From contig JAFWNG010000029.1 of assembly GCA_017510405.1 (NCBI GenBank), positions 1 through 64,000 on the forward strand: a DNA stretch of 64,000 nucleotides. The letters are read 5' to 3'. The position numbers and the translations under genes are program-made. The notes beneath the pieces were generated by a model. It was not told where the DNA came from and made no database searches. It saw nothing but the letters and a program-made list of their open reading frames with translations. The DNA comes from Solobacterium sp. (GTDB lineage Bacteria > Bacillota_I > Bacilli_A > Erysipelotrichales > Erysipelotrichaceae). Positions 1 through 64,000 of this stretch are shown piece after piece; position 1 is the first letter of the stretch; each line of letters starts with the position of its first letter.

Positions 1-1
1 A

Positions 2-382
2 TTAACGCAAACAGAATTAGCTGAAAAGGTTGGATTGCCTCCTGGTGAAAATGGCCGGATCCGTATTTCCCAATATGAAAACGGGACGCACGTGCCGAAA
101 GAGGAAATGCTGGAAAAAATCAGTTCAGTATTAGGTGTTACTTCGCTGTATCTAAGCAGCAAGCCTCATACGAACATGCTGGACTTTGCATTTCACCTGC
201 TGGAGTATGATCGTGATTTCCCGATTTTGATTGAAAAACACGGGAAAGATGATTACTCTCTGCATTTCAGCAATGAACTTATGTTTGATTTTCTGGATGA
301 TTGGATTCAAAAGAAGGCTGATTTAGAAGAAGGCAGAATCAGCAAAGAAGATTACATAGAGTGGACGATCAATTTCAAATAA
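2..382 (+). CDS. XRE-family transcriptional regulator, 5' truncated by window edge
   Basis: The open frame runs in from before the window: the first codons already read LTQTELAEKVGL, which is helix 2-3 of a Cro/C1-type HTH. RISQYENGTHVP follows as the recognition helix and turn, so the TTG at 35 is not the real start. The remaining ~80 residues are an acidic C-terminal domain I do not recognise. A hairpin terminator lies 150 nt downstream. It ends beside the 3' end of guaA, so it may be the last gene of an integrated element (inference). Confidence 0.8.
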   Translation, partial: LTQTELAEKVGLPPGENGRIRISQYENGTHVPKEEMLEKISSVLGVTSLYLSSKPHTNMLDFAFHLLEYDRDFPILIEKHGKDDYSLHFSNELMFDFLDDWIQKKADLEEGRISKEDYIEWTINFK

Positions 383-488
383 TTACATATCTGCCAGCAT
401 TTATCATTCATATATATTCCAGCTCCGGGTCCTGATCAAACCGCGGAGAATACACCGAATTACCCACTCAGAATAGTGTTTTTCCAGA

Positions 489-510
489 AAATGGTATCAA
501 AATGGTATCA
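489..510. repeat. Tandem 11-bp direct repeat
   Basis: AAATGGTATCA occurs twice back to back between the XRE gene and guaA. It could be a recombinase arm site or a regulator site. Nothing else in the 383-654 gap looks coding. Confidence 0.6.
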
Positions 511-531
511 GGCAAATTCCCAGGAACAGAA

Positions 532-557
532 AAAGTCGTCACATGGACGGCTTTTTT
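532..557 (+). terminator. Rho-independent terminator after the XRE gene
   Basis: A 9-bp stem (AAAGTCGTC / GACGGCTTT, one G-T pair) with a 5-nt loop is followed by a run of six T. It points out of the XRE gene toward the converging guaA. Confidence 0.75.
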
Positions 558-654
558 CATGGATTTAATAGATTTTTATGGGTTTCATGCATCAAAATTG
601 GCTTTTATACGATGATTTTCTCCCACTTTTGATGTACATCAAAGCCTTGTTGAA

Positions 655-2193
655 CTATTCCCACTCAATTGTTCCGGGAGGCTTCGAAGTAATATCCAGA
701 ACTACTCTGTTCACATGCTTGACTTCGTTGACGATTCTTGTGGAGATCCTGTTCAGTACATCATATGGGATCCTTGCCCAGTCTGCAGTCATTCCGTCAA
801 TGGAAGTGACAGCCCGGATGACAATGGTATAGTCATAGGTTCTCTGGTCCCCCATGACACCTACAGAGCGAATATCCGGAAGACAGGTGAAATACTGCCA
901 GATCTCCCGCTGCAGACCCGCTTTGCGAATTTCTTCTCTCAGGATAGCATCGCTTTCACGGACGATCTCAAGTTTATCCTTTGTGATCTCACCAAGCACA
1001 CGCACACCGAGACCCGGCCCCGGGAATGGCTGCCGCCAGACCATATCTTCCGGCAGTCCAAGTTCTGTGCCGAGAGCACGTACTTCATCCTTGAACAGCC
1101 TGTTCAGAGGCTCAATCAGTTTAAAATCCATATCTTCCGGCAGACCGCCGACATTGTGATGGGATTTGATCGTCTGGGCTGTCTTTGTGCCGCTTTCGAT
1201 CACATCGGTATATAAAGTTCCCTGGGCCAGCCATTTGATGTCAGTTCCCTTCAGGAGTTTTTTGATCTCATCGGCGAATGTGTAAACGAACTCATTGCCG
1301 ATGATTTTTCTTTTCTGTTCCGGATCTGATGCGCCTTCCAGTTTTGTCAGGAATCTTTCCGAGGCATCCACTTTGATCAGATTGAGATCCATGTTAGCGG
1401 AGAACGTTTCCATTACTGATTCAGCCTCGCCTTTTCTCAACAGGCCGTGATCGATGAACATACAGTAAAGATTGGATCCGATCGCCTTATTCAGAAGCGC
1501 AGCCACGACCGAGGAGTCCACGCCGCCGGAAAGACCAAGAAGAACTTTGTCATCGCCCACTTTTTCACGGATCTCCTTCACCTGCTGGTCAATGAAATCC
1601 TTCATCGACCAGTTGGCCTGCGCTTTGCAGATGCGGAAGACGAAGTTTTTCAGCATGTCCAGACCGTATTCAGAGTTGCGTACTTCAGGGTGGAACTGAA
1701 CGGTGTAGATCTGCTTCTCTGCATTCATGGAAGCAGCGTACGGACATGTATCGGAACTGGCGGTCGGTACAAAACCTTCTGCCAGTGCTGCCACCTGGTC
1801 CCCGTGACTCATCCAGACGGTCTGGGTCTCAAGAAGGCCTTCGAACAGCGGGCAGTCTTTTGTTTCTATCAGTGCCCTTCCATATTCCTTCTTTTCAGAT
1901 GCTCTGACTTCACCGCCCAGCATATAATGCGTCATCTGCATGCCGTAGCAGATGCCGAGAATGGGAAGTCCGGACGTAAACAGTGCCGGATCACATTTCG
2001 GGGAAGCCTCATCATAGACACTGTTCGGACCGCCGGAAAAGACGATTCCCTTAACATCTCCTTTTGCCAGGATCTCTTCGAGTGTCAGATCTCCCGGGCA
2101 AAGCTCACTGTAAACATGAAACTCACGGATGCGGCGGGCGATCAGCTGGTTATACTGACTGCCGAAATCCAGTACGATGATCTTATCAGCCAT
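655..2193 (-). CDS. guaA: GMP synthase (glutamine-hydrolysing)
   Basis: Converts XMP to GMP using ATP and glutamine, the last step of guanine nucleotide synthesis, in the cytoplasm. At 512 aa it has the usual length. The N-terminal class I amidotransferase domain shows GICYGMQ with the catalytic Cys and QFHPEV with the catalytic His. The central ATP pyrophosphatase has LSGGVDSS, and the C-terminal dimerisation domain ends in PPGTIEWE. The start is the ATG at 2193 (MADKIIVLD), 6 nt after an AGGAGG-type site; the open frame extends further upstream, but only into pyrG. It lies 49 nt downstream of pyrG, so the two are probably co-transcribed. Confidence 0.97.
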
Positions 2194-2242
2194 AACAGTT
2201 CCTCCTGTTTGCGCTATTATACACGATGATGCATGCAGGTCA

Positions 2243-3832
2243 CTATAATTTTCCGGCAGTTTTGACAAAGCGGGCAAACAGCGGATGCGCCTTGTCCGGT
2301 CTGCTCTTGAATTCCGGATGGTACTGGACGCCGACGAAGAAATCACAAGCCGGATTTTCCACTTCCTCTGCCAGTGTGCCGTCCGGGGAGACGCCGCCGA
2401 TCACAAGACCGTGTTCCTCAAAAACAGCAGCCAGTTCACAACTGAACTCATAGCGGTGACGGTGGCGTTCATGGATCATGTCCGTTCCATAGCATTCTTT
2501 CAGAAGAGTGCCGTCCTTGATCCTGCACGGATACGCGCCGAGACGCATCGTTCCGCCTTTATCGATCTCATCGTTCTGACCCGGCATATAATCGATGACT
2601 TTATGAGCACTGTCAGGTGCGAACTCCCCTGAGTTCGCATCTTTCCATCCGATCACATTGCGGGCAAACTCAATCACGCTGATCTGCATTCCCAGGCACA
2701 GACCGAGATACGGAATATTGTTCTCGCGGGCATAGCGTGCTGTTTCGATCATACCTTCAATGCCGCGGTCACCAAAGCCGCCGGGCACACAGATACCCTG
2801 GACGCCGGCAAACAGTTCCGCACAGTTTTCCGCTGTTACCGTTTCCGATTCGATCCACCGGATCTCCGTGTGCACGCCGTTTTCATATCCCGCATGCCGG
2901 AGTGCCTCAATAACGGAGAGGTAGGCATCATGAAGACGCACATATTTTCCGACGAGCGCAACGGTCACTTTGCCGGAAGCCGCATGAATTCGCCGGACCA
3001 TGGCTTTCCAGTGTTCGAGATCGATCGTATGTTCCGGCAGATGCAGGATGCGGCATACGATAGCTGAGAAATTCTGTTCTTCCAGCATCAGCGGCGCCTC
3101 ATAGAGGTCCTTAACGGTACGGTCGGTAATGACGCAGTCTTTCCTGACACTGCAGAACAGCGAGATCTTGTCGCGGATATCCTGCGGCAGATCCCCGTCA
3201 CAGCGGGCAACGATGATATCGGGACGCACGCCTGCCACCTGCAGATCCCGCACGGAATGCTGCGTCGGTTTGGATTTGTATTCATCCGACCCGGAAATAT
3301 ACGGTATGAGCGTGACGTGGATAAAGCAGACATCATCGGGATATTCCAGAGAGATCTGCCGGACGGCTTCAATGAACGGCTGGGATTCAATATCGCCGAC
3401 TGTGCCGCCGATCTCCGTGATGATCACATCGGCGTCCGCCCGCTTCCCCACTTTGTAGACAAAACGCTTGATCTCATCGGTGACATGGGGAATGATCTGT
3501 ACGGTGGAGCCGAGGTATTCCCCTCTTCTTTCCTTGTTCAGAACATTCCAGTACACTTTTCCGGTCGTCAGATTGGAATACCGGTTCAGGTCTTCATCAA
3601 TGAAACGTTCATAGTGACCGAGGTCAAGATCAGTCTCTGCACCGTCTTCGGTCACAAACACTTCTCCATGCTGGTACGGGGACATTGTGCCAGGATCGAC
3701 ATTGATGTAGGGATCCAGTTTCTGAGAGATCACGCGGAAGCCGCGCTGTTTCAGCAGACGTCCGAGCGATGCGGCGATGATTCCTTTGCCAAGGCCGGAT
3801 ACGACACCGCCTGTTACGAAAATGTACTTCAT
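2243..3832 (-). CDS. pyrG: CTP synthase
   Basis: Makes CTP from UTP, ATP and glutamine. 529 aa. The N-terminal synthetase domain begins [16 protein letters not shown] with the P-loop-like motif. The C-terminal glutaminase domain has GLCLGMQ (Cys nucleophile) and QYHPEF (His). The start at 3832 is preceded by GGGGAGGTGAAATCC, a strong ribosome binding site; an upstream in-frame start at 3868 would lie within the leader hairpin. First gene of a pyrG-guaA unit with its own promoter and a terminator-like hairpin in the leader, which suggests attenuation. Confidence 0.97.
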
Positions 3833-3852
3833 GGATTTCACCTCCCCTTCAA

Positions 3853-3910
3853 TAAAAAATGAGGACATTTAAGCCAAACGGCCGTGAGCCGTTTTTTTTA
3901 ATGTCCTCAT
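3853..3910 (-). promoter_or_regulatory. Terminator-like hairpin in the pyrG leader (candidate attenuator)
   Basis: On the minus strand ATGAGGACATT and AATGTCCTCAT form a perfect 11-bp stem, followed by TTTTTTATT. An inner hairpin (AAACGGC / GCCGTTT) sits inside it. The structure lies between a good promoter and the pyrG ribosome binding site, the position of an attenuator. The inner hairpin with its T-run could also end plus-strand transcripts. Alternatively it ends a transcript coming from the redox gene upstream. Confidence 0.65.
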
Positions 3911-3940
3911 ATACAGAACTGCCTTATTTAAGACACGTAT

Positions 3941-3969
3941 ATTATATGCCTGCATGCTTTTCAGCGCAA
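3941..3969 (-). promoter_or_regulatory. Candidate pyrG promoter
   Basis: Minus strand TTGCGC (3964-3969), a 17-nt spacer and TATAAT (3941-3946). The predicted start lies about 25 nt before the leader hairpin and does not begin with a G run. Confidence 0.65.
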
Positions 3970-4014
3970 CAGGTTTCTGATTCGGTTTTTGTTTTTCTGC
4001 AGTACCGGTATCCG

Positions 4015-5202
4015 TTATTCTGCTTCTCTTGCCTGGTTCAGCACATCATACAGTCCCTCTTTTTCGAGATACCCGGGGATATAGCCGAGGAAGTTGCCGT
4101 CCTTCTTGTATACATAGGTCGTCGGGTAGCCGCTGATCTGGTACATATTCGTCACCTGATACGACGTATCATACAGGATCGTCAGCGTATAGCTGTTATC
4201 CCGCATGGTCTTTTCCACCTGCTCGACAGTACCTTCGCCGTTGAGTCCCGGCGCTGCGATCAGCAGGATCTCCACATCGTCCTGCGTCTCATGGACTTCC
4301 TGCAGATCCGGAAGCTCCAGATTGCAGTAATAGCACCATGTGCCGAAGAAGTTCAGAAGAACCGTCTTTCCTTTGTACTCACTCAGTGTGTGAGAATTAC
4401 CGGCAGAGTCTTTCAGCGTGAAATCATACTTTTCCATATCCGTCCTGGAAACATCCGCGTCTGCCCCGGCAGGATCGGCTGTCTCCCGGGAAGGCTCCGG
4501 CGGAACGACCGCGTTCATTGCGGCAATGCGCGTAAATGCCTGAAACATCATCCAGCAGCCCATGCCGGTCACGATCACACCGCTCAGGATGCCGGTATAC
4601 TTCACGATATTCCGCTTTTCCTTCAGGAAGCGGAGCACCTCGTCGGTAAACAGGCCGAGCACCAGGAAGATACTGATGAAGCCGAGCGCATAGCTGGCAA
4701 TGTAGAAGAATCCGGTGATCCTGTTATCGGCAGAAGATGCCAGCAGGATTGCCTGCGCAAGCATTGGACCGATGCACGGCGACCAGGCAAAGGAAAAGAA
4801 GAAGCCGGTCAGCCACGCTTTGACAGGCGTCATCGTTCCTTCAAAGCGTTTATTGGCAGTATAGGTATTCTGCAGGAACGGGATCTTTATAACATTCAGC
4901 GATACCAGTCCCATGAGGATCAGAACGATGCCGCCGATCAGCTGAAAGATGATCTCGTTCTTTGTAAAGAATTCATGCAGAACACCGGATGTCAGCGCGG
5001 CAAGAAAGAATACCGTGCATATGCCGAGTACAAAGGCGACGGTATACAGAAACGTGCGCATCCGCGATGGTTTTTCCCCCTCTTTTGATGTGTCGCGGAT
5101 GAGATACGCCATGTACAGCGGTACAAGCGGCAGGACACACGGAGTAAAAAAGGAAAGCAGGCCTTCGAGAAAAAGGCCTGTAAAAGCAAATCCTCCGGTC
5201 AT
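4015..5202 (-). CDS. CcdA-type membrane protein fused to a TlpA/ResA-like thioredoxin domain
   Basis: 395 aa. Residues 1-~240 form a six-helix DsbD/CcdA-type electron conduit, with Pro-flanked cysteines in FFTPCVLPLVPLY and FAWSPCIGPM. After a linker rich in E/A/D, residues ~270-395 are a redoxin with the active site WCYYC and a cis-Pro region (SGYPTTYVY). It should pass reducing power from cytoplasmic thioredoxin to the outer face of the membrane. The single-chain fusion replaces the usual two proteins. It lies 14 nt after uppP in the minus direction. Substrate unknown. Confidence 0.88.
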   Translation of the reverse strand: MTGGFAFTGLFLEGLLSFFTPCVLPLVPLYMAYLIRDTSKEGEKPSRMRTFLYTVAFVLGICTVFFLAALTSGVLHEFFTKNEIIFQLIGGIVLILMGLVSLNVIKIPFLQNTYTANKRFEGTMTPVKAWLTGFFFSFAWSPCIGPMLAQAILLASSADNRITGFFYIASYALGFISIFLVLGLFTDEVLRFLKEKRNIVKYTGILSGVIVTGMGCWMMFQAFTRIAAMNAVVPPEPSRETADPAGADADVSRTDMEKYDFTLKDSAGNSHTLSEYKGKTVLLNFFGTWCYYCNLELPDLQEVHETQDDVEILLIAAPGLNGEGTVEQVEKTMRDNSYTLTILYDTSYQVTNMYQISGYPTTYVYKKDGNFLGYIPGYLEKEGLYDVLNQAREAE

Positions 5203-5216
5203 ACGATGACCTCCTG

Positions 5217-6059
5217 TCAGACAAATTTAAGCATTGCAAAGATAAGCATCATTATACCGAGTATGATGCGGTAATATCCGAACAGTGAGAAATCGTGTTT
5301 TCGTATATATGCCAGCATCTGGCGGATGACAAGCAGTGAAACGATAAACGCAGTCACTGTCCCGGCGATCAGCACCGCGACAGCACCTGCCGTCAGTGCT
5401 GTTTTCATCCTGAGAAGTTTCAGGATGCCTGCTCCGCACATGACCGGTATTGCCATGTAGTACGAAAACTCCACTGCCGTGGTGCGGTTATAGCCAAGCA
5501 GAGATCCGCCCAGGATCGTGACGCCGGAACGGCTGGTTCCCGGAATGATCGAAAGCGCCTGAAACAGTCCGCTGAACAAAGCGTTCTGATAACTGATCTG
5601 ACGCGTGCTCGTGATTTTCGGCATCCGATCTTTTTTATCGATCAGTATAAACAGGATGCCGTAGATGATCAGAGCCGCTGCGATCACATAAACGGAGCTC
5701 AGTTTCTCCCCGATCCACTGATCCAGAAATACACCGGCGATCCCTGCCGGTACGGCAGAGATCAGCAGCTTGACCCAGAGACGCAGGATCACATTGCGCT
5801 CTTTTGTTTTCAGTTTCGGACTGAACGGATTCAGACGGCGTATAAACAGCAGGATCACTGCCAGAATACTGCCGAGCTGGATCATTACACTGTACATCTC
5901 CCAGAATGACTGATTCGCTGCACTGTCCGCATATACATTCAGAGGCATGAAGTTATTCATCAGGATCAGATGTCCGGTGCTGCTGATCGGCAGCCACTCC
6001 GTGATTCCCTGAACGATGCCGTAGATCAGTGACTTGATGAGATTCCATACAAGTGCCAT
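5217..6059 (-). CDS. uppP: Undecaprenyl-diphosphatase
   Basis: Integral membrane enzyme (BacA/UppP family, 280 aa) that dephosphorylates undecaprenyl diphosphate to recycle the cell wall lipid carrier. Signature motifs are present: GITEWLPISSTGHL near the N terminus and PGTSRSGVTILGG with the catalytic Ser/Arg region at ~170. About eight hydrophobic helices are visible. It lies between malQ (30 nt upstream) and the CcdA-TlpA gene (14 nt downstream) on the same strand. Confidence 0.95.
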   Translation of the reverse strand: MALVWNLIKSLIYGIVQGITEWLPISSTGHLILMNNFMPLNVYADSAANQSFWEMYSVMIQLGSILAVILLFIRRLNPFSPKLKTKERNVILRLWVKLLISAVPAGIAGVFLDQWIGEKLSSVYVIAAALIIYGILFILIDKKDRMPKITSTRQISYQNALFSGLFQALSIIPGTSRSGVTILGGSLLGYNRTTAVEFSYYMAIPVMCGAGILKLLRMKTALTAGAVAVLIAGTVTAFIVSLLVIRQMLAYIRKHDFSLFGYYRIILGIMMLIFAMLKFV

Positions 6060-6089
6060 ATAATACCTGCCCCCTTCCGCAGAGTACTG

Positions 6090-7547
6090 TTATTCTTCGG
6101 AACTCAGACGGTCAGATGCTTCAAGATCCGTACGGATCTTTCCGCATACTGCCGCAAACTCTCCCAGTCCGCACATACGCCACATCCAGTTTGGCGCACC
6201 GACTGTTCCCGGTGTATTCAGACGGGCATCGTGTCCTTTATGCAGCCAGTCCATCATCGGAATAATGACCATGTCCGCATTGGAATCCAGTGAGTAGCGG
6301 ATCACATCATTCACAAAGCTTCCGGAACGGTATCCCATCCGATGCATGCATCTGCGCATCTTTTTCTGCTGCGCCGGCTTCATGGAATGATACCATGAGA
6401 AGATCGAATCATTGTCATGAGTTCCGGTATAAACGAGCAGGTGTTCTTTATCTGCCGGCATTCCGTTTGCGTCAAAAGAGAACTGGATAACACGCATGCC
6501 GCGGAAATTGTAATGATCACGCAGGACTCCGACTTCATAACGCAGGTCACCAAGATCTTCCGCAACGATCTCAATATCCGGCATCTTTTCAAACAGCGTA
6601 TCGAACAGGGCATAGCCCGGCGCTTCGATCCATTCTCCTTCCACGGCAGTCGGACAGGATGCCGGGATCTTCCAGTACGTATCAAAGGCGCGGAAGTGAT
6701 CCACACGCGTTACGTCAAACAAGCGGTCCATGTAGGCAATACGCTCCAGCCAGAAGCGGAAATCGTTTTTCTGCAGGTATTCCCAGTCATAGATCGGATT
6801 TCCCCATCTCTGTCCGTATTTTGCAAAATAATCCGGCGGTACGCCCGCGATAAAGGTCGGTCTGCCGTCCGAATCCAGCAGGAAACTGCTGCGGTCTGCC
6901 CAGACATCCGCCGAGTCGATGCCTACATAGAACGGAATATCGCCCATGACGATGATGCCGGCATCGTTGGCATACTGTTTCAGGTCTTTCCACTGCAGAT
7001 AAAGCATATACTGCAGGAACACCTCGTACAGGATATCGTCTTCGTATTCCTTCAGGTCAATACCGCTGTCCTGAGGCTGGTTTTTCTCTGCGTCCGGCCA
7101 GTCCAGCCAGCACTGCATGCCGTTCTTCTTTTTGAACGTCATGAATATCGCATAATTGCGCACCCACGGCTGGTAGGAGAACGCAGCGTAGTTCATATCA
7201 GGCTTGAAATTCCGGTATGCTTCTTTCAGATACGGCGCACGGAAACGGCGCACGGCATCGTAATCGATACGCTCTGCCCGGCGGCGGTACGAAGGTGCTT
7301 TTTTCTTCAGAAGTCCCATATCATACAGCCGGTCCAGCGACAGATAGATATCATCCATTGCATAGGAAGAATACGGCTGATACGGTGAATTGCCGTACCC
7401 AAGCGGATTCAGCGGCAGGATCTGCCAGATGGACAGGCCAGCCTGCTTCATAAGATCAATGAACCGGTAAGCCTGCGTCCCGAAACTGCCGCATCCGTGG
7501 CGGTCCGGAAGAGACGCGACCGGCATTAATATACCTGCTTTTCTCAT
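6090..7547 (-). CDS. malQ: 4-alpha-glucanotransferase (amylomaltase, GH77)
   Basis: Transfers alpha-1,4-glucan segments between maltodextrins. 485 aa, normal for the compact bacterial form. Visible active-site motifs are TRVDHFRAF (nucleophile Asp), AEDLG (acid/base Glu) and GTHDNDS (transition-state Asp), plus the N-terminal LPLNPLGYGNSPYQ. Starts at ATG 7547 behind a GGAG site. First gene of the malQ-uppP-CcdA/TlpA run. No maltose transporter is nearby, so it probably acts on storage glycogen or imported dextrins from elsewhere. Confidence 0.96.
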   Translation of the reverse strand: MRKAGILMPVASLPDRHGCGSFGTQAYRFIDLMKQAGLSIWQILPLNPLGYGNSPYQPYSSYAMDDIYLSLDRLYDMGLLKKKAPSYRRRAERIDYDAVRRFRAPYLKEAYRNFKPDMNYAAFSYQPWVRNYAIFMTFKKKNGMQCWLDWPDAEKNQPQDSGIDLKEYEDDILYEVFLQYMLYLQWKDLKQYANDAGIIVMGDIPFYVGIDSADVWADRSSFLLDSDGRPTFIAGVPPDYFAKYGQRWGNPIYDWEYLQKNDFRFWLERIAYMDRLFDVTRVDHFRAFDTYWKIPASCPTAVEGEWIEAPGYALFDTLFEKMPDIEIVAEDLGDLRYEVGVLRDHYNFRGMRVIQFSFDANGMPADKEHLLVYTGTHDNDSIFSWYHSMKPAQQKKMRRCMHRMGYRSGSFVNDVIRYSLDSNADMVIIPMMDWLHKGHDARLNTPGTVGAPNWMWRMCGLGEFAAVCGKIRTDLEASDRLSSEE

Positions 7548-7714
7548 AATTAAAACTCCAAATATACGTTATCAGTTTATCGTATTACACCATGTTTTTC
7601 CATATTTTTCACTGTGCATGCTCTTTCATAAGGAAGCGTAAAAACACTGCAGAACTTCTGTTTTGCGCGTATAATGAATACACTGCAGAAAACTGACAGA
7701 ACGGAGGACAGTAA

Positions 7715-8188
7715 ATGGTTATTATCGAAATGGAAAACGGCGATGTCATTAAGATCGCTCTGGATGCAAAGGCGGCACCGCTTACCGCCGCAAACTTTGA
7801 GAAACTTGTCCGTGAAGGCTTTTACGACGGACTGACATTCCACCGCATCATCAAAGGATTCATGATCCAGGGCGGTGATCCGACCGGCACCGGCATGGGC
7901 GGTTCAAAAGAGACGATCAAGGGTGAATTCCGCGCCAACGGCGTCAACAACCCGCTCCGCCACACCCGCGGCGTCATCTCCATGGCACGAACGATGGATC
8001 CCAACAGCGCAACTTCGCAGTTCTTCATCATGCGTCAGGACGCACCGCATCTTGACGGCAATTACGCTGCGTTCGGCAAAGTGGTCGAAGGCATCGACGC
8101 TGTTGACAGAATTGCCAGTACGCCGACCGGCTTCCAGGACAGACCGAAAAAACCGGTCGTCATGAAACGCGTTTACATCGAAGACTGA
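7715..8188 (+). CDS. ppiB: Cyclophilin-type peptidyl-prolyl cis-trans isomerase
   Basis: 157 aa cytoplasmic cyclophilin catalysing proline isomerisation in protein folding. Characteristic segments include FHRIIKGFMIQGGDPTGTG and NSATSQFFI with the catalytic Arg/Phe/Gln region, and HLDGNYAAFGKV. No signal peptide. ATG 7715 follows GGAGG by 7 nt. A TATAAT at 7670-7675 is a likely -10. Monocistronic, divergent from malQ, and closed by a terminator. Confidence 0.95.
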   Translation: MVIIEMENGDVIKIALDAKAAPLTAANFEKLVREGFYDGLTFHRIIKGFMIQGGDPTGTGMGGSKETIKGEFRANGVNNPLRHTRGVISMARTMDPNSATSQFFIMRQDAPHLDGNYAAFGKVVEGIDAVDRIASTPTGFQDRPKKPVVMKRVYIED

Positions 8189-8202
8189 CACGCTTTCCGA
8201 GG

Positions 8203-8227
8203 CCTGCACACACGGTGCAGGTTTTTT
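8203..8227 (+). terminator. Terminator after ppiB
   Basis: CCTGCAC / GTGCAGG stem, 5-nt loop, then TTTTTT. Confidence 0.85.
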
Positions 8228-8256
8228 CATGCCCGGCATAAATGTCGCTTCCGGCA

Positions 8257-8314
8257 TTGACATCTTGCGCATTCATGGATAGTATTTGAGTAGATGTTGC
8301 GCATTATGCGCAAC
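8257..8314 (+). promoter_or_regulatory. Promoter and palindromic operator of the XRE-ImmA-PolY module
   Basis: TTGACA (8257-8262), 17 nt, TAGTAT (8280-8285) is a near-consensus promoter. Just downstream is GTTGCGCATTATGCGCAAC (8296-8314), a perfect 9-bp inverted repeat around a central T, spanning the expected start of transcription. A half site TTGCGCATT (8266-8274) lies in the promoter spacer. This is what an autorepressed XRE regulator gene should look like. The operator assignment is inference. Confidence 0.8.
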
Positions 8315-8326
8315 TTGGAGGCGCAC

Positions 8327-8728
8327 ATGGACTTTAAGGACAAACTGAAAAACGCCCGTACGGCAAAAGGACTGTCCCAGATCGAACTGGCGGAACAGAC
8401 CGGCATTTCCCGCCGCTCCATACAGAATTACGAGCTCGGCACAAAACTGCCGAAAAAGCGGGAGACCTACACCCGTCTGGCCGAAGCGCTCGGGATCGAT
8501 GAAACGGTGCTCATGGATGAAACGATCGATTTCGTACTGCGGGCAAACGAGCAGTACGGAAACAATGCCATGAAGCAGGCGCTTGACCTGGTAGCGGATG
8601 TGCGGGCGCTCTGGGCCGGCGGTGAAATGGCGGAAGACGACATGGATGAGATCATGCGCGCTCTGCAGGAAGCCTACTGGGATGCCAAGAAGATCAACCG
8701 GAAGTATGCGGGAAACAGCAATGAATAA
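8327..8728 (+). CDS. XRE-family repressor of the damage-response-like module
   Basis: 133 aa. Residues ~5-60 are a canonical HTH_XRE (LSQIELAEQTGISRRSIQNYE). The rest is a helical tail with MDDIMRALQEAYWDAKK. ATG 8327 is chosen because GGAGG stands 6 nt upstream; an earlier in-frame ATG at 8294 overlaps the operator. It overlaps the ImmA-like gene by 8 nt, the usual repressor/anti-repressor pairing of mobile elements. Expected to repress its own operon until cleaved or displaced. Confidence 0.85.
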   Translation: MDFKDKLKNARTAKGLSQIELAEQTGISRRSIQNYELGTKLPKKRETYTRLAEALGIDETVLMDETIDFVLRANEQYGNNAMKQALDLVADVRALWAGGEMAEDDMDEIMRALQEAYWDAKKINRKYAGNSNE

Positions 8729-9248
8729 GAAGAATCTTCCCCTCTCTCTGGTCCGCAGATACGGTACCCGCGATCCCTTTCAGATCGCCCGTATGTGCGG
8801 CGTCCATGTCCGCTATATCAACACAAAGAAACAGAAAGGCTTCTGCAAGATCATCCTGAACAATCCGTTCATCTTCCTCAGTCAGAATATGAGCGAGGAA
8901 ATGCAGAAGATGACCTGCGCCCATGAACTCGGGCATCTGTTTCTGCACCGCAGTCTGCTTACGGCAAACTCATTTCTTCTGGAATATGAACTGTTCGACA
9001 TCCGCAATACGACGGAACTGGAGGCAAATATTTTTGCGGCCGACCTTCTGATCGATGAGGAGGAACTGAAAGAACTGCTGGATGCCGGCAGCGATATGGT
9101 CACGATCGCGTCTTCTCTGGATATCAATGTCAATCTGCTCATGATCAAACTGATCGAAATGCAGAAACGGGGAATCGTTCTGACCATCCCCTTCACGCCT
9201 GACCGCAAATTTCTGGGAAAGATCTCGGATACTGCCGAGTCCCTGTAA
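8721..9248 (+). CDS. ImmA/IrrE-family metallopeptidase
   Basis: 175 aa. The zinc motif is CAHELGHLFLH (HExxH) at ~residue 70, with a downstream ELEANIFAADLLI segment giving the third ligand typical of DUF955/ImmA. In ICEBs1 and phages such proteins cleave the partner XRE repressor after DNA damage or quorum signals. Start ATG 8721 overlaps the repressor stop (translational coupling). An alternative earlier start at 8598 lies in another gene's frame and is rejected. Confidence 0.88.
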   Translation: MNKKNLPLSLVRRYGTRDPFQIARMCGVHVRYINTKKQKGFCKIILNNPFIFLSQNMSEEMQKMTCAHELGHLFLHRSLLTANSFLLEYELFDIRNTTELEANIFAADLLIDEEELKELLDAGSDMVTIASSLDINVNLLMIKLIEMQKRGIVLTIPFTPDRKFLGKISDTAESL

Positions 9249-9321
9249 TACGCTCATTGGATCATTCACAGCATACGAATAAGGGCACACATGTTTTCAG
9301 TGCGCCCGAAAGGAGGCAGTC

Positions 9322-10737
9322 ATGCCGGAGAATTCCGGTAAGCAGCGCATTTACATCTGTATCGACCTGAAATCCTATTACGCTTCCGTAGAATGCGTGT
9401 ACCGTCATCTCGATCCGCTGCGGGCAAATCTGCTCGTGGCCGATGAGACGCGTTCCGACAAGACGATCTGTCTTGCCGTATCGCCGTCTCTCAAGGCAAT
9501 GGGTGTTCCGTCCCGTCCCCGTCTGTTTGAAGCAAAGCAGAAGATCCGGGAATACGAACGGACGCATCACTGCCGGGTCGATTATATTATCGCAATGCCC
9601 CGGATGGCGGAATACGAACGCGTATCGGCACAGATCTATGCCGTCTATCTGCGCTATGCGGCATCCGAGGACATCCATGTCTACAGCATCGATGAAGCAT
9701 TCATTGACGCCACGCCGTATCTGCATCTGTATCAGGAAAAAGCGCAGGAAAACGGCATGTCCCCGCCGCACTGCATGGCTGTCACAATGATCCGGGACGT
9801 TCTTTCCGAGACCGGCATCACTGCCACCGTGGGCATCGGCACGAACATGTATCTTGCCAAAGTAGCCATGGATATCGTTGCCAAGAAAGCGAAAGCGGAC
9901 AGGGACGGCGTGCGCATTGCCGAGCTGAACGAGGAAAGCTACAAGTACCTGCTCTGGGATCACACGCCGCTGACGGACTTCTGGCAGATGGGACCGGGCA
10001 AATCCGCCCGTCTGGAACGGGTCGGCATCCATACGATGGGACAGCTGGCCGCGCTTTCGCTGGCCGATGAAGAATGGCTGTATAAAACATTCGGGATCGA
10101 TGCCGAGATCCTGATCGACCATGCCTGGGGGATCGAGCCGGTCACCATGGCCGACATCAAGAATTACCACTCCGCCGGCCACAGTCTCAGCAGCGGACAG
10201 GTCCTCCCCCGTCCATATGCCTTTGCCGAGGCACGCCTTGTCTTTCTGGAAATGGTGGACGGTCTGTGCGCCGATCTGTTTGAAAAGAACCTGTCGACAC
10301 GGACGCTGTCATTCTGGATCAGCTACGATCCCCTGTCACTGGAAAAGAATCCCGATTATACGGGACCGGTCGTACTGGATTACTACGGCCGCCTGCATCC
10401 GAAGCATACCGGCGGCACGGTACGGTTTCACAACCGCACCAACAGTCTGAAGCAGATCTCGGCAGCCCTGTGCGGCCTGTTTGACCGCCGCGTAAATCCG
10501 GATTTCTATGTCCGCCGTCTCGGCGTATGCGCGGAAGACACCATTCCCGGAGGCGGCTGGCTTCAGCTGGATATGTTTACCGATTATGACGCTCTGGAAC
10601 GGGAAGCACGCATCCAGCGGGCACTTTCCCACATCCGCAGAAAGTATGGAAAAAACGCTGTTCTCAAGGGAACGAATCTGATGGACGGCGGCACCGCAAA
10701 AGAAAGAAACGGACAGATCGGAGGCCATCGCGCTTAA
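9322..10737 (+). CDS. Y-family DNA polymerase (UmuC/ImpB-type)
   Basis: 471 aa error-prone lesion-bypass polymerase. Palm residues are visible in IDLKSYYASVEC (first Asp) and SIDEAFID (Asp-Glu pair); the little finger follows from ~250. It has the UmuC-like long form seen on Firmicutes plasmids and conjugative elements, rather than the shorter DinB. GGAGG lies upstream of ATG 9322. It sits 73 nt after the ImmA-like gene, so the peptidase/repressor pair probably controls its expression. Confidence 0.92.
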   Translation: MPENSGKQRIYICIDLKSYYASVECVYRHLDPLRANLLVADETRSDKTICLAVSPSLKAMGVPSRPRLFEAKQKIREYERTHHCRVDYIIAMPRMAEYERVSAQIYAVYLRYAASEDIHVYSIDEAFIDATPYLHLYQEKAQENGMSPPHCMAVTMIRDVLSETGITATVGIGTNMYLAKVAMDIVAKKAKADRDGVRIAELNEESYKYLLWDHTPLTDFWQMGPGKSARLERVGIHTMGQLAALSLADEEWLYKTFGIDAEILIDHAWGIEPVTMADIKNYHSAGHSLSSGQVLPRPYAFAEARLVFLEMVDGLCADLFEKNLSTRTLSFWISYDPLSLEKNPDYTGPVVLDYYGRLHPKHTGGTVRFHNRTNSLKQISAALCGLFDRRVNPDFYVRRLGVCAEDTIPGGGWLQLDMFTDYDALEREARIQRALSHIRRKYGKNAVLKGTNLMDGGTAKERNGQIGGHRA

Positions 10738-10772
10738 AAGACCTCCTTTCTGCCGAAAGGAGATCATCATTT

Positions 10773-11285
10773 ATGACGCAGACTGTTTCCATCGGCCTTG
10801 TCCCGAGGCCGCATGATTTTAAGTATGCCCGCATCGCCGACATGGGACGTCCGGTACATGAAGGCGACTATTTTTCCATCCGGCATCCAAAGATGAACTG
10901 TGCGAAACGGGCGAAGATCTTCGCTCCGTTTGCGGCGCTGCGCGGATTCGATTTCGAGATCCTGTGCAAGGATGTCCGCTATGAAGAGAAACGCGAACTG
11001 ACGGTTCAGAAAACAGCAGCGCTCAATGAGACACTGCTGTATCTTCAGAACGCTGCTGCAAACCGGCATATGGTCGTTGAACATCCCGTCACTGTTACAG
11101 CGGAATACTACATTCCGTGCAGTGACGTCAATCACGAGGCATACCGGAAAAAAGGAAGCTATATCTTCATCACCGGCATCGTACAGTATGTCGATGCCGT
11201 GGCAAAGACGATCCGCATCGATGATACCGTGATCACATTTGAAGATCTTTACGGTATTACGCTGTCCTCACCGCAGACCGGATAA
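10773..11285 (+). CDS. YolD-like protein
   Basis: 170 aa, longer than typical YolD (~100 aa). The core KMNCAKRAKIFAPFAALRGFDF matches the family motif (RAKIFAPFDALRG). YolD-like proteins are found beside UmuC-like polymerases (e.g. YqjW/YqjX, UvrX/YolD) and may be their accessory subunit. It follows the polymerase by 35 nt with its own AAAGGAG site. The C-terminal ~70 residues (ending in IRIDDTVITFEDLYGI) resemble the small beta domain seen in longer YolD proteins. Ends convergently 5 nt from an ATPase gene. Confidence 0.75.
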   Translation: MTQTVSIGLVPRPHDFKYARIADMGRPVHEGDYFSIRHPKMNCAKRAKIFAPFAALRGFDFEILCKDVRYEEKRELTVQKTAALNETLLYLQNAAANRHMVVEHPVTVTAEYYIPCSDVNHEAYRKKGSYIFITGIVQYVDAVAKTIRIDDTVITFEDLYGITLSSPQTG

Positions 11286-11290
11286 CGGGA

Positions 11291-12016
11291 TCACTCCGAT
11301 TCATCAAACAGATCTTTCAGGATCCGTTCCCGGTAATTCAGAAACAGTTTCGTAAGACGGTAACTGTCGGTCTCCTCCCAGGTGATCGGGTGCACCGGTC
11401 CGTCATCAAACGTCAGGATCTCAGCACCCGGATAGCCCATAAGGACCGGTGAATGCGTGACAATCAGAAACTGCGAGCCGTTCTGTACAGAGCGGTGGAT
11501 CACCGCCAGAAGCGCCATCTGCCGCTGTACGGAAAGCGCCGCTTCCGGTTCATCCAGCAGATACAGGCCTCTCATCTCAAACTTCTCAACTGCCAGACCA
11601 AGAAAGCTTTCACCGTGGGACATCTTGTGATACTCCGCGGAAGGAACCGCGCCGGAACGGGCATATTCTTCCTCCATCGTCGCGACATTGAAGAAACTCT
11701 CCGCCCGCAGGAAATATCCCCATTTTTCTCTTCTTGCCCCGCGGATCAGAGAACTGTAGTCCCTTAATGCGGCATCGGCCTGATACGTCGAGAAATTGTA
11801 GTTCTTGGAACCGCCTTCCGCGTTGAATCCCGCGTTCTGCGCCACTGCCTCAAGCAGCGTGGATTTGCCGCTGCCGTTTTCTCCGGTAAACACGGTGACC
11901 GGGGAGCGGAACGGGATCTCCGCAACGTTGTACAGCGCCGGTATCTCACACAGGTAGCTGTCCCGCGGCACAGTATCCCAGTGCATCTGTACACTGCGAA
12001 TAAACAGATCGTTCAT
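11291..12016 (-). CDS. ABC-class AAA ATPase (COG3910-like)
   Basis: 241 aa. Walker A GENGSGKSTLLEA at ~45, ABC signature-like MSHGESFLGL at ~145, Walker B LYLLDEPEAALS at ~165 and an H-loop in IVTHSPVLMG. No membrane segments, so a soluble SMC/RecF-like ATPase of unknown function. Its start lies 3 nt after the lpdA stop, so it is the last gene of the gcv transcription unit. The functional link to glycine cleavage is unclear. Confidence 0.85.
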   Translation of the reverse strand: MNDLFIRSVQMHWDTVPRDSYLCEIPALYNVAEIPFRSPVTVFTGENGSGKSTLLEAVAQNAGFNAEGGSKNYNFSTYQADAALRDYSSLIRGARREKWGYFLRAESFFNVATMEEEYARSGAVPSAEYHKMSHGESFLGLAVEKFEMRGLYLLDEPEAALSVQRQMALLAVIHRSVQNGSQFLIVTHSPVLMGYPGAEILTFDDGPVHPITWEETDSYRLTKLFLNYRERILKDLFDESE

Positions 12017-12019
12017 GGT

Positions 12020-13381
12020 CTACTGCAGTTTTTTCACAGCTGCTTCAAGAGCCGGGACGACTGCCTCGGCAAATGTCGGATGCCCGTGGATCACCTTCAG
12101 CAGCTGTCCGACAGTCATGCCGGACGAAACCGCGGCGGCCATTTCCTGGATCAGATCTGTAGCCCGTTCGCACATCATTACAGCGCCGAGAATTCTTCCG
12201 CTCTCTTTCTCCGCAGTGATCTTGATGAATCCCCGTTCGCTCTCCTGGATCAGGGAGCGGGCATTGGACAGGGTATTGGCTTTTCCGGTCACGGCACTGA
12301 TTCCGGCGGCAGCTGCTTCTTTTTCCGTCAGGCCGACAGAAGCGATCTCCGGACATGTATATACACCGGCCGGAATACAGGACATATCACGTCCCGGCGG
12401 CTCATTGAGCATTGCCCGCACTGCATTTACCGCCATGGCTTCCGCGGTATGGGCAAGCTGCGGATAACTGCCGGCAGCGTCTCCGACCGCGTAAATATGC
12501 GGGAAGGATGTACGGTACTGTTCATCGATCACAAAGCGTCCGCGATTCATTTCCGGCTTTTCTCCGGCAAATACATCCGTGACTGCCCGGCGTCCCGCTG
12601 CCAGCAGAACAGCGTCAGCCTCTGCCGTTTTTACCGTTCCCTTTTCCTCATACGTGACCGTCAGGCCGCTGTCTGTCTTTTCAATCTTCTGCACAAATGA
12701 TCTGACATGTGTATCGATCCCGCGTTTTTTGAATATAAGCGCGAGGCTTCTTCCGATCTCGCTGTCCATTGCCGGCAGTAATGTATCCATCGCTTCGATG
12801 ACCGTCACGGCCGTACCGAAGGCTTCATAAATGCCGGCGATCTCACAGCCGATCACACCTCCGCCGATGATGATCAGCCGCTCAAACTGCGGAATATCGC
12901 GCAGGATGTCATCACTGGTGATCACTCCGGGCAGATCCGCGCCTTCCACCGGCAGCCGGGCTGGCACAGATCCGGCCGCGATCAGAATGTTCTCAGCGGT
13001 ATAGGATGTACCGTCAGCCGTCACCGTGTGTTCGTCCGTGATGCAGGCATGCGCGCGGATTACTTCGATCTTCCGGGCTTTGAGCTGTTTCTCAAGCCCT
13101 TCCCTCTGGACGCCAATGACCTGTTCTTTTTTCTCATTCAGCCTGCCGATATCGATCCGCAGGGATTCCGCACAGAGCGCACCGTTCTGTGCCGACTTCA
13201 GTTCCCGGTACAGATCGGCTGTATGTACCAGTGTCTTTGTAGGTATGCATCCGCGGTTCAGGCAGGTTCCGCCGGCTTCGCGTTCTTCAAACAGACAGAC
13301 GCGCATTTTCCGGTCTGCCGCTTCAAACGCAGCCGTATAGCCGCCCGGTCCGCCGCCGATAATGATCAGATCATACTGCAT
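12020..13381 (-). CDS. lpdA: Dihydrolipoyl dehydrogenase (E3 / L-protein)
   Basis: Flavoprotein that reoxidises dihydrolipoyl-GcvH with NAD+. 453 aa, no N-terminal lipoyl domain. FAD motif GGGPGGYTAAFEA, redox-active disulfide GGTCLNRGCIPTK, NAD site IIGGGVIGCEIAG, FAD-binding VGDAAG and catalytic IHGHPTFAE with the His-Glu pair. It overlaps lplA by 11 nt in the gcv operon, so its partner is the glycine cleavage H protein rather than a 2-oxo acid complex. Confidence 0.95.
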   Translation of the reverse strand: MQYDLIIIGGGPGGYTAAFEAADRKMRVCLFEEREAGGTCLNRGCIPTKTLVHTADLYRELKSAQNGALCAESLRIDIGRLNEKKEQVIGVQREGLEKQLKARKIEVIRAHACITDEHTVTADGTSYTAENILIAAGSVPARLPVEGADLPGVITSDDILRDIPQFERLIIIGGGVIGCEIAGIYEAFGTAVTVIEAMDTLLPAMDSEIGRSLALIFKKRGIDTHVRSFVQKIEKTDSGLTVTYEEKGTVKTAEADAVLLAAGRRAVTDVFAGEKPEMNRGRFVIDEQYRTSFPHIYAVGDAAGSYPQLAHTAEAMAVNAVRAMLNEPPGRDMSCIPAGVYTCPEIASVGLTEKEAAAAGISAVTGKANTLSNARSLIQESERGFIKITAEKESGRILGAVMMCERATDLIQEMAAAVSSGMTVGQLLKVIHGHPTFAEAVVPALEAAVKKLQ

Positions 13382-14360
13382 TTTGTTCCTCCAGTTGTTT
13401 CAGCCACACAAGTATATCATCTCTGACCGTACTCTCCGGCAGAGTGCAGAAACGGCTGTAGATTTCTGACATGCGATACGGGATCCCCCGCAGGATCTCT
13501 TTCATGGCATCGATCGTTTCCGGATCCATGGAATCCGACCAGACAGAAAGTTCCGTAATTCTGTCATTCTCGACATGAAACTCAAAACGGATCCCGCCCC
13601 AGGCAAACCGTTTTTCCAGAACCTCTTCAAAAGGAATATCCGGGCCGAAGATCCATTCTTCCGAACCATAGCGGCGGATATACATTTCCAGTCGGGATGG
13701 ATCCATGCGTTCAAACGGCTGCGGCATACATCCGTATTCCTTCTCAGCGGCATGGATCATGGCTTTCCGCGCATTTTCCGGATCGATCTGAGGACAGATC
13801 TCTTTGAGATTCATGACCCGGCTGCGGACGGAATCCACACCGCGTGCTTTCAGTTTTTCGGGATCCGGACGAAGATAGCGGCTCATCGCCGTCAGATCGG
13901 TATCGATCAGCAGTGTGCCGTGCTGCAGAGAGACGCCGTGACTGTGATAATACGCATTGCCGGACACTTTCCGTCCCTGTACCGTAACGTCATTTCTTCC
14001 GGAAACGGCAGCTTCGATCCCAAAAGATGCCAGCGCATCGCAGAGGATCTCCGTCTGCCGCTTCACGTCGTAGTTCTCATCCTTTGTGATAAAAGAAAAA
14101 TTCAGATTGCCAAGGTCATGATAGACTGCCCCGCCTCCGGAAGAGCGGCGTACCAGATGTACGCCGTTCTCACGGATCCGCTCAAGCTGACACTCTTTGC
14201 GGATATTCTGATTTTTTCCGATCACGATCGTATTGTCATTCTGCCACAGATACAGGATCATCTCCTCGGGATGAACCAGTTCCATCAGTACGGATTCCAG
14301 GGCAAGATTCTGCACCGGATCAGATCCGTCCGCATGAATGACAGACAGTCGTTTAATCAT
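13371..14360 (-). CDS. lplA: Lipoate-protein ligase A
   Basis: Attaches lipoate to the conserved Lys of carrier proteins such as GcvH. 329 aa. The catalytic-domain motif VRRSSGGGAVYHDLGNLNFSF and the lipoate-site segment NDVTVQGRKVSGNAYY are visible, and a C-terminal LplA accessory domain follows from ~240. I chose ATG 14360 (MIKRLSVIHADG), overlapping the gcvPB stop by 8 nt; the longer frame to 14498 reads basic nonsense within gcvPB. Its position within the gcv operon fits salvage lipoylation of GcvH. Confidence 0.93.
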   Translation of the reverse strand: MIKRLSVIHADGSDPVQNLALESVLMELVHPEEMILYLWQNDNTIVIGKNQNIRKECQLERIRENGVHLVRRSSGGGAVYHDLGNLNFSFITKDENYDVKRQTEILCDALASFGIEAAVSGRNDVTVQGRKVSGNAYYHSHGVSLQHGTLLIDTDLTAMSRYLRPDPEKLKARGVDSVRSRVMNLKEICPQIDPENARKAMIHAAEKEYGCMPQPFERMDPSRLEMYIRRYGSEEWIFGPDIPFEEVLEKRFAWGGIRFEFHVENDRITELSVWSDSMDPETIDAMKEILRGIPYRMSEIYSRFCTLPESTVRDDILVWLKQLEEQNAV

Positions 14361-15780
14361 GAAGCGGTACGCGAAGTACCGGATGGCGCGCCGCCTTGAC
14401 TTCATCCGGCCGTTTGATCGGTGAATGATGCGGTGCTCCGTGCAGATACTCCGGATCCTCATGTGCTTTCTTCCAGACATCCAGGAAGATCTCAGCAACG
14501 TGATCCAGCATTTCTTTTGATTCCGTCTCGGTCGGTTCGACCATCAGAGCTTCATGTACGTTAAGCGGGAAGTACATTGTCGGCGGATGAATTCCGTAAT
14601 CCTGCAGTGCCTTGGCAACATCCATGGCACTGACGCCGATTTCTTTCTTCAGTCCTTCCAGCGTCAGGACAAACTCATGCATACAGATGCCCTTGTTTGC
14701 CAGTTCATAAGTATCTTCCAGTTTGTGCTTGAGGTAGTTCGCGTTGAGTACTGCGTTCTGTGCTGCCTCAGGAACTCCCTGTTTTCCAAGAGCGGTCAGG
14801 TACGCAAACGCCTTGACGATGACCAGGAAGTTTCCGTGGAAGCTGCGGACTGCGCCGATGCTTTCTTCCGAACGCTGTTCAATGGAATACACACCATCTT
14901 TTTCTGTGATGCGGTCACCCGGAAGATACGCCTCCAGGAACTTCTTACAACCTACCGGACCGCTTCCCGGACCGCCGCCGCCGTGCGGGGTGGAGAAGGA
15001 TTTGTGCAGATTCAGATGGATGCAGTCAAATCCCATATCACCCGGACGTACGATGCCCATGACAGGATTCAGGTTGGCACCGTCGTAGTAGCATAAGCCT
15101 CCGGCCGCGTGGACGATCTCTGTGATCTGCTGAATATTGCGGTCAAAGATGCCGAGCGTATTCGGATTTGTCAGCATCAGACCGGCAGTATCCTCACCGC
15201 ACGCTTCTTTCAGGCGTTCCAGATCGACGCAGCCGTCCGGTGCGGAAGGAATATTCACGACCGTGAATCCGCACATGGCGGAACTTGCCGGATTGGTTCC
15301 GTGAGCGGAATCCGGAACGATGATCTTTGTTCTTTCCGGATGCCCGGACAGTTCATGATATCTCTTGATCAGCATGAGGCCGGTCAGCTCACCATGCGCT
15401 CCGGCAGCCGGCTGGAATGTCATGGCATCCATGCCGGTGATCTCACACAGATATTTTTCCGCTGTATGCAGCAGTTTCAGACTGCCCTGTACATGGTCCT
15501 GGGTCGGATGGATATTCGTGAATCCGCTCAGGGACGCAGCCCGCTCATTGATCTTCGGATTGTATTTCATCGTACAGGAGCCGAGCGGATAGAATCCGTC
15601 GTTGACGCCGAATGTCTGTTTGGCAAGTTCGGTGTAATGGCGGCTGATATCCGTTTCGGAAAGCTCCGGCAGATGGAGCGCGGATGAACGCGTTTCCGCC
15701 GGTGTACGGACTTCTACATCACATGCCGGCAGGATCGAACAGTGTCTTCCCGGTACACTTCTGTCAAACAGTGTCTTCAT
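14353..15780 (-). CDS. gcvPB: Glycine dehydrogenase (decarboxylating) subunit 2
   Basis: PLP-carrying beta subunit of the split P-protein that decarboxylates glycine and loads the aminomethyl group onto GcvH. 475 aa. The PLP Lys lies in HLNLHKSFSTPHGGGGPGSG. ATG 15780 follows AAGGAGGTG and overlaps the gcvPA stop (ATGA). Residues in the extension to 15840 are out of family. Confidence 0.96.
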   Translation of the reverse strand: MKTLFDRSVPGRHCSILPACDVEVRTPAETRSSALHLPELSETDISRHYTELAKQTFGVNDGFYPLGSCTMKYNPKINERAASLSGFTNIHPTQDHVQGSLKLLHTAEKYLCEITGMDAMTFQPAAGAHGELTGLMLIKRYHELSGHPERTKIIVPDSAHGTNPASSAMCGFTVVNIPSAPDGCVDLERLKEACGEDTAGLMLTNPNTLGIFDRNIQQITEIVHAAGGLCYYDGANLNPVMGIVRPGDMGFDCIHLNLHKSFSTPHGGGGPGSGPVGCKKFLEAYLPGDRITEKDGVYSIEQRSEESIGAVRSFHGNFLVIVKAFAYLTALGKQGVPEAAQNAVLNANYLKHKLEDTYELANKGICMHEFVLTLEGLKKEIGVSAMDVAKALQDYGIHPPTMYFPLNVHEALMVEPTETESKEMLDHVAEIFLDVWKKAHEDPEYLHGAPHHSPIKRPDEVKAARHPVLRVPLHD

Positions 15781-17069
15781 GCGGACACCTCCTTTACAAG
15801 TGCATCGATCTCTTCTTTTGTATTCGCTTCCGTTGCGCACCAGAGAATGCCGCCTTCGACCGGCTGGCCGCCGAGGATCCCCTTCGCGTCCAGTTTCGCA
15901 AGCATGGCTTCCGGATCATCGCATACTGTCACGAACTCCTGGAAGAAGTCTGCGTCGTATGCACGCTTCAGGCCGATGCGCTCAAATTCCTGTGCCAGAT
16001 AATGGGACTTGCTGTAGCACTGGCGGGCAGCTTCCCGCATGCCTTCCGGTCCCATTGCCGCAAGATATACCGAAGCAGTCATTGCGCACAGAGCTTCGTT
16101 GGAGCAGATGTTGGAAGATGCCTTTTCCCGGCGGATATGCTGTTCACGCGCCTGCAGTGTCAGGACATATGCCTTATTCCCGTCGGCGTCTGTCGTTTCA
16201 CCGACAATGCGGCCGGGCAGCTTGCGCATCATTTTGGAAGTCGCCGCCATGAAGCCGAGATACGGTCCGCCGAACGACAGCGGCATGCCCAGCGGCTGTC
16301 CTTCGCCGATGGCAATATCCGCACCGTATTCCGCCGGCGACGGAAGCAGACACATGGCAAACGGATCCATGCTTAATACATAGGTCAGTCCGGCTGCGTG
16401 AGCACACTCACCTGCTGCCTTTGCGTCTTCGATAATGCCGAAATAATTCGGCTGCTGAAGGATCAGACACGACGCGCCTTCTCCGTCAACACCGGACAGA
16501 TCCGTCTTTCCGTCTTTGAGCGGAAGCACGACTACTTCATCCTGAGCCGCCCAGCAGTACGTACGGACCACCTTCAGCGTATCGGGATGAACGCCGGCTG
16601 AAATATAGACCTTCTTCTTTTTCGGCGTACGGCACATGGAAACGGCTTCCGCCGCAGCCACTGCACCGTCATAGACCGACGCATTCGAGACATCCATACC
16701 GGTCAGTTCACAGATCATCGTCTGGTATTCAAAGATCGACTGCAGAACACCCTGAGAGATCTCTGCCTGATACGGTGTATAAGCCGTAACGAATTCTTCT
16801 TTGTTTACCACGCTCTGAACGATTGCAGGAATGTAATGCCTGTATGCACCGGCGCCGCGGAATACAGACAGGTATTCTTTATTCTCCATTGCGAGGGAAC
16901 GCAGGATCCGGTCGGTCTCCAGCTCACTCTTCCCGTCCGGAAGATCCAGCGGTTCTTTCCGCTTCAGTTCATCCGGTATATCGCGGTACAGATCTTCCAT
17001 GGAAGAGAAGCCGGCTTCCCTCAGCATTTCTTCGCGCTGTTTCAGCGTTGAGGGAACATAGCTTCCCAT
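15777..17069 (-). CDS. gcvPA: Glycine dehydrogenase (decarboxylating) subunit 1
   Basis: Alpha subunit of the two-part P-protein found in Firmicutes, archaea and some other bacteria. 430 aa, starting MGSYVPSTLKQREEML. Shows the typical HYIPAIVQSV and YTPYQAEISQGVLQSIFEYQ segments that contact subunit 2. The start codon is 1 nt after the gcvH stop. It lacks the PLP lysine, as expected. Confidence 0.96.
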   Translation of the reverse strand: MGSYVPSTLKQREEMLREAGFSSMEDLYRDIPDELKRKEPLDLPDGKSELETDRILRSLAMENKEYLSVFRGAGAYRHYIPAIVQSVVNKEEFVTAYTPYQAEISQGVLQSIFEYQTMICELTGMDVSNASVYDGAVAAAEAVSMCRTPKKKKVYISAGVHPDTLKVVRTYCWAAQDEVVVLPLKDGKTDLSGVDGEGASCLILQQPNYFGIIEDAKAAGECAHAAGLTYVLSMDPFAMCLLPSPAEYGADIAIGEGQPLGMPLSFGGPYLGFMAATSKMMRKLPGRIVGETTDADGNKAYVLTLQAREQHIRREKASSNICSNEALCAMTASVYLAAMGPEGMREAARQCYSKSHYLAQEFERIGLKRAYDADFFQEFVTVCDDPEAMLAKLDAKGILGGQPVEGGILWCATEANTKEEIDALVKEVSA

Positions 17070-17070
17070 G

Positions 17071-17454
17071 TCAGTTCCCCTCTTCCTCGCAGTGTTTCTC
17101 GTATGCTTCGGCATCCAGCAGTTCATCTGCGTCACTAACATCGCTCAGGCGGAACAGCCATGCGCCGTACGGATCTTCATTGATCTTTTCCGGAGCATCG
17201 AGCAGTTCTTCGTTGACTTCCGTAACAGTTCCGCTCACCGGAGCATATACGTCGGAAACAGCCTTTACAGATTCCACGTCGCAGATGGTCTCACCCTTTA
17301 CGGCTTCGGCATCCGGTTCCGGCAGATTGACGAATACGAGGTCACCCAGTGCATCCTGGGCATAGTCTGTCAGTCCGACTTCGCATTCCGTATCGGATGT
17401 AAAGCGTACCCACTCATGAGTCTTTGCATACTTCAGTTCTACAGGTGTTTTCAT
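17071..17454 (-). CDS. gcvH: Glycine cleavage system H protein
   Basis: 127 aa lipoyl carrier. The lipoylation site is the Lys in [18 protein letters not shown]. The N-terminal [10 protein letters not shown] is the family hallmark, and the C-terminal acidic tail ([13 protein letters not shown]) is typical. Lies 18 nt after gcvT. Confidence 0.97.
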
Positions 17455-17472
17455 TCTATTATTCTCCTTTAC

Positions 17473-18522
17473 CTATTTTTTATAAAACGGCAGTTCTGTA
17501 ACAACGCCTTCGATCCTTCTTCCGCGTACTTCTACCTGTACGATCGTACCGGGTTCATACGCCTGATCTGTCAGTGCCATGGCATATGCACCGCCGAGAT
17601 ACGGACAGTGCGTGCCCGATGTGACATGACCGATCTTCTCGTCACCGATATAAACATCGTAGTGTTCACGGGCAATGCCGCGGCCGGTGATCTTAATGCC
17701 GATGCGGTGACGGTTGGTGCGGGCCAGCATGCCTTCGCGGCCGATGAACTCCTTGTTCAGCTTAACGCCGAAGTCCAGTCCGGTCTCCAGCGGGCTGACG
17801 GTCGCATCCATCTCGTGTCCGTACAGCGGCATTCCCGCTTCCAGACGAAGTGTATCACGGGCTCCCAGTCCGCACGGTATGACGCGCTCATCTTTCAGGA
17901 TCGTCTCCCACAGGAAGACTGCGTCTTCCGGACGGCAGTAGATCTCAAAGCCGTACGATCCGGTATATCCCGTCTGAGACAGGATCACTTTCTTTCCGCA
18001 GATCTCCGTATCAATGAAGCTGTAATACTTCTGCGGCAGTTCCGTGTACTGACTCAGGATATCGCCGCTCAGCGGTCCCTGCAGGGCAAGCTGCGCATAC
18101 TGATCGGAAACGTCTTCAAAGACAACGTCTCCCTGAAGATGATCTCTGATCCAGGCGACGTCTTTGTGCCGGTTTGCGGCATTGACGACTACGAAGAAGT
18201 CTTCTTCCCCGCGGCGGTAGACGATCAGGTCATCCACACAGCCGCCGTCCTCATAGCACATAATGCCGTAGCGGACTCTTCCTTCCTTCAGATTTGTGTA
18301 GTCATTTGTGAAAATGTAATTGAGATTCTTCAGGGCATCCGGTCCTTTAAAGGTCACTTCGCCCATGTGTGAGACATCAAAAAGTCCTGCTTTTTCACGG
18401 ACTGCCATGTGCTCGCGGATCACACCGGTCGGATACTGCACAGGAAGCAGAAAACCGGCAAAATCCACGATTTTTCCATCCAAAGCAACATGTGCCTCGT
18501 AAAGAGGTGTTTTCTCTGCCAT
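17473..18522 (-). CDS. gcvT: Glycine cleavage system T protein (aminomethyltransferase)
   Basis: Releases ammonia from the aminomethyl-lipoyl group and forms 5,10-methylene-tetrahydrofolate. 349 aa from ATG 18522, chosen because GGAGG stands 11 nt upstream; a TTG at 18540 is less likely. Shows DVSHMGEV, YTNLKEGRVRYGIMCYEDGGCVDDL and TGYTGSYGFEIYC. First gene of the operon. A TACAAT -10 lies at 18567-18572 on the minus strand. I see no glycine riboswitch in the 220-nt leader region. Confidence 0.96.
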   Translation of the reverse strand: MAEKTPLYEAHVALDGKIVDFAGFLLPVQYPTGVIREHMAVREKAGLFDVSHMGEVTFKGPDALKNLNYIFTNDYTNLKEGRVRYGIMCYEDGGCVDDLIVYRRGEEDFFVVVNAANRHKDVAWIRDHLQGDVVFEDVSDQYAQLALQGPLSGDILSQYTELPQKYYSFIDTEICGKKVILSQTGYTGSYGFEIYCRPEDAVFLWETILKDERVIPCGLGARDTLRLEAGMPLYGHEMDATVSPLETGLDFGVKLNKEFIGREGMLARTNRHRIGIKITGRGIAREHYDVYIGDEKIGHVTSGTHCPYLGGAYAMALTDQAYEPGTIVQVEVRGRRIEGVVTELPFYKK

Positions 18523-18750
18523 ATCGAATGTTTCCTCCAATTATGATGTTCTTACTTCTTTCTATCATTGTATCTTAAAAGACTCAGGAAAACGTATGTC
18601 ACCGCATGAAAATTTCAGTCATTTGCTTTCTGAAACGTGTACGTATCTTTCAAGATTTTTCTCTGTGCAGCAGGCATCGTACGGATGGCGGTATACTGAT
18701 CCTCCTGCCCGGTCTGTGTAAGGCATGCAGTTTTTTCTTTGCACCGTCAG

Positions 18751-18765
18751 TGATACAATTCTTTT
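18751..18765 (+). promoter_or_regulatory. Extended -10 directly before a start codon (leaderless candidate)
   Basis: TGATACAAT at 18751-18759 and ATG at 18766, leaving 6 nt, so transcription should start at or next to the A of ATG. There is no Shine-Dalgarno. Confidence 0.65.
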
Positions 18766-19992
18766 ATGGCAAACACAAAAAAAAGAAAACTGAAGACATG
18801 GGTGAAGATCACCTTCGCAGTGCTGATATGTGCTCTCGCAGCCGGCACTGCCGCAATCATACTTCCGCACGGTGAAAAGCCGCAGGAAACACCAGAACCC
18901 GAGACTGCCGAAACAACACCGACTCCTACACCGGAGCCGACGCCGGAACCGCAGCCGGTCACGCACACCGTGTCCCTGTATATGCTCGGAGATGCCCTGG
19001 TGCAGACACCGAACTCCTGGGATGCGCAGCAGGAAGACGGCACATATGACTGGGCGCCGCAGATGGATGCCATCGCCGATCCGGCCAAAAACTATGATCT
19101 TGCGTTCTACAACCAGGAATGCATCCTGGGCGGCGATCATCTGGGAATCACCCCCTTCCCGCACTTCAACTGTCCGCAGTCGTACGGCGACTACATGGTA
19201 TCCAAGGGATTCAATCTGATCTCTGTCGCAAACAACCACTCCCTCGATAAGGGCGAGGAAGCCTGCGAGAATTCCCATGCGTTCTGGGCAGCCAAGGAAG
19301 GTGTTGTGACTGCCGGCATGAATATGACTGCCGAAGAATGGGAAGCCATTCCTGTTTATGAGAAAAACGGAATCACCTATGCGTTCACCGCATGGACATA
19401 CGATATGAACGGCTGGCAGCCGCCGGCGGGCAGAGAGTATATGATCAACAAATACCGCGGCCACGAAGAGGAACTGCTGAACTGGGTACGCAGTGCCAAG
19501 GAAAAAGCTGACTTTGTCATCGTATCCATGCACTGGGGACAGGAATATACCCATAATCCGGACGCGGAACAGATGTCCCTTGCCCAGCAGCTGGCCGATG
19601 CCGGTGCGGATGTCATCATCGGCAATCACGCCCACTCGACTCAGCCGATCCACTGGCTGAATGATAATACGATCTGCTTCTATGCACTCGGAAATATGAT
19701 CAGTTCCCAGACGTGGCAGGGATTCAGTTCCTGGGAAGAACTCAATACCGGCATCGCCGCTTCTCTGGTCATGGAAAAGACCGTCTATCCGGACGGCACG
19801 GTCACAAAGCAGATCCGGGATGTGAAAGCGGATCTGATCTTCACCTATCACATCGGTGACTACGATCATATGTATTCCGTATTCTACAAAGATCTGACCG
19901 ATGATATGATGCCGGATCACGATTACTGGTATCAGTGGCATATCGACAATGTCGTACATGCCATGAGCGGTTCCATTGAAATCGGATTATAA
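18766..19992 (+). CDS. CapA-family (poly-gamma-glutamate synthesis type) metallophosphatase-like protein
   Basis: 408 aa. Residues 1-12 are basic, ~13-35 a signal anchor, then a linker of repeated T/P/E (PTPTPEPTPEPQP), then the CapA calcineurin-like fold outside the membrane. Family motifs: SVANNHSLDKG, VSMHWGQEY and IIGNHAHSTQP; the first metal motif reads LYMLGDALVQ. CapA proteins are linked to polyglutamate capsule export, but no capB/capC genes lie nearby, so the true substrate is open. The start has no ribosome binding site and an extended -10 6 nt upstream. Confidence 0.85.
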   Translation: MANTKKRKLKTWVKITFAVLICALAAGTAAIILPHGEKPQETPEPETAETTPTPTPEPTPEPQPVTHTVSLYMLGDALVQTPNSWDAQQEDGTYDWAPQMDAIADPAKNYDLAFYNQECILGGDHLGITPFPHFNCPQSYGDYMVSKGFNLISVANNHSLDKGEEACENSHAFWAAKEGVVTAGMNMTAEEWEAIPVYEKNGITYAFTAWTYDMNGWQPPAGREYMINKYRGHEEELLNWVRSAKEKADFVIVSMHWGQEYTHNPDAEQMSLAQQLADAGADVIIGNHAHSTQPIHWLNDNTICFYALGNMISSQTWQGFSSWEELNTGIAASLVMEKTVYPDGTVTKQIRDVKADLIFTYHIGDYDHMYSVFYKDLTDDMMPDHDYWYQWHIDNVVHAMSGSIEIGL

Positions 19993-20006
19993 AAAAAGCA
20001 GCGAGT

Positions 20007-20560
20007 CTGAAGTGCTCCCCAAAAGTTGAACAAAGCTTTTGGGGAGCATTTTTATGAAACTGAGTTATGAAGAAAAAATAGAAATCTATAAAGAATGGAA
20101 AGTAAATCATAAAAGTGCGACGAGGATCGCTAAAGAACGGAATCTTACATACGAAACCGTAAACTATATGGTTCACCTGGCTGACCTTCATGGGCCTGAA
20201 ATACTGGAACATAAATGGAATTATTTTTCACCGGAATATAAGGAGAACGCAATCAAAAGAGTATTTATTGGAAAGGAATCTGTCCACCAGGTCTCATTAG
20301 ATCTCGGATCGGCAACTCAAGGCACACTAGCTAGATGGATCAAAGAATACAAAGAAAACGGGTATACTGTCATTGAAAGGAAACGTGGACGGCATGCCAA
20401 AGAAGAAAAAGACAATGGAAGAACTTCAGGCAGAGAACGAGGAACTGTTACGACAGAACGAAGAGCTTCGCCAGAAGAATCTCAGGCTTACGATACAGAT
20501 CGAATACGCAAAAAAAAGAAGTATCAAACGGTACTTCGTTCTCTGCCGGATGTTTCACTC
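20007..20560 (+). mobile_element. Remnant of an IS3-family (IS150-like) insertion sequence
   Basis: Contains only the orfA (HTH) part. The left end TGAAGTGCTCCCCAAAAGTTGAAC resembles IS3/IS150-group terminal repeats in its CCCCAAAAGTTG core. No orfB (DDE transposase) and no right end are present; the sequence runs directly into the tRNA array. A 13-bp inverted repeat (TGCTCCCCAAAAG / CTTTTGGGGAGCA, 20013-20048) followed by TTTTT lies just before the orfA start and should act as a terminator against outside transcription. Confidence 0.75.
20054..20560 (+). pseudogene. Broken IS3-family OrfA (helix-turn-helix transposase subunit)
   Basis: From ATG 20054 (MKLSYEEKIEIYKEWK) two HTH units read clearly up to ERKRGR at ~20392. 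The homologous leucine zipper continues in the +1 frame from 20394 (MPKKKKTMEELQAENEELL) to about 20520, so the frame is shifted by one base near the AAGAAGAAAAAG run. The end is lost after IQIEYAKK. No SD precedes the start. Most likely a decaying remnant; a programmed frameshift is less likely because OrfA zippers are normally in frame. Confidence 0.7.
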
Positions 20561-20565
20561 ACCAG

Positions 20566-20638
20566 CGGTGCTGCGGGGAATCGAACCCCGATCTTCCGGT
20601 AGACAGCCGGAAATAATAAGCCGTTATACGACAACACC
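20566..20638 (-). tRNA. tRNA-Asp(GTC), divergent
   Basis: Intact acceptor (GGTGTTG / CAGCACC), T arm with TTCGATT, and anticodon stem TCCGG/CCGGA around CTGTCTA. Anticodon GTC and discriminator G fit Asp. Odd features: U at position 37, where a purine is nearly universal, and a 13-22 mismatch in the D stem. CCA is not encoded. Confidence 0.7.
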
Positions 20639-20642
20639 GTAA

Positions 20643-20716
20643 GTGATCCGGAGGAGGCTCGAACTCCCGCCCCACTGATTAAAAGTCAGTTGCTCTCCCA
20701 GCTGAGCTACCGGATC
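20643..20716 (-). tRNA. tRNA-Lys(TTT)
   Basis: Acceptor GATCCGG/CCGGATC, D arm AGCTCAGCTGGGAGAGC, anticodon loop CTTTTAA, T loop TTCGAGC, discriminator A. No encoded CCA. Canonical. Confidence 0.93.
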
Positions 20717-20747
20717 ATATTTGGTTTTTCTGAGTTTTCCTTCTCCG

Positions 20748-20821
20748 TGGAGCGTACGGGACTCGAACCCGTAATTTACTGCGTGCAGGGCAGCTGCTCT
20801 GCCAGATTGAGCTAACGTCCC
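20748..20821 (-). tRNA. tRNA-Ala(TGC) with C33
   Basis: The loop reads CCTGCAC, so position 33 is C, not U. The acceptor has the G3-U70 pair that marks Ala but also an A4-C69 mismatch. D arm and T arm are normal, discriminator A. No encoded CCA. Confidence 0.8.
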
Positions 20822-20847
20822 AAATGACAGTTCAGAAGAACCGTCCG

Positions 20848-20920
20848 CACCCCGTGCAGGATTCGAACCTGCCGCCTCGGCGTTCGTAGCGCCGCACTCT
20901 TCCAAATGAGCTAACGAGGC
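20848..20920 (-). tRNA. tRNA-Arg(ACG)
   Basis: Anticodon stem CGGCG/CGCCG around CTACGAA. Acceptor GCCTCGT pairs with ACGGGGT with G1-U72 and U4-G69 wobbles. T loop TTCGAAT. No encoded CCA. Confidence 0.88.
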
Positions 20921-20926
20921 ATAAAG

Positions 20927-21002
20927 TACACCAGACAGGGCTCGAACCTGTGACTTTCTGTTTGTAGGACAGACGCTCTCGTACCGACTGAGCTACTGGT
21001 GT
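20927..21002 (-). tRNA. tRNA-Val(TAC) with C33
   Basis: Acceptor ACACCAG/CTGGTGT is perfectly paired, discriminator A. The anticodon stem TCTGT/ACAGA encloses CCTACAA, giving anticodon TAC with C at 33. Position 1 is A, also uncommon. No encoded CCA. Confidence 0.82.
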
Positions 21003-21007
21003 ATAAG

Positions 21008-21081
21008 TGCATCCGCTGGGATTTGAACCCAGACCACCCTGATTAAGAGTCAGGTGCATTAAACCGTTTTGCTACGGATGC
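21008..21081 (-). tRNA. tRNA-Lys(CTT)
   Basis: Acceptor GCATCCG/CGGATGC, anticodon stem CCTGA/TCAGG around CTCTTAA, T loop TTCAAAT, discriminator A. The D arm (GCAAAACGGTTTAATGC) differs from the Lys(TTT) gene nearby, so it is not a simple copy. Confidence 0.85.
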
Positions 21082-21084
21082 AGA

Positions 21085-21170
21085 TGGTGAGCAGGGTGGG
21101 TGTTGAACCCACTACCCCGTGAAGGACCTGATTTACAGTCAGGCGCGTTTAATCGATTCGCTACCTGCCC
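21085..21170 (-). tRNA. tRNA-Tyr(GTA)
   Basis: Long variable arm (~14 nt), anticodon loop CTGTAAA, acceptor GGGCAGG/CCTGCTC, discriminator A. The only tRNA here with an encoded CCA end (21085-21087). Confidence 0.92.
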
Positions 21171-21306
21171 ATATGTGCTGCCGATACAAGTCCATCGATC
21201 TTTCGGCTGTGATTTTCTTTCTTCCGTGCCGCATCCGCTGTGAAGAAAGAACGTTGACTGCGGTACCTGCGGAGTACTGCAGAGGACTGAATGAAGCGGA
21301 TCAGAA
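21171..21306. other. Spacer in tRNA array, nothing recognised
   Basis: 136 nt between tRNA-Tyr and tRNA-Cys without a convincing ORF or hairpin terminator. May hold processing signals or remnants of lost tRNA genes. Confidence 0.5.
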
Positions 21307-21382
21307 GATGCCTGTCGGAATCGAACCGACGATCCAGGGGCTGCGACCCTGCGCCTTTATACACACTTGGCTAAGGCACCGT
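21307..21382 (-). tRNA. tRNA-Cys(GCA) with C33 and an altered D loop
   Basis: Acceptor GGTGCCT/AGGCATC and discriminator U (Cys identity). Anticodon stem CAGGG/CCCTG around TCGCAGC: anticodon GCA, C33, G37. The D loop reads AAGTGTGTATAAA and lacks the usual adjacent G18-G19. May be poorly functional or decaying. Confidence 0.7.
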
Positions 21383-21390
21383 GGAATGAA

Positions 21391-21426
21391 AAACAGGAGA
21401 TCAGCGTTCTGCCGGTCTCCTGTGAG
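21391..21426 (-). terminator. Terminator of the small 44-codon unit
   Basis: Minus strand ACAGGAGA / TCTCCTGT stem, ~15-nt loop, then TTTTTC. Placed after the ORF at 21450-21584 and before tRNA-Cys. Confidence 0.7.
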
Positions 21427-21449
21427 AATACGAAATCAGTACTGCGGTA

Positions 21450-21584
21450 CTATCCCTCGGGATACCACCTGCCGCTCTTCGTACAGGAAAGCCGGCGCGC
21501 GGAAAAAACATCTGCGCTGTAAGCTGCACATTTGCAATAAGATTTATCATACCGTCTGCGAATGTTCATAACTGCTTTCATCAT
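21450..21584 (-). CDS. Small 44-aa protein or leader ORF, function unknown
   Basis: MMKAVMNIRRRYDKSYCKC... to ...GRWYPEG, basic and with four Cys. ATG 21584 follows AAGGAG by 9 nt. It has its own promoter, an operator-like palindrome and a terminator, so it is a complete unit. I recognise no family. The transcript could instead be a regulatory RNA. Confidence 0.5.
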   Translation of the reverse strand: MMKAVMNIRRRYDKSYCKCAAYSADVFSARRLSCTKSGRWYPEG

Positions 21585-21608
21585 CTTCTGTTTCTCCTTT
21601 GCTTCTGT

Positions 21609-21638
21609 ATCATACAATAGCACCTTATAAGGTGTCAA
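21609..21638 (-). promoter_or_regulatory. Promoter with palindromic operator for the 44-aa ORF
   Basis: Minus strand TTGACA (21633-21638), 18 nt, TATGAT (21609-21614). The spacer holds a perfect 14-bp palindrome CACCTTATAAGGTG (21621-21634) overlapping the -35 edge, a likely repressor site. Confidence 0.65.
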
Positions 21639-21682
21639 TGTATTTTCTGCAGTCAGGTCGTTTCCCTTTCTGCAAGTACATA

Positions 21683-21719
21683 ATACCCCCGGCATGTATA
21701 CATTCACTGCCGGGGGTAT
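21683..21719. terminator. Strong hairpin downstream of tRNA-Gly
   Basis: A 12-bp perfect stem (ATACCCCCGGCA / TGCCGGGGGTAT) with a 13-nt loop, just 3' of tRNA-Gly on the minus strand. The trailing T-run is weak. Confidence 0.6.
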
Positions 21720-21726
21720 AAAAAAG

Positions 21727-21797
21727 AGCAGGCGACGGGAATCGAACCCGCGTATTCAGCTTGGGAAGCTGACATTCTACCATTGAATTACGCCTGC
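21727..21797 (-). tRNA. tRNA-Gly(CCC)
   Basis: Acceptor GCAGGCG/CGCCTGC, discriminator U, anticodon stem TCAGC/GCTGA around TTCCCAA, T loop TTCGATT. U33 is normal. No encoded CCA. Separated from the other tRNAs by the small-ORF unit. Confidence 0.9.
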
Positions 21798-21848
21798 GTA
21801 CCAAATTATTCTAAATCATTTCCCGGTGTTCTTCAACCATCCGTTCGG

Positions 21849-21860
21849 TATAATGAGGGC
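21849..21860 (+). promoter_or_regulatory. -10 element abutting the mutY start (leaderless candidate)
   Basis: TATAAT at 21849-21854, ATG at 21861, 6 nt between. GAGGG lies only 2 nt from ATG, too close to serve as a normal ribosome binding site. Confidence 0.6.
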
Positions 21861-22928
21861 ATGGAATTCAAACAGGAAGACGCTGTAAAACTGACCGAAT
21901 GGTATGAAAAGAATCACCGGGATCTGCCGTGGCGGGATACCGGTGATCCGTATCATGTATGGATCAGCGAGATCATGCTGCAGCAGACGCGGATCGAAGC
22001 CGTGATCGTAAAATATCAGATATTTGTGCATGAGCTGCCCGATATCGCCTCTCTTGCGGCAGTCCAGGATGACCGGCTGATGCGCTTATGGGAAGGACTG
22101 GGATATTACTCCCGGGCACGCAATCTCAAAAAATGCGCCCAAGTCCTCGTAAAAGACTATGGCGGCAAACTGCCGGAAAACTATGAAGAACTGGTGCGTC
22201 TGCCCGGGATCGGTCCGTATACAGCCGGTGCCGTCGCATCGATCGCATATGGGAAGCCGGTGCCGGCAGTCGACGGCAATGTGCTGCGGATACTGGCACG
22301 TCTGTTTCTGACGGAGAGCGATATTAAAGATCCGCATACGAAGGACGCGCTGCAGGAAACACTGACACCGGCATACGCTTCCGAACAGATCCGGGCCGGC
22401 GCCTTCAACCAGGGACTGATGGAACTGGGACAGCTGATCTGCGTGCCGAACGGTGCTCCGCGCTGCACAGAATGCCCGCTGGCGGAAAGCTGTCTTGCAT
22501 ACCGGGAAAACCGCACCGGTGATATTCCCTTCCGCTCCAAGCCGAACAAAAGAAAATGCGAAGAACGCACGCTGGTGATCGTACGGGATGAAAAACGGTT
22601 CGTGATCCGGAAACGGGACGATGCCGGCCTGCTGGCAGGTCTGTATGAGTTTCCCGGTATCGGGAAACACTGTGATCCTCAGGAACTGAGAACGATGCTT
22701 GCGCTGTACATTCCGGAAATACAGAGATTACACCGGCTGCCGGACGCGAAGCATATCTTCTCCCATATCGAATGGCATATGCAGGCCTATGAAGTGCTGG
22801 TCGATGACATACGTTCCCTCTCTCTGCCGGAAAACTGCATTGCCTTAACAAAAGAAGAAATGGCCTCTGCGGCCATTCCTTCTGCCTTTCGTACCTATAT
22901 TGACTACTACCGGCTGCGCAGTTACTGA
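21861..22928 (+). CDS. mutY: A/G-specific adenine DNA glycosylase
   Basis: Removes adenine mispaired with 8-oxoguanine. 355 aa. HhH-GPD domain with ISEIMLQQTRIEAV (catalytic Glu), LPGIGPYTAGAVASIAYG (helix-hairpin-helix) and VPAVDGNVLRI (catalytic Asp). The 4Fe-4S cluster reads C-X7-C-X2-C-X5-C, one residue longer in the first gap than usual. The C-terminal NUDIX-like domain recognising 8-oxoG is present. The start is the ATG 6 nt after a TATAAT; upstream in-frame ATGs fall in tRNA-Gly. Confidence 0.95.
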   Translation: MEFKQEDAVKLTEWYEKNHRDLPWRDTGDPYHVWISEIMLQQTRIEAVIVKYQIFVHELPDIASLAAVQDDRLMRLWEGLGYYSRARNLKKCAQVLVKDYGGKLPENYEELVRLPGIGPYTAGAVASIAYGKPVPAVDGNVLRILARLFLTESDIKDPHTKDALQETLTPAYASEQIRAGAFNQGLMELGQLICVPNGAPRCTECPLAESCLAYRENRTGDIPFRSKPNKRKCEERTLVIVRDEKRFVIRKRDDAGLLAGLYEFPGIGKHCDPQELRTMLALYIPEIQRLHRLPDAKHIFSHIEWHMQAYEVLVDDIRSLSLPENCIALTKEEMASAAIPSAFRTYIDYYRLRSY

Positions 22929-25159
22929 TCGGTATTGCGGCCGGCAAAAGTGATGCGGCGGACAGTGATCCTGCGCTTCGGCGCTTCTTCCGCTGTTCCG
23001 TCTTTCTTTGCCTGAACAGGCTGTTCACTTTTTCGCGGTGCAGGTTTCTGCGCCGTTTTTTTCTTCGGACGGGCCTGGTTTGTTCGGCGCGGTTTTGCGG
23101 CCGGAGCTTTCTTTTCCTCCGTGCGTTCCGCGATCTGTTCGGGATGGAACTCGGAGCCGTCTTCCAGCACCCAGGCAGAAGCGTTGTTTCCGCCTCTGTG
23201 CATCAGGAAGCTGGCAGCCGCGTTCAAATCGCCGAAGCGGTAATTCTGCTCAAACTGGATCTTTCCGTTTTCATCATCCGTCAGAATACCCCGGTCATAC
23301 ATGCTCTGGAACTGCTGGCGCATCGTTTTCATTTCGCGGGCACCGTACGGTTTCATCGTGGAACCGGCAAGTACTTCGACATGCTGGCTGTCGCGGTACA
23401 CAGCGCGGGCGCTGACCGTCGGCGTATTCAGGACGATGAGATCGCTGTTCTTCGGAGCGGCAACGACCTTTCCGGCGTCATACGGATAGATGCGGATGAT
23501 CGTATCCGCCAGTTCATCACACCGTTTCAGGATTGCGTCTTTATCCCATGTCTTTTTCTTCAGGATCTTTTCATTCAGACGGATATGGGAGGTCTTTGCC
23601 AGGACCTTTTTCTTATAGGCAAAGTCTTCATTGCCCATGCGGGAGTTGTCATATTCCGCACACAATGTGAGATTGCCGATCAGGTTGACATATTCCGTAT
23701 ATTCGTCTTCAGCAGCCATGCCCGAGTTTTCCTTCCACCATGTGTTGGGATGCTGGGGCATGATATGTTCAATATTCAGACCGGACAGATCCACCCTTGC
23801 ATGCGAATTGAAATGCTCGATGCGGTCCAGGACACTGCGGATGCACATCAGTGAATACGCGTTGACTTCGCGGAGCTGTTTGCGCAGCTGGTCGTCTGTC
23901 GGCATCGCCAGAAGCTTGCCGCGGTTGTAATTGATCAGATGCACACGGGTGATCGTCAGGATGTCCCGGTTCTTTTCAAACGCTGTCAGGACGGAGCGCA
24001 GAAGCTGCGGGAAATAACGGTTGAGTGAGCTGGCGTCACTGCTGCAGAGCGCCCTTCGGATCAGATAGGAATCCGTCAGCTGGACCACGCCGGTCAGTTC
24101 TCTTTCATTGATCTCACCCTGCTCATACAGGCGCATCATCTCCATCAGGAACGGTGCCGGAAGACGGGAATCGTTCTTCCGGAAATCATCCAGGGCACGT
24201 TCGACCTGTGCGTTTTCCGCCGGTCCGGAATAGATCGTCTGGAAGTACCTTCCATACCGTACGACCTCCTGCATGCCGCTTTCCGTGGTTCCCCGGTAAT
24301 TCTCCCAGTATGTCTTGAATCCTTCATAGACATCTTTCCGGCTCATGAGGCTGTATGTTTTGGCTGCCAGGAAGAAACGGAAGAAATCTTCGAGCTTCCT
24401 GGAATCCGGAAAATAGCCTTCCAGCGGCTTCCAGTACATGGAATACAGTCTTTCCTGCACATCATCGGTATGATTCATCAGAATATAATTCCGGATCAGA
24501 TCGGCAGATGTGAGCGGTGCTCCGGTGGAGTTGATCGACTCAAAGATCTGCTGTGCATTGTCGCGGTCGGAAAGCGGGAAACCGAGAATATCGATCCGGT
24601 TCAGCGTATCCAGGATCTGCAGAAGCGGGTATTTGCCGGCAAAGTTCCGTATGCGCCGGCTGATATAATCATAGTTGCGGTATACATTGGATTCCTTTTC
24701 CTTCGGGGAAAGATCTTTCGGACTTCCATAGACCAGTCGTGCATAGACATCGTCGTCAGAGATAGCAGGCTTCAGACGAAGGCTCATGGACTCGGAAACA
24801 TGGTGGTTGTACAGATAGTAGTCCTCGATCATCCCTTTGGTAACGCTGTCTTTGCGCTGTTCGGCATACTGCCTCAGCGCCAGCAGGAAGAGAAATGCCG
24901 TGGTCATCCGCTGCTGTCCGTCAATGATCTGAAACTGGCGGAACATCGTGGTGACCGGCGTCTCCAGGTAGATGATGATGCCGAGAAACTGGTTGTCCGA
25001 TCTGCCGGACAGCAGGTTCTCCATATCATTCATAAACCGGGCAGTCTCTTTCTCCGGGATCCAGGTATAGTTTCTCTGGTAAACAGGGATCACAAACTGT
25101 GATCCCATTGTCATCTTGATAAAGTCAGACAGACTTCGTCTGACCGGTTGTTTTATCAT
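22922..25159 (-). CDS. DUF262/DUF1524 protein (GmrSD-type restriction-like)
   Basis: 745 aa. The N-terminal DUF262 (GmrS/ParB-like) has PVYQRNYTW and IIDGQQRMTT. The DUF1524 (GmrD) His-Me nuclease region has LNIEHIMPQHPNTWW and LIGNLTLC...N. A further C-terminal module at ~560-660 resembles DUF4357. The last ~70 residues are a low-complexity Lys/Pro/Ala tail. GmrSD enzymes cut modified phage DNA in an NTP-dependent way, so a single-chain anti-phage protein is likely. It stands alone, with tails overlapping mutY by 7 nt. AAGGAG precedes ATG 25159. Confidence 0.85.
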   Translation of the reverse strand: MIKQPVRRSLSDFIKMTMGSQFVIPVYQRNYTWIPEKETARFMNDMENLLSGRSDNQFLGIIIYLETPVTTMFRQFQIIDGQQRMTTAFLFLLALRQYAEQRKDSVTKGMIEDYYLYNHHVSESMSLRLKPAISDDDVYARLVYGSPKDLSPKEKESNVYRNYDYISRRIRNFAGKYPLLQILDTLNRIDILGFPLSDRDNAQQIFESINSTGAPLTSADLIRNYILMNHTDDVQERLYSMYWKPLEGYFPDSRKLEDFFRFFLAAKTYSLMSRKDVYEGFKTYWENYRGTTESGMQEVVRYGRYFQTIYSGPAENAQVERALDDFRKNDSRLPAPFLMEMMRLYEQGEINERELTGVVQLTDSYLIRRALCSSDASSLNRYFPQLLRSVLTAFEKNRDILTITRVHLINYNRGKLLAMPTDDQLRKQLREVNAYSLMCIRSVLDRIEHFNSHARVDLSGLNIEHIMPQHPNTWWKENSGMAAEDEYTEYVNLIGNLTLCAEYDNSRMGNEDFAYKKKVLAKTSHIRLNEKILKKKTWDKDAILKRCDELADTIIRIYPYDAGKVVAAPKNSDLIVLNTPTVSARAVYRDSQHVEVLAGSTMKPYGAREMKTMRQQFQSMYDRGILTDDENGKIQFEQNYRFGDLNAAASFLMHRGGNNASAWVLEDGSEFHPEQIAERTEEKKAPAAKPRRTNQARPKKKTAQKPAPRKSEQPVQAKKDGTAEEAPKRRITVRRITFAGRNTDQ

Positions 25160-25196
25160 AGGCTGTTCATTCTCCTTTTCATTCAGGCGGAACGCA

Positions 25197-25973
25197 TCAG
25201 CTGTTGTCCTGTTCGATCAGCACCTTCACTGCTTCAATTGCCGCCCGGATCGCCAGATCCGTATCGTGTACCTGGGGATTCGGCAGCCCTGCTTTTGCGC
25301 GCTCCTGATTTGCGACTGTCAGCAGGATCGTGCCGCAGCGGACATGCAGATACGAAGCGACGATAAACAGCGCCGCGCTTTCCATTTCCGATGCCTTGCA
25401 TCCCATGGCGACCCATGCGTTCCATTTGCGGATCAGATCTTCCCCGTTGGGAAGCGTCTCGGGACGATGCTGGCCGTAGAAAGCGTCCTTGCACTGTACG
25501 ACGCCGGTATGATACGGTGCGTTCACAGCTCTTGCGCCTTCCGTCAGCGCGATCGTCGTTTCCAGATCCGCCACTGCGGGATATTCGATCGGACAGTATT
25601 CCCTGGATGTGCCTTCCATGCGGATGGCGCCTGTCGCGATCACAAGATCACCGCTTTTTACATTTACATCCATACCGCCGCAGGTGCCGACGCGGATAAA
25701 TGTATCTGCTCCGACGACTGCCAGTTCTTCCATGGCGATGGATGCGCTCGGTCCGCCGATTCCCGTCGATGTGACCGATACCTTTACACCGTTGATCGTA
25801 CCGGTATACGTTACATATTCCCGGCTGTCCGCAACCAGCTGCGGGTCATCAAAATACTGGGCGATCTTGGCGCAGCGCTTCGGATCTCCCGGCAGAAAAA
25901 CATAGCGTCCGACGTCGCCTTTTCCGACACCGGTATGGTACTGCTTTCCGGAACCTTCCGTATAGTCGATCAT
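25197..25973 (-). CDS. udp: Uridine phosphorylase
   Basis: 258 aa nucleoside phosphorylase of the NP-I family. FLPGDPKR (phosphate), [22 protein letters not shown] and the base/ribose motif [11 protein letters not shown] are in the order of E. coli Udp rather than DeoD. Splits uridine to uracil and ribose-1-phosphate for salvage. GAGG lies upstream of ATG 25973. A substrate other than uridine cannot be excluded from sequence alone. Confidence 0.88.
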
Positions 25974-26189
25974 ATTTCTGTTACCTCACTTTATTCGTTA
26001 CTACTATTATAGCCGCAAACACACTCATAATTACAGAATGAGATATCAGAGGGAAACTGACGGTTTCCGATCCGGTCATGCAATTTTCACACACCTTTGC
26101 CTGCCTGTCAAATAGTGTACATGCGGAATGAATGGTGTAAGATGGATACATCAGCTTCTTAACAGGCTGTATTACAGGGATAACTGCGT

Positions 26190-26747
26190 ATGAAAGTATA
26201 TTTGGATCTATTTGTTTCCTGGTTCAAGATGGGACTGTTCACCTTCGGCGGCGGCTATGCGATGCTGCCGATGATCCAGCGGGAAGTGATCGAAAAGCAT
26301 CACTGGGCTACTGAAGACGAAGTCATGGACTATTATGCCATCGGCCAATGCACGCCCGGCATCATTGCCGTGAATACCGCCACGTTTATCGGTTATAAGG
26401 TGAAAGGTATTCTGGGAGGCATCATTGCCACACTCGGCGTGGTCTCACCGTCGCTGATCATTATCACTCTGATCACAGCGCTGATCTCCAACTTTTCCCA
26501 GCTGGAGATCGTCCAGCATGCTCTGCGGGGCATACAGGTGGCAGTCTGCGTACTGATGTTTACCGCCATCGAAAAACTTCTGAAAAAAGGCGTCACGGAT
26601 GTCTGGACATTTCTGATCTTTGCGGCTGCCTTCCTGCTTTCCAGCTTTACGGATCTTTCGACCGTCATCCTGGTCATCCTTGCGGGGATCGCCGGCTATG
26701 TCATGTTTACGGTGAAGAGCCGGAAGAAAGGCGGTGAACAGGCATGA
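26190..26747 (+). CDS. chrA: Chromate transporter, N-type half (first pair)
   Basis: 185 aa short-chain CHR protein with ~5 TM helices. Signature FKMGLFTFGGGYAMLPMIQREV near the N terminus and QCTPGIIAVNTATFIGYK. Forms a two-gene heterodimeric transporter with the next ORF, which starts in an ATGA overlap. Most such Firmicutes pairs have no proven chromate role and may carry another oxyanion. Confidence 0.88.
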   Translation: MKVYLDLFVSWFKMGLFTFGGGYAMLPMIQREVIEKHHWATEDEVMDYYAIGQCTPGIIAVNTATFIGYKVKGILGGIIATLGVVSPSLIIITLITALISNFSQLEIVQHALRGIQVAVCVLMFTAIEKLLKKGVTDVWTFLIFAAAFLLSSFTDLSTVILVILAGIAGYVMFTVKSRKKGGEQA

Positions 26748-27313
26748 GTACATTCTTTCTGATGTGCTGGGAATTCTTCAAGACCGGTCTGTTCGCGGTC
26801 GGCGGCGGTCTTGCCACGATCCCCTTCCTGCAGGAAATGAGCGCAAAGTACGGATGGTTCACCGTACAGGATCTTTCCACCATGATCGCGGTATCGGAAA
26901 GCACGCCCGGTCCGATCGGCATCAATATGGCAACGTATATCGGAAATCACATGTTCGGTTTCCTCGGCGGAACTGCCGCAACACTCTCCCTGGTCGCACC
27001 GTCGGTGATCGTGATCATTATCATTGCCGGCATGCTGGAACGCTTCCGTGATTCAAAAGCAGTGAAAGGCGTCTTCGAAGGACTTCGCCCGGCTGTTGTC
27101 GGCTTTATCCTGACAGCCGTTGTCAGTATCTATGTTTCTTCCCTTCTCTTTGTGGACGCATGGAAAGCCAGCGGCAGTATTGCTGATCTGTTCAACTGGA
27201 AAGCGCTGCTTCTGTTCGCTGCTCTGCTGGCTTTCTATAAATGGAAGAGCAAGGTCCATCCGGTCATGATCATATTCATCGCTGCCCTGTGCGGCATGAT
27301 CTTCGCTTTCTGA
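26744..27313 (+). CDS. chrA: Chromate transporter, second half (first pair)
   Basis: 189 aa. FKTGLFAVGGGLATIPFLQEM and ESTPGPIGINMATYIG are the CHR signatures of the partner half. Translationally coupled to the preceding gene. Followed at once by a terminator. Confidence 0.88.
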   Translation: MSTFFLMCWEFFKTGLFAVGGGLATIPFLQEMSAKYGWFTVQDLSTMIAVSESTPGPIGINMATYIGNHMFGFLGGTAATLSLVAPSVIVIIIIAGMLERFRDSKAVKGVFEGLRPAVVGFILTAVVSIYVSSLLFVDAWKASGSIADLFNWKALLLFAALLAFYKWKSKVHPVMIIFIAALCGMIFAF

Positions 27314-27337
27314 GGCAATGCATGTCATTGCCTTTTT
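27313..27337 (+). terminator. Terminator after the chrA pair
   Basis: AGGCAATG / CATTGCCT stem, loop CATGT, run of T. The stem begins at the last base of the stop codon. Confidence 0.85.
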
Positions 27338-27368
27338 CATTCTGTCCGAATTTTTTCAAAAAAAGATA

Positions 27369-27397
27369 TTGCACATATTTTGACCCTATGCTATTAT
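27369..27397 (+). promoter_or_regulatory. Promoter of the tRNA-Glu/Trp unit
   Basis: TTGCAC (27369-27374), 17 nt, TATTAT (27392-27397), 15 nt before tRNA-Glu. Confidence 0.7.
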
Positions 27398-27412
27398 TCA
27401 TAGGCACCACAT

Positions 27413-27486
27413 GGCACGTTGGTGAAGCGGCTTAACACACCGCCCTTTCACGGCGGCATTCACGGGTTCGAATCCCGTACGTGTCA
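27413..27486 (+). tRNA. tRNA-Glu(TTC)
   Basis: Acceptor GGCACGT/ACGTGTC, anticodon stem CCGCC/GGCGG around CTTTCAC, T loop TTCGAAT, discriminator A. Confidence 0.93.
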
Positions 27487-27499
27487 TTTTTGTTGTATT

Positions 27500-27570
27500 A
27501 GGGGTGTCGTACAATGGTAGTACATCGGTCTCCAAAACCGCTGATGGGAGTTCGATTCTCTCCACCCCTG
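27500..27570 (+). tRNA. tRNA-Trp(CCA)
   Basis: Acceptor AGGGGTG/CACCCCT, discriminator G, anticodon loop CTCCAAA, T loop TTCGATT. The outer anticodon stem pair (27-43) is a T-C mismatch. Confidence 0.9.
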
Positions 27571-27582
27571 TCTTTATTCAGA

Positions 27583-27606
27583 AAAGCGCTCAACAGGCGC
27601 TTTTTT
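27583..27606 (+). terminator. Terminator after tRNA-Trp
   Basis: AAAGCGC / GCGCTTT stem, 7-nt loop, T-run. Confidence 0.85.
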
Positions 27607-27687
27607 GATTCTGCGGGCAGCTTTTGGTCAGCTTTTCGCCTATCAAAATAACGCATCATGAACAGATGCCGCAGCCGTCCCTGCACG

Positions 27688-27723
27688 AAAAAACCAGCCG
27701 GACAGATTGATATACTGTCCGGC
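27688..27723 (-). terminator. Terminator of the beta-glucosidase gene
   Basis: Minus strand GCCGGACAG / CTGTCCGGC 9-bp stem, then TGGTTTTTT. Confidence 0.85.
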
Positions 27724-27777
27724 CTGTTCTTTCTTCAGATCTGTTCTGCAGTATGCGATTCTTCCGGCAGGATGCTT

Positions 27778-29294
<1,517 letters not shown>

Positions 29295-29394
29295 TTATTA
29301 TATTCTGAAAAAACAGCCGAATTAATAACAGCAGATTTTCAGCAGAGAAACAGCAGAAAAAAGGATCCGCCAGGCGGAATCCCGTTGTTTTCAG

Positions 29395-29475
29395 TGAGGA
29401 TAACAGGTGTCGAACCTGCACGGATCTCTCCCGCAGTCTCTGGAACTGCTGCGTCTGCCATTTCGCCATATCCCC
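29395..29475 (-). tRNA. tRNA-Leu(CAG) with C33
   Basis: Leu-type D arm (TGGCGAAATGGCAGACGC), long variable arm (~13 nt), acceptor GGGGATA/TATCCTC, discriminator A. The anticodon stem GCAGT/ACTGC encloses TCCAGAG: anticodon CAG with C at 33. T loop TTCGACA. No encoded CCA. Confidence 0.85.
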
Positions 29476-29537
29476 ATACATAAGATCCGTTCAAGACAGT
29501 TTTTTTACGCGTTCTGCCTTTAAACTACCGGCCTTTT

Positions 29538-29606
29538 CAGGCCGGGCCGGAATCGAACCGGCACTTCGGGCTTACAATACCTGATCTAATATTGCTGTGA
29601 CTGCCT
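29538..29606 (-). pseudogene. Degenerate tRNA, Thr(TGT)-like
   Basis: A good T arm (GCCGG TTCGATT CCGGC) and a loop ATTGTAA are present. The anticodon stem has an A-C mismatch, the acceptor has two mismatches, and no clear D arm can be folded. Probably a tRNA relic. The rest of 29476-29745 shows nothing convincing. Confidence 0.4.
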
Positions 29607-29770
29607 TTCCGGGATCAGTATGTGACAGTGCGCTGCTGCCACGGACAGGAAGGGATGCTCTGCAGTGCATCTCCCCCTGTGCACTTACATACTATCCTGC
29701 CCTGTTTTCCCCTGCGAGGAGGGGGTGAAAAAACGTGTGTCATGGTATACTTGTTGGTACAGGAGGTGTT

Positions 29771-31108
29771 ATGGAACAGATTTCATTATTTGATGACCGG
29801 CGTACGACCGGTCCGCTTGCCGACCGTATGCGGCCGGAAACACTGGATGAATATGTAGGCCAGCAGCACCTTCTCGCCGAAGGAAAAATACTGCGCCGGA
29901 TGATCGATACCGATACCGTGCAGTCCATGATTTTCTGGGGGCCTCCCGGCGTCGGAAAGACCACGCTGGCACGCATCATTGCCCGGTGCACCGAGAGCAG
30001 TTTTATTATTTTCTCGGCTGTTACCAGCGGCATCAAAGAGATCAAGGAAGTCATGAGCAGAGCGGAGAACGCCCGGCGCATGGGACAGAAGACGATCGTC
30101 TTCGTGGATGAAATCCATCGTTTCAACAAGGCGCAGCAGGATGCCTTCCTGCCGTATGTGGAACGCGGAAGCATCACCCTGATCGGCGCGACGACAGAGA
30201 ATCCGTCGTTTGAGATCAATTCCGCTCTTCTCTCCCGCTGCAAGGTCTTTGTGCTGGAAGCACTGACCGCAGATGATATCATCGGACTGCTGAAGCGGGC
30301 AGTTACGGATGAACGGGGCTTCGGCAATATGGAAGTGGAGATCGAAGACGATCTGATCGCACTGATCGCCAACTACGCAAACGGCGATGCCCGCACCGCG
30401 CTGAACACCCTGGAACTTGCCGTCCTCAACGGGGAAGGCGACAGTGTGCATTCCCGCGTCACCCGCGATATCATCGAACAGTGCATCAGCCGCAAGTCTC
30501 TGCTGTACGACAAGAACGGCGAAGAACACTACAATCTGATCAGTGCTCTGCATAAGTCCATGCGCAACAGCGACGCCGATGCGGCGGTATACTGGCTGGC
30601 GCGCATGCTGGAAGCCGGCGAGGATCCGCTGTATATCGCAAGACGGGTCGTCCGGTTTGCTTCGGAAGATGTCGGCATGGCCGATTCACGGGCGCTGGAG
30701 ATCTCTGTGGCCGCCTACCAGGCATGCCACTTCATCGGTATGCCGGAGTGCTCCGTACACCTCACCCACGCCGTCGTATTCTGCTCACTGGCACCGAAAT
30801 CCAACGCTCTGGAAGTTGCCTATATGACCGCTGCCGAAGACGCCCGGACGATGCTGGATGAACCGGTCCCCCTGCAGATCCGCAACGCGCCGACGTCACT
30901 CATGAAAGATCTCGGCTACGGCGACGGCTACATCTATGCCCACGACACCGAGGAAAAGCTGAGCGCCATGCAGTGCCTGCCGGATTCCCTGAAGGATAAG
31001 AAATACTACAATCCGACCGAACAGGGCGTAGAGAAGCGGGTGAAGCAGCGCAAGGAACAGATCGAACAGTGGAAAGCCTGGAAACGGGCGCAGGAAAACA
31101 AAGACTGA
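29771..31108 (+). CDS. rarA: Replication-associated recombination protein A
   Basis: 445 aa AAA+ ATPase (MgsA/YcaJ family) acting at stalled replication forks. It begins MEQISLFDD, an SSB/clamp-like N-terminal motif; then Walker A GPPGVGKTTLARIIA, Walker B VFVDEIHRFNKAQQDAFLP, sensor GATTENPSFEIN and the C-terminal MgsA tetramerisation domain. AGGAGG precedes ATG 29771, and an extended -10 TGGTATACT lies at 29743-29751. Ends in a terminator. Confidence 0.95.
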   Translation: MEQISLFDDRRTTGPLADRMRPETLDEYVGQQHLLAEGKILRRMIDTDTVQSMIFWGPPGVGKTTLARIIARCTESSFIIFSAVTSGIKEIKEVMSRAENARRMGQKTIVFVDEIHRFNKAQQDAFLPYVERGSITLIGATTENPSFEINSALLSRCKVFVLEALTADDIIGLLKRAVTDERGFGNMEVEIEDDLIALIANYANGDARTALNTLELAVLNGEGDSVHSRVTRDIIEQCISRKSLLYDKNGEEHYNLISALHKSMRNSDADAAVYWLARMLEAGEDPLYIARRVVRFASEDVGMADSRALEISVAAYQACHFIGMPECSVHLTHAVVFCSLAPKSNALEVAYMTAAEDARTMLDEPVPLQIRNAPTSLMKDLGYGDGYIYAHDTEEKLSAMQCLPDSLKDKKYYNPTEQGVEKRVKQRKEQIEQWKAWKRAQENKD

Positions 31109-31113
31109 ACCGG

Positions 31114-31141
31114 GATCTCTGTCATACGGCAGAGATCTTTT
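31114..31141 (+). terminator. Terminator after rarA
   Basis: GATCTCTG / CAGAGATC stem with an 8-nt loop and TTTT. Confidence 0.8.
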
Positions 31142-31150
31142 CTGTTGCAT

Positions 31151-31174
31151 AAAAAAACATTCCGGAAGGAATGT
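31151..31174 (-). terminator. Terminator of the MATE/NusG-II/Gx operon
   Basis: Minus strand ACATTCC / GGAATGT, loop TTCC, then six T. It abuts the stop codon of the Gx transporter gene. Confidence 0.85.
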
Positions 31175-31695
31175 CAGTATCTGCGGAGCACCGGCTTCAG
31201 ATGCTTTACGGCAAGTGAAGCAGCGGTCCCGGTCAGAAGTCCGGTGACTATGGACAGCAGGATGTAATACGGCAGAGATGCTGCCATGGCTGCCTGTCTG
31301 TACAGCAGAGCGACTGCCAGTACCTGGCCGAGGGAATGCGTCATGGCGCCGCAGATGGATAAAAACAGCAGCGAATGTTTCTGCGGATCCAGCAGAAGCA
31401 CGGTAAGCGTGGACAGCGATACACCAGCCAGGGAGATCCAGAAGGCGGTGCCGAACAGCGTTCCCTGCAGCGCCGGCGCGGTGATGACACGGATGATATT
31501 CACCGTGCACAGTCCCTTTTTTCCATACAGCACAAGCGCGATGAGCGATGCGATATTGGCGATGCCGATGCGCATATTGAGGAAGAGCGGACCGATATAG
31601 ACCGACTCCAGAATATTGCATACGACAGCCGCGGCGCTCAGCATTGCCAGCACTGTCAGTTTTCTTGTCTCACCTGGTCTCATATGTATACTCAC
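31174..31695 (-). CDS. Gx transporter family protein (HepT component I-like)
   Basis: 173 aa with about five TM helices (pfam07456-like; FLNMRIGIANIASLIALVLYGKKG, GAMTHSLGQVLA). Named for heptaprenyl diphosphate synthase component I, but now thought to be an ECF-S-like membrane protein. The start may be GTG 31695 or the internal ATG 31683. It overlaps the NusG-II gene by 26 nt. Function unproven. Confidence 0.8.
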   Translation of the reverse strand: MSIHMRPGETRKLTVLAMLSAAAVVCNILESVYIGPLFLNMRIGIANIASLIALVLYGKKGLCTVNIIRVITAPALQGTLFGTAFWISLAGVSLSTLTVLLLDPQKHSLLFLSICGAMTHSLGQVLAVALLYRQAAMAASLPYYILLSIVTGLLTGTAASLAVKHLKPVLRRY

Positions 31696-32029
31696 TGACC
31701 TGGATCACGATATCATTCGGCATGCACGTGATCACGATCATATCTTCCGGCGAAGCCCAGCCGGTATGTGCGCAGATGTGGTTGGGGCACTGTTCGTTGA
31801 TCACATGCCAGCGTCCGCCCTTCACTTCCACATCCAGACCGCCGCAGTCCCCTTCGATGTGATAGAGGGCATCTTCATCGGGATGAAACTCACGGACGAC
31901 TTCCTGTCCGTGCACGATCTGCACGGTCACGTTATGCTTCGGACGCCGTAAAACCAGGATCCATACTGCGCATACCACGACAGTCAGCGCGATCATGATC
32001 AGTTCCTTTTTCTGCAGAAATGTTCTCAT
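31670..32029 (-). CDS. NusG domain II-containing membrane-anchored protein
   Basis: 119 aa: one N-terminal TM segment (IALTVVVCAVWILVL), then the extracellular beta domain with CGGLDV, CPNHICAHTGW and ITCMPN. This matches the NusG_II family paired with Gx transporters. ATG 32029 overlaps the MATE stop (ATGA); the longer frame to 32062 lies inside the MATE gene. The conserved cysteines suggest a redox or metal role. Confidence 0.82.
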   Translation of the reverse strand: MRTFLQKKELIMIALTVVVCAVWILVLRRPKHNVTVQIVHGQEVVREFHPDEDALYHIEGDCGGLDVEVKGGRWHVINEQCPNHICAHTGWASPEDMIVITCMPNDIVIQVSEYTYETR

Positions 32030-33402
32030 TGCGCGACCAGCTTTGTCAGGTCCTTCGCCCACTTATAGGTCTTGACGCGCCGCATGCCAAGCACGAGGCG
32101 TACCAGCTGTTCCAGCTGCGTAATGAGCAGGACCAGCGCGATATCGTCCATATGCAGCACCGTTACGCATAAGAATGCGCACGGAAGACCGACCAGCCAT
32201 TCAAGCCCCGAATCCAGGAACGGCAGGATTTTCGCGTCACCGCCGGAACGCAGGATCGAGAAGATCTGAAAGTTATATAGCCGCATCGACGCCTTGACGG
32301 CAAAGACGCGTACGATTGCAACAGCGAGCTTCTCCACGGCAGGATCTTTCAGTCCGAACAGAGATACGAGCGGTCTGGCAAAGATCACCAGGAACAGTAC
32401 CAGAATGCACGACATGACAAAGGCAAGTCCGATATGATAGTCGCACTCTTCTTTCGCCCGGTCGATATGTCCCTTTCCCAGTTCACTGCCGAGCAGGATC
32501 TGCACGGAGTTGCCGTAGCCGTAGATCACAAACGTCATCAGATTGAAGATCTGATTGCCGACATAATAGGCATCCATGGCATCTTTTCCCAGCATGCCGA
32601 ACGCCTTGATGAACAGTGTCTGTCCGACACCGAACGTGGATTCATTGAAGATCAGCGGATAGATCCGGGCTGCGATCGGCCGCAGGAACTCACGGTCAAA
32701 TGAGAACATCTCGCGGAACGATCCGATAAACGGCTGTTTTGACCATACTGCGTAGCCGACCAGCACGATGCAGGATACCATCTGGGCAATGATCGTACCA
32801 AGTGCGGCGCCGCGCACCCCCATTTCCGGGAACGGACCGATACCGAAGATCAGCAGCCAGTTGAAGGTAATATTCGTACAGGTCGTAAGGATCGACGCCC
32901 GCAGGGAAATATGCGGCTGTTTCGTGCTGCGGAACATATTGGAGAAACAGAAGTTCACGCCGTTTATCAGCAGTGAGAAACGGGAAATGCTCAGATACAG
33001 CAGGCCGTTCTTCACCACTTCCGGATCACTCATATAGAAGCTCAGGATTTGCCTTCCGAACACGGTCGCAAGGATCCACCACAGTACGCCGTTGGTCATG
33101 ACAAGCATCAGACCGAGACCGGTGCATCGCTTCATATTGCGGTGGTCATCCGCGCCGAAAAACTGGGACGCAAACATACTGACGCCGCCGATGCAGCCGT
33201 AGTTGACCATCGCTGCCAGCGTATCGATCTGTGCCGCCGTACCGACCGCAGAGACCATGCCGATCCATGAGACCATCAGAGTATCGATCATGGACTGGCC
33301 GCTCATCAGAGCGCTCTGCAGGGCAAGCGGGACCGCGATGCGCGCCGTCTCTTTATAGAAACTGCCGGGTCCGATATATTTTTTCTTCCAATCGTTCGCC
33401 AT
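32026..33402 (-). CDS. MATE family efflux transporter
   Basis: 458 aa with 12 predicted TM helices in two homologous halves; starts around the typical IAVPLALQSALMSGQSMIDTLMVSWIG. Na+ or H+ driven export of cationic drugs or metabolites. First gene of a three-gene operon. Its ATG lacks an SD, and TGCTATAAT lies 8 nt upstream (33411-33419 on the minus strand), so the message is nearly leaderless. Confidence 0.9.
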   Translation of the reverse strand: MANDWKKKYIGPGSFYKETARIAVPLALQSALMSGQSMIDTLMVSWIGMVSAVGTAAQIDTLAAMVNYGCIGGVSMFASQFFGADDHRNMKRCTGLGLMLVMTNGVLWWILATVFGRQILSFYMSDPEVVKNGLLYLSISRFSLLINGVNFCFSNMFRSTKQPHISLRASILTTCTNITFNWLLIFGIGPFPEMGVRGAALGTIIAQMVSCIVLVGYAVWSKQPFIGSFREMFSFDREFLRPIAARIYPLIFNESTFGVGQTLFIKAFGMLGKDAMDAYYVGNQIFNLMTFVIYGYGNSVQILLGSELGKGHIDRAKEECDYHIGLAFVMSCILVLFLVIFARPLVSLFGLKDPAVEKLAVAIVRVFAVKASMRLYNFQIFSILRSGGDAKILPFLDSGLEWLVGLPCAFLCVTVLHMDDIALVLLITQLEQLVRLVLGMRRVKTYKWAKDLTKLVAQ

Positions 33403-33410
33403 CGCTGTTG

Positions 33411-33419
33411 ATTATAGCA
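33411..33419 (-). promoter_or_regulatory. Extended -10 of the MATE operon
   Basis: TGCTATAAT on the minus strand, 8 nt before ATG 33402. No SD. Confidence 0.6.
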
Positions 33420-33435
33420 TCCTTTCCAATACGGT

Positions 33436-34725
33436 TCACTGTGAAATGCCCGTCACGCCGTATCCGGCGCGCTGCAGTTCGTCAAAGAAGTCCGGCCAGC
33501 TTTTCCGCACGGCTTCACAGCCGCTGATCGTCACCGGTTCTTCTGCCGCAGTACCGAGTACTGCCAGCGCCATGACGATCCTGTGATCTCCATGTCCGCT
33601 CACTTCACAGCCGCCGCGGATCGTTTTCTCGCCATATACCGTGACGGTGTCATCCGCATCGACAGACATATGAACACCGAGTTTCTGCAGTTCTCTGCGC
33701 ATGCATTCGATGCGGTCGCTTTCCTTTTCACGCAGCCGTCCGGCATTGCGGAAGACGGTCCTGCCCTGTGCCTTTACCGCCGCCGCGAACAGTACCGGAC
33801 CAAGATCCGGACAGTCGCGCAGATCGATCTCTGTGCCGCAGAGTTCGGACGGATGCCATACCATGCCCGACGCAGTCTCTTCACACCGGGCGCCCATTTT
33901 CTGCAGAAGCTCCGTGATCACGCGGTCGCCCTGCAGGACCGAGTTCATCATTCCCCGGACTTCCAGCGTCCGTTTGCCGATTGCCGCGCATACGGCAAAG
34001 ACCGCCGCGGCAGACATATCCTTTTCACAGGTATATTCAAAAGCCGATGCTTTCTGCATGCCGGGGATCCGGAAGCCGTACGAAGTGCGTTCGATCTGCA
34101 GACCTGCCTGTGCGAGCATATATTCGGTCATCCGGATGTACGGGCGGGAAGCTGCCCGGGCAAAGCGGATCGTACTGTTTCCTTCCAGCAGCGGCAGAGC
34201 AAACAGCAAACCGCTGGCAAACTGGGAGGATATACCTGCATCCACGGTATACTCCCCTGCCTGTAACGGTCCCTGTACCGTAAGGACACTGCCTTCCTGC
34301 TGAAAGAGCAGTCCCTGGTTTTCAAAGATCGTACGGTAGGCATCCAGGGGACGCTGCATCAGCCGGCCGTGTCCGGTGAAATGCACCGTACGTGCGTGGC
34401 ATACAGCCAGAGGAAGCAGGAAACGCAGCGTACTCGCCGATTCCCCGCAGTCGATCGTCACTTCATCCGCGTGCATACCGCCTCGTACAAGCCATGTATC
34501 GCCGTCCTGATGAACGCTGCAGCCGAGATCCCGCAGTCCGCGCACCGTTGCCTGTATATCCGCGTTGTCCGCCAGACCGTACAGACGCGACGTCTCTTCC
34601 GACAGTGCGGCCGTGATCAGAGCGCGGTGAGAAAGCGATTTGGACGCAGGCACGCTGACAGAAGAAAAGCCTGCCTGAGCAGGTGATACCATGATCTTTG
34701 ATCCTTTCTTCTGTGTCAGTGTCAT
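33436..34725 (-). CDS. aroA: 3-phosphoshikimate 1-carboxyvinyltransferase (EPSP synthase)
   Basis: 429 aa. Condenses shikimate-3-phosphate with PEP. PASKSLSHRALITAAL (PEP/S3P binding), NADIQATVRGL, GESASTLRFLLPL, the catalytic DCPDLGPVLFAAA, and RLREKESDRI near the C terminus. Lies 3 nt after aroK, preceded by GGAGAG. Terminal gene of aroC-aroK-aroA. Confidence 0.95.
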   Translation of the reverse strand: MTLTQKKGSKIMVSPAQAGFSSVSVPASKSLSHRALITAALSEETSRLYGLADNADIQATVRGLRDLGCSVHQDGDTWLVRGGMHADEVTIDCGESASTLRFLLPLAVCHARTVHFTGHGRLMQRPLDAYRTIFENQGLLFQQEGSVLTVQGPLQAGEYTVDAGISSQFASGLLFALPLLEGNSTIRFARAASRPYIRMTEYMLAQAGLQIERTSYGFRIPGMQKASAFEYTCEKDMSAAAVFAVCAAIGKRTLEVRGMMNSVLQGDRVITELLQKMGARCEETASGMVWHPSELCGTEIDLRDCPDLGPVLFAAAVKAQGRTVFRNAGRLREKESDRIECMRRELQKLGVHMSVDADDTVTVYGEKTIRGGCEVSGHGDHRIVMALAVLGTAAEEPVTISGCEAVRKSWPDFFDELQRAGYGVTGISQ

Positions 34726-34728
34726 TGT

Positions 34729-35382
34729 TTAATACTCTCCGCTTTCCATGTAGCGTACGATCGCTTCCGCGGCTTCTGCCGGTGTTCCGTTGTTTACGAT
34801 CCGTACGTCGCTGTATTTCTCATAGAGCATATGACGCTCTTCATATAGTTTTTTTACTGCCTGCAGGGAGCTGCTCAGCGGCCGTGATTCACTGGGAAAC
34901 AGTTTTTCGATCTCCCGGTCGATCCAGATGATCCGCCCGTTCTCCGCCAGCATTTCCATGTTCTCCGGTCGTTTGATCACCCCGCCGCCGCAGGAAATGA
35001 TCATTCCCCGCCGGTGCCGCAGAGCCCTTACCGCTTCTGTTTCACAGTCCCGGAAATACGTTTCGCCTTTTGTCTCAAAACATTCCCGGATCGATGTGCC
35101 GAGCATCTTCGTGACAGCATCGTCCGTCTCGATCACCGGTCTTCCGGTCATAGCCGAAACAAGTCCTGCCAGCGTCGTCTTGCCGGCTGTCGGCATGCCG
35201 ATGAGCACCAAATTTGTTTCATTTCGGATCACTGTCCGTAACGCTTCCCGGATCTGTTCTTCCGCCAGCGCACCGCATGCCGCAGCTGCCCGGCGGACAG
35301 TTCTTTCTGCTTCAGTACGCAGCGGTACTTCAGCCGGAATGTCTGTGCAAATATCCCGCATGGATAGTTCTGTGCCGTTCAT
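34729..35382 (-). CDS. aroK: Shikimate kinase with N-terminal extension
   Basis: 217 aa, about 45 longer than usual. The kinase core starts at ~60: LIGMPTAGKTTLA (Walker A), ETDDAV (shikimate Asp), CGGGVIKRPEN and SRPLSS lid. The extension (LAEEQIREALRTVIRNETNLVLIGMP) resembles the linker between shikimate dehydrogenase and kinase in Firmicutes AroE-AroK fusions, so it may be a relic of a lost fusion. ATG 35382 overlaps aroC (ATGA). Confidence 0.9.
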   Translation of the reverse strand: MNGTELSMRDICTDIPAEVPLRTEAERTVRRAAAACGALAEEQIREALRTVIRNETNLVLIGMPTAGKTTLAGLVSAMTGRPVIETDDAVTKMLGTSIRECFETKGETYFRDCETEAVRALRHRRGMIISCGGGVIKRPENMEMLAENGRIIWIDREIEKLFPSESRPLSSSLQAVKKLYEERHMLYEKYSDVRIVNNGTPAEAAEAIVRYMESGEY

Positions 35383-36482
35383 TCTGCTTCTCCGGCAAAG
35401 AAGTTTCTTCCTTCCGCTTCCATGACGACATCGGCGATGACAAGTGCTGTGACCGCGTCGATGACAGGACATGCCCGGTGCACGATGCACGGATCATGAC
35501 GGCCTTCGATTGTCAGCGCCGTATCTCTCAGGCTGTCCATATGCACGCTCTTCTGCACGATCCCGATCGACGGCGTCGGCCGCAGAACGGTCCGGAACAC
35601 TATGGGCATGCCGTTGGAGATGCCGCCGTTGATCCCGCCGCTGTGATTGGTGGACGTGCGTATTTTCCCGTCCCGGATCACGAACGGATCGTTCGCTTCG
35701 GAACCCTTCATATCCGCCAGCGCAAAGCCGGCGCCGAACTCGATTCCTTTGACTGCCGGTATGGAGAATACCGCATGACTGATGCGGCTTTCCAGTGAGT
35801 CAAAGAACGGTTCGCCATATCCCGCGGGAAGACCGGATACCGCTGTTTCCGTGATCCCGCCGACCGAATCCATTTCGTTTGCCGCATCTACAATGATCTC
35901 TTTCATCTGTTTTGCGGCATACGCGGACAATACCGGGAACTTCTTTTCCGCCAGCGCTTTCAGCTGCTTTTCCGGAGAAACTGCGTCAAACGGTTCGTCT
36001 TCGGCCGTGCCGATCCGGCGGATGTGCGTACCCGTCAGAATGCCTTTCTCCTTCAGCATATCTTCCGCAAGAGCACCGGCAAACGTCAGGACAGCCGTCA
36101 GCCTGCCGCTGAAATGGCCGCCGCCCGAACGGTCTTCGTACCCGCGGAAGCGGATATGTCCGGAATAGTCGGCGTGGGAAGGACGCGGCACGTCCAGCAG
36201 GCTGTCGTAGTCTTCCCGTCTGGCGTCACTGTTGCGGAGGATGAAAGCGAGCGGTGTTCCCGTGCTCATTCCGTTATATACACCGGAGAGGATCTCCGGG
36301 ATGTCTTTTTCTCTGCGCGCCGTGGAGATACCGGCAGATGCCCGTCTTCTGTCCAGCTGCTTCTGAACGGATCCCAGATCGATCTTTACGCCGGAGGGCA
36401 TGCCGTCGATCACGCCGCCCACCGCCGGTCCGTGGGATTCGCCGAACACAGTCAGTTTCAGCATTTTTCCGAATGTATCCAT
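35379..36482 (-). CDS. aroC: Chorismate synthase
   Basis: 367 aa FMN-dependent enzyme, last step to chorismate. LTVFGESHGPAVGGVIDGMP at the N terminus, RSGGGHFSGRLTA for FMN binding, and the HSGGINGGISNGMPI signature. ATG 36482 follows GGGAGG. An extended -10 TGATACAAT lies at 36547-36555 inside the divergent membrane gene, giving a ~58-nt leader. Heads the aroC-K-A operon. Confidence 0.96.
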   Translation of the reverse strand: MDTFGKMLKLTVFGESHGPAVGGVIDGMPSGVKIDLGSVQKQLDRRRASAGISTARREKDIPEILSGVYNGMSTGTPLAFILRNSDARREDYDSLLDVPRPSHADYSGHIRFRGYEDRSGGGHFSGRLTAVLTFAGALAEDMLKEKGILTGTHIRRIGTAEDEPFDAVSPEKQLKALAEKKFPVLSAYAAKQMKEIIVDAANEMDSVGGITETAVSGLPAGYGEPFFDSLESRISHAVFSIPAVKGIEFGAGFALADMKGSEANDPFVIRDGKIRTSTNHSGGINGGISNGMPIVFRTVLRPTPSIGIVQKSVHMDSLRDTALTIEGRHDPCIVHRACPVIDAVTALVIADVVMEAEGRNFFAGEAE

Positions 36483-36497
36483 AGTACCTCCCTGTGA

Positions 36498-36512
36498 TGC
36501 TATAATGCAGAA
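36498..36512 (+). promoter_or_regulatory. Extended -10 before a leaderless start
   Basis: TGCTATAAT (36498-36506), 6 nt, ATG 36513. Confidence 0.65.
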
Positions 36513-36995
36513 ATGAACAGAACGAACTTCCTGCATTTCTCTGGTTATTGTATCATTCCCGGCTGTCTGTTTCTGCCGCTTTTGATCATGCCTTCCGTTA
36601 TGGATAATTATTCCGGCTTTCTTGCCGCATATCCAGCTGCCGGAAGACTGTTCGGTTTTCTGATCCTGGGCTGGATCTATTTCCTGCTGCAGCCGCATCA
36701 GAAACGTCCGGAACGCGTTCTGACCGCTATTCTGTTTCTTATGAGCGTACTGATCCCGTACCGGGAAAGCACTCTGTACGCGGACATACACCTGGCTGCC
36801 TCTTACGCATCTTTTCTTCTGATCACCGTATACTGGCTGCGCATCCACCGCACCGATCTGAAAAAGCTTCAGTTCTTCGGCGGACTCATGGGATTCTGCG
36901 CGCTGCTGTGCTTTACCGCTTCGTCCGTATGCGGTCCGGCAGAGTTTCTGTACATGTCTTATATGAGCATCTCTCTGACCGCCGCACGCCCGTGA
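36513..36995 (+). CDS. Small integral membrane protein, unknown function
   Basis: 160 aa with about five hydrophobic helices and a short cytoplasmic loop HQKRPER; no family recognised. No SD; the -10 is 6 nt before ATG. Its first codons overlap the promoter region of the divergent aroC, so the two transcripts may interfere. Confidence 0.6.
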   Translation: MNRTNFLHFSGYCIIPGCLFLPLLIMPSVMDNYSGFLAAYPAAGRLFGFLILGWIYFLLQPHQKRPERVLTAILFLMSVLIPYRESTLYADIHLAASYASFLLITVYWLRIHRTDLKKLQFFGGLMGFCALLCFTASSVCGPAEFLYMSYMSISLTAARP

Positions 36996-37001
36996 CAGCT
37001 C

Positions 37002-37529
37002 CTACAGCTTCATAAGCCATTCGATCAGCTTGTCGAGCCAGCCTTTTTTACGCGGCGTGCCGTACGTCTTTGTTTCCACGGAAACATTTTCTCCGTCGAT
37101 ATGCACAAGCATATAGCTGGGGTCGGTCATGTCGCGGTTGTGCCGGATCGATCCCGGATTCAGAAGACGCACCCCGTCTTCCGTCGTATCGGATACCTGG
37201 TGCACATGGCCGAAGAAGACCAGGTCACATCCCAGTCCCTTCGCTTTTTTCGCCATCGGTCCGTAATGAAAATAGGACAGAAAGTCCATATGCCCGTGGC
37301 ATACATAGATCTTATGACTGTCCGCCTGCAGCACGCGGCTGTACGGCACACTGTTTCCGTACAGGAAGTCATTATTCCCCATGACGCAGATATAGCCTTC
37401 CATGTCTTCAATGCTCAGTTCGCTGTCGCCGCAGTGCACGAACATATCATAATCCGCATAGGTCTCCCGCAGCCATTTCAGACATGCCCTGTCACCGTGA
37501 CTGTCACTGACCAGTACGATCTTTACCAT
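37002..37529 (-). CDS. YfcE/MJ0936-type metallophosphodiesterase
   Basis: 175 aa calcineurin-like fold with all metal motifs: VSDSHGD, VHCGDSE, VMGNND, VCHGHMDF and FFGHVHQV, then NPGSI. Family members hydrolyse phosphodiester substrates; the physiological one is unknown. No SD: TGCCATAAT lies 6 nt upstream of ATG 37529. Confidence 0.9.
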   Translation of the reverse strand: MVKIVLVSDSHGDRACLKWLRETYADYDMFVHCGDSELSIEDMEGYICVMGNNDFLYGNSVPYSRVLQADSHKIYVCHGHMDFLSYFHYGPMAKKAKGLGCDLVFFGHVHQVSDTTEDGVRLLNPGSIRHNRDMTDPSYMLVHIDGENVSVETKTYGTPRKKGWLDKLIEWLMKL

Positions 37530-37535
37530 GTCTGC

Positions 37536-37544
37536 ATTATGGCA
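37536..37544 (-). promoter_or_regulatory. Extended -10 before the phosphodiesterase start
   Basis: Minus strand TGCCATAAT, then GCAGAC and ATG. Almost the same string as before the gene at 36513. Confidence 0.65.
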
Positions 37545-37571
37545 GAGACTGCGTCATCCCGCAAGACAACG

Positions 37572-37601
37572 AAAAAAGACACAGCCTTTCAGCAGTGTCT
37601 T
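37572..37601 (-). terminator. Terminator of the H1-like gene
   Basis: Minus strand AAGACAC / GTGTCTT stem with a 12-nt loop and six T. Confidence 0.8.
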
Positions 37602-37615
37602 TCGTGTCTCTATAA

Positions 37616-38215
37616 TTACTGAACGTCGAAGTACTTTCTGCGTTCCGGAGACAGGTTGTCGCAGTAATAACGAACTGTCAGAGTGTTGGAAACTTTGTTT
37701 GCCTCTGCCGGTTCAACAATGAAACGGTCGCCTTCCAGCATGCAGTTCAGGATGCCCTGGCAGCAGTTTTCCATGTTGTCGACACCTGCTTCAACTTCCG
37801 TTAACAGGTCGCCTGCATTGATCTCGATGTAGAGATAATCCATGGCATGAGCTTCGCCCTTCTTCCAGTTGATGACATCTTCATAGTGCTTGACAGTCTG
37901 CTTGAAGACTTCCGGTTTTTCTTCCTTTACAACGGCTTTCTTAGCTGCTGTTTTCTTAGCAGCAGGCTTCTTTTCAGCCTTTTCAGCTGTTGTCTTTTTA
38001 GCGGCAGCCTTCTTTGCAGGAGCCTTCTTAGCCGCTGTTTCTTTTGTATCCGCTGCTTCTTTCTTAGCAGTTGTCTTCTTCACAGCCGGTTTCTTTTCAG
38101 CGTCTGCCTTAGCAGCAGTCTTCTTCGCAGCTGTCTTCTTTACTGCTTTAACTGTTTCTTTTGTTTCTGTTGTAGCGACGGCTTCTTCAACCGGTGTTGT
38201 TTTCTTTCTTGGCAT
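37616..38215 (-). CDS. Histone H1-like Lys/Ala-rich protein with a globular C-terminal domain
   Basis: 199 aa. Residues 1-~105 are repeats of the AAKK/AEKKPA type, like bacterial H1 homologues (Hc1/AlgP tails), likely binding DNA or RNA. Residues ~110-199 are a mixed domain (VKHYEDVINWKKGEAHAMDY; LPERR-like end LSPERRKYFDV) I do not recognise. ATG 38215 has a strong AAGGAG site; the longer frame to 38320 is noise. Monocistronic with a terminator. Confidence 0.75.
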   Translation of the reverse strand: MPRKKTTPVEEAVATTETKETVKAVKKTAAKKTAAKADAEKKPAVKKTTAKKEAADTKETAAKKAPAKKAAAKKTTAEKAEKKPAAKKTAAKKAVVKEEKPEVFKQTVKHYEDVINWKKGEAHAMDYLYIEINAGDLLTEVEAGVDNMENCCQGILNCMLEGDRFIVEPAEANKVSNTLTVRYYCDNLSPERRKYFDVQ

Positions 38216-38382
38216 AATACTATACTCCTTCCTGGTTTTCTCAGCCGCGTGTATTATACCATTAAAACCGCTTAAATAAAGCACTTTTTGCACTTTTTGA
38301 GACCGCGTAAGCACTTTCACACGGAATTTTTACATACTTTCCGGATGAACATGCTAAACTAAGTACAGCAAGGATATATTTC

Positions 38383-39846
38383 ATGATCATACATACAGAG
38401 GGAATGAAACAGATCGAAGCGGACTCCGGACTTACTGTACAGGAACTCATGGAGACTGCCGGAAAAGCGGTCGCAGCGGCAATTGAAGCACATACCGAAC
38501 CTGGTGCGAAGGTGCTTTTTCTGTGCGGAAAAGGCAATAACGGCGGCGATGCGTTTACCGCCGCAAGATACCTGCATGACCGTTCTTCGACCTTTGTCCT
38601 GTGTGACGGAAAGCCGGTGACACCGGCCGCAGCAGCGGCATTTGAAGCGGCTTCATCAACACCGCGCATCGCAGTGCGTTCCCTGGAAAAGAAGATCCGA
38701 GATTTCGATGTGATCGTGGACGCTGTATACGGATTCGGCTATCACGGCACTCTGAAAGATTCCATGGAAAAGATCTTCCGGATCGTCAACCGGAGCGGCG
38801 TGCGTGTTTTCAGCATTGATATCAACAGCGGCTGTGAGGCAGACACCGGGTACTGCGATCCGGATGCCCTGCATTCCGAGATCACCTTTGCTCTCGACTG
38901 CTACAAGCCGTTCCACATGATGCGTAAAGACCACCAGATGTTCGCTTCCTGCGAACTGCTGGATCTTTCTCTTCCGCATCCGCTTCACAGTCCGTATGCC
39001 GAGATGAACGAAGAACTCTTCTTTGCCGGTTTCCCGCGCAAAAAGGAAACAGCCTATAAAGGGACCTACGGACAGATCCTGATCACCGGCGGAAGCTACG
39101 GCATGGCCGGTGCCCTGAGTCTGAATATTCTCGGTGCGAAGACAGTCGGCGCTGCATATATTCACGCCGCCGTACCGAAAGAGATCTACCCGATCGCAGC
39201 CGTGCGTCATATCACACCGGTATTCCATCCCTTCGACGGCGGTGATTTCCGCCCCGTACTGGAAGATCTTCTTCCGAACGTACGTTCAGTCGTCTTCGGC
39301 AGCGGCGCCGTTCACATGCCCCGCAAAGCCGACGTCATGGATATCATCCTGCAGAACAGCAAGGGACCGGTCGTACTGGATGCGGAAGGACTCAATCTTC
39401 TGCAGCACAACACCTATATCCTGCGCTTTGTAAAATGTCCGGTCATCCTGACGCCGCACATCGGCGAGTTTGCCCGCCTGATCAATAAGCCCATCCACGC
39501 CGTCATGGATCACCGCATGGAATATGCCGAAGCATTTGCCCGTGAGAATAATGTCATTCTTGTGCTCAAGGGACCCAATACGCTGGTCGTTTCCCCGGCC
39601 GGTGAATACTATATCAACCAGAGCGGAAACCAGGCGCTTGCGCAGGCCGGCAGCGGCGATCTGCTGGCAGGTATCCTGGGCGGCATCCTGTCTCTGACAT
39701 GCGACGTATTCAAAGCCGTCTGTATGGCAGTATGGCTGCACGGCTATCTTGCCGAAGAAGGCTGTAAAAAGTATTCCATTCAGAACTTCCCGATCGAAGA
39801 ATATCCCGCGATCATGGACGAGGTCTTCCGCCGGCACGGATTCTGA
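38383..39846 (+). CDS. nnr: Bifunctional NAD(P)H-hydrate epimerase / dehydratase
   Basis: 487 aa. Repairs damaged NAD(P)HX. The N-terminal YjeF epimerase domain has LCGKGNNGGDAFTAARYL and DAVYGFG. The C-terminal ribokinase-like dehydratase has ILITGGSYGMAGA, LTPHIGEFARL and AGSGDLLAGILGGIL. AAGGA lies before ATG 38383. Single gene, ending in a bidirectional terminator shared with the LysR gene. Confidence 0.95.
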   Translation: MIIHTEGMKQIEADSGLTVQELMETAGKAVAAAIEAHTEPGAKVLFLCGKGNNGGDAFTAARYLHDRSSTFVLCDGKPVTPAAAAAFEAASSTPRIAVRSLEKKIRDFDVIVDAVYGFGYHGTLKDSMEKIFRIVNRSGVRVFSIDINSGCEADTGYCDPDALHSEITFALDCYKPFHMMRKDHQMFASCELLDLSLPHPLHSPYAEMNEELFFAGFPRKKETAYKGTYGQILITGGSYGMAGALSLNILGAKTVGAAYIHAAVPKEIYPIAAVRHITPVFHPFDGGDFRPVLEDLLPNVRSVVFGSGAVHMPRKADVMDIILQNSKGPVVLDAEGLNLLQHNTYILRFVKCPVILTPHIGEFARLINKPIHAVMDHRMEYAEAFARENNVILVLKGPNTLVVSPAGEYYINQSGNQALAQAGSGDLLAGILGGILSLTCDVFKAVCMAVWLHGYLAEEGCKKYSIQNFPIEEYPAIMDEVFRRHGF

Positions 39847-39860
39847 AAACAGAGCATACA

Positions 39861-39886
39861 AAAAGCAGAATTCGGTTTCTGCTTTT
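39861..39886. terminator. Bidirectional terminator between nnr and the LysR gene
   Basis: AAAAGCAGAA / TTCTGCTTTT stem with an A-run and T-run on opposite sides. Confidence 0.85.
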
Positions 39887-39887
39887 C

Positions 39888-40808
39888 TTATTCCTCGGTA
39901 TCCGTAAGCCGGATCATGGGATAATCCATTTCATAGTTCACGCACAGGTCGATAAAACGTTTGGCGCCTTCACTCAGTCGGCGCTTTTTCTGATAGATGA
40001 TATGAAAATTTCTTCTCAGATCCAGCCCCTCCGGAATCAGCTCGACAAGTTTTCCCGCCATGATGCGCGGCGCCGCCATGCGGTACGGAAGCACGGACAC
40101 GCCGATCCCCTTTTCCACTGCCTTGATCAGAGCTGTCGTACTGTAGGCTTCCCAGATCGGCTCAACGGTGAAGCCGGCCTTTTCCATGGCATGATCAAAG
40201 ACTTCCCGGGTACCGCTTCCTTTTTCCCTCAGCAGGAATTTCATATTCCGCATTTCTTCCGCCCGGATCGTCTTCCGGTTCTGTCCGGGATCCGATGACG
40301 GCCTGACCACCAGGGCAAGCCGGTCGCGCATATATGTACGCACTTCCAGACGGCTGTCATGAACGGTGCCTTCCACCAGAGCAAAATCCAGTTCACTGTT
40401 CCGCACTTTCTCTTCCAGTACTTCGCCCGGCGCTACCAGGACGCGTACCGGTGTCTGCGGCCAGCGGCTGTTATAGGCGCTGACATAATCGGGAAGAAAC
40501 TGTGAGCCGATCGTGATGCTGGCGCCGACACGGATCGGTCCGGCGGTGTCCCAGTTCATCATGTGTTCTTCCATATCGTCAAACAGGTTGCTGATATTCT
40601 GCGCATATTCCAGAAGACGCCGGCCCGCTTCCATCAATACCAGATGTCTGCCGTTTCTCTCGAACAGCATCGTACCGTAATATTCTTCCATCTCTTTCAA
40701 AGCCAGCGACACTGCCGGCTGGCTCATATGCAGGAATTCCGCCGCGCGCGTCACGTTGCAGTCATGACCGCATACAGCCAGAAAGATCTTGATATGCCGG
40801 ATCGTCAT
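39888..40808 (-). CDS. LysR-family transcriptional regulator
   Basis: 306 aa: winged HTH at residues 1-60 (FLAVCGHDCNVTRAAEFLHMSQPAVS), then a periplasmic-binding-like effector domain. Divergent from the second chrA pair, across a very AT-rich 107-nt gap, so it probably controls that pair and itself. GGAGG precedes ATG 40808. Similar to CysL/CbbR-type regulators; ligand unknown. Confidence 0.88.
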   Translation of the reverse strand: MTIRHIKIFLAVCGHDCNVTRAAEFLHMSQPAVSLALKEMEEYYGTMLFERNGRHLVLMEAGRRLLEYAQNISNLFDDMEEHMMNWDTAGPIRVGASITIGSQFLPDYVSAYNSRWPQTPVRVLVAPGEVLEEKVRNSELDFALVEGTVHDSRLEVRTYMRDRLALVVRPSSDPGQNRKTIRAEEMRNMKFLLREKGSGTREVFDHAMEKAGFTVEPIWEAYSTTALIKAVEKGIGVSVLPYRMAAPRIMAGKLVELIPEGLDLRRNFHIIYQKKRRLSEGAKRFIDLCVNYEMDYPMIRLTDTEE

Positions 40809-40915
40809 ATATGCGCCTCCTCTTATATCATTTTACTTATAAAAACTATTAATTAATATTATTTTTATTATTATTGATTCTCTTTTACCATATGTGCGTA
40901 CAAGGAGGAACGCAC

Positions 40916-41518
40916 ATGGACAGCACAGCAGAAAAGAGCGGAAAGAAAACTTCCGCCAATACATACCTGACCCTGTTTCTTTCCACCTTCAAGATCAGCG
41001 CATGCACCTTCGGCGGCGGCTTCGTGATCATTCCGCTGCTGCGGAAAAAGTTTGTGGAAGAACTGCACTGGATCGAAGAAGAGGAAATGCTGGATCTGAC
41101 AGCGATCGCCCAGTCCTCGCCGGGCGCCATCGCGGTCAATGCCTCGATCCTCATCGGCTATCACGTCGCCGGTGTCCCGGGCGCCCTGATCACGATCCTC
41201 GGCACAGTTCTGCCGCCGCTGACGATCATCTCGGTGATCTCGGCATTCTACAAATCATTCCGCGACAACATCTATGTCAGTATGGCGATGACCGGCATGC
41301 TTGCGGCCGTAGCCGCTGTGATCACGGACGTCGTATTCAATATGGCGGGGGATATCTTCCGCCGGAAAGATGTTGCTGCTGTATTGATGCTGGTGCTGGC
41401 GTTCATCGCCGTCCGGTATCTGAAAGTGAATATTCTGATTATTATTCTGGTATCGGCTCTGGTCGGTGCAGTACGCACACTGAGTAAGGAAAAAGCGGAA
41501 AAGGAGCGTGGTTTCTGA
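40916..41518 (+). CDS. chrA: Chromate transporter, first half (second pair)
   Basis: 200 aa. FKISACTFGGGFVIIPLLRKKF and AQSSPGAIAVNASILIGYH are CHR signatures. ATG 40916 follows AAGGAGG. Forms a pair with the next gene; the stop TGA and the next ATG share one base. Confidence 0.88.
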   Translation: MDSTAEKSGKKTSANTYLTLFLSTFKISACTFGGGFVIIPLLRKKFVEELHWIEEEEMLDLTAIAQSSPGAIAVNASILIGYHVAGVPGALITILGTVLPPLTIISVISAFYKSFRDNIYVSMAMTGMLAAVAAVITDVVFNMAGDIFRRKDVAAVLMLVLAFIAVRYLKVNILIIILVSALVGAVRTLSKEKAEKERGF

Positions 41519-42084
41519 TGGTACTTCTACAGTTATTCCTGAGTTTTATGAAGATCGGTGTTCTCAGCATCGGCGGCGGCTATGCAGCTATGCCGCTGAT
41601 TCAGAACGAAGCGGTCGAGCTCCACGGCTGGTTGACCATGACGCAGTTTGCCGATATCATGACGATCGCCGAAATGACGCCGGGTCCGATTGCGATTAAC
41701 AGCGCTACGTTCGTCGGGATCCAGGCAGCGGGCATCCCCGGCGCGCTTGTCGCCACCGCGGGCTGCGTTCTGCCTTCCTGCATCATCGTTCTTACACTTG
41801 CTTATATCTATTACCGGTTCCGCGGTCTTTCCCTGATCCAGGGTATCCTTGCCGGCCTCCGTCCGGCAGTCATCGCCATGATCGCATCGGCAGGTCTTTC
41901 CCTGATCATTCTCAGCATCTACGGACAGAAGACCCTTCCCGCCGATCTTACCGCGGTACAGGTGATTCCTGTTATAATCTTCCTTGTCAGTTTTGCGGTA
42001 CTTCGCCTGCGCAAACCTGATCCGATCATGGTAATGGCTTCGGCCGGCATCAGTTCCGTGATCCTTCTGAGTATATTCGGCTAG
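41518..42084 (+). CDS. chrA: Chromate transporter, second half (second pair)
   Basis: 188 aa. FMKIGVLSIGGGYAAMPLIQNE and EMTPGPIAINSATFVGIQ. The two chrA pairs in this window differ clearly in sequence, so they are not a recent duplication. Confidence 0.88.
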   Translation: MVLLQLFLSFMKIGVLSIGGGYAAMPLIQNEAVELHGWLTMTQFADIMTIAEMTPGPIAINSATFVGIQAAGIPGALVATAGCVLPSCIIVLTLAYIYYRFRGLSLIQGILAGLRPAVIAMIASAGLSLIILSIYGQKTLPADLTAVQVIPVIIFLVSFAVLRLRKPDPIMVMASAGISSVILLSIFG

Positions 42085-42096
42085 AAAGGCTTATAT

Positions 42097-42612
42097 ATGA
42101 ACTACAGACTTATGAGCGGAAACCTCTATGCGGAAGGAAACAAAACTCCTGCAGCATCATTAAAATATGATATGTTCTCCAACGAGAAGCGGATCTATGA
42201 CCGGGCGGGACAGCTTGTGTACACAGCTGATATCGTCAACGAAGGGACCGGCAGTGTCCGGCAGAAGAAATATGTCCTGCGCAGTCTTCAGGGCGTACCG
42301 GTGATCACAGCGTATCCCGGCTATGCCGAAGCGGAAGATCCTGAAATATACGGATGGCCGCTGGCACGCCTTCCCAAGACCGATCACGCAGACCTGAAGA
42401 TCAAAGGTGAAGACTACACTCTGATCATGCAGAACTCGCAGTACTACGTCATGAACGATGAAAGCGAAAAACCGGCTGTCAGTGTGATCCACCGCGGGAT
42501 CGGCGGCGGATGGAATATCGAAACATCCCTGGATCTTACGCCGGAGATCCTGCTGGCTGTCTTCGTGTTCTGCCGCAATATCGAAAGCGAGAATGAACTG
42601 ATCATCGTATAA
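42097..42612 (+). CDS. Hypothetical protein, possibly tubby/LURP-like beta fold
   Basis: 171 aa soluble, rich in beta segments (LVYTADIVNEG, YTLIMQNSQYYVMND, GGGWNIETS). The order resembles LURP-one/tubby C-terminal-like proteins, but only weakly. Lies 12 nt after chrA with GAAAGG, so co-transcribed. Ends in a terminator. Confidence 0.6.
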   Translation: MNYRLMSGNLYAEGNKTPAASLKYDMFSNEKRIYDRAGQLVYTADIVNEGTGSVRQKKYVLRSLQGVPVITAYPGYAEAEDPEIYGWPLARLPKTDHADLKIKGEDYTLIMQNSQYYVMNDESEKPAVSVIHRGIGGGWNIETSLDLTPEILLAVFVFCRNIESENELIIV

Positions 42613-42613
42613 G

Positions 42614-42640
42614 AAAAACTCCTCTCAGCGAGGAGTTTTT
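42614..42640 (+). terminator. Terminator of the chrA operon
   Basis: AAAAACTCCT / AGGAGTTTTT stem, 7-nt loop. Confidence 0.85.
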
Positions 42641-42704
42641 ATGACCCGGTATAACTGAAGGGGATTCAGAGAAAACCGGCATGCTTCTGTGTCAGATGAC
42701 TGAC

Positions 42705-43925
42705 TCAGTCCTGACCTTCCATATAGCGGATCATCGCCAGCGCAGTGCGCTTTGCTTCGTCCGCCGCCGCTACGACTGTGCGGGAACCATGTACAACGTC
42801 GCCTGCCGCAAAGACGCCTTCACGTGTCGTCATGCCGTTCTCATCGGTGATCAGAAGGCCCTTTTCGTTGCCTTCCAGACCGGCAGTCGTCAGGATCAGT
42901 TTGTTCTTCGGCGCCTGTGAAACGGCAAGGATCACAGAATCTGCCTTGACCTGACGCAGTTCTTCTTCATAACCGACGACCTTGTCTTCTTCGTCAAAGA
43001 TAGCGATGCGGAACACCGGACCTTCTTCGGTGATCTTTTCGATCGCATGTCCGAAGACAAACTCAGCACCGTCAAGACGCGCATAATCCACTTCGTGGTC
43101 GCTTGCCGCGATACGCTTGGAGCGCGCATACAGCGTAACATTTTCCGCACCGTGGCGCAGTGCCGTACGGGCAACGTCCATCGCGACATTTCCCATACCG
43201 ATGACAGCTACACTCGCCCCGAGACGGAACGCGCCCGGGTTGGCAAGATAGGAGATGCCGAAGTGAACGTTCGGATTGCTTTCGCCTTCGATTCCGAGGT
43301 TCTTCGGGCGCCATACACCGGTGCCTACAAATACGGAGGCATAGCCGTCACGGAACAGATTATCGATCGTCAGTGCTTCACCTAAGACCGTGTTCGGACG
43401 GAACTGGATATCCAGCCGGTCGAGGATCCTTCGGTAGCGGTCCAGCAGTGTTTTGGAAAGACGGAATTCCGGGATACCATACCGCAACATTCCGCCGATA
43501 TGATCGTTGTCGTCAAAGATCGTTACATCGTATCCGTTTACCGCCAGTTCCACTGCAGCTGTCAGTCCGGCCGGGCCGCTGCCGATCACGGCAACGCGCT
43601 TGCCCTTCTTTTCCGGCTTTTCAAACCGTACACGGTCGAGATACGCTTCCGATACAAAACGTTCAATACTGAAGAAAGATACCGGACTTCCCTTGCGTCC
43701 GAGTACGCAGTGTCCTGCACACTGTGCCTGATGATCGCATACGATGGCACAGAATACCGACATCGGGTTGTTTTCAAATAACTGCTTGCCGGCATCCATC
43801 AGCCGGTTTTCCTTGAACTTTTTGATTACTTCAGGGATCGGTGTGTGGATCGGGCAGCCTTTCTGGCACATCGGTACCTTGCACTGCAGACAGCGGTTCG
43901 CTTCATTCATGATCATCAGAGCCAT
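42705..43925 (-). CDS. NAD(P)-dependent oxidoreductase, glutamate synthase small subunit-like
   Basis: 406 aa. The N-terminal Fer4_20 domain carries cysteines in CLQCKVPMCQKGCPIHTP and CAIVCDHQAQCAGHC (two FeS clusters). FAD site VIGSGPAGLTAAVEL, NAD(P) site VIGMGNVAMDVARTA, FAD end GVFAAGDVVHG. GltD-like proteins without GltB serve as electron-transfer modules (SudA/NfnB-like). ATG 43925 follows GAGGAGG. The partner is not visible here. Confidence 0.88.
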   Translation of the reverse strand: MALMIMNEANRCLQCKVPMCQKGCPIHTPIPEVIKKFKENRLMDAGKQLFENNPMSVFCAIVCDHQAQCAGHCVLGRKGSPVSFFSIERFVSEAYLDRVRFEKPEKKGKRVAVIGSGPAGLTAAVELAVNGYDVTIFDDNDHIGGMLRYGIPEFRLSKTLLDRYRRILDRLDIQFRPNTVLGEALTIDNLFRDGYASVFVGTGVWRPKNLGIEGESNPNVHFGISYLANPGAFRLGASVAVIGMGNVAMDVARTALRHGAENVTLYARSKRIAASDHEVDYARLDGAEFVFGHAIEKITEEGPVFRIAIFDEEDKVVGYEEELRQVKADSVILAVSQAPKNKLILTTAGLEGNEKGLLITDENGMTTREGVFAAGDVVHGSRTVVAAADEAKRTALAMIRYMEGQD

Positions 43926-44014
43926 GATCGTACCTCCTCATATCGTCATAAGAATTTTACCGAAAACGCTTACATACGGGAATGGACAAAACGAACCAAA
44001 ATATGTATGAAAAG

Positions 44015-44036
44015 AAAAAAGGAAGCCGGAGCTTCC
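44015..44036 (-). terminator. Terminator of the FakA-like small gene
   Basis: Minus strand GGAAGC / GCTTCC stem, loop TCCG, then six T. Confidence 0.85.
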
Positions 44037-44043
44037 CTGTTTC

Positions 44044-44301
44044 CTAACCCTTCAGTCCTTCTTCCTGACGCTGCATGTTTTCCACGACTACGTCGTAGAT
44101 GTCACCGATGGACTGTCCGTATTCCAGAACGAGCCACGGCTCATTGGTATGGAAATGGATCTTGATCAGTGTGTCATCACCGACGACCAGCAGGCAGTCG
44201 CCCTTGAAGTGCTCGGTAATATAATCGTGAATTTCGTCTTCGTCGAGATCTTCGCCCTCGATCAGAAGCTGGGTGTCAAATTTGAATTCAAGCTGTGCCA
44301 T
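44044..44301 (-). CDS. Stand-alone FakA/DAK-phosphatase-type domain
   Basis: 85 aa acidic. The segment HFKGDCLLVVGDDTLIKIHFHT matches the middle domain of FakA-like fatty acid kinase proteins (consensus GDSLVVVGD..LVKVHVHT). FakA itself is ~550 aa with an N-terminal DAK2 kinase domain, absent here. GGAGG precedes the ATG and a terminator follows, so it is a deliberate small gene, not a fragment in noise. Confidence 0.7.
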   Translation of the reverse strand: MAQLEFKFDTQLLIEGEDLDEDEIHDYITEHFKGDCLLVVGDDTLIKIHFHTNEPWLVLEYGQSIGDIYDVVVENMQRQEEGLKG

Positions 44302-44347
44302 AGTAATCCTCCGTATCTGTTAAAGATTCAGTAATATCAGCGGCTTC

Positions 44348-46300
44348 TTACTCGTCGTATTTGAATACGGGAACGTTGACGGTCTCCGCATTCTGCGCAA
44401 TATCCGGGAGTTCATCGTCTTCTGTAAGATCTTCCGGGAACTTCAGATCGATCGTATCCACATGGACATTCTGAGCGGAATCCGGTCCGTCAAAGTCCAG
44501 GAACAGATCGTCTGTGTCACTGATCACAAAATCATCTGTGAGCGTGAAATCGTCACCGTCTTCCGGGAATACAGGTCCCTGGTCGCTGATCGGCTCGATA
44601 TTGACCGCTCCGGTCTCCTCTGCCGCGTCTGTCGCTTCCGGTGTTCCTTCCGGAATTTCGATCAGCTCAGTATCTTCCTGATCCGTCAGAGCGGCATCGC
44701 CGATGATCTCTTCGAATGCCTGTTCGGTCGGATCTTCTTCCTGCTGTTTTCTGAAATCGGCATAGTCTTCTTCCTGTGCCTTACGCAGGCGGACTGCCAT
44801 ATACGGACGAGCCGGAAGCTTTACGCGGAACGCACCGTGATAGATTCCCTGTACGGAGATCTTCATATTCCATGTGTCGATGACCTCGGCAACGAAGTCC
44901 GTCTCATCATCGATGTGGAAGTCACGCCAGGACGGACGCATGAAGCTGTAATAGTACAGATACATGGACTTCACCGGCAGGCTCCATTCACCTTCCGGTA
45001 CACCGCATACGCTGTCCCATTCATCCTTCATCGGCGCAATGCCGCTGCCCGGCACTTCGTCGAGAATATCCAGAAGCAGTTCGAAACGCTTCCAGCTTTC
45101 GCCGCGCAGTGTGCCGCCGTGCGACCACCAGATCTCATTTTCATCGGCGAGATATGTTTCACCGTGTCCCGGATAACCGCCGCGTACGGCCGTCTCCCAG
45201 AATCTTCTCAGCATTTCTTCGGCAGTGATATTGCCCCATCCGTACGGAAGGTCGCCTTCGTATGCGATCTCGTCCATGAGGACCGGCTTGCCGTAGCGTT
45301 CGCGCAGTTCATCCGTCAGTTCCGCGCCTTTGTACAGATCTGTACGCTGTACGGAGCAGTGCGTGATCCACGGACGGCTGTGATCATACATGAGACGGCA
45401 GTTGTGGATGGAACGCAGGTGACGGTACGGATCTCTTCTGACAAGTGTGCTGCCGAGACGTTCCCAGTCTTCGGAAGTCTTTGCGCTCAGGAGATCATAT
45501 TCATTTGCCAGACTCCACCAGACATTTGCGAACGCGGAGAAGCGGGCGATGATATAACGCCAGTACAGGTCATCCTGTTCTTTCGTCATGCGGCTGAAGC
45601 CCCAGCGGTCATACGGATGCATGATGATCAGGTCCGCCTGGACGCCGATCGCGTTCAGATCACGGATGCAGGACTCGATATTGCGGAAATATTCCGGTAC
45701 GAAGCGTGTATAGTCAAAGTCGTTTCCTTCGTTCTTTCCGATATACGACAGGAAGTTGTCTGCCGTGATGGAAGAGCCGTCTGCCGGTGTTCCCTCATAC
45801 GGGAAACATGCCGGATCCTGCAGATTGTATGCATAGAACTTCGGGAAGATGCAGAAACGGATCTTGTTGAAACGCGCTTCCCGCAGATACTTGAGCGTCT
45901 TCGCTCTTGTCTCTTCCTTCTGCAGATGCCAGACATAGGCTGTTGTTCCGACCGGATGGAACGGTGTGCCGTCTTCGTATGCGAAATGGTATACATCACT
46001 GACATGCACCGGTCCGTGACTGTCTTCCGCCGCCTCTGTTACATAGAAATATCCCGAGACTGCTTCCGCGAGGAATGAACCACGCAGAACATAGGAATAT
46101 TTTCCTGTTCCGGAAGGCATGAAGCGGATCTTATATACGCCGTCTCCGTCGTAGAAGCCTTCGGTTATCTTACTTTCGTCTTTCCCGGAAAAAATACCTT
46201 CCAGGTGCTGGTCTGTAAATGGATTGCCTTCGGACGGTCCCTCCAGTGAGATCTCAAATACATCCCACTTTTTCACTTCAAGTTCATGTACCGGTGTCAT
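44348..46300 (-). CDS. DUF5060/DUF5605-type glycoside hydrolase with acidic tail
   Basis: 650 aa, no signal peptide. Residues 1-~75 are an Ig-like DUF5060 domain (WDVFEISLEGPSEGNPF). Then a TIM-barrel like DUF4038 (FHPVGTTAYVWHLQ, WWSLANEYDLL with a likely acid Glu, LMDEIAYEGD with a likely nucleophile), a beta C-terminal domain to ~520, and a very acidic ~125-residue extension. Substrate unknown. Promoter TGGTATAAT at 46333-46341; GGGGG before ATG. Confidence 0.75.
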   Translation of the reverse strand: MTPVHELEVKKWDVFEISLEGPSEGNPFTDQHLEGIFSGKDESKITEGFYDGDGVYKIRFMPSGTGKYSYVLRGSFLAEAVSGYFYVTEAAEDSHGPVHVSDVYHFAYEDGTPFHPVGTTAYVWHLQKEETRAKTLKYLREARFNKIRFCIFPKFYAYNLQDPACFPYEGTPADGSSITADNFLSYIGKNEGNDFDYTRFVPEYFRNIESCIRDLNAIGVQADLIIMHPYDRWGFSRMTKEQDDLYWRYIIARFSAFANVWWSLANEYDLLSAKTSEDWERLGSTLVRRDPYRHLRSIHNCRLMYDHSRPWITHCSVQRTDLYKGAELTDELRERYGKPVLMDEIAYEGDLPYGWGNITAEEMLRRFWETAVRGGYPGHGETYLADENEIWWSHGGTLRGESWKRFELLLDILDEVPGSGIAPMKDEWDSVCGVPEGEWSLPVKSMYLYYYSFMRPSWRDFHIDDETDFVAEVIDTWNMKISVQGIYHGAFRVKLPARPYMAVRLRKAQEEDYADFRKQQEEDPTEQAFEEIIGDAALTDQEDTELIEIPEGTPEATDAAEETGAVNIEPISDQGPVFPEDGDDFTLTDDFVISDTDDLFLDFDGPDSAQNVHVDTIDLKFPEDLTEDDELPDIAQNAETVNVPVFKYDE

Positions 46301-46332
46301 AATCGTAAACCCCCTGAGTTATTATCGGCTTT

Positions 46333-46341
46333 ATTATACCA
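46333..46341 (-). promoter_or_regulatory. Extended -10 for the DUF5605 gene
   Basis: Minus strand TGGTATAAT, ~32 nt before ATG 46300. It lies in the 49-nt gap after hisE, where no terminator is visible, so his readthrough is possible. Confidence 0.6.
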
Positions 46342-46349
46342 AAGATGCA

Positions 46350-46673
46350 TTAATATTGCTCAATTGGCTTTCTTTCTGCTTTCAGATTGTGCTGTTTCAG
46401 CGAGCGTCTGCGCATGCATTCGCCGACTTCTTCCAGTGTGACCCCTTTTTCCGCAAGCAGAACGACCAGGTGATACAGCAGATCATTGACTTCGCCGATC
46501 AGTTCTTCTTTGTCGTCATGCAGGGCGGCAATGATGACTTCGGTGCTTTCCTCACCGAATTTCTTCAGGATCTTATCCAGTCCCTTCTCATAGAGATAGG
46601 ATGTATAGCTTCCCTTTTCCGGATGTTCTTTCCGTTCCAGAGCGGTCTCATACAGTTCATTCAGTTCGTTCAT
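46350..46673 (-). CDS. hisE: Phosphoribosyl-ATP pyrophosphatase
   Basis: 107 aa MazG-like all-alpha enzyme, second step of histidine synthesis. [31 protein letters not shown] and the metal-binding [13 protein letters not shown]. Last gene of the his operon, overlapping hisI by 4 nt; separate from HisI, unlike enterobacterial HisIE. Confidence 0.95.
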
Positions 46674-46999
46674 AAGATCTCCTCTCCGTCGATGGTACGG
46701 TAAAAGCAGCTGTACTTGCCGGTGTGGCAGGCAGCTCCGTCCTGATGCACTTTCAGCAGGATCGTATCCGCGTCACAGTCCGTCAGGATCTGCACGACGT
46801 GCTGGTAGTGGCCGCTGGTCTCTCCTTTGACCCAGAGTTCCCCGCGTGAGCGCGACCAGTAGACGGCGTACCCGGTCTCGATCGTTTTTGCCAGGCTTTC
46901 CGCGTTCATATAGGCAAGCATCAGCACCTGGCCGCTTTCCGCGTCCTGGGTGATGCACGGAACAAGACCGTTTCCTTTTTCAAAATCAATTGGGATCAT
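46670..46999 (-). CDS. hisI: Phosphoribosyl-AMP cyclohydrolase
   Basis: 109 aa. [18 protein letters not shown] and the zinc/magnesium site [20 protein letters not shown]. Opens the purine ring of PR-AMP. Overlaps hisF by 4 nt. Confidence 0.96.
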
Positions 47000-47757
47000 A
47001 GGCGTACCGGTATTCCCCTTTCCTGCAGATACTGCTTCGTTTCGCCTACCGTCAGTTCCCCGTAATGGAACAGACTCGCAGCGAGCGCCGCATCTGCCGC
47101 ATCTTCTTCAAATACTTCGGCAAAGTGTTCCAGAGCGCCGCAGCCGCCGCTGGCAATGACCGGGACCGATACGACACTGCGCACTGCCTTAAGCAGCGGA
47201 ATGTCATAGCCGGCCTTTGTGCCGTCGGCGTCCATGCTGGTCAGCAGGATCTCTCCGGCACCGAGTTCCGTGCCCTTTTTTGCCCATTCCAGCGCGTCCA
47301 GACCGGTATCGATCCGGCCGCCGTTGATCACGACATTCCAGCCGGAGCCGTCCGGCCGCATGCGGGCGTCGATGGCCAGCACCACGCACTGGTTTCCAAA
47401 CGCCGCTGCGCCTTCCCGGATCAGCTGGGGATCCCGCACAGCCGCGCTGTTGAGCGAACATTTATCCGCGCCTGCCCTCAGCATGCGCCGCATATCATCG
47501 ACACTGCGGATCCCGCCGCCGACGGTAAATGGTATATAGATGGTCTTCGCTACATCGCGGACGACCTGCACCATGGTGTCGCGTCCTTCATGGGTAGCGG
47601 TGATATCCAGAAAGACCAGTTCATCCGCCCCCTGCTCATAATAGCGGGCAGCCAGTTCGACCGGGTCGCCGACTTCGCGCAGACCGACGAAGTTGATGCC
47701 TTTGACCGTCTTTCCGTCTTTGACATCCAGGCACGGGATGATGCGTTTCGTTAACAT
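46996..47757 (-). CDS. hisF: Imidazole glycerol phosphate synthase, cyclase subunit
   Basis: 253 aa beta/alpha barrel. [10 protein letters not shown] with catalytic Asp, [32 protein letters not shown]. Uses ammonia from HisH. Confidence 0.97.
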
Positions 47758-48476
47758 GATTCCCTCCTGCAGACGGCGATGGCTTCGGAAAGATCCAGCG
47801 TGCCGGTATAGATCGCTTTTCCGGTGATGGCGCCGTAGATGCCGAGTTCCGCCAGTTCCTGTATATGGCTCAGATCACGGATCCCGCCGCTTGCGACGAG
47901 CTGCAGGGACGTTTCTTTCTGCAGCTGTTTCAGCATTTCCGTATTCGGGCCGTTCAGCGTGCCGTCTTTGGAAATATCCGTCACGATGACGGTGCGCACG
48001 CCGATCTCTTCCATTGATTTAGCCAGTTCCAGATAGGTTATGCGGCTTACGGACAGCCATCCGCTTCCTGCCGCAAGACCGTCTTTGCAGTCGATCCCGA
48101 CAGCGATCTTTTCGCCATAGCGGGAAACTGCTTCTTTTACCAGTTCGGGATGTTCGATCGCCGCCGTACCGAGAATGACCCGGGCCGCGCCGCCTTCCAG
48201 ATACCGTTCGATATCTTCCATCGTGCGGATCCCGCCGCCGACTTCCACCGGCATCTTCACTGCCTGGATGGCGTCGATGATCGTATCGAAACTGCGCCGG
48301 CTGCCGAAGCGGGCACCGTCAAGATCCACGACATGCAGAAAATCCGCACCTAGCGCATCAAAGCGCAGTGCGGTATCCCGTACGCTTTCGGCGACGACGG
48401 TCTTCTCGTCAAAGCGTCCCTGAAACAGCCGGACGGGCTTTCCGTCCATGATATCGATTGCCGGCAATACGATCAT
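47751..48476 (-). CDS. hisA: Phosphoribosylformimino-5-aminoimidazole carboxamide ribotide isomerase
   Basis: 241 aa barrel homologous to His[46 protein letters not shown]. Overlaps hisF by 7 nt. Confidence 0.97.
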
Positions 48477-49087
48477 AGCGATACCTCCGTGAACCAGCGC
48501 AGTATTTCCAGTCCGTCCCGGCCGCTCTTTTCCGGATGAAACTGAGCGCCGAGAACATTGTCATGCCCGACAAGTCCGGGTACGGTCATCGACCCGTACG
48601 CCGATACTGCGATGCGGTCTTCCGCCGCACAGTCTTTCGCGTAATAGGAGTGTACATAATATACATACGGATGCTCGGAAAGACGCGCTCTGAGCGGCGT
48701 GTCCTGTGTGAATTCCAGAAGATTCCAGCCGATCTGCGGGATGCGCACCGAAGTGTCTTCCATCCGGACGATGCGGCCTTTCAGAAATCCGAAGCCTTCC
48801 GTAATGCCGTTCTCTTCACTTTCCTCAAACAGCATCTGCATGCCCAGGCAGATCCCGAGAAACGGCTTATGCATCTCATTGACGATCTTCTTCACCGGTG
48901 CAAACAGCCCCCGTGCGTGGATGTTCTCCATGCAGTCGCGGAATGCGCCTACTCCCGGCAGGATCACTCTGTCGCAGGCATACAGCACTTCCGGATCACT
49001 GGTGATCACGCTTTCTTCGTTCAGAAAGTCGAGCGCGTTCTTCACGCTCTGCAGATTGCCCATGCCGTAGTCAATGATTCCGATCAT
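48473..49087 (-). CDS. hisH: Imidazole glycerol phosphate synthase, glutamine amidotransferase subunit
   Basis: 204 aa class I amidotransferase. [13 protein letters not shown] (Cys), [16 protein letters not shown] (His-Glu). Feeds ammonia to HisF. Confidence 0.97.
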
Positions 49088-49668
49088 CCGAGCATCCCCT
49101 TGGAACTTGGAATCTCCGTACCGGTGACGCGGACCGCTTCCTTCAGCGCTCTTGCCAGCGCCTTGAAGACTGCCTCTGCCTTGTGGTGGTCGTTTTCTCC
49201 GTAATATACATTGATGTGCAGGGTGATGCCGGCGTTGAAGGCAAATGCCCGCAGGAACTCCCTGACCATCTCGGTAGACATCGTGCCGATGTTCTCCCGT
49301 TTGAATTCACAGTTGAATACCAGATACGGACGGCCGCTGATATCCAGGTCCGCCGCCGCCAGCGTTTCATCCATCGGCATCCGGAAGCTTCCATAGCGCT
49401 GAATGCCGCGCCTGTCGCCCAGGCACTCTTTCAGCAGACTGCCCAGAACGATGCCGCAGTCCTCGATCGTATGGTGATCGCACACGTCCAGGTCTCCCTC
49501 TGCCTTTACGGTCAGATCAAATCCGGAGTGGAACGCAAACAGTTCCAGCATGTGGTCAAAGAAGCCGATGCCGGTATCGATGTCCGCTTTTCCGCTTCCT
49601 TCCAGAACAAGACAGCTTTCGATGCTGGTCTCTTTTGTCGTGCGTGTGCATTTTGCTTCCCGTGTCAT
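49084..49668 (-). CDS. hisB: Imidazoleglycerol-phosphate dehydratase
   Basis: 194 aa, monofunctional. [33 protein letters not shown] and [17 protein letters not shown] are the metal-site His motifs. ATG 49668 overlaps the hisC stop by 4 nt. Confidence 0.96.
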
Positions 49669-50687
49669 AGCGTTTCCTCCACTGTCTGCAGGACTTCCCA
49701 TACAGCTCTGTTTTCTTCTTCGGTTCCGATCGTTATACGGAACGCGTCTTTTCCCCGGTAGTCGCGGATCACGATGCCCGCCTTCGCGAATTCTTCCAGC
49801 AGCCGCTGTTTATGCGCGCTTTCCCCGTACAGGAAATTCGCCTGACTCGGATAGAATTTCAGGCATTTCAGTGCCGCTGCCTTTTCATACAGTTTCCGGC
49901 GTTCTTTCTTCACGTTTTCCGCATATTGCAGAAGTTCTTCGGCATGCGAGAGAACGATGGACGCCGTTTTCATGCTCAGTGTATTCAGCGCATACGGTAC
50001 ATAGCCTTCCCGCAGCGGTTCTGCATTGTTCACGGAAGTCACGAGGAAGCCGGTGCGGATGCCCGCCAGTCCGAATGCCTTGGACAGTGTCCGCGTGACA
50101 TACAGATTCGGATATTCATTCACCATGCCGGCACTGCTCTCTGTGTCCGCAAACTCGATATATGCCTCGTCGATCACGACGGGGATCTCTGTAAATGCAT
50201 TCAGGATCTCCCTGACCGCATCCGGATCCAGACAGATCCCGCTGGGATTGTTCGGATTGGAGAACAGGATCATATCGCCGTTCTGTTCTTTCATCCATGC
50301 GATGAACGCACGGACAGAGAAATCCTGCGTCAGATCGATCGGATATTTGATCACTGAGGCGCCGTAGGAAGACGCATAGTAATCATACATGGAAAAGTCC
50401 GGGTCCAGCGTCATCAGTTTCTTTCCCGGTCCCAGGAACGTTCCAATCAGATAGCCGAGGATCTGGTCGGACCCGTTTCCCGCGATCAACTGGCCGGGAT
50501 CGACGCCGATCACTTCCGCATAGGCGCTGCGCAGTTCGGTCTGGCTGCTGTCGGGATAGCGGTTGAAAGCGACTTCCTTCAGGGCGGCGGCGATCTCTTC
50601 CCGCAGCGTTTCTTCCAGCGGCAGGGACCGCTCATTGGCATTCAGCAGGGTCCCCGTCTGTACATGTGTTTCGTATTTAAACTTCAT
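49665..50687 (-). CDS. hisC: Histidinol-phosphate aminotransferase
   Basis: 340 aa PLP enzyme, fold type [27 protein letters not shown], the PLP Lys in [17 protein letters not shown]. Overlaps hisD by 11 nt. Confidence 0.95.
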
Positions 50688-51966
50688 TGTCTTTCCTCAC
50701 TGTGACCGCGTTGGCATGGCCGTGCAGCTGTTCCTGTTCCGCCATGGATTCGATATACGCAGCGCTCTTATTCAGCGCTTCTTTCGTATAGTGCAGGAAG
50801 GACGACTTCTTGATAAACGCGTCCACGCCGAGTGCGCTGGAGAACCGGGCTGTGCCGCCGGTCGGCAGTACGTGGTTCGTGCCGCCGTAGTAGTCGCCGA
50901 TGCTTTCGCATGTGTAATAGCCCATGAACACACTGCCGGCATTGCGCACCAGATCCAGATACCGCATCGGATCTTCGATCATCAGTTCAAGGTGTTCCGG
51001 CGCGATGGCATTGGAGAAACTGATGCAGTCTTCGATCGAATCGCATACGATCGCCTTGCCGTAGGTCTCCACACTTTCCGACGCGATCTTTACGCGCGGC
51101 AGTGCGGCAAGCTGTTTTTCCAGTTCACTGTTTACAGCGTCCAGCACCTTCCGGTCCGTTGTCAGCAGGATGGCGCTTGCCATCGGATCGTGTTCCGCCT
51201 GCGACAGGAGATCCGCCGCGACGAATACCGGATCAGCGCCGCTGTCCGCGATCACGAGGATCTCGCTCGGTCCGGCGATCATATCGATATCGACTTTGCC
51301 GAAGACCAGCTTTTTCGCGGCTGCCACAAAGATATTTCCCGGACCGACGATCTTGTCGACCGGAGCGATCGTTTCCGTGCCGTACGCCAGCGCGCCGATT
51401 GCCTGCGCGCCGCCGATCTTATAGATCTCATCGACACCTGCAAGCTTTGCGGCAAACGCGATGTTCGGATGGATCGAACCGTTCTTGTCCGGCGGCGTGA
51501 CCATGACGATCCGCCGCACGCCGGCTGTTTTCGCCGGGATTGCATTCATCAGCACACTGCTGGGATACTGCGCGCGTCCGCCCGGCACATAGATGCCGAT
51601 GCTGTCGAGCGGCAGGACCCGCTGGCCGAGATACACGCCGTCCGCTTTCTGCAGCAGATAGGAATTCTGTTTCTGGGCATTGTGGAAGAACACGATGTTT
51701 TCCTTTGCCTTTGCCATGGACTCCATGAAGAACGGATCGCACTTCTTCACTGCTTCCGCCAGTTCTTCCTCACTGACGCGCCCGTCGGCCATATCAATGC
51801 CGTCAAACTGCTTTGTATATCTGCGGCAGGCTGCGTCTTTTTCATTGCGTACCGCCGAAAGGATATCCATAGCGGCGTGCATGACGGCATCCGGAATGTC
51901 TGTCATGCGGCTGTCGAGGAATTCCCGCAGTTCTTTTGTGTTTTCCGGGCTGATTTCTTTAAGCAT
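50677..51966 (-). CDS. hisD: Histidinol dehydrogenase
   Basis: 429 aa zinc enzyme oxidising histidinol to histidine. YVPGGRAQYPSSVLMNAIPA, KIVGPGNIFVAAAK, and the catalytic Glu-His in IAPEHLELM. ATG 51966 (MLKEISPEN) overlaps hisG by 8 nt; a start at 51993 would be inside hisG. Confidence 0.96.
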   Translation of the reverse strand: MLKEISPENTKELREFLDSRMTDIPDAVMHAAMDILSAVRNEKDAACRRYTKQFDGIDMADGRVSEEELAEAVKKCDPFFMESMAKAKENIVFFHNAQKQNSYLLQKADGVYLGQRVLPLDSIGIYVPGGRAQYPSSVLMNAIPAKTAGVRRIVMVTPPDKNGSIHPNIAFAAKLAGVDEIYKIGGAQAIGALAYGTETIAPVDKIVGPGNIFVAAAKKLVFGKVDIDMIAGPSEILVIADSGADPVFVAADLLSQAEHDPMASAILLTTDRKVLDAVNSELEKQLAALPRVKIASESVETYGKAIVCDSIEDCISFSNAIAPEHLELMIEDPMRYLDLVRNAGSVFMGYYTCESIGDYYGGTNHVLPTGGTARFSSALGVDAFIKKSSFLHYTKEALNKSAAYIESMAEQEQLHGHANAVTVRKDNEV

Positions 51967-52594
51967 TTTTGCGTACGATCCTTTCCAGGTCATTCAGAAA
52001 TGCCATGACCTCTTTTTTCTTCATCTTGAAACTGACTTTATTGACGATGACGCGGGCACTGATCTCGGCCACGATATCGTATACGACAAGACCGTTTTCT
52101 TTCAGCGTCGTGCCGGTCTCCATGATATCCACGATGCCGTCGCACAGTCCCAGCAGCGGCGACAGTTCCACGGAGCCGTCGATCTTGATGATCTCGACGT
52201 CCAGTCCCTTCCGGCTGAAGTATTCCGTTGTGACTTTCGGATATTTGGTTCCGATCTTGATATGACCGACCTTGCTGAGCGGATTGCAGTCCTTCAGACC
52301 GGCCACGACAAAGCGGCACTTTCCGCACTCCAGATCCAGCATTTCATAGTAGTCTTTTCCGCCTTCCATCAAGGTGTCTTTTCCGACGATCCCGATGTCC
52401 GCGACACCGTGTTCCACATAAGTGATGCAGTCATTGGATTTGACCAGGAAATACCGGACATCTTTTACCGTATCGGCTATGACCAGTTCCCGGTTCTTAT
52501 GGATCAGACCGTCCACGCCGTATCCGCACTGGGACAGCATTTCCACCGTACTTTTTTCCAGACGGCCTTTTGTCAGGGCGACCGAGAGACTCAT
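51959..52594 (-). CDS. hisG: ATP phosphoribosyltransferase, short form
   Basis: 211 aa, lacking the C-terminal His-binding domain, so it needs HisZ. VALTKGRL, DIGIVGKDTLME, IVDIMETGTTLKENGL. Committed step, feedback-inhibited through HisZ. Confidence 0.96.
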   Translation of the reverse strand: MSLSVALTKGRLEKSTVEMLSQCGYGVDGLIHKNRELVIADTVKDVRYFLVKSNDCITYVEHGVADIGIVGKDTLMEGGKDYYEMLDLECGKCRFVVAGLKDCNPLSKVGHIKIGTKYPKVTTEYFSRKGLDVEIIKIDGSVELSPLLGLCDGIVDIMETGTTLKENGLVVYDIVAEISARVIVNKVSFKMKKKEVMAFLNDLERIVRKNA

Positions 52595-53694
52595 ACACTT
52601 ACCTCCACATCGCTAACATCTGCGCATATCATCTGTACCGGACCCTTTTTCCGCAGTTCCTGCGCAAGTTTTCCGGCTTCCAGCAGTTTCTCCTTCGGAT
52701 AGCGGACCGTCGTGACGGTCACCGGTTCACAGCTGCACGCGTCCAGCAGATAATCCAGCTTCACGCCGAAGCCGCATGCGGGCATCGGTCTTGCCAGCTT
52801 GTCGAACAGCGCGTCATAGCGTCCGCCGCTCAGCACGCCGGTGCCGACGTTGTTGACAAATCCCTCAAAGATAATACCGGTATAGTAATCCAGACGCGGC
52901 GCCTTGCCGAGATCAAACTGGAACTTACCTTCATATCCAAGCGCGTTCAGGACGGCTTCCAGAGCTTCCATCTTCCGGATGATCGCGGTGAGCGACGGTG
53001 CAAAGCATACTGCTTCGGCATCCTGCAGCGCACCTTGCCCGCTGCATAACGGCAGCCGCAGGAAGAACTCTCTTTCTTCCGCGGACAGGTCCAGCGTATT
53101 CAGGAAATTCTTCAGTTCCACCAGGGATTTGCGGTCGATCAGATCGGCGCAGCGGTGTCCCTCTTCGGCCGTAAGACCTGCTTCTTCGCAGGCTTTCTTG
53201 ATGAACTCCACATTGCCGATCTCCAGTGTATACGGGAAGATCCCGATAGCTTCCATGACATCCATCGCGCAGGTCAGCACTTCCGGATCACTTGTTTCAT
53301 CCATTCCGATCAGTTCAACGCCGCAGTCGGTAACTTCATTGCGCTTGCCGGCAAACGACTGCCGGACTTTGTATACCGTCGAACAGTAGCAGAACCGGAA
53401 CGGCGGCTCGCTGTTGGCAAACTTTGTCGCGCAGACGCGGGCGATCGGCAGGGTCATATCGGTACGGAGCGCCAGAAGCATTCCGTCCTGATCCACGAAC
53501 TTATACAGTTCCTCTTCTTTCAGCGAGGAAAACACATTTGCATAGGTCGAATAGAATTCGATCAGCGGCGTATCGATCGGCAGATAGCCGTACGAACGGT
53601 ATACCGCTTCGGTGCGTTTCTGAAGTTCTTTCTTTTTCATGCAGTCTTCCAGGATCGTATCGTGCATCCCGGACGGCAGCTGGATCTGTTTCAT
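52591..53694 (-). CDS. hisZ: ATP phosphoribosyltransferase regulatory subunit
   Basis: 367 aa class II HisRS-like protein without the anticodon domain. Motif 2-like LRTDMTLPIARVCA and RFCYCSTVYK; LGKAPRLDYYTGIIFEGF and GGRYDALF as in HisRS motif 3. First gene of hisZGDCBHAFIE, 17 nt after the T-box terminator hairpin. Confers histidine feedback on HisG. Confidence 0.95.
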   Translation of the reverse strand: MKQIQLPSGMHDTILEDCMKKKELQKRTEAVYRSYGYLPIDTPLIEFYSTYANVFSSLKEEELYKFVDQDGMLLALRTDMTLPIARVCATKFANSEPPFRFCYCSTVYKVRQSFAGKRNEVTDCGVELIGMDETSDPEVLTCAMDVMEAIGIFPYTLEIGNVEFIKKACEEAGLTAEEGHRCADLIDRKSLVELKNFLNTLDLSAEEREFFLRLPLCSGQGALQDAEAVCFAPSLTAIIRKMEALEAVLNALGYEGKFQFDLGKAPRLDYYTGIIFEGFVNNVGTGVLSGGRYDALFDKLARPMPACGFGVKLDYLLDACSCEPVTVTTVRYPKEKLLEAGKLAQELRKKGPVQMICADVSDVEVSV

Positions 53695-53711
53695 ACTCTC
53701 TCTCCTGATTC

Positions 53712-53969
53712 AAAAAAGACATCCCGCATCAGGACGTCTTGTTAAACGTGGTTCCACCCGAATTCACTGCATCCTCACGGATCCAGTCTCATGAAGTACT
53801 ATCATACTCCCCTGCGGTAACGGGCAGTCCGTCATTCCCTACTGCGATGTTCGGAAATGCAGCTCCGGGATGTGTTTTCCGCAGCATTTCGTCACTTCCT
53901 TGCACCGTCCGGAAGCTCTCTGGCACGTCCTGTCTGCCTACTTTTTCCCTTCTTCGCTTTTCTGCCTAT
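53712..53969 (-). promoter_or_regulatory. T-box riboswitch, histidine-specific, of the his operon
   Basis: The T-box sequence CGGGTGGAACCACG sits at ~53747-53760 on the minus strand. The terminator AAGACGTCC / GGATGTCTT with T6 (53712-53741) follows. Upstream is Stem I with base AGCTTCCGG / CCGGAGCT and a specifier region GGAAAACACATCCCGG, with CAC (His) at 53872-53874. Uncharged tRNA-His should stabilise the antiterminator and switch on hisZ through hisE. Confidence 0.92.
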
Positions 53970-53998
53970 ATGATAGTAGCCGTGAAAATCGTTGTCAA
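53970..53998 (-). promoter_or_regulatory. Promoter of the his operon
   Basis: Minus strand TTGACA (53993-53998), 17 nt, TATCAT (53970-53975). Confidence 0.8.
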
Positions 53999-54033
53999 TA
54001 AAAATGATATCGTTTTCATTTCACTGAAAACGG

Positions 54034-56607
54034 TTACAAACGCTGTGTTCTCCGCAGCAGGAACCGTATCCCCATCAGTACCAGCGAACCGGCTCCGGTC
54101 AGGATCCCCCACGGCAGCGTCGGCGGCACGTCTTTTTCCGCGATATGCTTCGGAAGGATCGTGCGGAGCGGTTTGTTTACCAGCAGGATCTCCGTGACCG
54201 GAGCGGCGTCCGGTACGCTGGCCGGCATGACGGTCCGGTATTCCTTTTCCTGCAGTTCATATCCGTAAGGCAGCTGTTTTGCCCGCAGGATCACCGCCGC
54301 TTCTGCCGGTATGCCGTCGATCCGGTGTTCGTGCGTTTCCGCATTCCATGTATCATATACCGTCCCATCCGCTCCGACCGCCTCCATGACCAGCCCGCTC
54401 AGTGCAGCGCCGTCTTCCGTTTCAATGCGCACGAAGAGAGCAGTTGAGGTATTCTGGCGGCTGATCTCATACACGTCTTCTGCGCCGATCTCCGCGCGGA
54501 TCTCTTCATCGTCCGGATACACGCCCGGCGTACACTGCGTCTGTTTCAGCACATAGGATCCTTCCGGCAGCTGCAGCACCGCTTCCTCCCTGTCATTCAG
54601 ATGATACTCTGCCGCATTATGATAAATATCCTTCGCCGGAGAACCGTCTTCCCGATATACGGTCCAGTGTTCGTCCGGCGTCTGAAGATCCGGATAGATA
54701 TGCAGGATCAGCGTGCTGTAGTGGCTATTATGCAGTGTGACCTGCAGATCATTTTCCCGGTATTCCGGGACCGTCACCGCATAGTCTTCCGTTTCTTTCA
54801 GATAATGATCCGCCGCCGCGATCTGCCGGACATAATAGGTATTCGCCGCACGCATCACGTCCGGTCCGAAGACTGCCGGTCCTTCCGCCAGGATCTTCTG
54901 TGCCAGGATCTTTTCTCTCGTTTCATCCAGCAGCTGTATGACAGCACCCGGGACAGGCTCGTTTTGATCATCCACTGCCGTCACAGACAGCTCCACCGGT
55001 TCCATGCCGCCAGACACGGTCAGCTGCGCTTCACCGCTGACTTCCACTTTCACCGCTTTTCCCGCCGGATAGTATCCTTCCCGGGCTTCCGGCATCAGCC
55101 AGTAGATTCCTTCCGCAAGCCGGCGCGGCTCCTCGGACAGAATCACCGCACTGCCGTAAATATCCGCCGCTTCCTCCGCACATGTCTCATCCCGGTACAG
55201 CGCGCCGCTGCCTTCGCTCAGCGATACATCCGTAAACGGACGGCATTCGATCGACGCCGCAAACGCATCGCCGCTCTCTTCCGCATACACGGCCGGTATG
55301 CGCAGTTCCCGCGTGGACACCGGATAATAATGTCCGGCCGTTCCTTCCAGCATGACCGTATATGTATTTCCTGCCTGTAAGCCGCTCACGATCAGCGGTT
55401 CTTCCCGGGACAAGCCGGCAAATACCTCTTTCCCGTTCCTGTCCGTCACCTTGATCCGGCCGCCGGCCAGCAGATTGCCGCTGCTGTCTATCACGCTTAC
55501 TGCCGCAGTGAACGGCCGCAGACTCACTGAAATGCCCTTTTCTTCCTCCGCAGTTTCCGCAAATGTATAGGAAACATCTTCACAGGGGAAGTGATCCGCG
55601 CACACATCGGTATGGACTGTGATCGTTTCGTTCCGTCGCCCGCTCACCTCACTTTCGCTTTCCGCGGAAAGATCCAGCACTTCCTCTTCGCCTTCCTGCC
55701 GGCTGATATGCACGGTACAGTCCGTATCCGCAGAAATGACCGCATGCACGTTTTCTTCCGTCAGCGCATATTCGGAAGTTTCCTCTTTCTTCACGACGAG
55801 TTCTTCCGGTTCTTTCCGTATGTACCAGGCGTCACTGACTGCGGTCTGCCGCACATAGTATGTTGCCGGCAGAAGTGCCGCCGTGATTTCTTCCCCGGCT
55901 CTGACCGTCACTTCCTTACCGGACACGTCCAATGCTTTTTCCGTACACTCCCGGTTCGTATAGAGCGCATATTCCGCTTCGGTCTCCTTCTCAGTAAGAA
56001 ACTTCACTTCCCCGTAGCGGACGATCCGCATCTCTTTCCGCAGTGTCTCCGGCTTTGTCTCCGGCACCATCAGTTCCCCATCGCACACCGTCCGGAACGG
56101 AACCGGTTCTTTGATGCGCACATGATACGTCCTTCCCGCGTCCAGCTTCCCCGAGTCCGTGAACTTCTCCGTGCTCTTCCATGCGGTGACCACATGGTCT
56201 TCTTCATCCGTCATCTCCAGGATCATTTCTTCCTCTTCTTCCGGACAGACCACTTCGATCTCCGCCTGTACCGCATACTGCATAAGACTCCCGCCTTTTC
56301 CTTTATGCACTGCCGCAATAACGGGATAATACCCGGTCACCGGTTCGCTTTTCACATAGCAGACCTCTTTCCTGACCGGGACCGCATAGGTGCCTTTTTC
56401 ATCAGCGCTGATCATGACTGCCTTCCCGTCCTGATCCGTATAAGGCTTTGTGAACTCTTCGTCTTCGTACAGACCGAGGATCCGGTCCTTCACACGTTCT
56501 CCCGTTTCATTCACGATCTCGATCTCTGTCGGCTTTTCCGGTTCCTTTTCCATTTGCACCGGCGCGCTCAGCGCGAATGCGGCCAGTAATACCATTCTCC
56601 ATCTCAT
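54034..56607 (-). CDS. Large cell-surface protein with repeated SpaA/Cna-B-like domains
   Basis: 857 aa. Short signal peptide (MRWRMVLLAAFALSAP), then multiple beta-sandwich repeats each with a G-T-Y-x-V or YYVRQ-type end (AATYYVRQTAVSD, NTYYVRQIAAAD, EGSYVLKQTQC, EGIYWLMPEA). The C terminus is a Pro stretch, a TM helix and RRTQRL. The expected LPxTG is replaced by LPWG, so sortase anchoring is doubtful and plain membrane anchoring likelier. Very Glu-rich. Adhesin or pilin-like function is inferred. Confidence 0.7.
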   Translation of the reverse strand: MRWRMVLLAAFALSAPVQMEKEPEKPTEIEIVNETGERVKDRILGLYEDEEFTKPYTDQDGKAVMISADEKGTYAVPVRKEVCYVKSEPVTGYYPVIAAVHKGKGGSLMQYAVQAEIEVVCPEEEEEMILEMTDEEDHVVTAWKSTEKFTDSGKLDAGRTYHVRIKEPVPFRTVCDGELMVPETKPETLRKEMRIVRYGEVKFLTEKETEAEYALYTNRECTEKALDVSGKEVTVRAGEEITAALLPATYYVRQTAVSDAWYIRKEPEELVVKKEETSEYALTEENVHAVISADTDCTVHISRQEGEEEVLDLSAESESEVSGRRNETITVHTDVCADHFPCEDVSYTFAETAEEEKGISVSLRPFTAAVSVIDSSGNLLAGGRIKVTDRNGKEVFAGLSREEPLIVSGLQAGNTYTVMLEGTAGHYYPVSTRELRIPAVYAEESGDAFAASIECRPFTDVSLSEGSGALYRDETCAEEAADIYGSAVILSEEPRRLAEGIYWLMPEAREGYYPAGKAVKVEVSGEAQLTVSGGMEPVELSVTAVDDQNEPVPGAVIQLLDETREKILAQKILAEGPAVFGPDVMRAANTYYVRQIAAADHYLKETEDYAVTVPEYRENDLQVTLHNSHYSTLILHIYPDLQTPDEHWTVYREDGSPAKDIYHNAAEYHLNDREEAVLQLPEGSYVLKQTQCTPGVYPDDEEIRAEIGAEDVYEISRQNTSTALFVRIETEDGAALSGLVMEAVGADGTVYDTWNAETHEHRIDGIPAEAAVILRAKQLPYGYELQEKEYRTVMPASVPDAAPVTEILLVNKPLRTILPKHIAEKDVPPTLPWGILTGAGSLVLMGIRFLLRRTQRL

Positions 56608-56723
56608 CCTGCTTTCCCCCTTCACATAGTATCTACCGGCATCATCATCGCTTCCTCCGCACCCTGCATGACAGAAGCGACATGTCCGCGCGAAGAGCTG
56701 ACATGCATACATAATCGTGTTCA

Positions 56724-56753
56724 TTGTCATCCCGGCAGGATGTCTGGTATCAT
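56724..56753 (+). promoter_or_regulatory. Promoter of the dienelactone hydrolase-like gene
   Basis: TTGTCA (56724-56729), 18 nt, TATCAT (56748-56753) with an upstream TG (extended -10). Confidence 0.65.
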
Positions 56754-56775
56754 GAGACAAAGGAGGAATGACTTC

Positions 56776-57540
56776 ATGTGGAACGATCTGAATACAGGTT
56801 CCTACGGCGGAATGATCGCGGAAACGATCGACATTCCGAACGGAGATACACCTGTCCGTGCGTATTATTCCCGTCCGATCAAAGGCGGCTGTTTCCCTTC
56901 CATCGTACTGATTCCCCACATGCCCGGCTGGGACGAATGGTGCCGTGAGACATCCAGACGCTTTACGGAACATGGTTATGCGGTTCTCTGTCCGGATATT
57001 TACCGCGCCTTCGGCGACGGTACGCCGTCCGAAGTGGCGCAGCGGGCAAGAGAAGCCGGCGGTGTGCATGACGACAGCGTCATGAACGATACCCGGGGCT
57101 GTCTGAATTTCCTGAAAGTACAGGAGACCGGCAACCGGAAAGTCGGCGTCATCGGCATGTGTTCCGGCGGCAGACACGCCTTCCTCGCGGCATGCACCGT
57201 AGATGGATTTGATGCGGCAGTCGACTGCTGGGGCGGCGGCGTCATCATGAAGGAAGAACAGCTCTCACCGGCACGTCCGCGTTCACCGCTGGATTACACA
57301 GAACATCTCGACATCCCTCTGCTCGGCATTTTCGGAAACGAAGACAGACATCCTTCCCCCGAAGAAGTGGACCGTCTCGAAGAAGAACTGAAGAAGTACG
57401 GAAAAGACTACACATTCTACCGCTACGACGGCGCCGGCCACGGCATCTGGTATTACGATAAGCCGATGTACCGTCAGGAAGCCGCCATGGATTCCTTCAA
57501 CAAGGTACTCGATTTCTTTGATACACATCTGAAAGAATAG
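56776..57540 (+). CDS. Dienelactone hydrolase family protein
   Basis: 254 aa alpha/beta hydrolase. The nucleophile is Cys in VIGMCSGGRHAF (G-x-C-x-G), with Asp in GNEDRHPSPEE and His in YDGAGHGIWY. No signal peptide. GGAGG precedes ATG 56776. DLH family members act on lactones or esters; substrate unknown. A maturase gene follows after 32 nt. Confidence 0.88.
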   Translation: MWNDLNTGSYGGMIAETIDIPNGDTPVRAYYSRPIKGGCFPSIVLIPHMPGWDEWCRETSRRFTEHGYAVLCPDIYRAFGDGTPSEVAQRAREAGGVHDDSVMNDTRGCLNFLKVQETGNRKVGVIGMCSGGRHAFLAACTVDGFDAAVDCWGGGVIMKEEQLSPARPRSPLDYTEHLDIPLLGIFGNEDRHPSPEEVDRLEEELKKYGKDYTFYRYDGAGHGIWYYDKPMYRQEAAMDSFNKVLDFFDTHLKE

Positions 57541-57542
57541 GA

Positions 57543-57566
57543 GACAGACCGCACCCGCGGTCTTTT
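57543..57566 (+). terminator. Weak terminator between the DLH and radical SAM genes
   Basis: AGACCGC / GCGGTCT stem, loop ACCC, TTTT. Only 7 nt before the next ATG, so it may also regulate the downstream gene. Confidence 0.55.
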
Positions 57567-57572
57567 GCAATC

Positions 57573-58718
57573 ATGAAACAATTTGTGATCATGGCGAAAC
57601 CGGTCGGTTCCTACTGCAATATGAGCTGTTCCTACTGCTATTACCTGCATGCGGAAAATCTGCAGGATCTTTCCCGCATGACAATGACGGAGGAAACGCT
57701 GGAACAGCTCATACAATGTTATTGTGAGACCTGCGGCAGCGATGTTCTTTCGATCACGTGGCACGGCGGCGAGCCGGCGCTTGCCGGACTGGATTTCTAC
57801 CGGAAAGCCGTGTCCCTGGAAAAGAAATACCTGCCGGCCGGAAAAACATTCTGGAACAGCCTGCAGACAAACGGACTTCTGATCGACGACGCCTGGTGCG
57901 CTTTCCTGAAGGAGAATCATTTCGACGTCGGCGTCAGTATCGACGGCACCCGCTTCGTCCACGATACCTACCGGAATGACCGCGGCGGCGAAGATACCTA
58001 CCGGCGCGCGCTGTCTGCCGTCGAGCGTCTGAAAAAGCACGGCATACGGCCTGACCTGCTGTGCACGGTCACCCGGGAAACAGCGGAAAACGCCAAAAGC
58101 GTCTACCGTGCTCTCAGCGCCCTGGATACCGGATGGATCCAGTTCATTCCCATCGTCCGCCGTGACAGCAGCGGAAACGTCACCGAAGACTCCGTGACGC
58201 CGTCTCTCTACGGAAAATTTCTGAAGACTGTCTTCCGGGAATGGTTCTTCCACGATCTCGGACGGATCAATATCCAGCTGTTTGCGGAAACCGCGCTGAC
58301 TCTTTCCGGAAAGCCTTCCAACGTCTGCTGGATGCAGAAAACATGCGGAAACGTGATCGTCTGTGAACAGGACGGCAGTCTGTATGCCTGCGATCATTTT
58401 GTCCGGCAGTCGCACCGGATCGGCTCGCTGGCGGAAGGAATGGAAACAGCGGTCACCTCCCCGTTCCAGACGGAGTTCGGTCTGGCAAAAGAAAAGACAC
58501 TGTCCCGTCAGTGCCGGTCGTGTCCGTATCTTGAACTGTGTCACGGCTGCTGTCCGAAGGACCGCTTCCGGATCAATGCGGACGGTGAGCCGGTCTATTA
58601 TCTCTGTGACGGTCTTCTGGATTTCTACGATTACGCCGTCCCGCTGCTGAAGAAAGCAATGGCATACAGCAGCGGCGGAAAGACTCCCGCAGAGATCATG
58701 AAGCTTCTGAAAGACTGA
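57573..58718 (+). CDS. Radical SAM/SPASM anaerobic sulfatase maturase-like enzyme
   Basis: 381 aa. CNMSCSYCYY is the CxxxCxxC radical SAM cluster; the SPASM region has CWMQKTCGN...CEQDGSLYACDHF and CRSCPYLELCHGCCPKD for two auxiliary clusters. The family oxidises Cys/Ser to formylglycine in sulfatases; no sulfatase is in the window, so a peptide target is also possible. The ATG has no SD and follows a hairpin. Confidence 0.9.
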   Translation: MKQFVIMAKPVGSYCNMSCSYCYYLHAENLQDLSRMTMTEETLEQLIQCYCETCGSDVLSITWHGGEPALAGLDFYRKAVSLEKKYLPAGKTFWNSLQTNGLLIDDAWCAFLKENHFDVGVSIDGTRFVHDTYRNDRGGEDTYRRALSAVERLKKHGIRPDLLCTVTRETAENAKSVYRALSALDTGWIQFIPIVRRDSSGNVTEDSVTPSLYGKFLKTVFREWFFHDLGRINIQLFAETALTLSGKPSNVCWMQKTCGNVIVCEQDGSLYACDHFVRQSHRIGSLAEGMETAVTSPFQTEFGLAKEKTLSRQCRSCPYLELCHGCCPKDRFRINADGEPVYYLCDGLLDFYDYAVPLLKKAMAYSSGGKTPAEIMKLLKD

Positions 58719-58836
58719 GAGCGATGCCGATACAGGCACCGTTCTTTTTTTCGTCCTCTTTCCACATGCCGGCGGGACAGCTTCGGGACAGAAGATCCGA
58801 CAGAACCGTGTATCCTGTAGTCACGGAGGTATTCTC

Positions 58837-59040
58837 ATGGACCGTATTCCTGTTGCCTGCCCTGACTTTCTGGATCATATGGACCGCTGGCTTTCCTGCG
58901 TCCGGGAAGGAAATGAGGTATCACTGCTGATCGACGGAAAAGAAGCAGCCGTTCTCACTGCACCGGATCTCCCTTTCACATTCCTTACGGATTCCCTGGT
59001 CGGGATCCTGAAACAGGAGGAAGACTCGTGCGGATTCTGA
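58837..59040 (+). CDS. Antitoxin-like protein (Phd/prevent-host-death type)
   Basis: 67 aa. MDRWLSCVREGNEVSLLIDGKEAAVLTAP reads like the N-terminal Phd/YefM fold (REGNEV..L..G...A.L). It lacks the usual long DNA-binding N terminus, so it is short. GGAGG before ATG. Overlaps the next gene by 13 nt, the usual toxin-antitoxin layout. Confidence 0.65.
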   Translation: MDRIPVACPDFLDHMDRWLSCVREGNEVSLLIDGKEAAVLTAPDLPFTFLTDSLVGILKQEEDSCGF

Positions 59041-59453
59041 TCGGCGAAGACATCCTGCGGAATGTGCTTTTCCAAAAAGAACCGGAGTGGCAGAACAGCG
59101 CGCGCATCTGGAAACTGTGTGAGACCGGTCAGATCTGCGGCTATGTATCCGCACTGACTCTATACAATATCTGTGTTCTTCTTCGGACGCACATGCCGCC
59201 GAAGCGCTGTGAAGCCGTCCTGAACGATCTGCGGCTGATCTTCCATCCGGCCGACCTGACGGACATGGATCTTTTCCGGGCTGCCGCCGTGCACGATATT
59301 GAGTATCGTTCCGCGCTGGAAGAAGCAGCTGCCGTGCGTATCCTTGCGGATCATCTGATCACTGGCGAACCGTATCGGTCTCATAACACACTTGTTTCCG
59401 CAATGACGCCGGAAGCGTTTCTTTCTTTCCTGCAGGTCTCTCATGACGGCTGA
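59028..59453 (+). CDS. PIN-domain protein with degenerate catalytic residues
   Basis: 141 aa, GTG start behind AGGAGG. Overall pattern of VapC-type PIN RNases (SARIWKLCETGQICGYVSAL, ARVGADYIIT-like VRILADHLIT). However, the four acidic positions look lost: DTN becomes GED, the second D is N (LYNI), FEDAL becomes YRSAL and IKDF becomes PYRSH. So it is likely inactive as an RNase, or acts by binding. Confidence 0.7.
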   Translation: MRILIGEDILRNVLFQKEPEWQNSARIWKLCETGQICGYVSALTLYNICVLLRTHMPPKRCEAVLNDLRLIFHPADLTDMDLFRAAAVHDIEYRSALEEAAAVRILADHLITGEPYRSHNTLVSAMTPEAFLSFLQVSHDG

Positions 59454-59465
59454 CTGTGTGCGGAT

Positions 59466-59516
59466 CAAAAAAACTGCATCGCTGTAATGTTTTCATTACG
59501 TCGATGCAGTGATCTT
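59466..59516 (-). terminator. Terminator of the unknown gene at 59527
   Basis: Minus strand ACTGCATCG / CGATGCAGT stem with an AT-rich inner stem and T7. Confidence 0.8.
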
Positions 59517-59526
59517 CGCAATCTGC

Positions 59527-60216
59527 TCAGTTTCTGATCTTGCCGAGAATACACTCGGTCATCTCATCCAGAAGCCGGCTTTCCTGTTCCGGGATCGCAT
59601 AGGTATAGACAGCGCCGTAGCCGGCTGTGATCCGGCTGAGGACAAGCGTGCGCACGAAGCCTTCTTTTGTTTTCAGCTTCTTGCGGGCGATGTACAGAGT
59701 GCCGGTCTCGTTATCCCAGATATAGTCGGTGTCAAAGAAGCCTGGATATGTCCGGATGATCCGGATCTGCCGGACCGGATCGGTGCCGGGAATCAGCTTC
59801 ATTACCTGCCGGTATAAGGCAAATACTGCTTTTTCATCCGGTCTGAGATCAGCCGGATCCATCTGTTCGGCGGCGCAGTTCGCGCAGATCTTCCGCAGCG
59901 CGTACAGTTTCGACTGTTCCTCTGCTTTCTGCCAGATCGCGGAGTTCTGAATATCTTCCCGGTAGGACCGAAGCAGATCCAGCTTCTTTTCCAGCAGGAC
60001 ATCTTCATCTTCTTCGCCGGCGGATCGTTCGATCTTCCGCATTTCCATCCAGATACGGCGTCTGTTTTTCATCGTATCGAGTTCCGGAAGTCCCTTTCTC
60101 ATCGCGGCGGGAAAAGCCTTCAGGAAATACGCCTGGCAGTAGCTGTCCTGCAGGGATTCGATCGTGCCTGCCACTTCCTGAGTGACGGGATATATCATGA
60201 CGGAATTCTGTTTCAT
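59527..60216 (-). CDS. Hypothetical protein, unrecognised
   Basis: 229 aa soluble. Residues 40-130 are helical with many charged residues and a CANCAAEQMD segment. The C-terminal half is beta-like (DYIWDNETGTLYIARKK, RTLVLSRITAGYGAVYTYAIP). AGGAGG before ATG 60216. Downstream of a PP2C-like gene but separated by a terminator. Confidence 0.6.
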   Translation of the reverse strand: MKQNSVMIYPVTQEVAGTIESLQDSYCQAYFLKAFPAAMRKGLPELDTMKNRRRIWMEMRKIERSAGEEDEDVLLEKKLDLLRSYREDIQNSAIWQKAEEQSKLYALRKICANCAAEQMDPADLRPDEKAVFALYRQVMKLIPGTDPVRQIRIIRTYPGFFDTDYIWDNETGTLYIARKKLKTKEGFVRTLVLSRITAGYGAVYTYAIPEQESRLLDEMTECILGKIRN

Positions 60217-60290
60217 ACCGAAGCTCCTCCTGTTCTTACCACAATCATAGCGGATGAGCAGAATTCCTTCGCGGCGGGGGTATATACGAA

Positions 60291-60316
60291 AAACTCCTGC
60301 CGTTTTCAGCAGGAGG
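60291..60316 (-). terminator. Terminator of the PP2C-like gene
   Basis: Minus strand CTCCTGC / GCAGGAG stem, 8-nt loop, TTTTT. Confidence 0.85.
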
Positions 60317-60321
60317 AAGAG

Positions 60322-61170
60322 TTACTGTTCGTGATCCGGTACTGTAAAGGAAACATAGGTACGGTCATCAAAGCTGACAATGCCGGCAGAGATCCCTTTT
60401 GTGCCGCGCAGTCTGCCGATGCACATCGAATCTTCCCGGAGCGCATCCTGCAGATACGCTTCCGTCTCTTCAAAAGTATCCAGCAGTTTCGGATAGCCGT
60501 CCGACGACAGGATCACCGTGGTTCCCGGTTCAACATGGTGCACGACCACGTGATCGGCGCAGATCTCACCGCCGTTGATCACGTCATAGCCGAACGGAAC
60601 ATCCCTGTTGGCAAGCGCAGTATATTCTTTCAGATACGGCTCGATCTCCCGGCGCCCGTGTGCCGACAGTTCCCGGTCCTGCATTCCTGTGCGGTCCTTT
60701 TCGATCTGGATGAGGAATGCCCGCAATGCCGCAAACACCGCATCGCCTTCTTTTCTCTGACAGTATTCCTCCGGACCGATCCGGTACATGCAGTCGCCGA
60801 AGCTCCACACTTCACGGCGTTCCATGCTGTAGATCACAACGCTGCACTGCAGACGCTCCGCCGGCGGGAGATCATTAAGATCGATCCCGCAGCGCTCATA
60901 CTCTTTCCGGAAACGCATATTGATATAAGCGATGGCCTGCTCGGCCGTCAGGTGCGTGTCCATGGAAGATACCGCGTCTGCCGCAAGCAGTGCCGCGCAG
61001 ATATCCCCTTTCATGCCGTTCCACAGTTTCTTACCTTTCGGTGTCGCTCCGTCAATCACAGCAATATAATTCCCGGTCCACACATACGTATCGCCGCATA
61101 TGTCAGATACTCCGTCCTTTGCAATGACTGATGCACAGTTACGCCTTACTATGTAAGTGTTATCGCTCAT
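60322..61170 (-). CDS. PP2C-type protein phosphatase-like protein
   Basis: 282 aa. AVIDGATPKG (metal Asp-Gly), RLQCSVVIYSMERREVWSFGDCMYRIG (motif 8-like Gly-Asp), VILSSDGYPKLLDTFEE (SSDG). These fit a PPM/PP2C Ser/Thr phosphatase with relaxed motifs. GGAGG before ATG 61170. Ser/Thr kinase partner not seen. Its position in an accessory cluster suggests a signalling or defence role (inference). Confidence 0.75.
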   Translation of the reverse strand: MSDNTYIVRRNCASVIAKDGVSDICGDTYVWTGNYIAVIDGATPKGKKLWNGMKGDICAALLAADAVSSMDTHLTAEQAIAYINMRFRKEYERCGIDLNDLPPAERLQCSVVIYSMERREVWSFGDCMYRIGPEEYCQRKEGDAVFAALRAFLIQIEKDRTGMQDRELSAHGRREIEPYLKEYTALANRDVPFGYDVINGGEICADHVVVHHVEPGTTVILSSDGYPKLLDTFEETEAYLQDALREDSMCIGRLRGTKGISAGIVSFDDRTYVSFTVPDHEQ

Positions 61171-61373
61171 TCTGCTTTCCTCCAGTTACAGCATCGCAGC
61201 CGACCGGCTGCCCTGAGTTATTCAACATTTTATCAGATTTGTACATATATAATAACCGAAATAGGAAATCATTAAATTTCTCTTCCCGCGGCGATCCTCC
61301 GCATTTTTGAACAGACCCTTGTATTTCTGTCTGTTCCTTAACACTTTTCTTATATTTATTCTTTGTTTTTTTC

Positions 61374-61388
61374 TGATACAATACGGCT
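61374..61388 (+). promoter_or_regulatory. Extended -10 abutting an HTH gene start
   Basis: TGATACAAT (61374-61382), then 6 nt and ATG 61389. No SD. Confidence 0.65.
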
Positions 61389-61754
61389 ATGAAAACAACA
61401 GTTGGCGAAAAAATAAGGTACGCACGCAAGGCTTCGAATGTGAATCGCAGCGCATTAGGCAGAAGCGTCGGAACGATTTATCAGAGGATCCGTGAATGGG
61501 AGGACGGGATCAATCATCCAAAATACGAGAATGTTAAGAAGATCGCAGATTCGCTGAAAGTCGATGTCCGTTACTTCATGGATCCGGAAGTTTCTCCGGA
61601 AGACTTTGATCTGTACAGACTCGAAAGCCAGGATTATGTCGATGTCCGCCTGAGCGAACGTGCCGCAGCATATGTACGCAGTATTGCCGAAAAGAAAAAG
61701 TCATCCGCGGCTCAGGTCGTGAATGACATCATAGAATCCATGATCCGGAAGTGA
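61389..61754 (+). CDS. XRE-type HTH regulator with a C-terminal ribbon-helix-helix-like segment
   Basis: 121 aa. The N-terminal HTH runs ~5-65 (VGEKIRYARKASNVNRSALG, TIYQRIREWEDGINHP). The C-terminal 40 residues read DYVDVRLSERAAAYVRSIAEK then AAQVVNDIIESMI, the beta-strand/helix/helix pattern of RHH antitoxins. Leaderless promoter. Likely a local autoregulator of the cluster. Confidence 0.7.
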   Translation: MKTTVGEKIRYARKASNVNRSALGRSVGTIYQRIREWEDGINHPKYENVKKIADSLKVDVRYFMDPEVSPEDFDLYRLESQDYVDVRLSERAAAYVRSIAEKKKSSAAQVVNDIIESMIRK

Positions 61755-61763
61755 GCATACAGC

Positions 61764-62096
61764 TCACTTTTTCAGTATATCCCGTATCCTGTTCAGAATG
61801 TGCTCCTGTTCCTCTGGATCGTCCTCCGGAAACAGATCCAGGATCCGTTTGCCGTCACCTGAGACGATGCGCCGCAGAAGCGGTTCGCCTTCCCCTACAA
61901 TATCCGTATCTTCATCCCACAGACCGACAAACAGATCGATGTGAGAACTCCACATGACCGCGGTGCGCAGGATCCGCGGTTCCTTCAGTCCGTCTTCCGG
62001 AATTGCCAGCACGGTGATTCCTTCTTTTTTCAGTTCTTCACTGATCTGTTTTGCTGTGAGCCATCTGGACACTGTTCCGATCATTACGACTGCCAT
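61764..62096 (-). CDS. Hypothetical 110-aa Rossmann-like protein
   Basis: Strand-helix-strand pattern (AVVMIGTVSRWLTAKQISEEL, GITVLAIPEDG, IDLFVGLWDE) and an acidic C terminus. No family recognised; a small SLOG/TIR-like nucleotide fold is possible. GGGAGG precedes ATG 62096. Divergent from the tubulin-TIR gene across 123 nt. Confidence 0.6.
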   Translation of the reverse strand: MAVVMIGTVSRWLTAKQISEELKKEGITVLAIPEDGLKEPRILRTAVMWSSHIDLFVGLWDEDTDIVGEGEPLLRRIVSGDGKRILDLFPEDDPEEQEHILNRIRDILKK

Positions 62097-62219
62097 ATCT
62101 TACGCCTCCCTCTCTTTTTTAGCATACTTTCTCAGGCGGCGGACAGGCAGAGGTGATTTCTGTTCCCCTTTCCAGTGAGAAAAAGCTGTGTGCTATCATT
62201 TTGTAAACGGAGGTCTCTC

Positions 62220-63257
62220 ATGAAAGAATGGATGATCGGACTCGGCGGCATCGGCTGTCTCACGCTGTCCCGATACGAAGAAAAATACAATTCACCGGAA
62301 ACAGAATACATATATATGGACGCGGATCCCGCATCTCTGCAGGGACGCAGCGAAGAAGACATCTGTCTTCTCTCCGATGAGGTCATGCCCTGCGGCACCG
62401 GCGCGTATCCGGAGATCGGCGCAGCCGCAGTGCTTCGGCCGGAAAGCACCCTGCGTTCGGGCATGCTTGCGGCTCTGCGCAAAAGCCTTTCGGATGATCC
62501 GCAAATAAAAATCGCATTCATCACGACATCGTTCGGCGGCTTCGGGTCCGGCACTGTTCTGCATCTTGCCGCGGCGGCGCTTGGTCAGCTGACTGCGGAA
62601 TTCCCCGATGCGGATATCTATATCCGCATCCTTGCGGTAAGCGAGGAATACTTTCCGGAGCTTGGATGGCCGTTTGAGCACAGTACGTATGCCGCAAATA
62701 CAAAAGCTCTCAAAGCCGCGTATCACCGCATGCTGGATCAGAAACTTCTGGATACGGAACACGTCTCTTTCTTCCTGTTCAGCGATCTCGCCTATGCGGA
62801 ACATGAAGAAGAACTGCTGAGACTGCCCGACAGTAAACTGCGAAAGATCGCGGAGATCCTGACGGATCCGTATGCAGAGCCCCGTCCGGCAGAAATCCTG
62901 AAGCCGTATAAAGGGGATCAGCCGTATATCTTCATCAGCTACGCGCACAAAGACAGAAACAGTGTCATCCCGGTGATCCGAAGCATGACAGAAGACGGAT
63001 ACCGGGTATGGTACGATGAAGGCATCGATCCCGGGACCGAGTGGGACGAAAACATTGCGTCACATGTAAAAAACTGCCGCATGTTCATCGCCATGATGTC
63101 CGACAATTATCTCGCTTCGACCAACTGCCGCGATGAGCTGAACTATGCGCGCGACCTGGAAAAAGACCGCGTACTGGTCTATCTGTCCGATGTACAGCTC
63201 GAAGGCGGCATGCGCATGCGTCTGTCGCGCCTGCAGAACATCCACAAATATACTTAG
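62220..63257 (+). CDS. FtsZ/tubulin-like GTPase fused to a TIR domain
   Basis: 345 aa to the first stop. Residues 1-~230 follow the FtsZ/tubulin_2 order: MIGLGGIGC (T1), IYMDADPAS (T2), CGTGAYPEIG (T3-like ANP loop), TTSFGGFGSGTV (T4 GGGTGSG equivalent), YAANTKAL (T6 Asn). Residues ~250-345 are a TIR: YIFISYAHKD, GYRVWYDEGIDPG, MSDNYLASTNCRDELNYA with the likely catalytic Glu. GGAGG and extended -10 TGCTATCAT precede ATG 62220. The TIR is cut short by an in-frame TAG. Confidence 0.85.
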   Translation: MKEWMIGLGGIGCLTLSRYEEKYNSPETEYIYMDADPASLQGRSEEDICLLSDEVMPCGTGAYPEIGAAAVLRPESTLRSGMLAALRKSLSDDPQIKIAFITTSFGGFGSGTVLHLAAAALGQLTAEFPDADIYIRILAVSEEYFPELGWPFEHSTYAANTKALKAAYHRMLDQKLLDTEHVSFFLFSDLAYAEHEEELLRLPDSKLRKIAEILTDPYAEPRPAEILKPYKGDQPYIFISYAHKDRNSVIPVIRSMTEDGYRVWYDEGIDPGTEWDENIASHVKNCRMFIAMMSDNYLASTNCRDELNYARDLEKDRVLVYLSDVQLEGGMRMRLSRLQNIHKYT

Positions 63258-63323
63258 AGAGACGAAAACGATTTCTTTGTCAAACTGTACGAGACGAAGA
63301 ACATCACCACATGCCGCAATTGA
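63255..63323 (+). other. In-frame continuation of the TIR gene after an amber codon
   Basis: After TAG (63255-63257) the same frame reads RDENDFFVKLYETKNITTC then R-N and TGA. This looks like the missing last helix of the TIR fold. Either a nonsense mutation or readthrough. Confidence 0.7.
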
Positions 63324-63325
63324 AA

Positions 63326-63350
63326 AACAGTCCGTCCGGACTGTTTTTTA
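63326..63350. terminator. Terminator after the TIR gene (may serve both strands)
   Basis: AACAGTCC / GGACTGTT stem, loop GTCC, T-run; it faces the stop of the ROK gene. Confidence 0.85.
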
Positions 63351-63351
63351 T

Positions 63352-64000
63352 TTACTTCTGTTCTTTATGACTCAGATACTGGGAACACGCAACGAGTCCG
63401 CCGATGAACATGTACTCAAGGACATCATCGGTCTTGACCAGTTCGGGAATGTATTCCTCCTGGATCACTTCCGCGATCTTGCGGCGCAGTTCCACGGTAT
63501 TTGCGACCATGCCGCAGTAGATGACGATCCGCTGGGGATCCAGAGAACTGATGATGGAGATCAGATACTTACTGACGAGTTCCAGAACGCCTTCCGGTGT
63601 GCGGGCAAGATTTGCCGGATCATCGCTGTAGGCAAGCACCTTATTCACATACTGCATCTCGCCGGCAAGAGAATGACTGCCGACGATCAGCTGACCGTTG
63701 ACAACGTTGCCGACACCCGCGGTTCTTGCGGCGCGCGGATGGAAATAGAACGACAGACTTCTTACTTCCTTCTGCATGCTGTAATAGCCGAGCGCCATGG
63801 CGTTGGCATCATTCTGGAACAGGAACGGGACGCCGTACCGTGCTTCAAAGCGCTTCTTGACATCGACGTTCCAGATGTTGGAGGAACGGAATGTCAGGTG
63901 GCCGTCATAGATGACGCCGGGTGTATTCACGCAGATCAGATGCAGATCCGGCATGCGCTTGACGACGATATCCAGCATATCTTCCAGGTCGCGCAGGACA
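63352..64000 (-). CDS. ROK-family protein, 5' end outside the window
   Basis: C-terminal ~215 residues of a ROK sugar kinase or NagC/XylR-type repressor. VNTPGVIYDGHL and the sugar-binding FQNDANAMALGYY (Asn-Asp) are clear, then GSHSLAGEMQYV in place of the GEIGH motif. The zinc motif CxCGxxGC is absent, which points to a regulator or atypical kinase. The frame stays open to base 64000. Confidence 0.8.
   Translation of the reverse strand, partial: VLRDLEDMLDIVVKRMPDLHLICVNTPGVIYDGHLTFRSSNIWNVDVKKRFEARYGVPFLFQNDANAMALGYYSMQKEVRSLSFYFHPRAARTAGVGNVVNGQLIVGSHSLAGEMQYVNKVLAYSDDPANLARTPEGVLELVSKYLISIISSLDPQRIVIYCGMVANTVELRRKIAEVIQEEYIPELVKTDDVLEYMFIGGLVACSQYLSHKEQK

What the first reader, a model, noticed from the sequence alone, without database searches (positions are those of the whole stretch)
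62220..63257. FtsZ/tubulin-like GTPase fused to a TIR domain
The N-terminal part shows the tubulin/FtsZ nucleotide loops in order (GLGGIGC, GTGAYPEIG, GGFGSGT), the C-terminal part a TIR domain with a candidate NADase Glu. TIR effectors in bacteria are usually tied to phage-sensing or cyclic-nucleotide signals. A polymerising GTPase as the sensor or scaffold would be a new input mode: filament formation could cluster the TIR domains. It sits in an accessory cluster.
Basis: partly seen in the sequence, partly recalled or inferred. Interest (0 to 1): 0.8.

Follow-up and report, generated by a model that had tools for sequence, protein, structure and literature searches.

The report
Tubulin-like domain joined to TIR
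A rare bacterial protein joins half of a tubulin/FtsZ-like nucleotide-binding protein to a TIR domain of the kind that destroys NAD+ in immune suicide; the pairing looks new, but it lacks the half that tubulins need to build filaments, and the copy in this genome is cut short by a stop codon.

Summary
Residues 1-215 are a tubulin/FtsZ-superfamily nucleotide-binding domain: a three-member profile hits FtsZ as its five best PDB matches, inspected hits in related genomes are FtsZ or Tubulin_2, and the predicted fold matches CetZ/FtsZ at Z 13-16. Residues 234-345 are a TIR domain close in fold to NADase TIRs (SPARTA, AbTir), with the candidate catalytic Glu306 invariant in 43 sequences. The architecture recurs in two other genomes (a sister species; a distant Clostridiales MAG) and in no other genome searched. 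I found no report of a TIR-tubulin fusion in the papers held. The interpretation 'polymerising GTPase' is not supported: all three members lack the activation domain and T7 loop that FtsZ/tubulin protofilaments need, and the T4 signature Thr is Phe. Best reading: a TIR effector gated by a half-tubulin sensor (nucleotide, or contact with FtsZ/phage tubulin), beside an HTH regulator in a variable interval. Function is inferred; the window allele may be decaying.

The parts
62220..63257 (+). TubTIR ORF as present in the window, 345 aa, ending at an in-frame TAG
   Evidence: ATG supported by GGAGG at 62209-62213 and by both relatives' starts
62220..62864 (+). tubulin/FtsZ-like nucleotide-binding domain, residues 1-215 (strands S1-S6, no C-terminal activation domain)
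   Evidence: profile hits to FtsZ and Tubulin_2; AlphaFold2 model and fold match Z 13-16
62238..62258 (+). T1-like glycine loop GLGGIGC (residues 7-13)
   Evidence: invariant LGGIGC in the three members; aligned with FtsZ GxGGxG and Tubulin_2 GLGGTGC
62394..62420 (+). T3-like loop GTGAYPEIG (residues 59-67); low model confidence (pLDDT below 50 at residues 53-70)
   Evidence: only partly kept in L009
62532..62552 (+). T4-like loop FGGFGSG (residues 105-111); signature Thr replaced by Phe in all three members
62865..62918 (+). variable linker in place of the tubulin/FtsZ activation domain
   Evidence: not conserved among members; pLDDT below 50 at residues 216-224
62919..63254 (+). TIR domain, residues 234-345, lacking the last helix (alphaE)
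   Evidence: TIR_2 E=1e-20; fold Z about 14 to AbTir/SPARTA TIR; the intact L009 TIR aligns about 25 residues further
63135..63137 (+). codon of Glu306, candidate NADase catalytic Glu (NCRDEL)
   Evidence: invariant in 43 sequences; N302-x3-E306 spacing equals N80-x3-E84 of the SfSTING TIR (PMC9402430)
63255..63323 (+). in-frame TAG followed by 21 conserved codons and the TGA that matches the sister copy's terminal stop
   Evidence: codon comparison, differences 6/6/14 by codon position; intact copies in L062 and L009
61389..61754 (+). HTH_3 regulator, upstream; its ortholog (75-76%) lies directly upstream of the intact TubTIR copy in the sister species
   Evidence: only these 2 of 60 genus genomes have a close copy
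60322..61170 (-). PP2C-like protein, divergent from the HTH gene; a 59% paralog is the C-terminal part of a TIR protein elsewhere in the genome; link to TubTIR not conserved in the sister species

Best explanation
TubTIR is a single-protein TIR effector whose regulatory half is a one-domain ('half') tubulin/FtsZ-family nucleotide-binding module. Shown by computation: both domains, their order, the missing activation domain and T7 loop, conservation in three genomes, and an invariant TIR Glu. Inferred: the N-terminal domain binds a nucleotide (GTP/GDP or a relative) or an FtsZ/tubulin-family partner on its remaining nucleotide face; this changes its oligomeric state and brings TIR domains together, which completes NADase sites and depletes NAD+ (or makes an ADP-ribose signal) to stop the cell, most likely as defence against phages. 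The adjacent HTH protein probably controls its dose. The copy in the window has lost the last TIR helix to a stop codon and may be inactive; intact relatives are the ones to test.
For: Fold and profile evidence for both domains; invariant Glu306 and near-invariant Asn302 in 43 TIR sequences; same architecture in L062 and L009; no T7 loop or activation domain in any member; coding constraint but fast divergence: N-domain 50% identical between sister species against 75% for the HTH gene and 83-90% for most flanking genes; a narrow, patchy distribution in an interval whose other genes differ between the two species; TIR NADases are activated when a partner domain clusters them (TIR-STING, PMC9402430).
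Against: No biochemical data. No known defence system was found among the neighbours scanned. The HTH link is seen only in two sister species, so it is a single observation. L009 has no HTH neighbour but an extra helical bundle. Non-defence roles for the many TIR proteins of these Firmicutes (11 TIR matches in this genome) are not excluded. The T4 Thr-to-Phe change may mean weak or altered nucleotide binding.
Confidence: 0.4

Rival explanations
1. One reading: the N-terminal domain is a GTP-driven polymerising tubulin whose filaments scaffold and activate the TIR domains.
For: The nucleotide-binding fold is present; TIR activation by filaments is known for TIR-STING, and Cat1, the best PDB sequence match of the TIR, is deposited as a filament assembly.
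Against: No activation domain or T7 loop in any member, T4 Thr changed to Phe. The divergent FtsZl1 family raised the same doubt about filaments (PMC2875224).
Confidence: 0.1
2. Integrated decoy: the half-tubulin mimics FtsZ or a phage tubulin and senses phage proteins that bind it (FtsZ inhibitors), or phage tubulin subunits docking on its nucleotide face, and then triggers the TIR. (A special case of the best explanation.)
For: A bacterial immune protein that senses a phage inhibitor bound to FtsZ is known (CapRel-Ebc, T7 Gp0.4; PMC13423816), so attack on FtsZ is a monitored event. Fast N-domain divergence. The nucleotide face that accepts a partner's T7 loop is kept.
Against: Gp0.4, SulA and MciZ bind the synergy-loop face of FtsZ, which TubTIR lacks; the N-domain is only about 20-25% identical to FtsZ, poor mimicry; no binding data.
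Confidence: 0.2
3. Decaying locus: the window copy is a pseudogene-like allele without function. This can be true together with any account of the intact family members.
For: In-frame TAG removes the last TIR helix; conserved coding continues beyond it; the intact L009 TIR aligns to NADase TIRs over about 135 residues, the window TIR over about 110.
Against: The first 345 codons are open and show constraint; the stop could be a sequencing or assembly error, or the truncated form could still work; intact copies exist elsewhere, so the family as such is not a pseudogene.
Confidence: 0.45
4. TIR as a scaffold or signalling module without NADase activity, in a housekeeping regulatory role.
For: This TIR subfamily is common in gut and rumen Firmicutes with many partner regions, including TIR-TIR proteins.
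Against: Glu306 and Asn302 are conserved at catalytic spacing and the best fold matches include several NADases.
Confidence: 0.2

Closest known systems
FtsZ / tubulin superfamily (PF00091; FtsZ, CetZ, TubZ, PhuZ)
   Same: GTPase-domain fold, T1 and T3 glycine loops, strand order S1-S6
   Different: no activation domain, no T7 loop, T4 Thr replaced by Phe; fused to TIR
FtsZl1 / Tubulin_2 (PF13809; PMC2875224)
   Same: closest loop spelling (GLGGTGC, SGGTGSG), profile match 96%, no recognisable T7
   Different: no coiled-coil C-terminal part, no vWA/GTPase operon, Pfam Tubulin_2 score below cut-off, TIR instead
Bacterial TIR NADases (AbTir, SPARTA TIR-APAZ, TIR-STING, Cat1)
   Same: TIR fold, conserved Asn/Glu pair, effector at one end of a sensor domain
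   Different: the sensor half is a tubulin-like domain, not APAZ, STING, SAVED or CARF
NTP-dependent conflict systems with tubulin components (Kaur et al. 2020, PMC7159879)
   Same: tubulin-family proteins proposed as parts of bacterial conflict systems
   Different: there tubulins are mainly separate genes with GTPase/HSP70/vWA partners; no TIR-tubulin fusion is mentioned at any place where tubulin or FtsZ occurs in the text
CapRel-Ebc (PMC13423816)
   Same: links FtsZ to phage sensing
   Different: senses host FtsZ bound by a phage protein; a fused toxin-antitoxin with no tubulin or TIR domain

Membership tests
FtsZ/tubulin superfamily (nucleotide-binding domain) | sequence-profile similarity to tubulin/FtsZ GTPase domain | tested here: met
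   (single-sequence Pfam scores are below the curated cut-off; the three-member profile is specific)
FtsZ/tubulin superfamily (nucleotide-binding domain) | tubulin GTPase fold | tested here: met
   models of two family members, Z 13.5-15.8
FtsZ/tubulin superfamily (nucleotide-binding domain) | T4 signature GGTG[ST]G | tested here: not met
   FGGFG[SA]G in all three members
Polymerising FtsZ/tubulin | activation domain with T7 (synergy) loop | tested here: not met
   absent from the sequences and from both models
Polymerising FtsZ/tubulin | GTP-dependent assembly | not testable with these tools
   needs purified protein
FtsZl1 / Tubulin_2 | PF13809 above cut-off, coiled-coil C-terminal part, vWA/GTPase operon | tested here: not met
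   Tubulin_2 E=0.3, 10.7 bits against cut-off 27; TIR instead; no vWA or GTPase among the neighbours scanned
TIR NADase | TIR fold and profile | tested here: met
TIR NADase | conserved catalytic Glu | tested here: met
   E306 invariant in 43 sequences, spacing as in SfSTING E84
TIR NADase | complete TIR domain including the last helix | tested here: not met
   window copy stops before it; present in L062 and L009
TIR NADase | NAD+ cleavage | not testable with these tools
   assay needed
Known TIR defence systems (Thoeris, CBASS, SPARTA, retron-TIR) | system-specific partner domain or gene | tested here: not met
   PADLOC and NCBIfam match only the TIR part of the protein, NCBIfam scores far below cut-off; the neighbours scanned gave no such partner gene

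The most novel reading that the evidence does not exclude
A half-tubulin sensor in bacterial immunity: a GTPase-only tubulin/FtsZ module used as an integrated decoy or docking site that detects interference with the cell-division or phage cytoskeleton and fires a TIR NADase.
Probability: 0.2. Interest if true: 0.85.

Novelty: new variant of a known kind. Interest (0 to 1): 0.55.

Why it matters
TIR effectors are known behind many sensor domains; a tubulin-family sensor would be a new input and would connect immunity with the cytoskeleton, in parallel with the recent finding that a bacterial immune protein senses phage-bound FtsZ. It also gives a tubulin-fold domain that has shed its polymerisation half, a natural test of what the nucleotide-binding half can do alone.

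Tried and rejected
Rossmann or ThiF-like reading of GLGGIGC: rejected, since profile and fold searches return FtsZ/tubulin first. TAG recoding: not supported; 8 of 53 long window ORFs end in TAG. Homologues of the N-domain in phages and plasmids (tblastn) and in viral contigs: none. More members in family, order, class and phylum samples and in the family of L009's genome: none beyond the three. PP2C-like neighbour as a partner: suggestive paralog fused to a TIR, but not adjacent in the sister species, so not claimed; its PP2C identity itself is weak (best member E=0.014; no PDB profile hit). Literature searches for TIR-tubulin or TIR-FtsZ fusions: nothing relevant in the papers held. Foldseek alignments that span both domains have large rmsd, so only the per-domain alignments are quoted. 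The dN/dS values are only indicative because synonymous sites are saturated.

Full report
What is there. The ORF at 62220-63257 (+) encodes 345 residues. Pfam gives TIR_2 at 1e-20 for residues 237-319 and a weak Tubulin hit (0.001) for residues 5-116. One genome of the same genus (G043, locus L062) and one Clostridiales MAG (L009) encode the same architecture, 374 and 521 aa, with N-domain identities of 51% and 30%.

The N-terminal domain is tubulin/FtsZ-like. A profile of the three N-domains finds FtsZ as its five best PDB matches. In an order-wide search its only hits beyond the family itself were weak; those I translated were FtsZ (L063, L072, L073, L080) or Tubulin_2-type proteins (L074, L075, L085), and Pfam confirmed one FtsZ and two Tubulin_2 among them. 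Profile-profile comparison gives 96% to Tubulin_2 and 95% to FtsZ. AlphaFold2 models of the window protein (mean pLDDT 80) and of L009 (81) both place the first 210-215 residues on CetZ/FtsZ/tubulin structures (window protein: Z 15.8 to CetZ, 13-14 to FtsZ; L009: 13.9 to an archaeal FtsZ1) with six strands in the tubulin order.

It is only half a tubulin. The domain ends after the S6 strand and two helices; then comes a variable linker and the TIR. Nothing corresponds to the activation domain or to the T7 synergy loop that completes the active site of the next subunit, in any of the three. The T4 loop reads FGGFG[SA]G, so the signature Thr is Phe. Makarova and Koonin could not identify T6-H7 in FtsZl1 and left its filament formation open (PMC2875224). 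The claim of a polymerising GTPase is therefore not supported, though assembly by another surface is not excluded.

The TIR domain. Its closest folds include NADase TIRs: SPARTA (Z 14.0), AbTir (13.8) and SARM1 (13.0); L009's complete TIR scores 16.2 with SPARTA. Across 43 sequences Ser240, Trp264, Asp266, Ser300 and Glu306 are invariant and Asn302 nearly so. The Asn302-x3-Glu306 spacing equals Asn80-x3-Glu84 in SfSTING, where Glu84 is the catalytic residue (PMC9402430). NADase activity is inferred, not shown.

The window copy is truncated. After the TAG at 63255-63257 the frame continues for 21 codons and meets a TGA at exactly the place of the sister copy's stop. Differences by codon position there are 6, 6 and 14, the pattern of a coding sequence under constraint, and nucleotide similarity runs on across the stop. 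Both relatives carry the extra segment, which forms the last TIR helix in the L009 model. The stop is therefore probably a recent nonsense change or an assembly error; TAG is an ordinary stop in this window. Intact copies exist in the sister species and in L009.

Surroundings. The window genome and G043 share flanks: the gene at 52591-53694 and the ROK gene at 63352 and its neighbours are 83-90% identical, the large surface-protein-like gene at 54-57 kb only 43%. Between them the gene content differs, and the HTH gene plus TubTIR is the only shared content found. The HTH protein is 75-76% identical and occurs, among 60 genus genomes, only in these two; since the two are sister species (ROK 89%, all others at most 60%) this is one observation, not two. 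TubTIR is 55% identical overall (N-domain 50%, TIR 66%), much less than most flanking genes, with most changes at third positions, so it diverges fast under constraint. PADLOC and NCBIfam find only generic TIR similarity in the protein and no partner genes beside it.

Mechanism. Given TIR activation by clustering in TIR-STING, the simplest model is a TIR kept inactive until the half-tubulin changes partner or nucleotide state. A special version is the integrated decoy: phages attack FtsZ, and CapRel-Ebc senses the T7 Gp0.4-FtsZ complex (PMC13423816). TubTIR keeps the nucleotide face, which would accept a T7 loop, but lacks the synergy-loop face that Gp0.4, SulA and MciZ bind, so it would have to detect other ligands, for example tubulin subunits themselves. 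This is conjecture.

Novelty. Tubulins appear in proposed conflict systems (PMC7159879), but I found no report of a TIR-tubulin fusion in the papers held. The fusion is rare: three genomes, in searches of samples of 273, 316, 395, 392 and 299 genomes (overlapping sets) plus one pattern-based scan of about 85,000 species genomes, which reaches close relatives only. I rate it a new variant of a known kind, the TIR effector with a sensor domain.

Noticed in passing
L115 (G000:C15:72073-74418) and window 60322-61170: A 781-aa TIR protein carries a C-terminal PP2C-like domain that is 59% identical to the stand-alone PP2C-like gene next to TubTIR; a similar match exists in G043 (C65). Possible TIR regulation by a phosphatase-like domain.
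   Followed up: partly
L015, L017, L019, L020, L028: Tandem arrays of two to four genes each encoding a protein of about 260-295 aa with a second TIR-like stretch before the TIR domain, in gut and rumen Firmicutes MAGs (second domain named by eye).
   Followed up: partly
G000:C15 (L115, L116): The genome holds 11 TIR matches, several within one contig, including TIR proteins with NTPase-like parts (76038-78506; 149997-151355) and one with a membrane segment and leucine-rich-like repeats (156050-158050); partner domains named by eye.
   Followed up: no
window 58837-59453: Small ORF overlapping a PIN-domain ORF (PIN_3, E=3e-5, just below cut-off), possibly a toxin-antitoxin pair.
   Followed up: no
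window 57573-58718: Radical SAM protein that scores above the cut-off for anaerobic sulfatase maturase (TIGR03942), next to a dienelactone-hydrolase-like gene.
   Followed up: no
window 61764-62096 (-): A 110-aa ORF with no family match lies between the HTH gene and TubTIR here but not in the sister species.
   Followed up: partly
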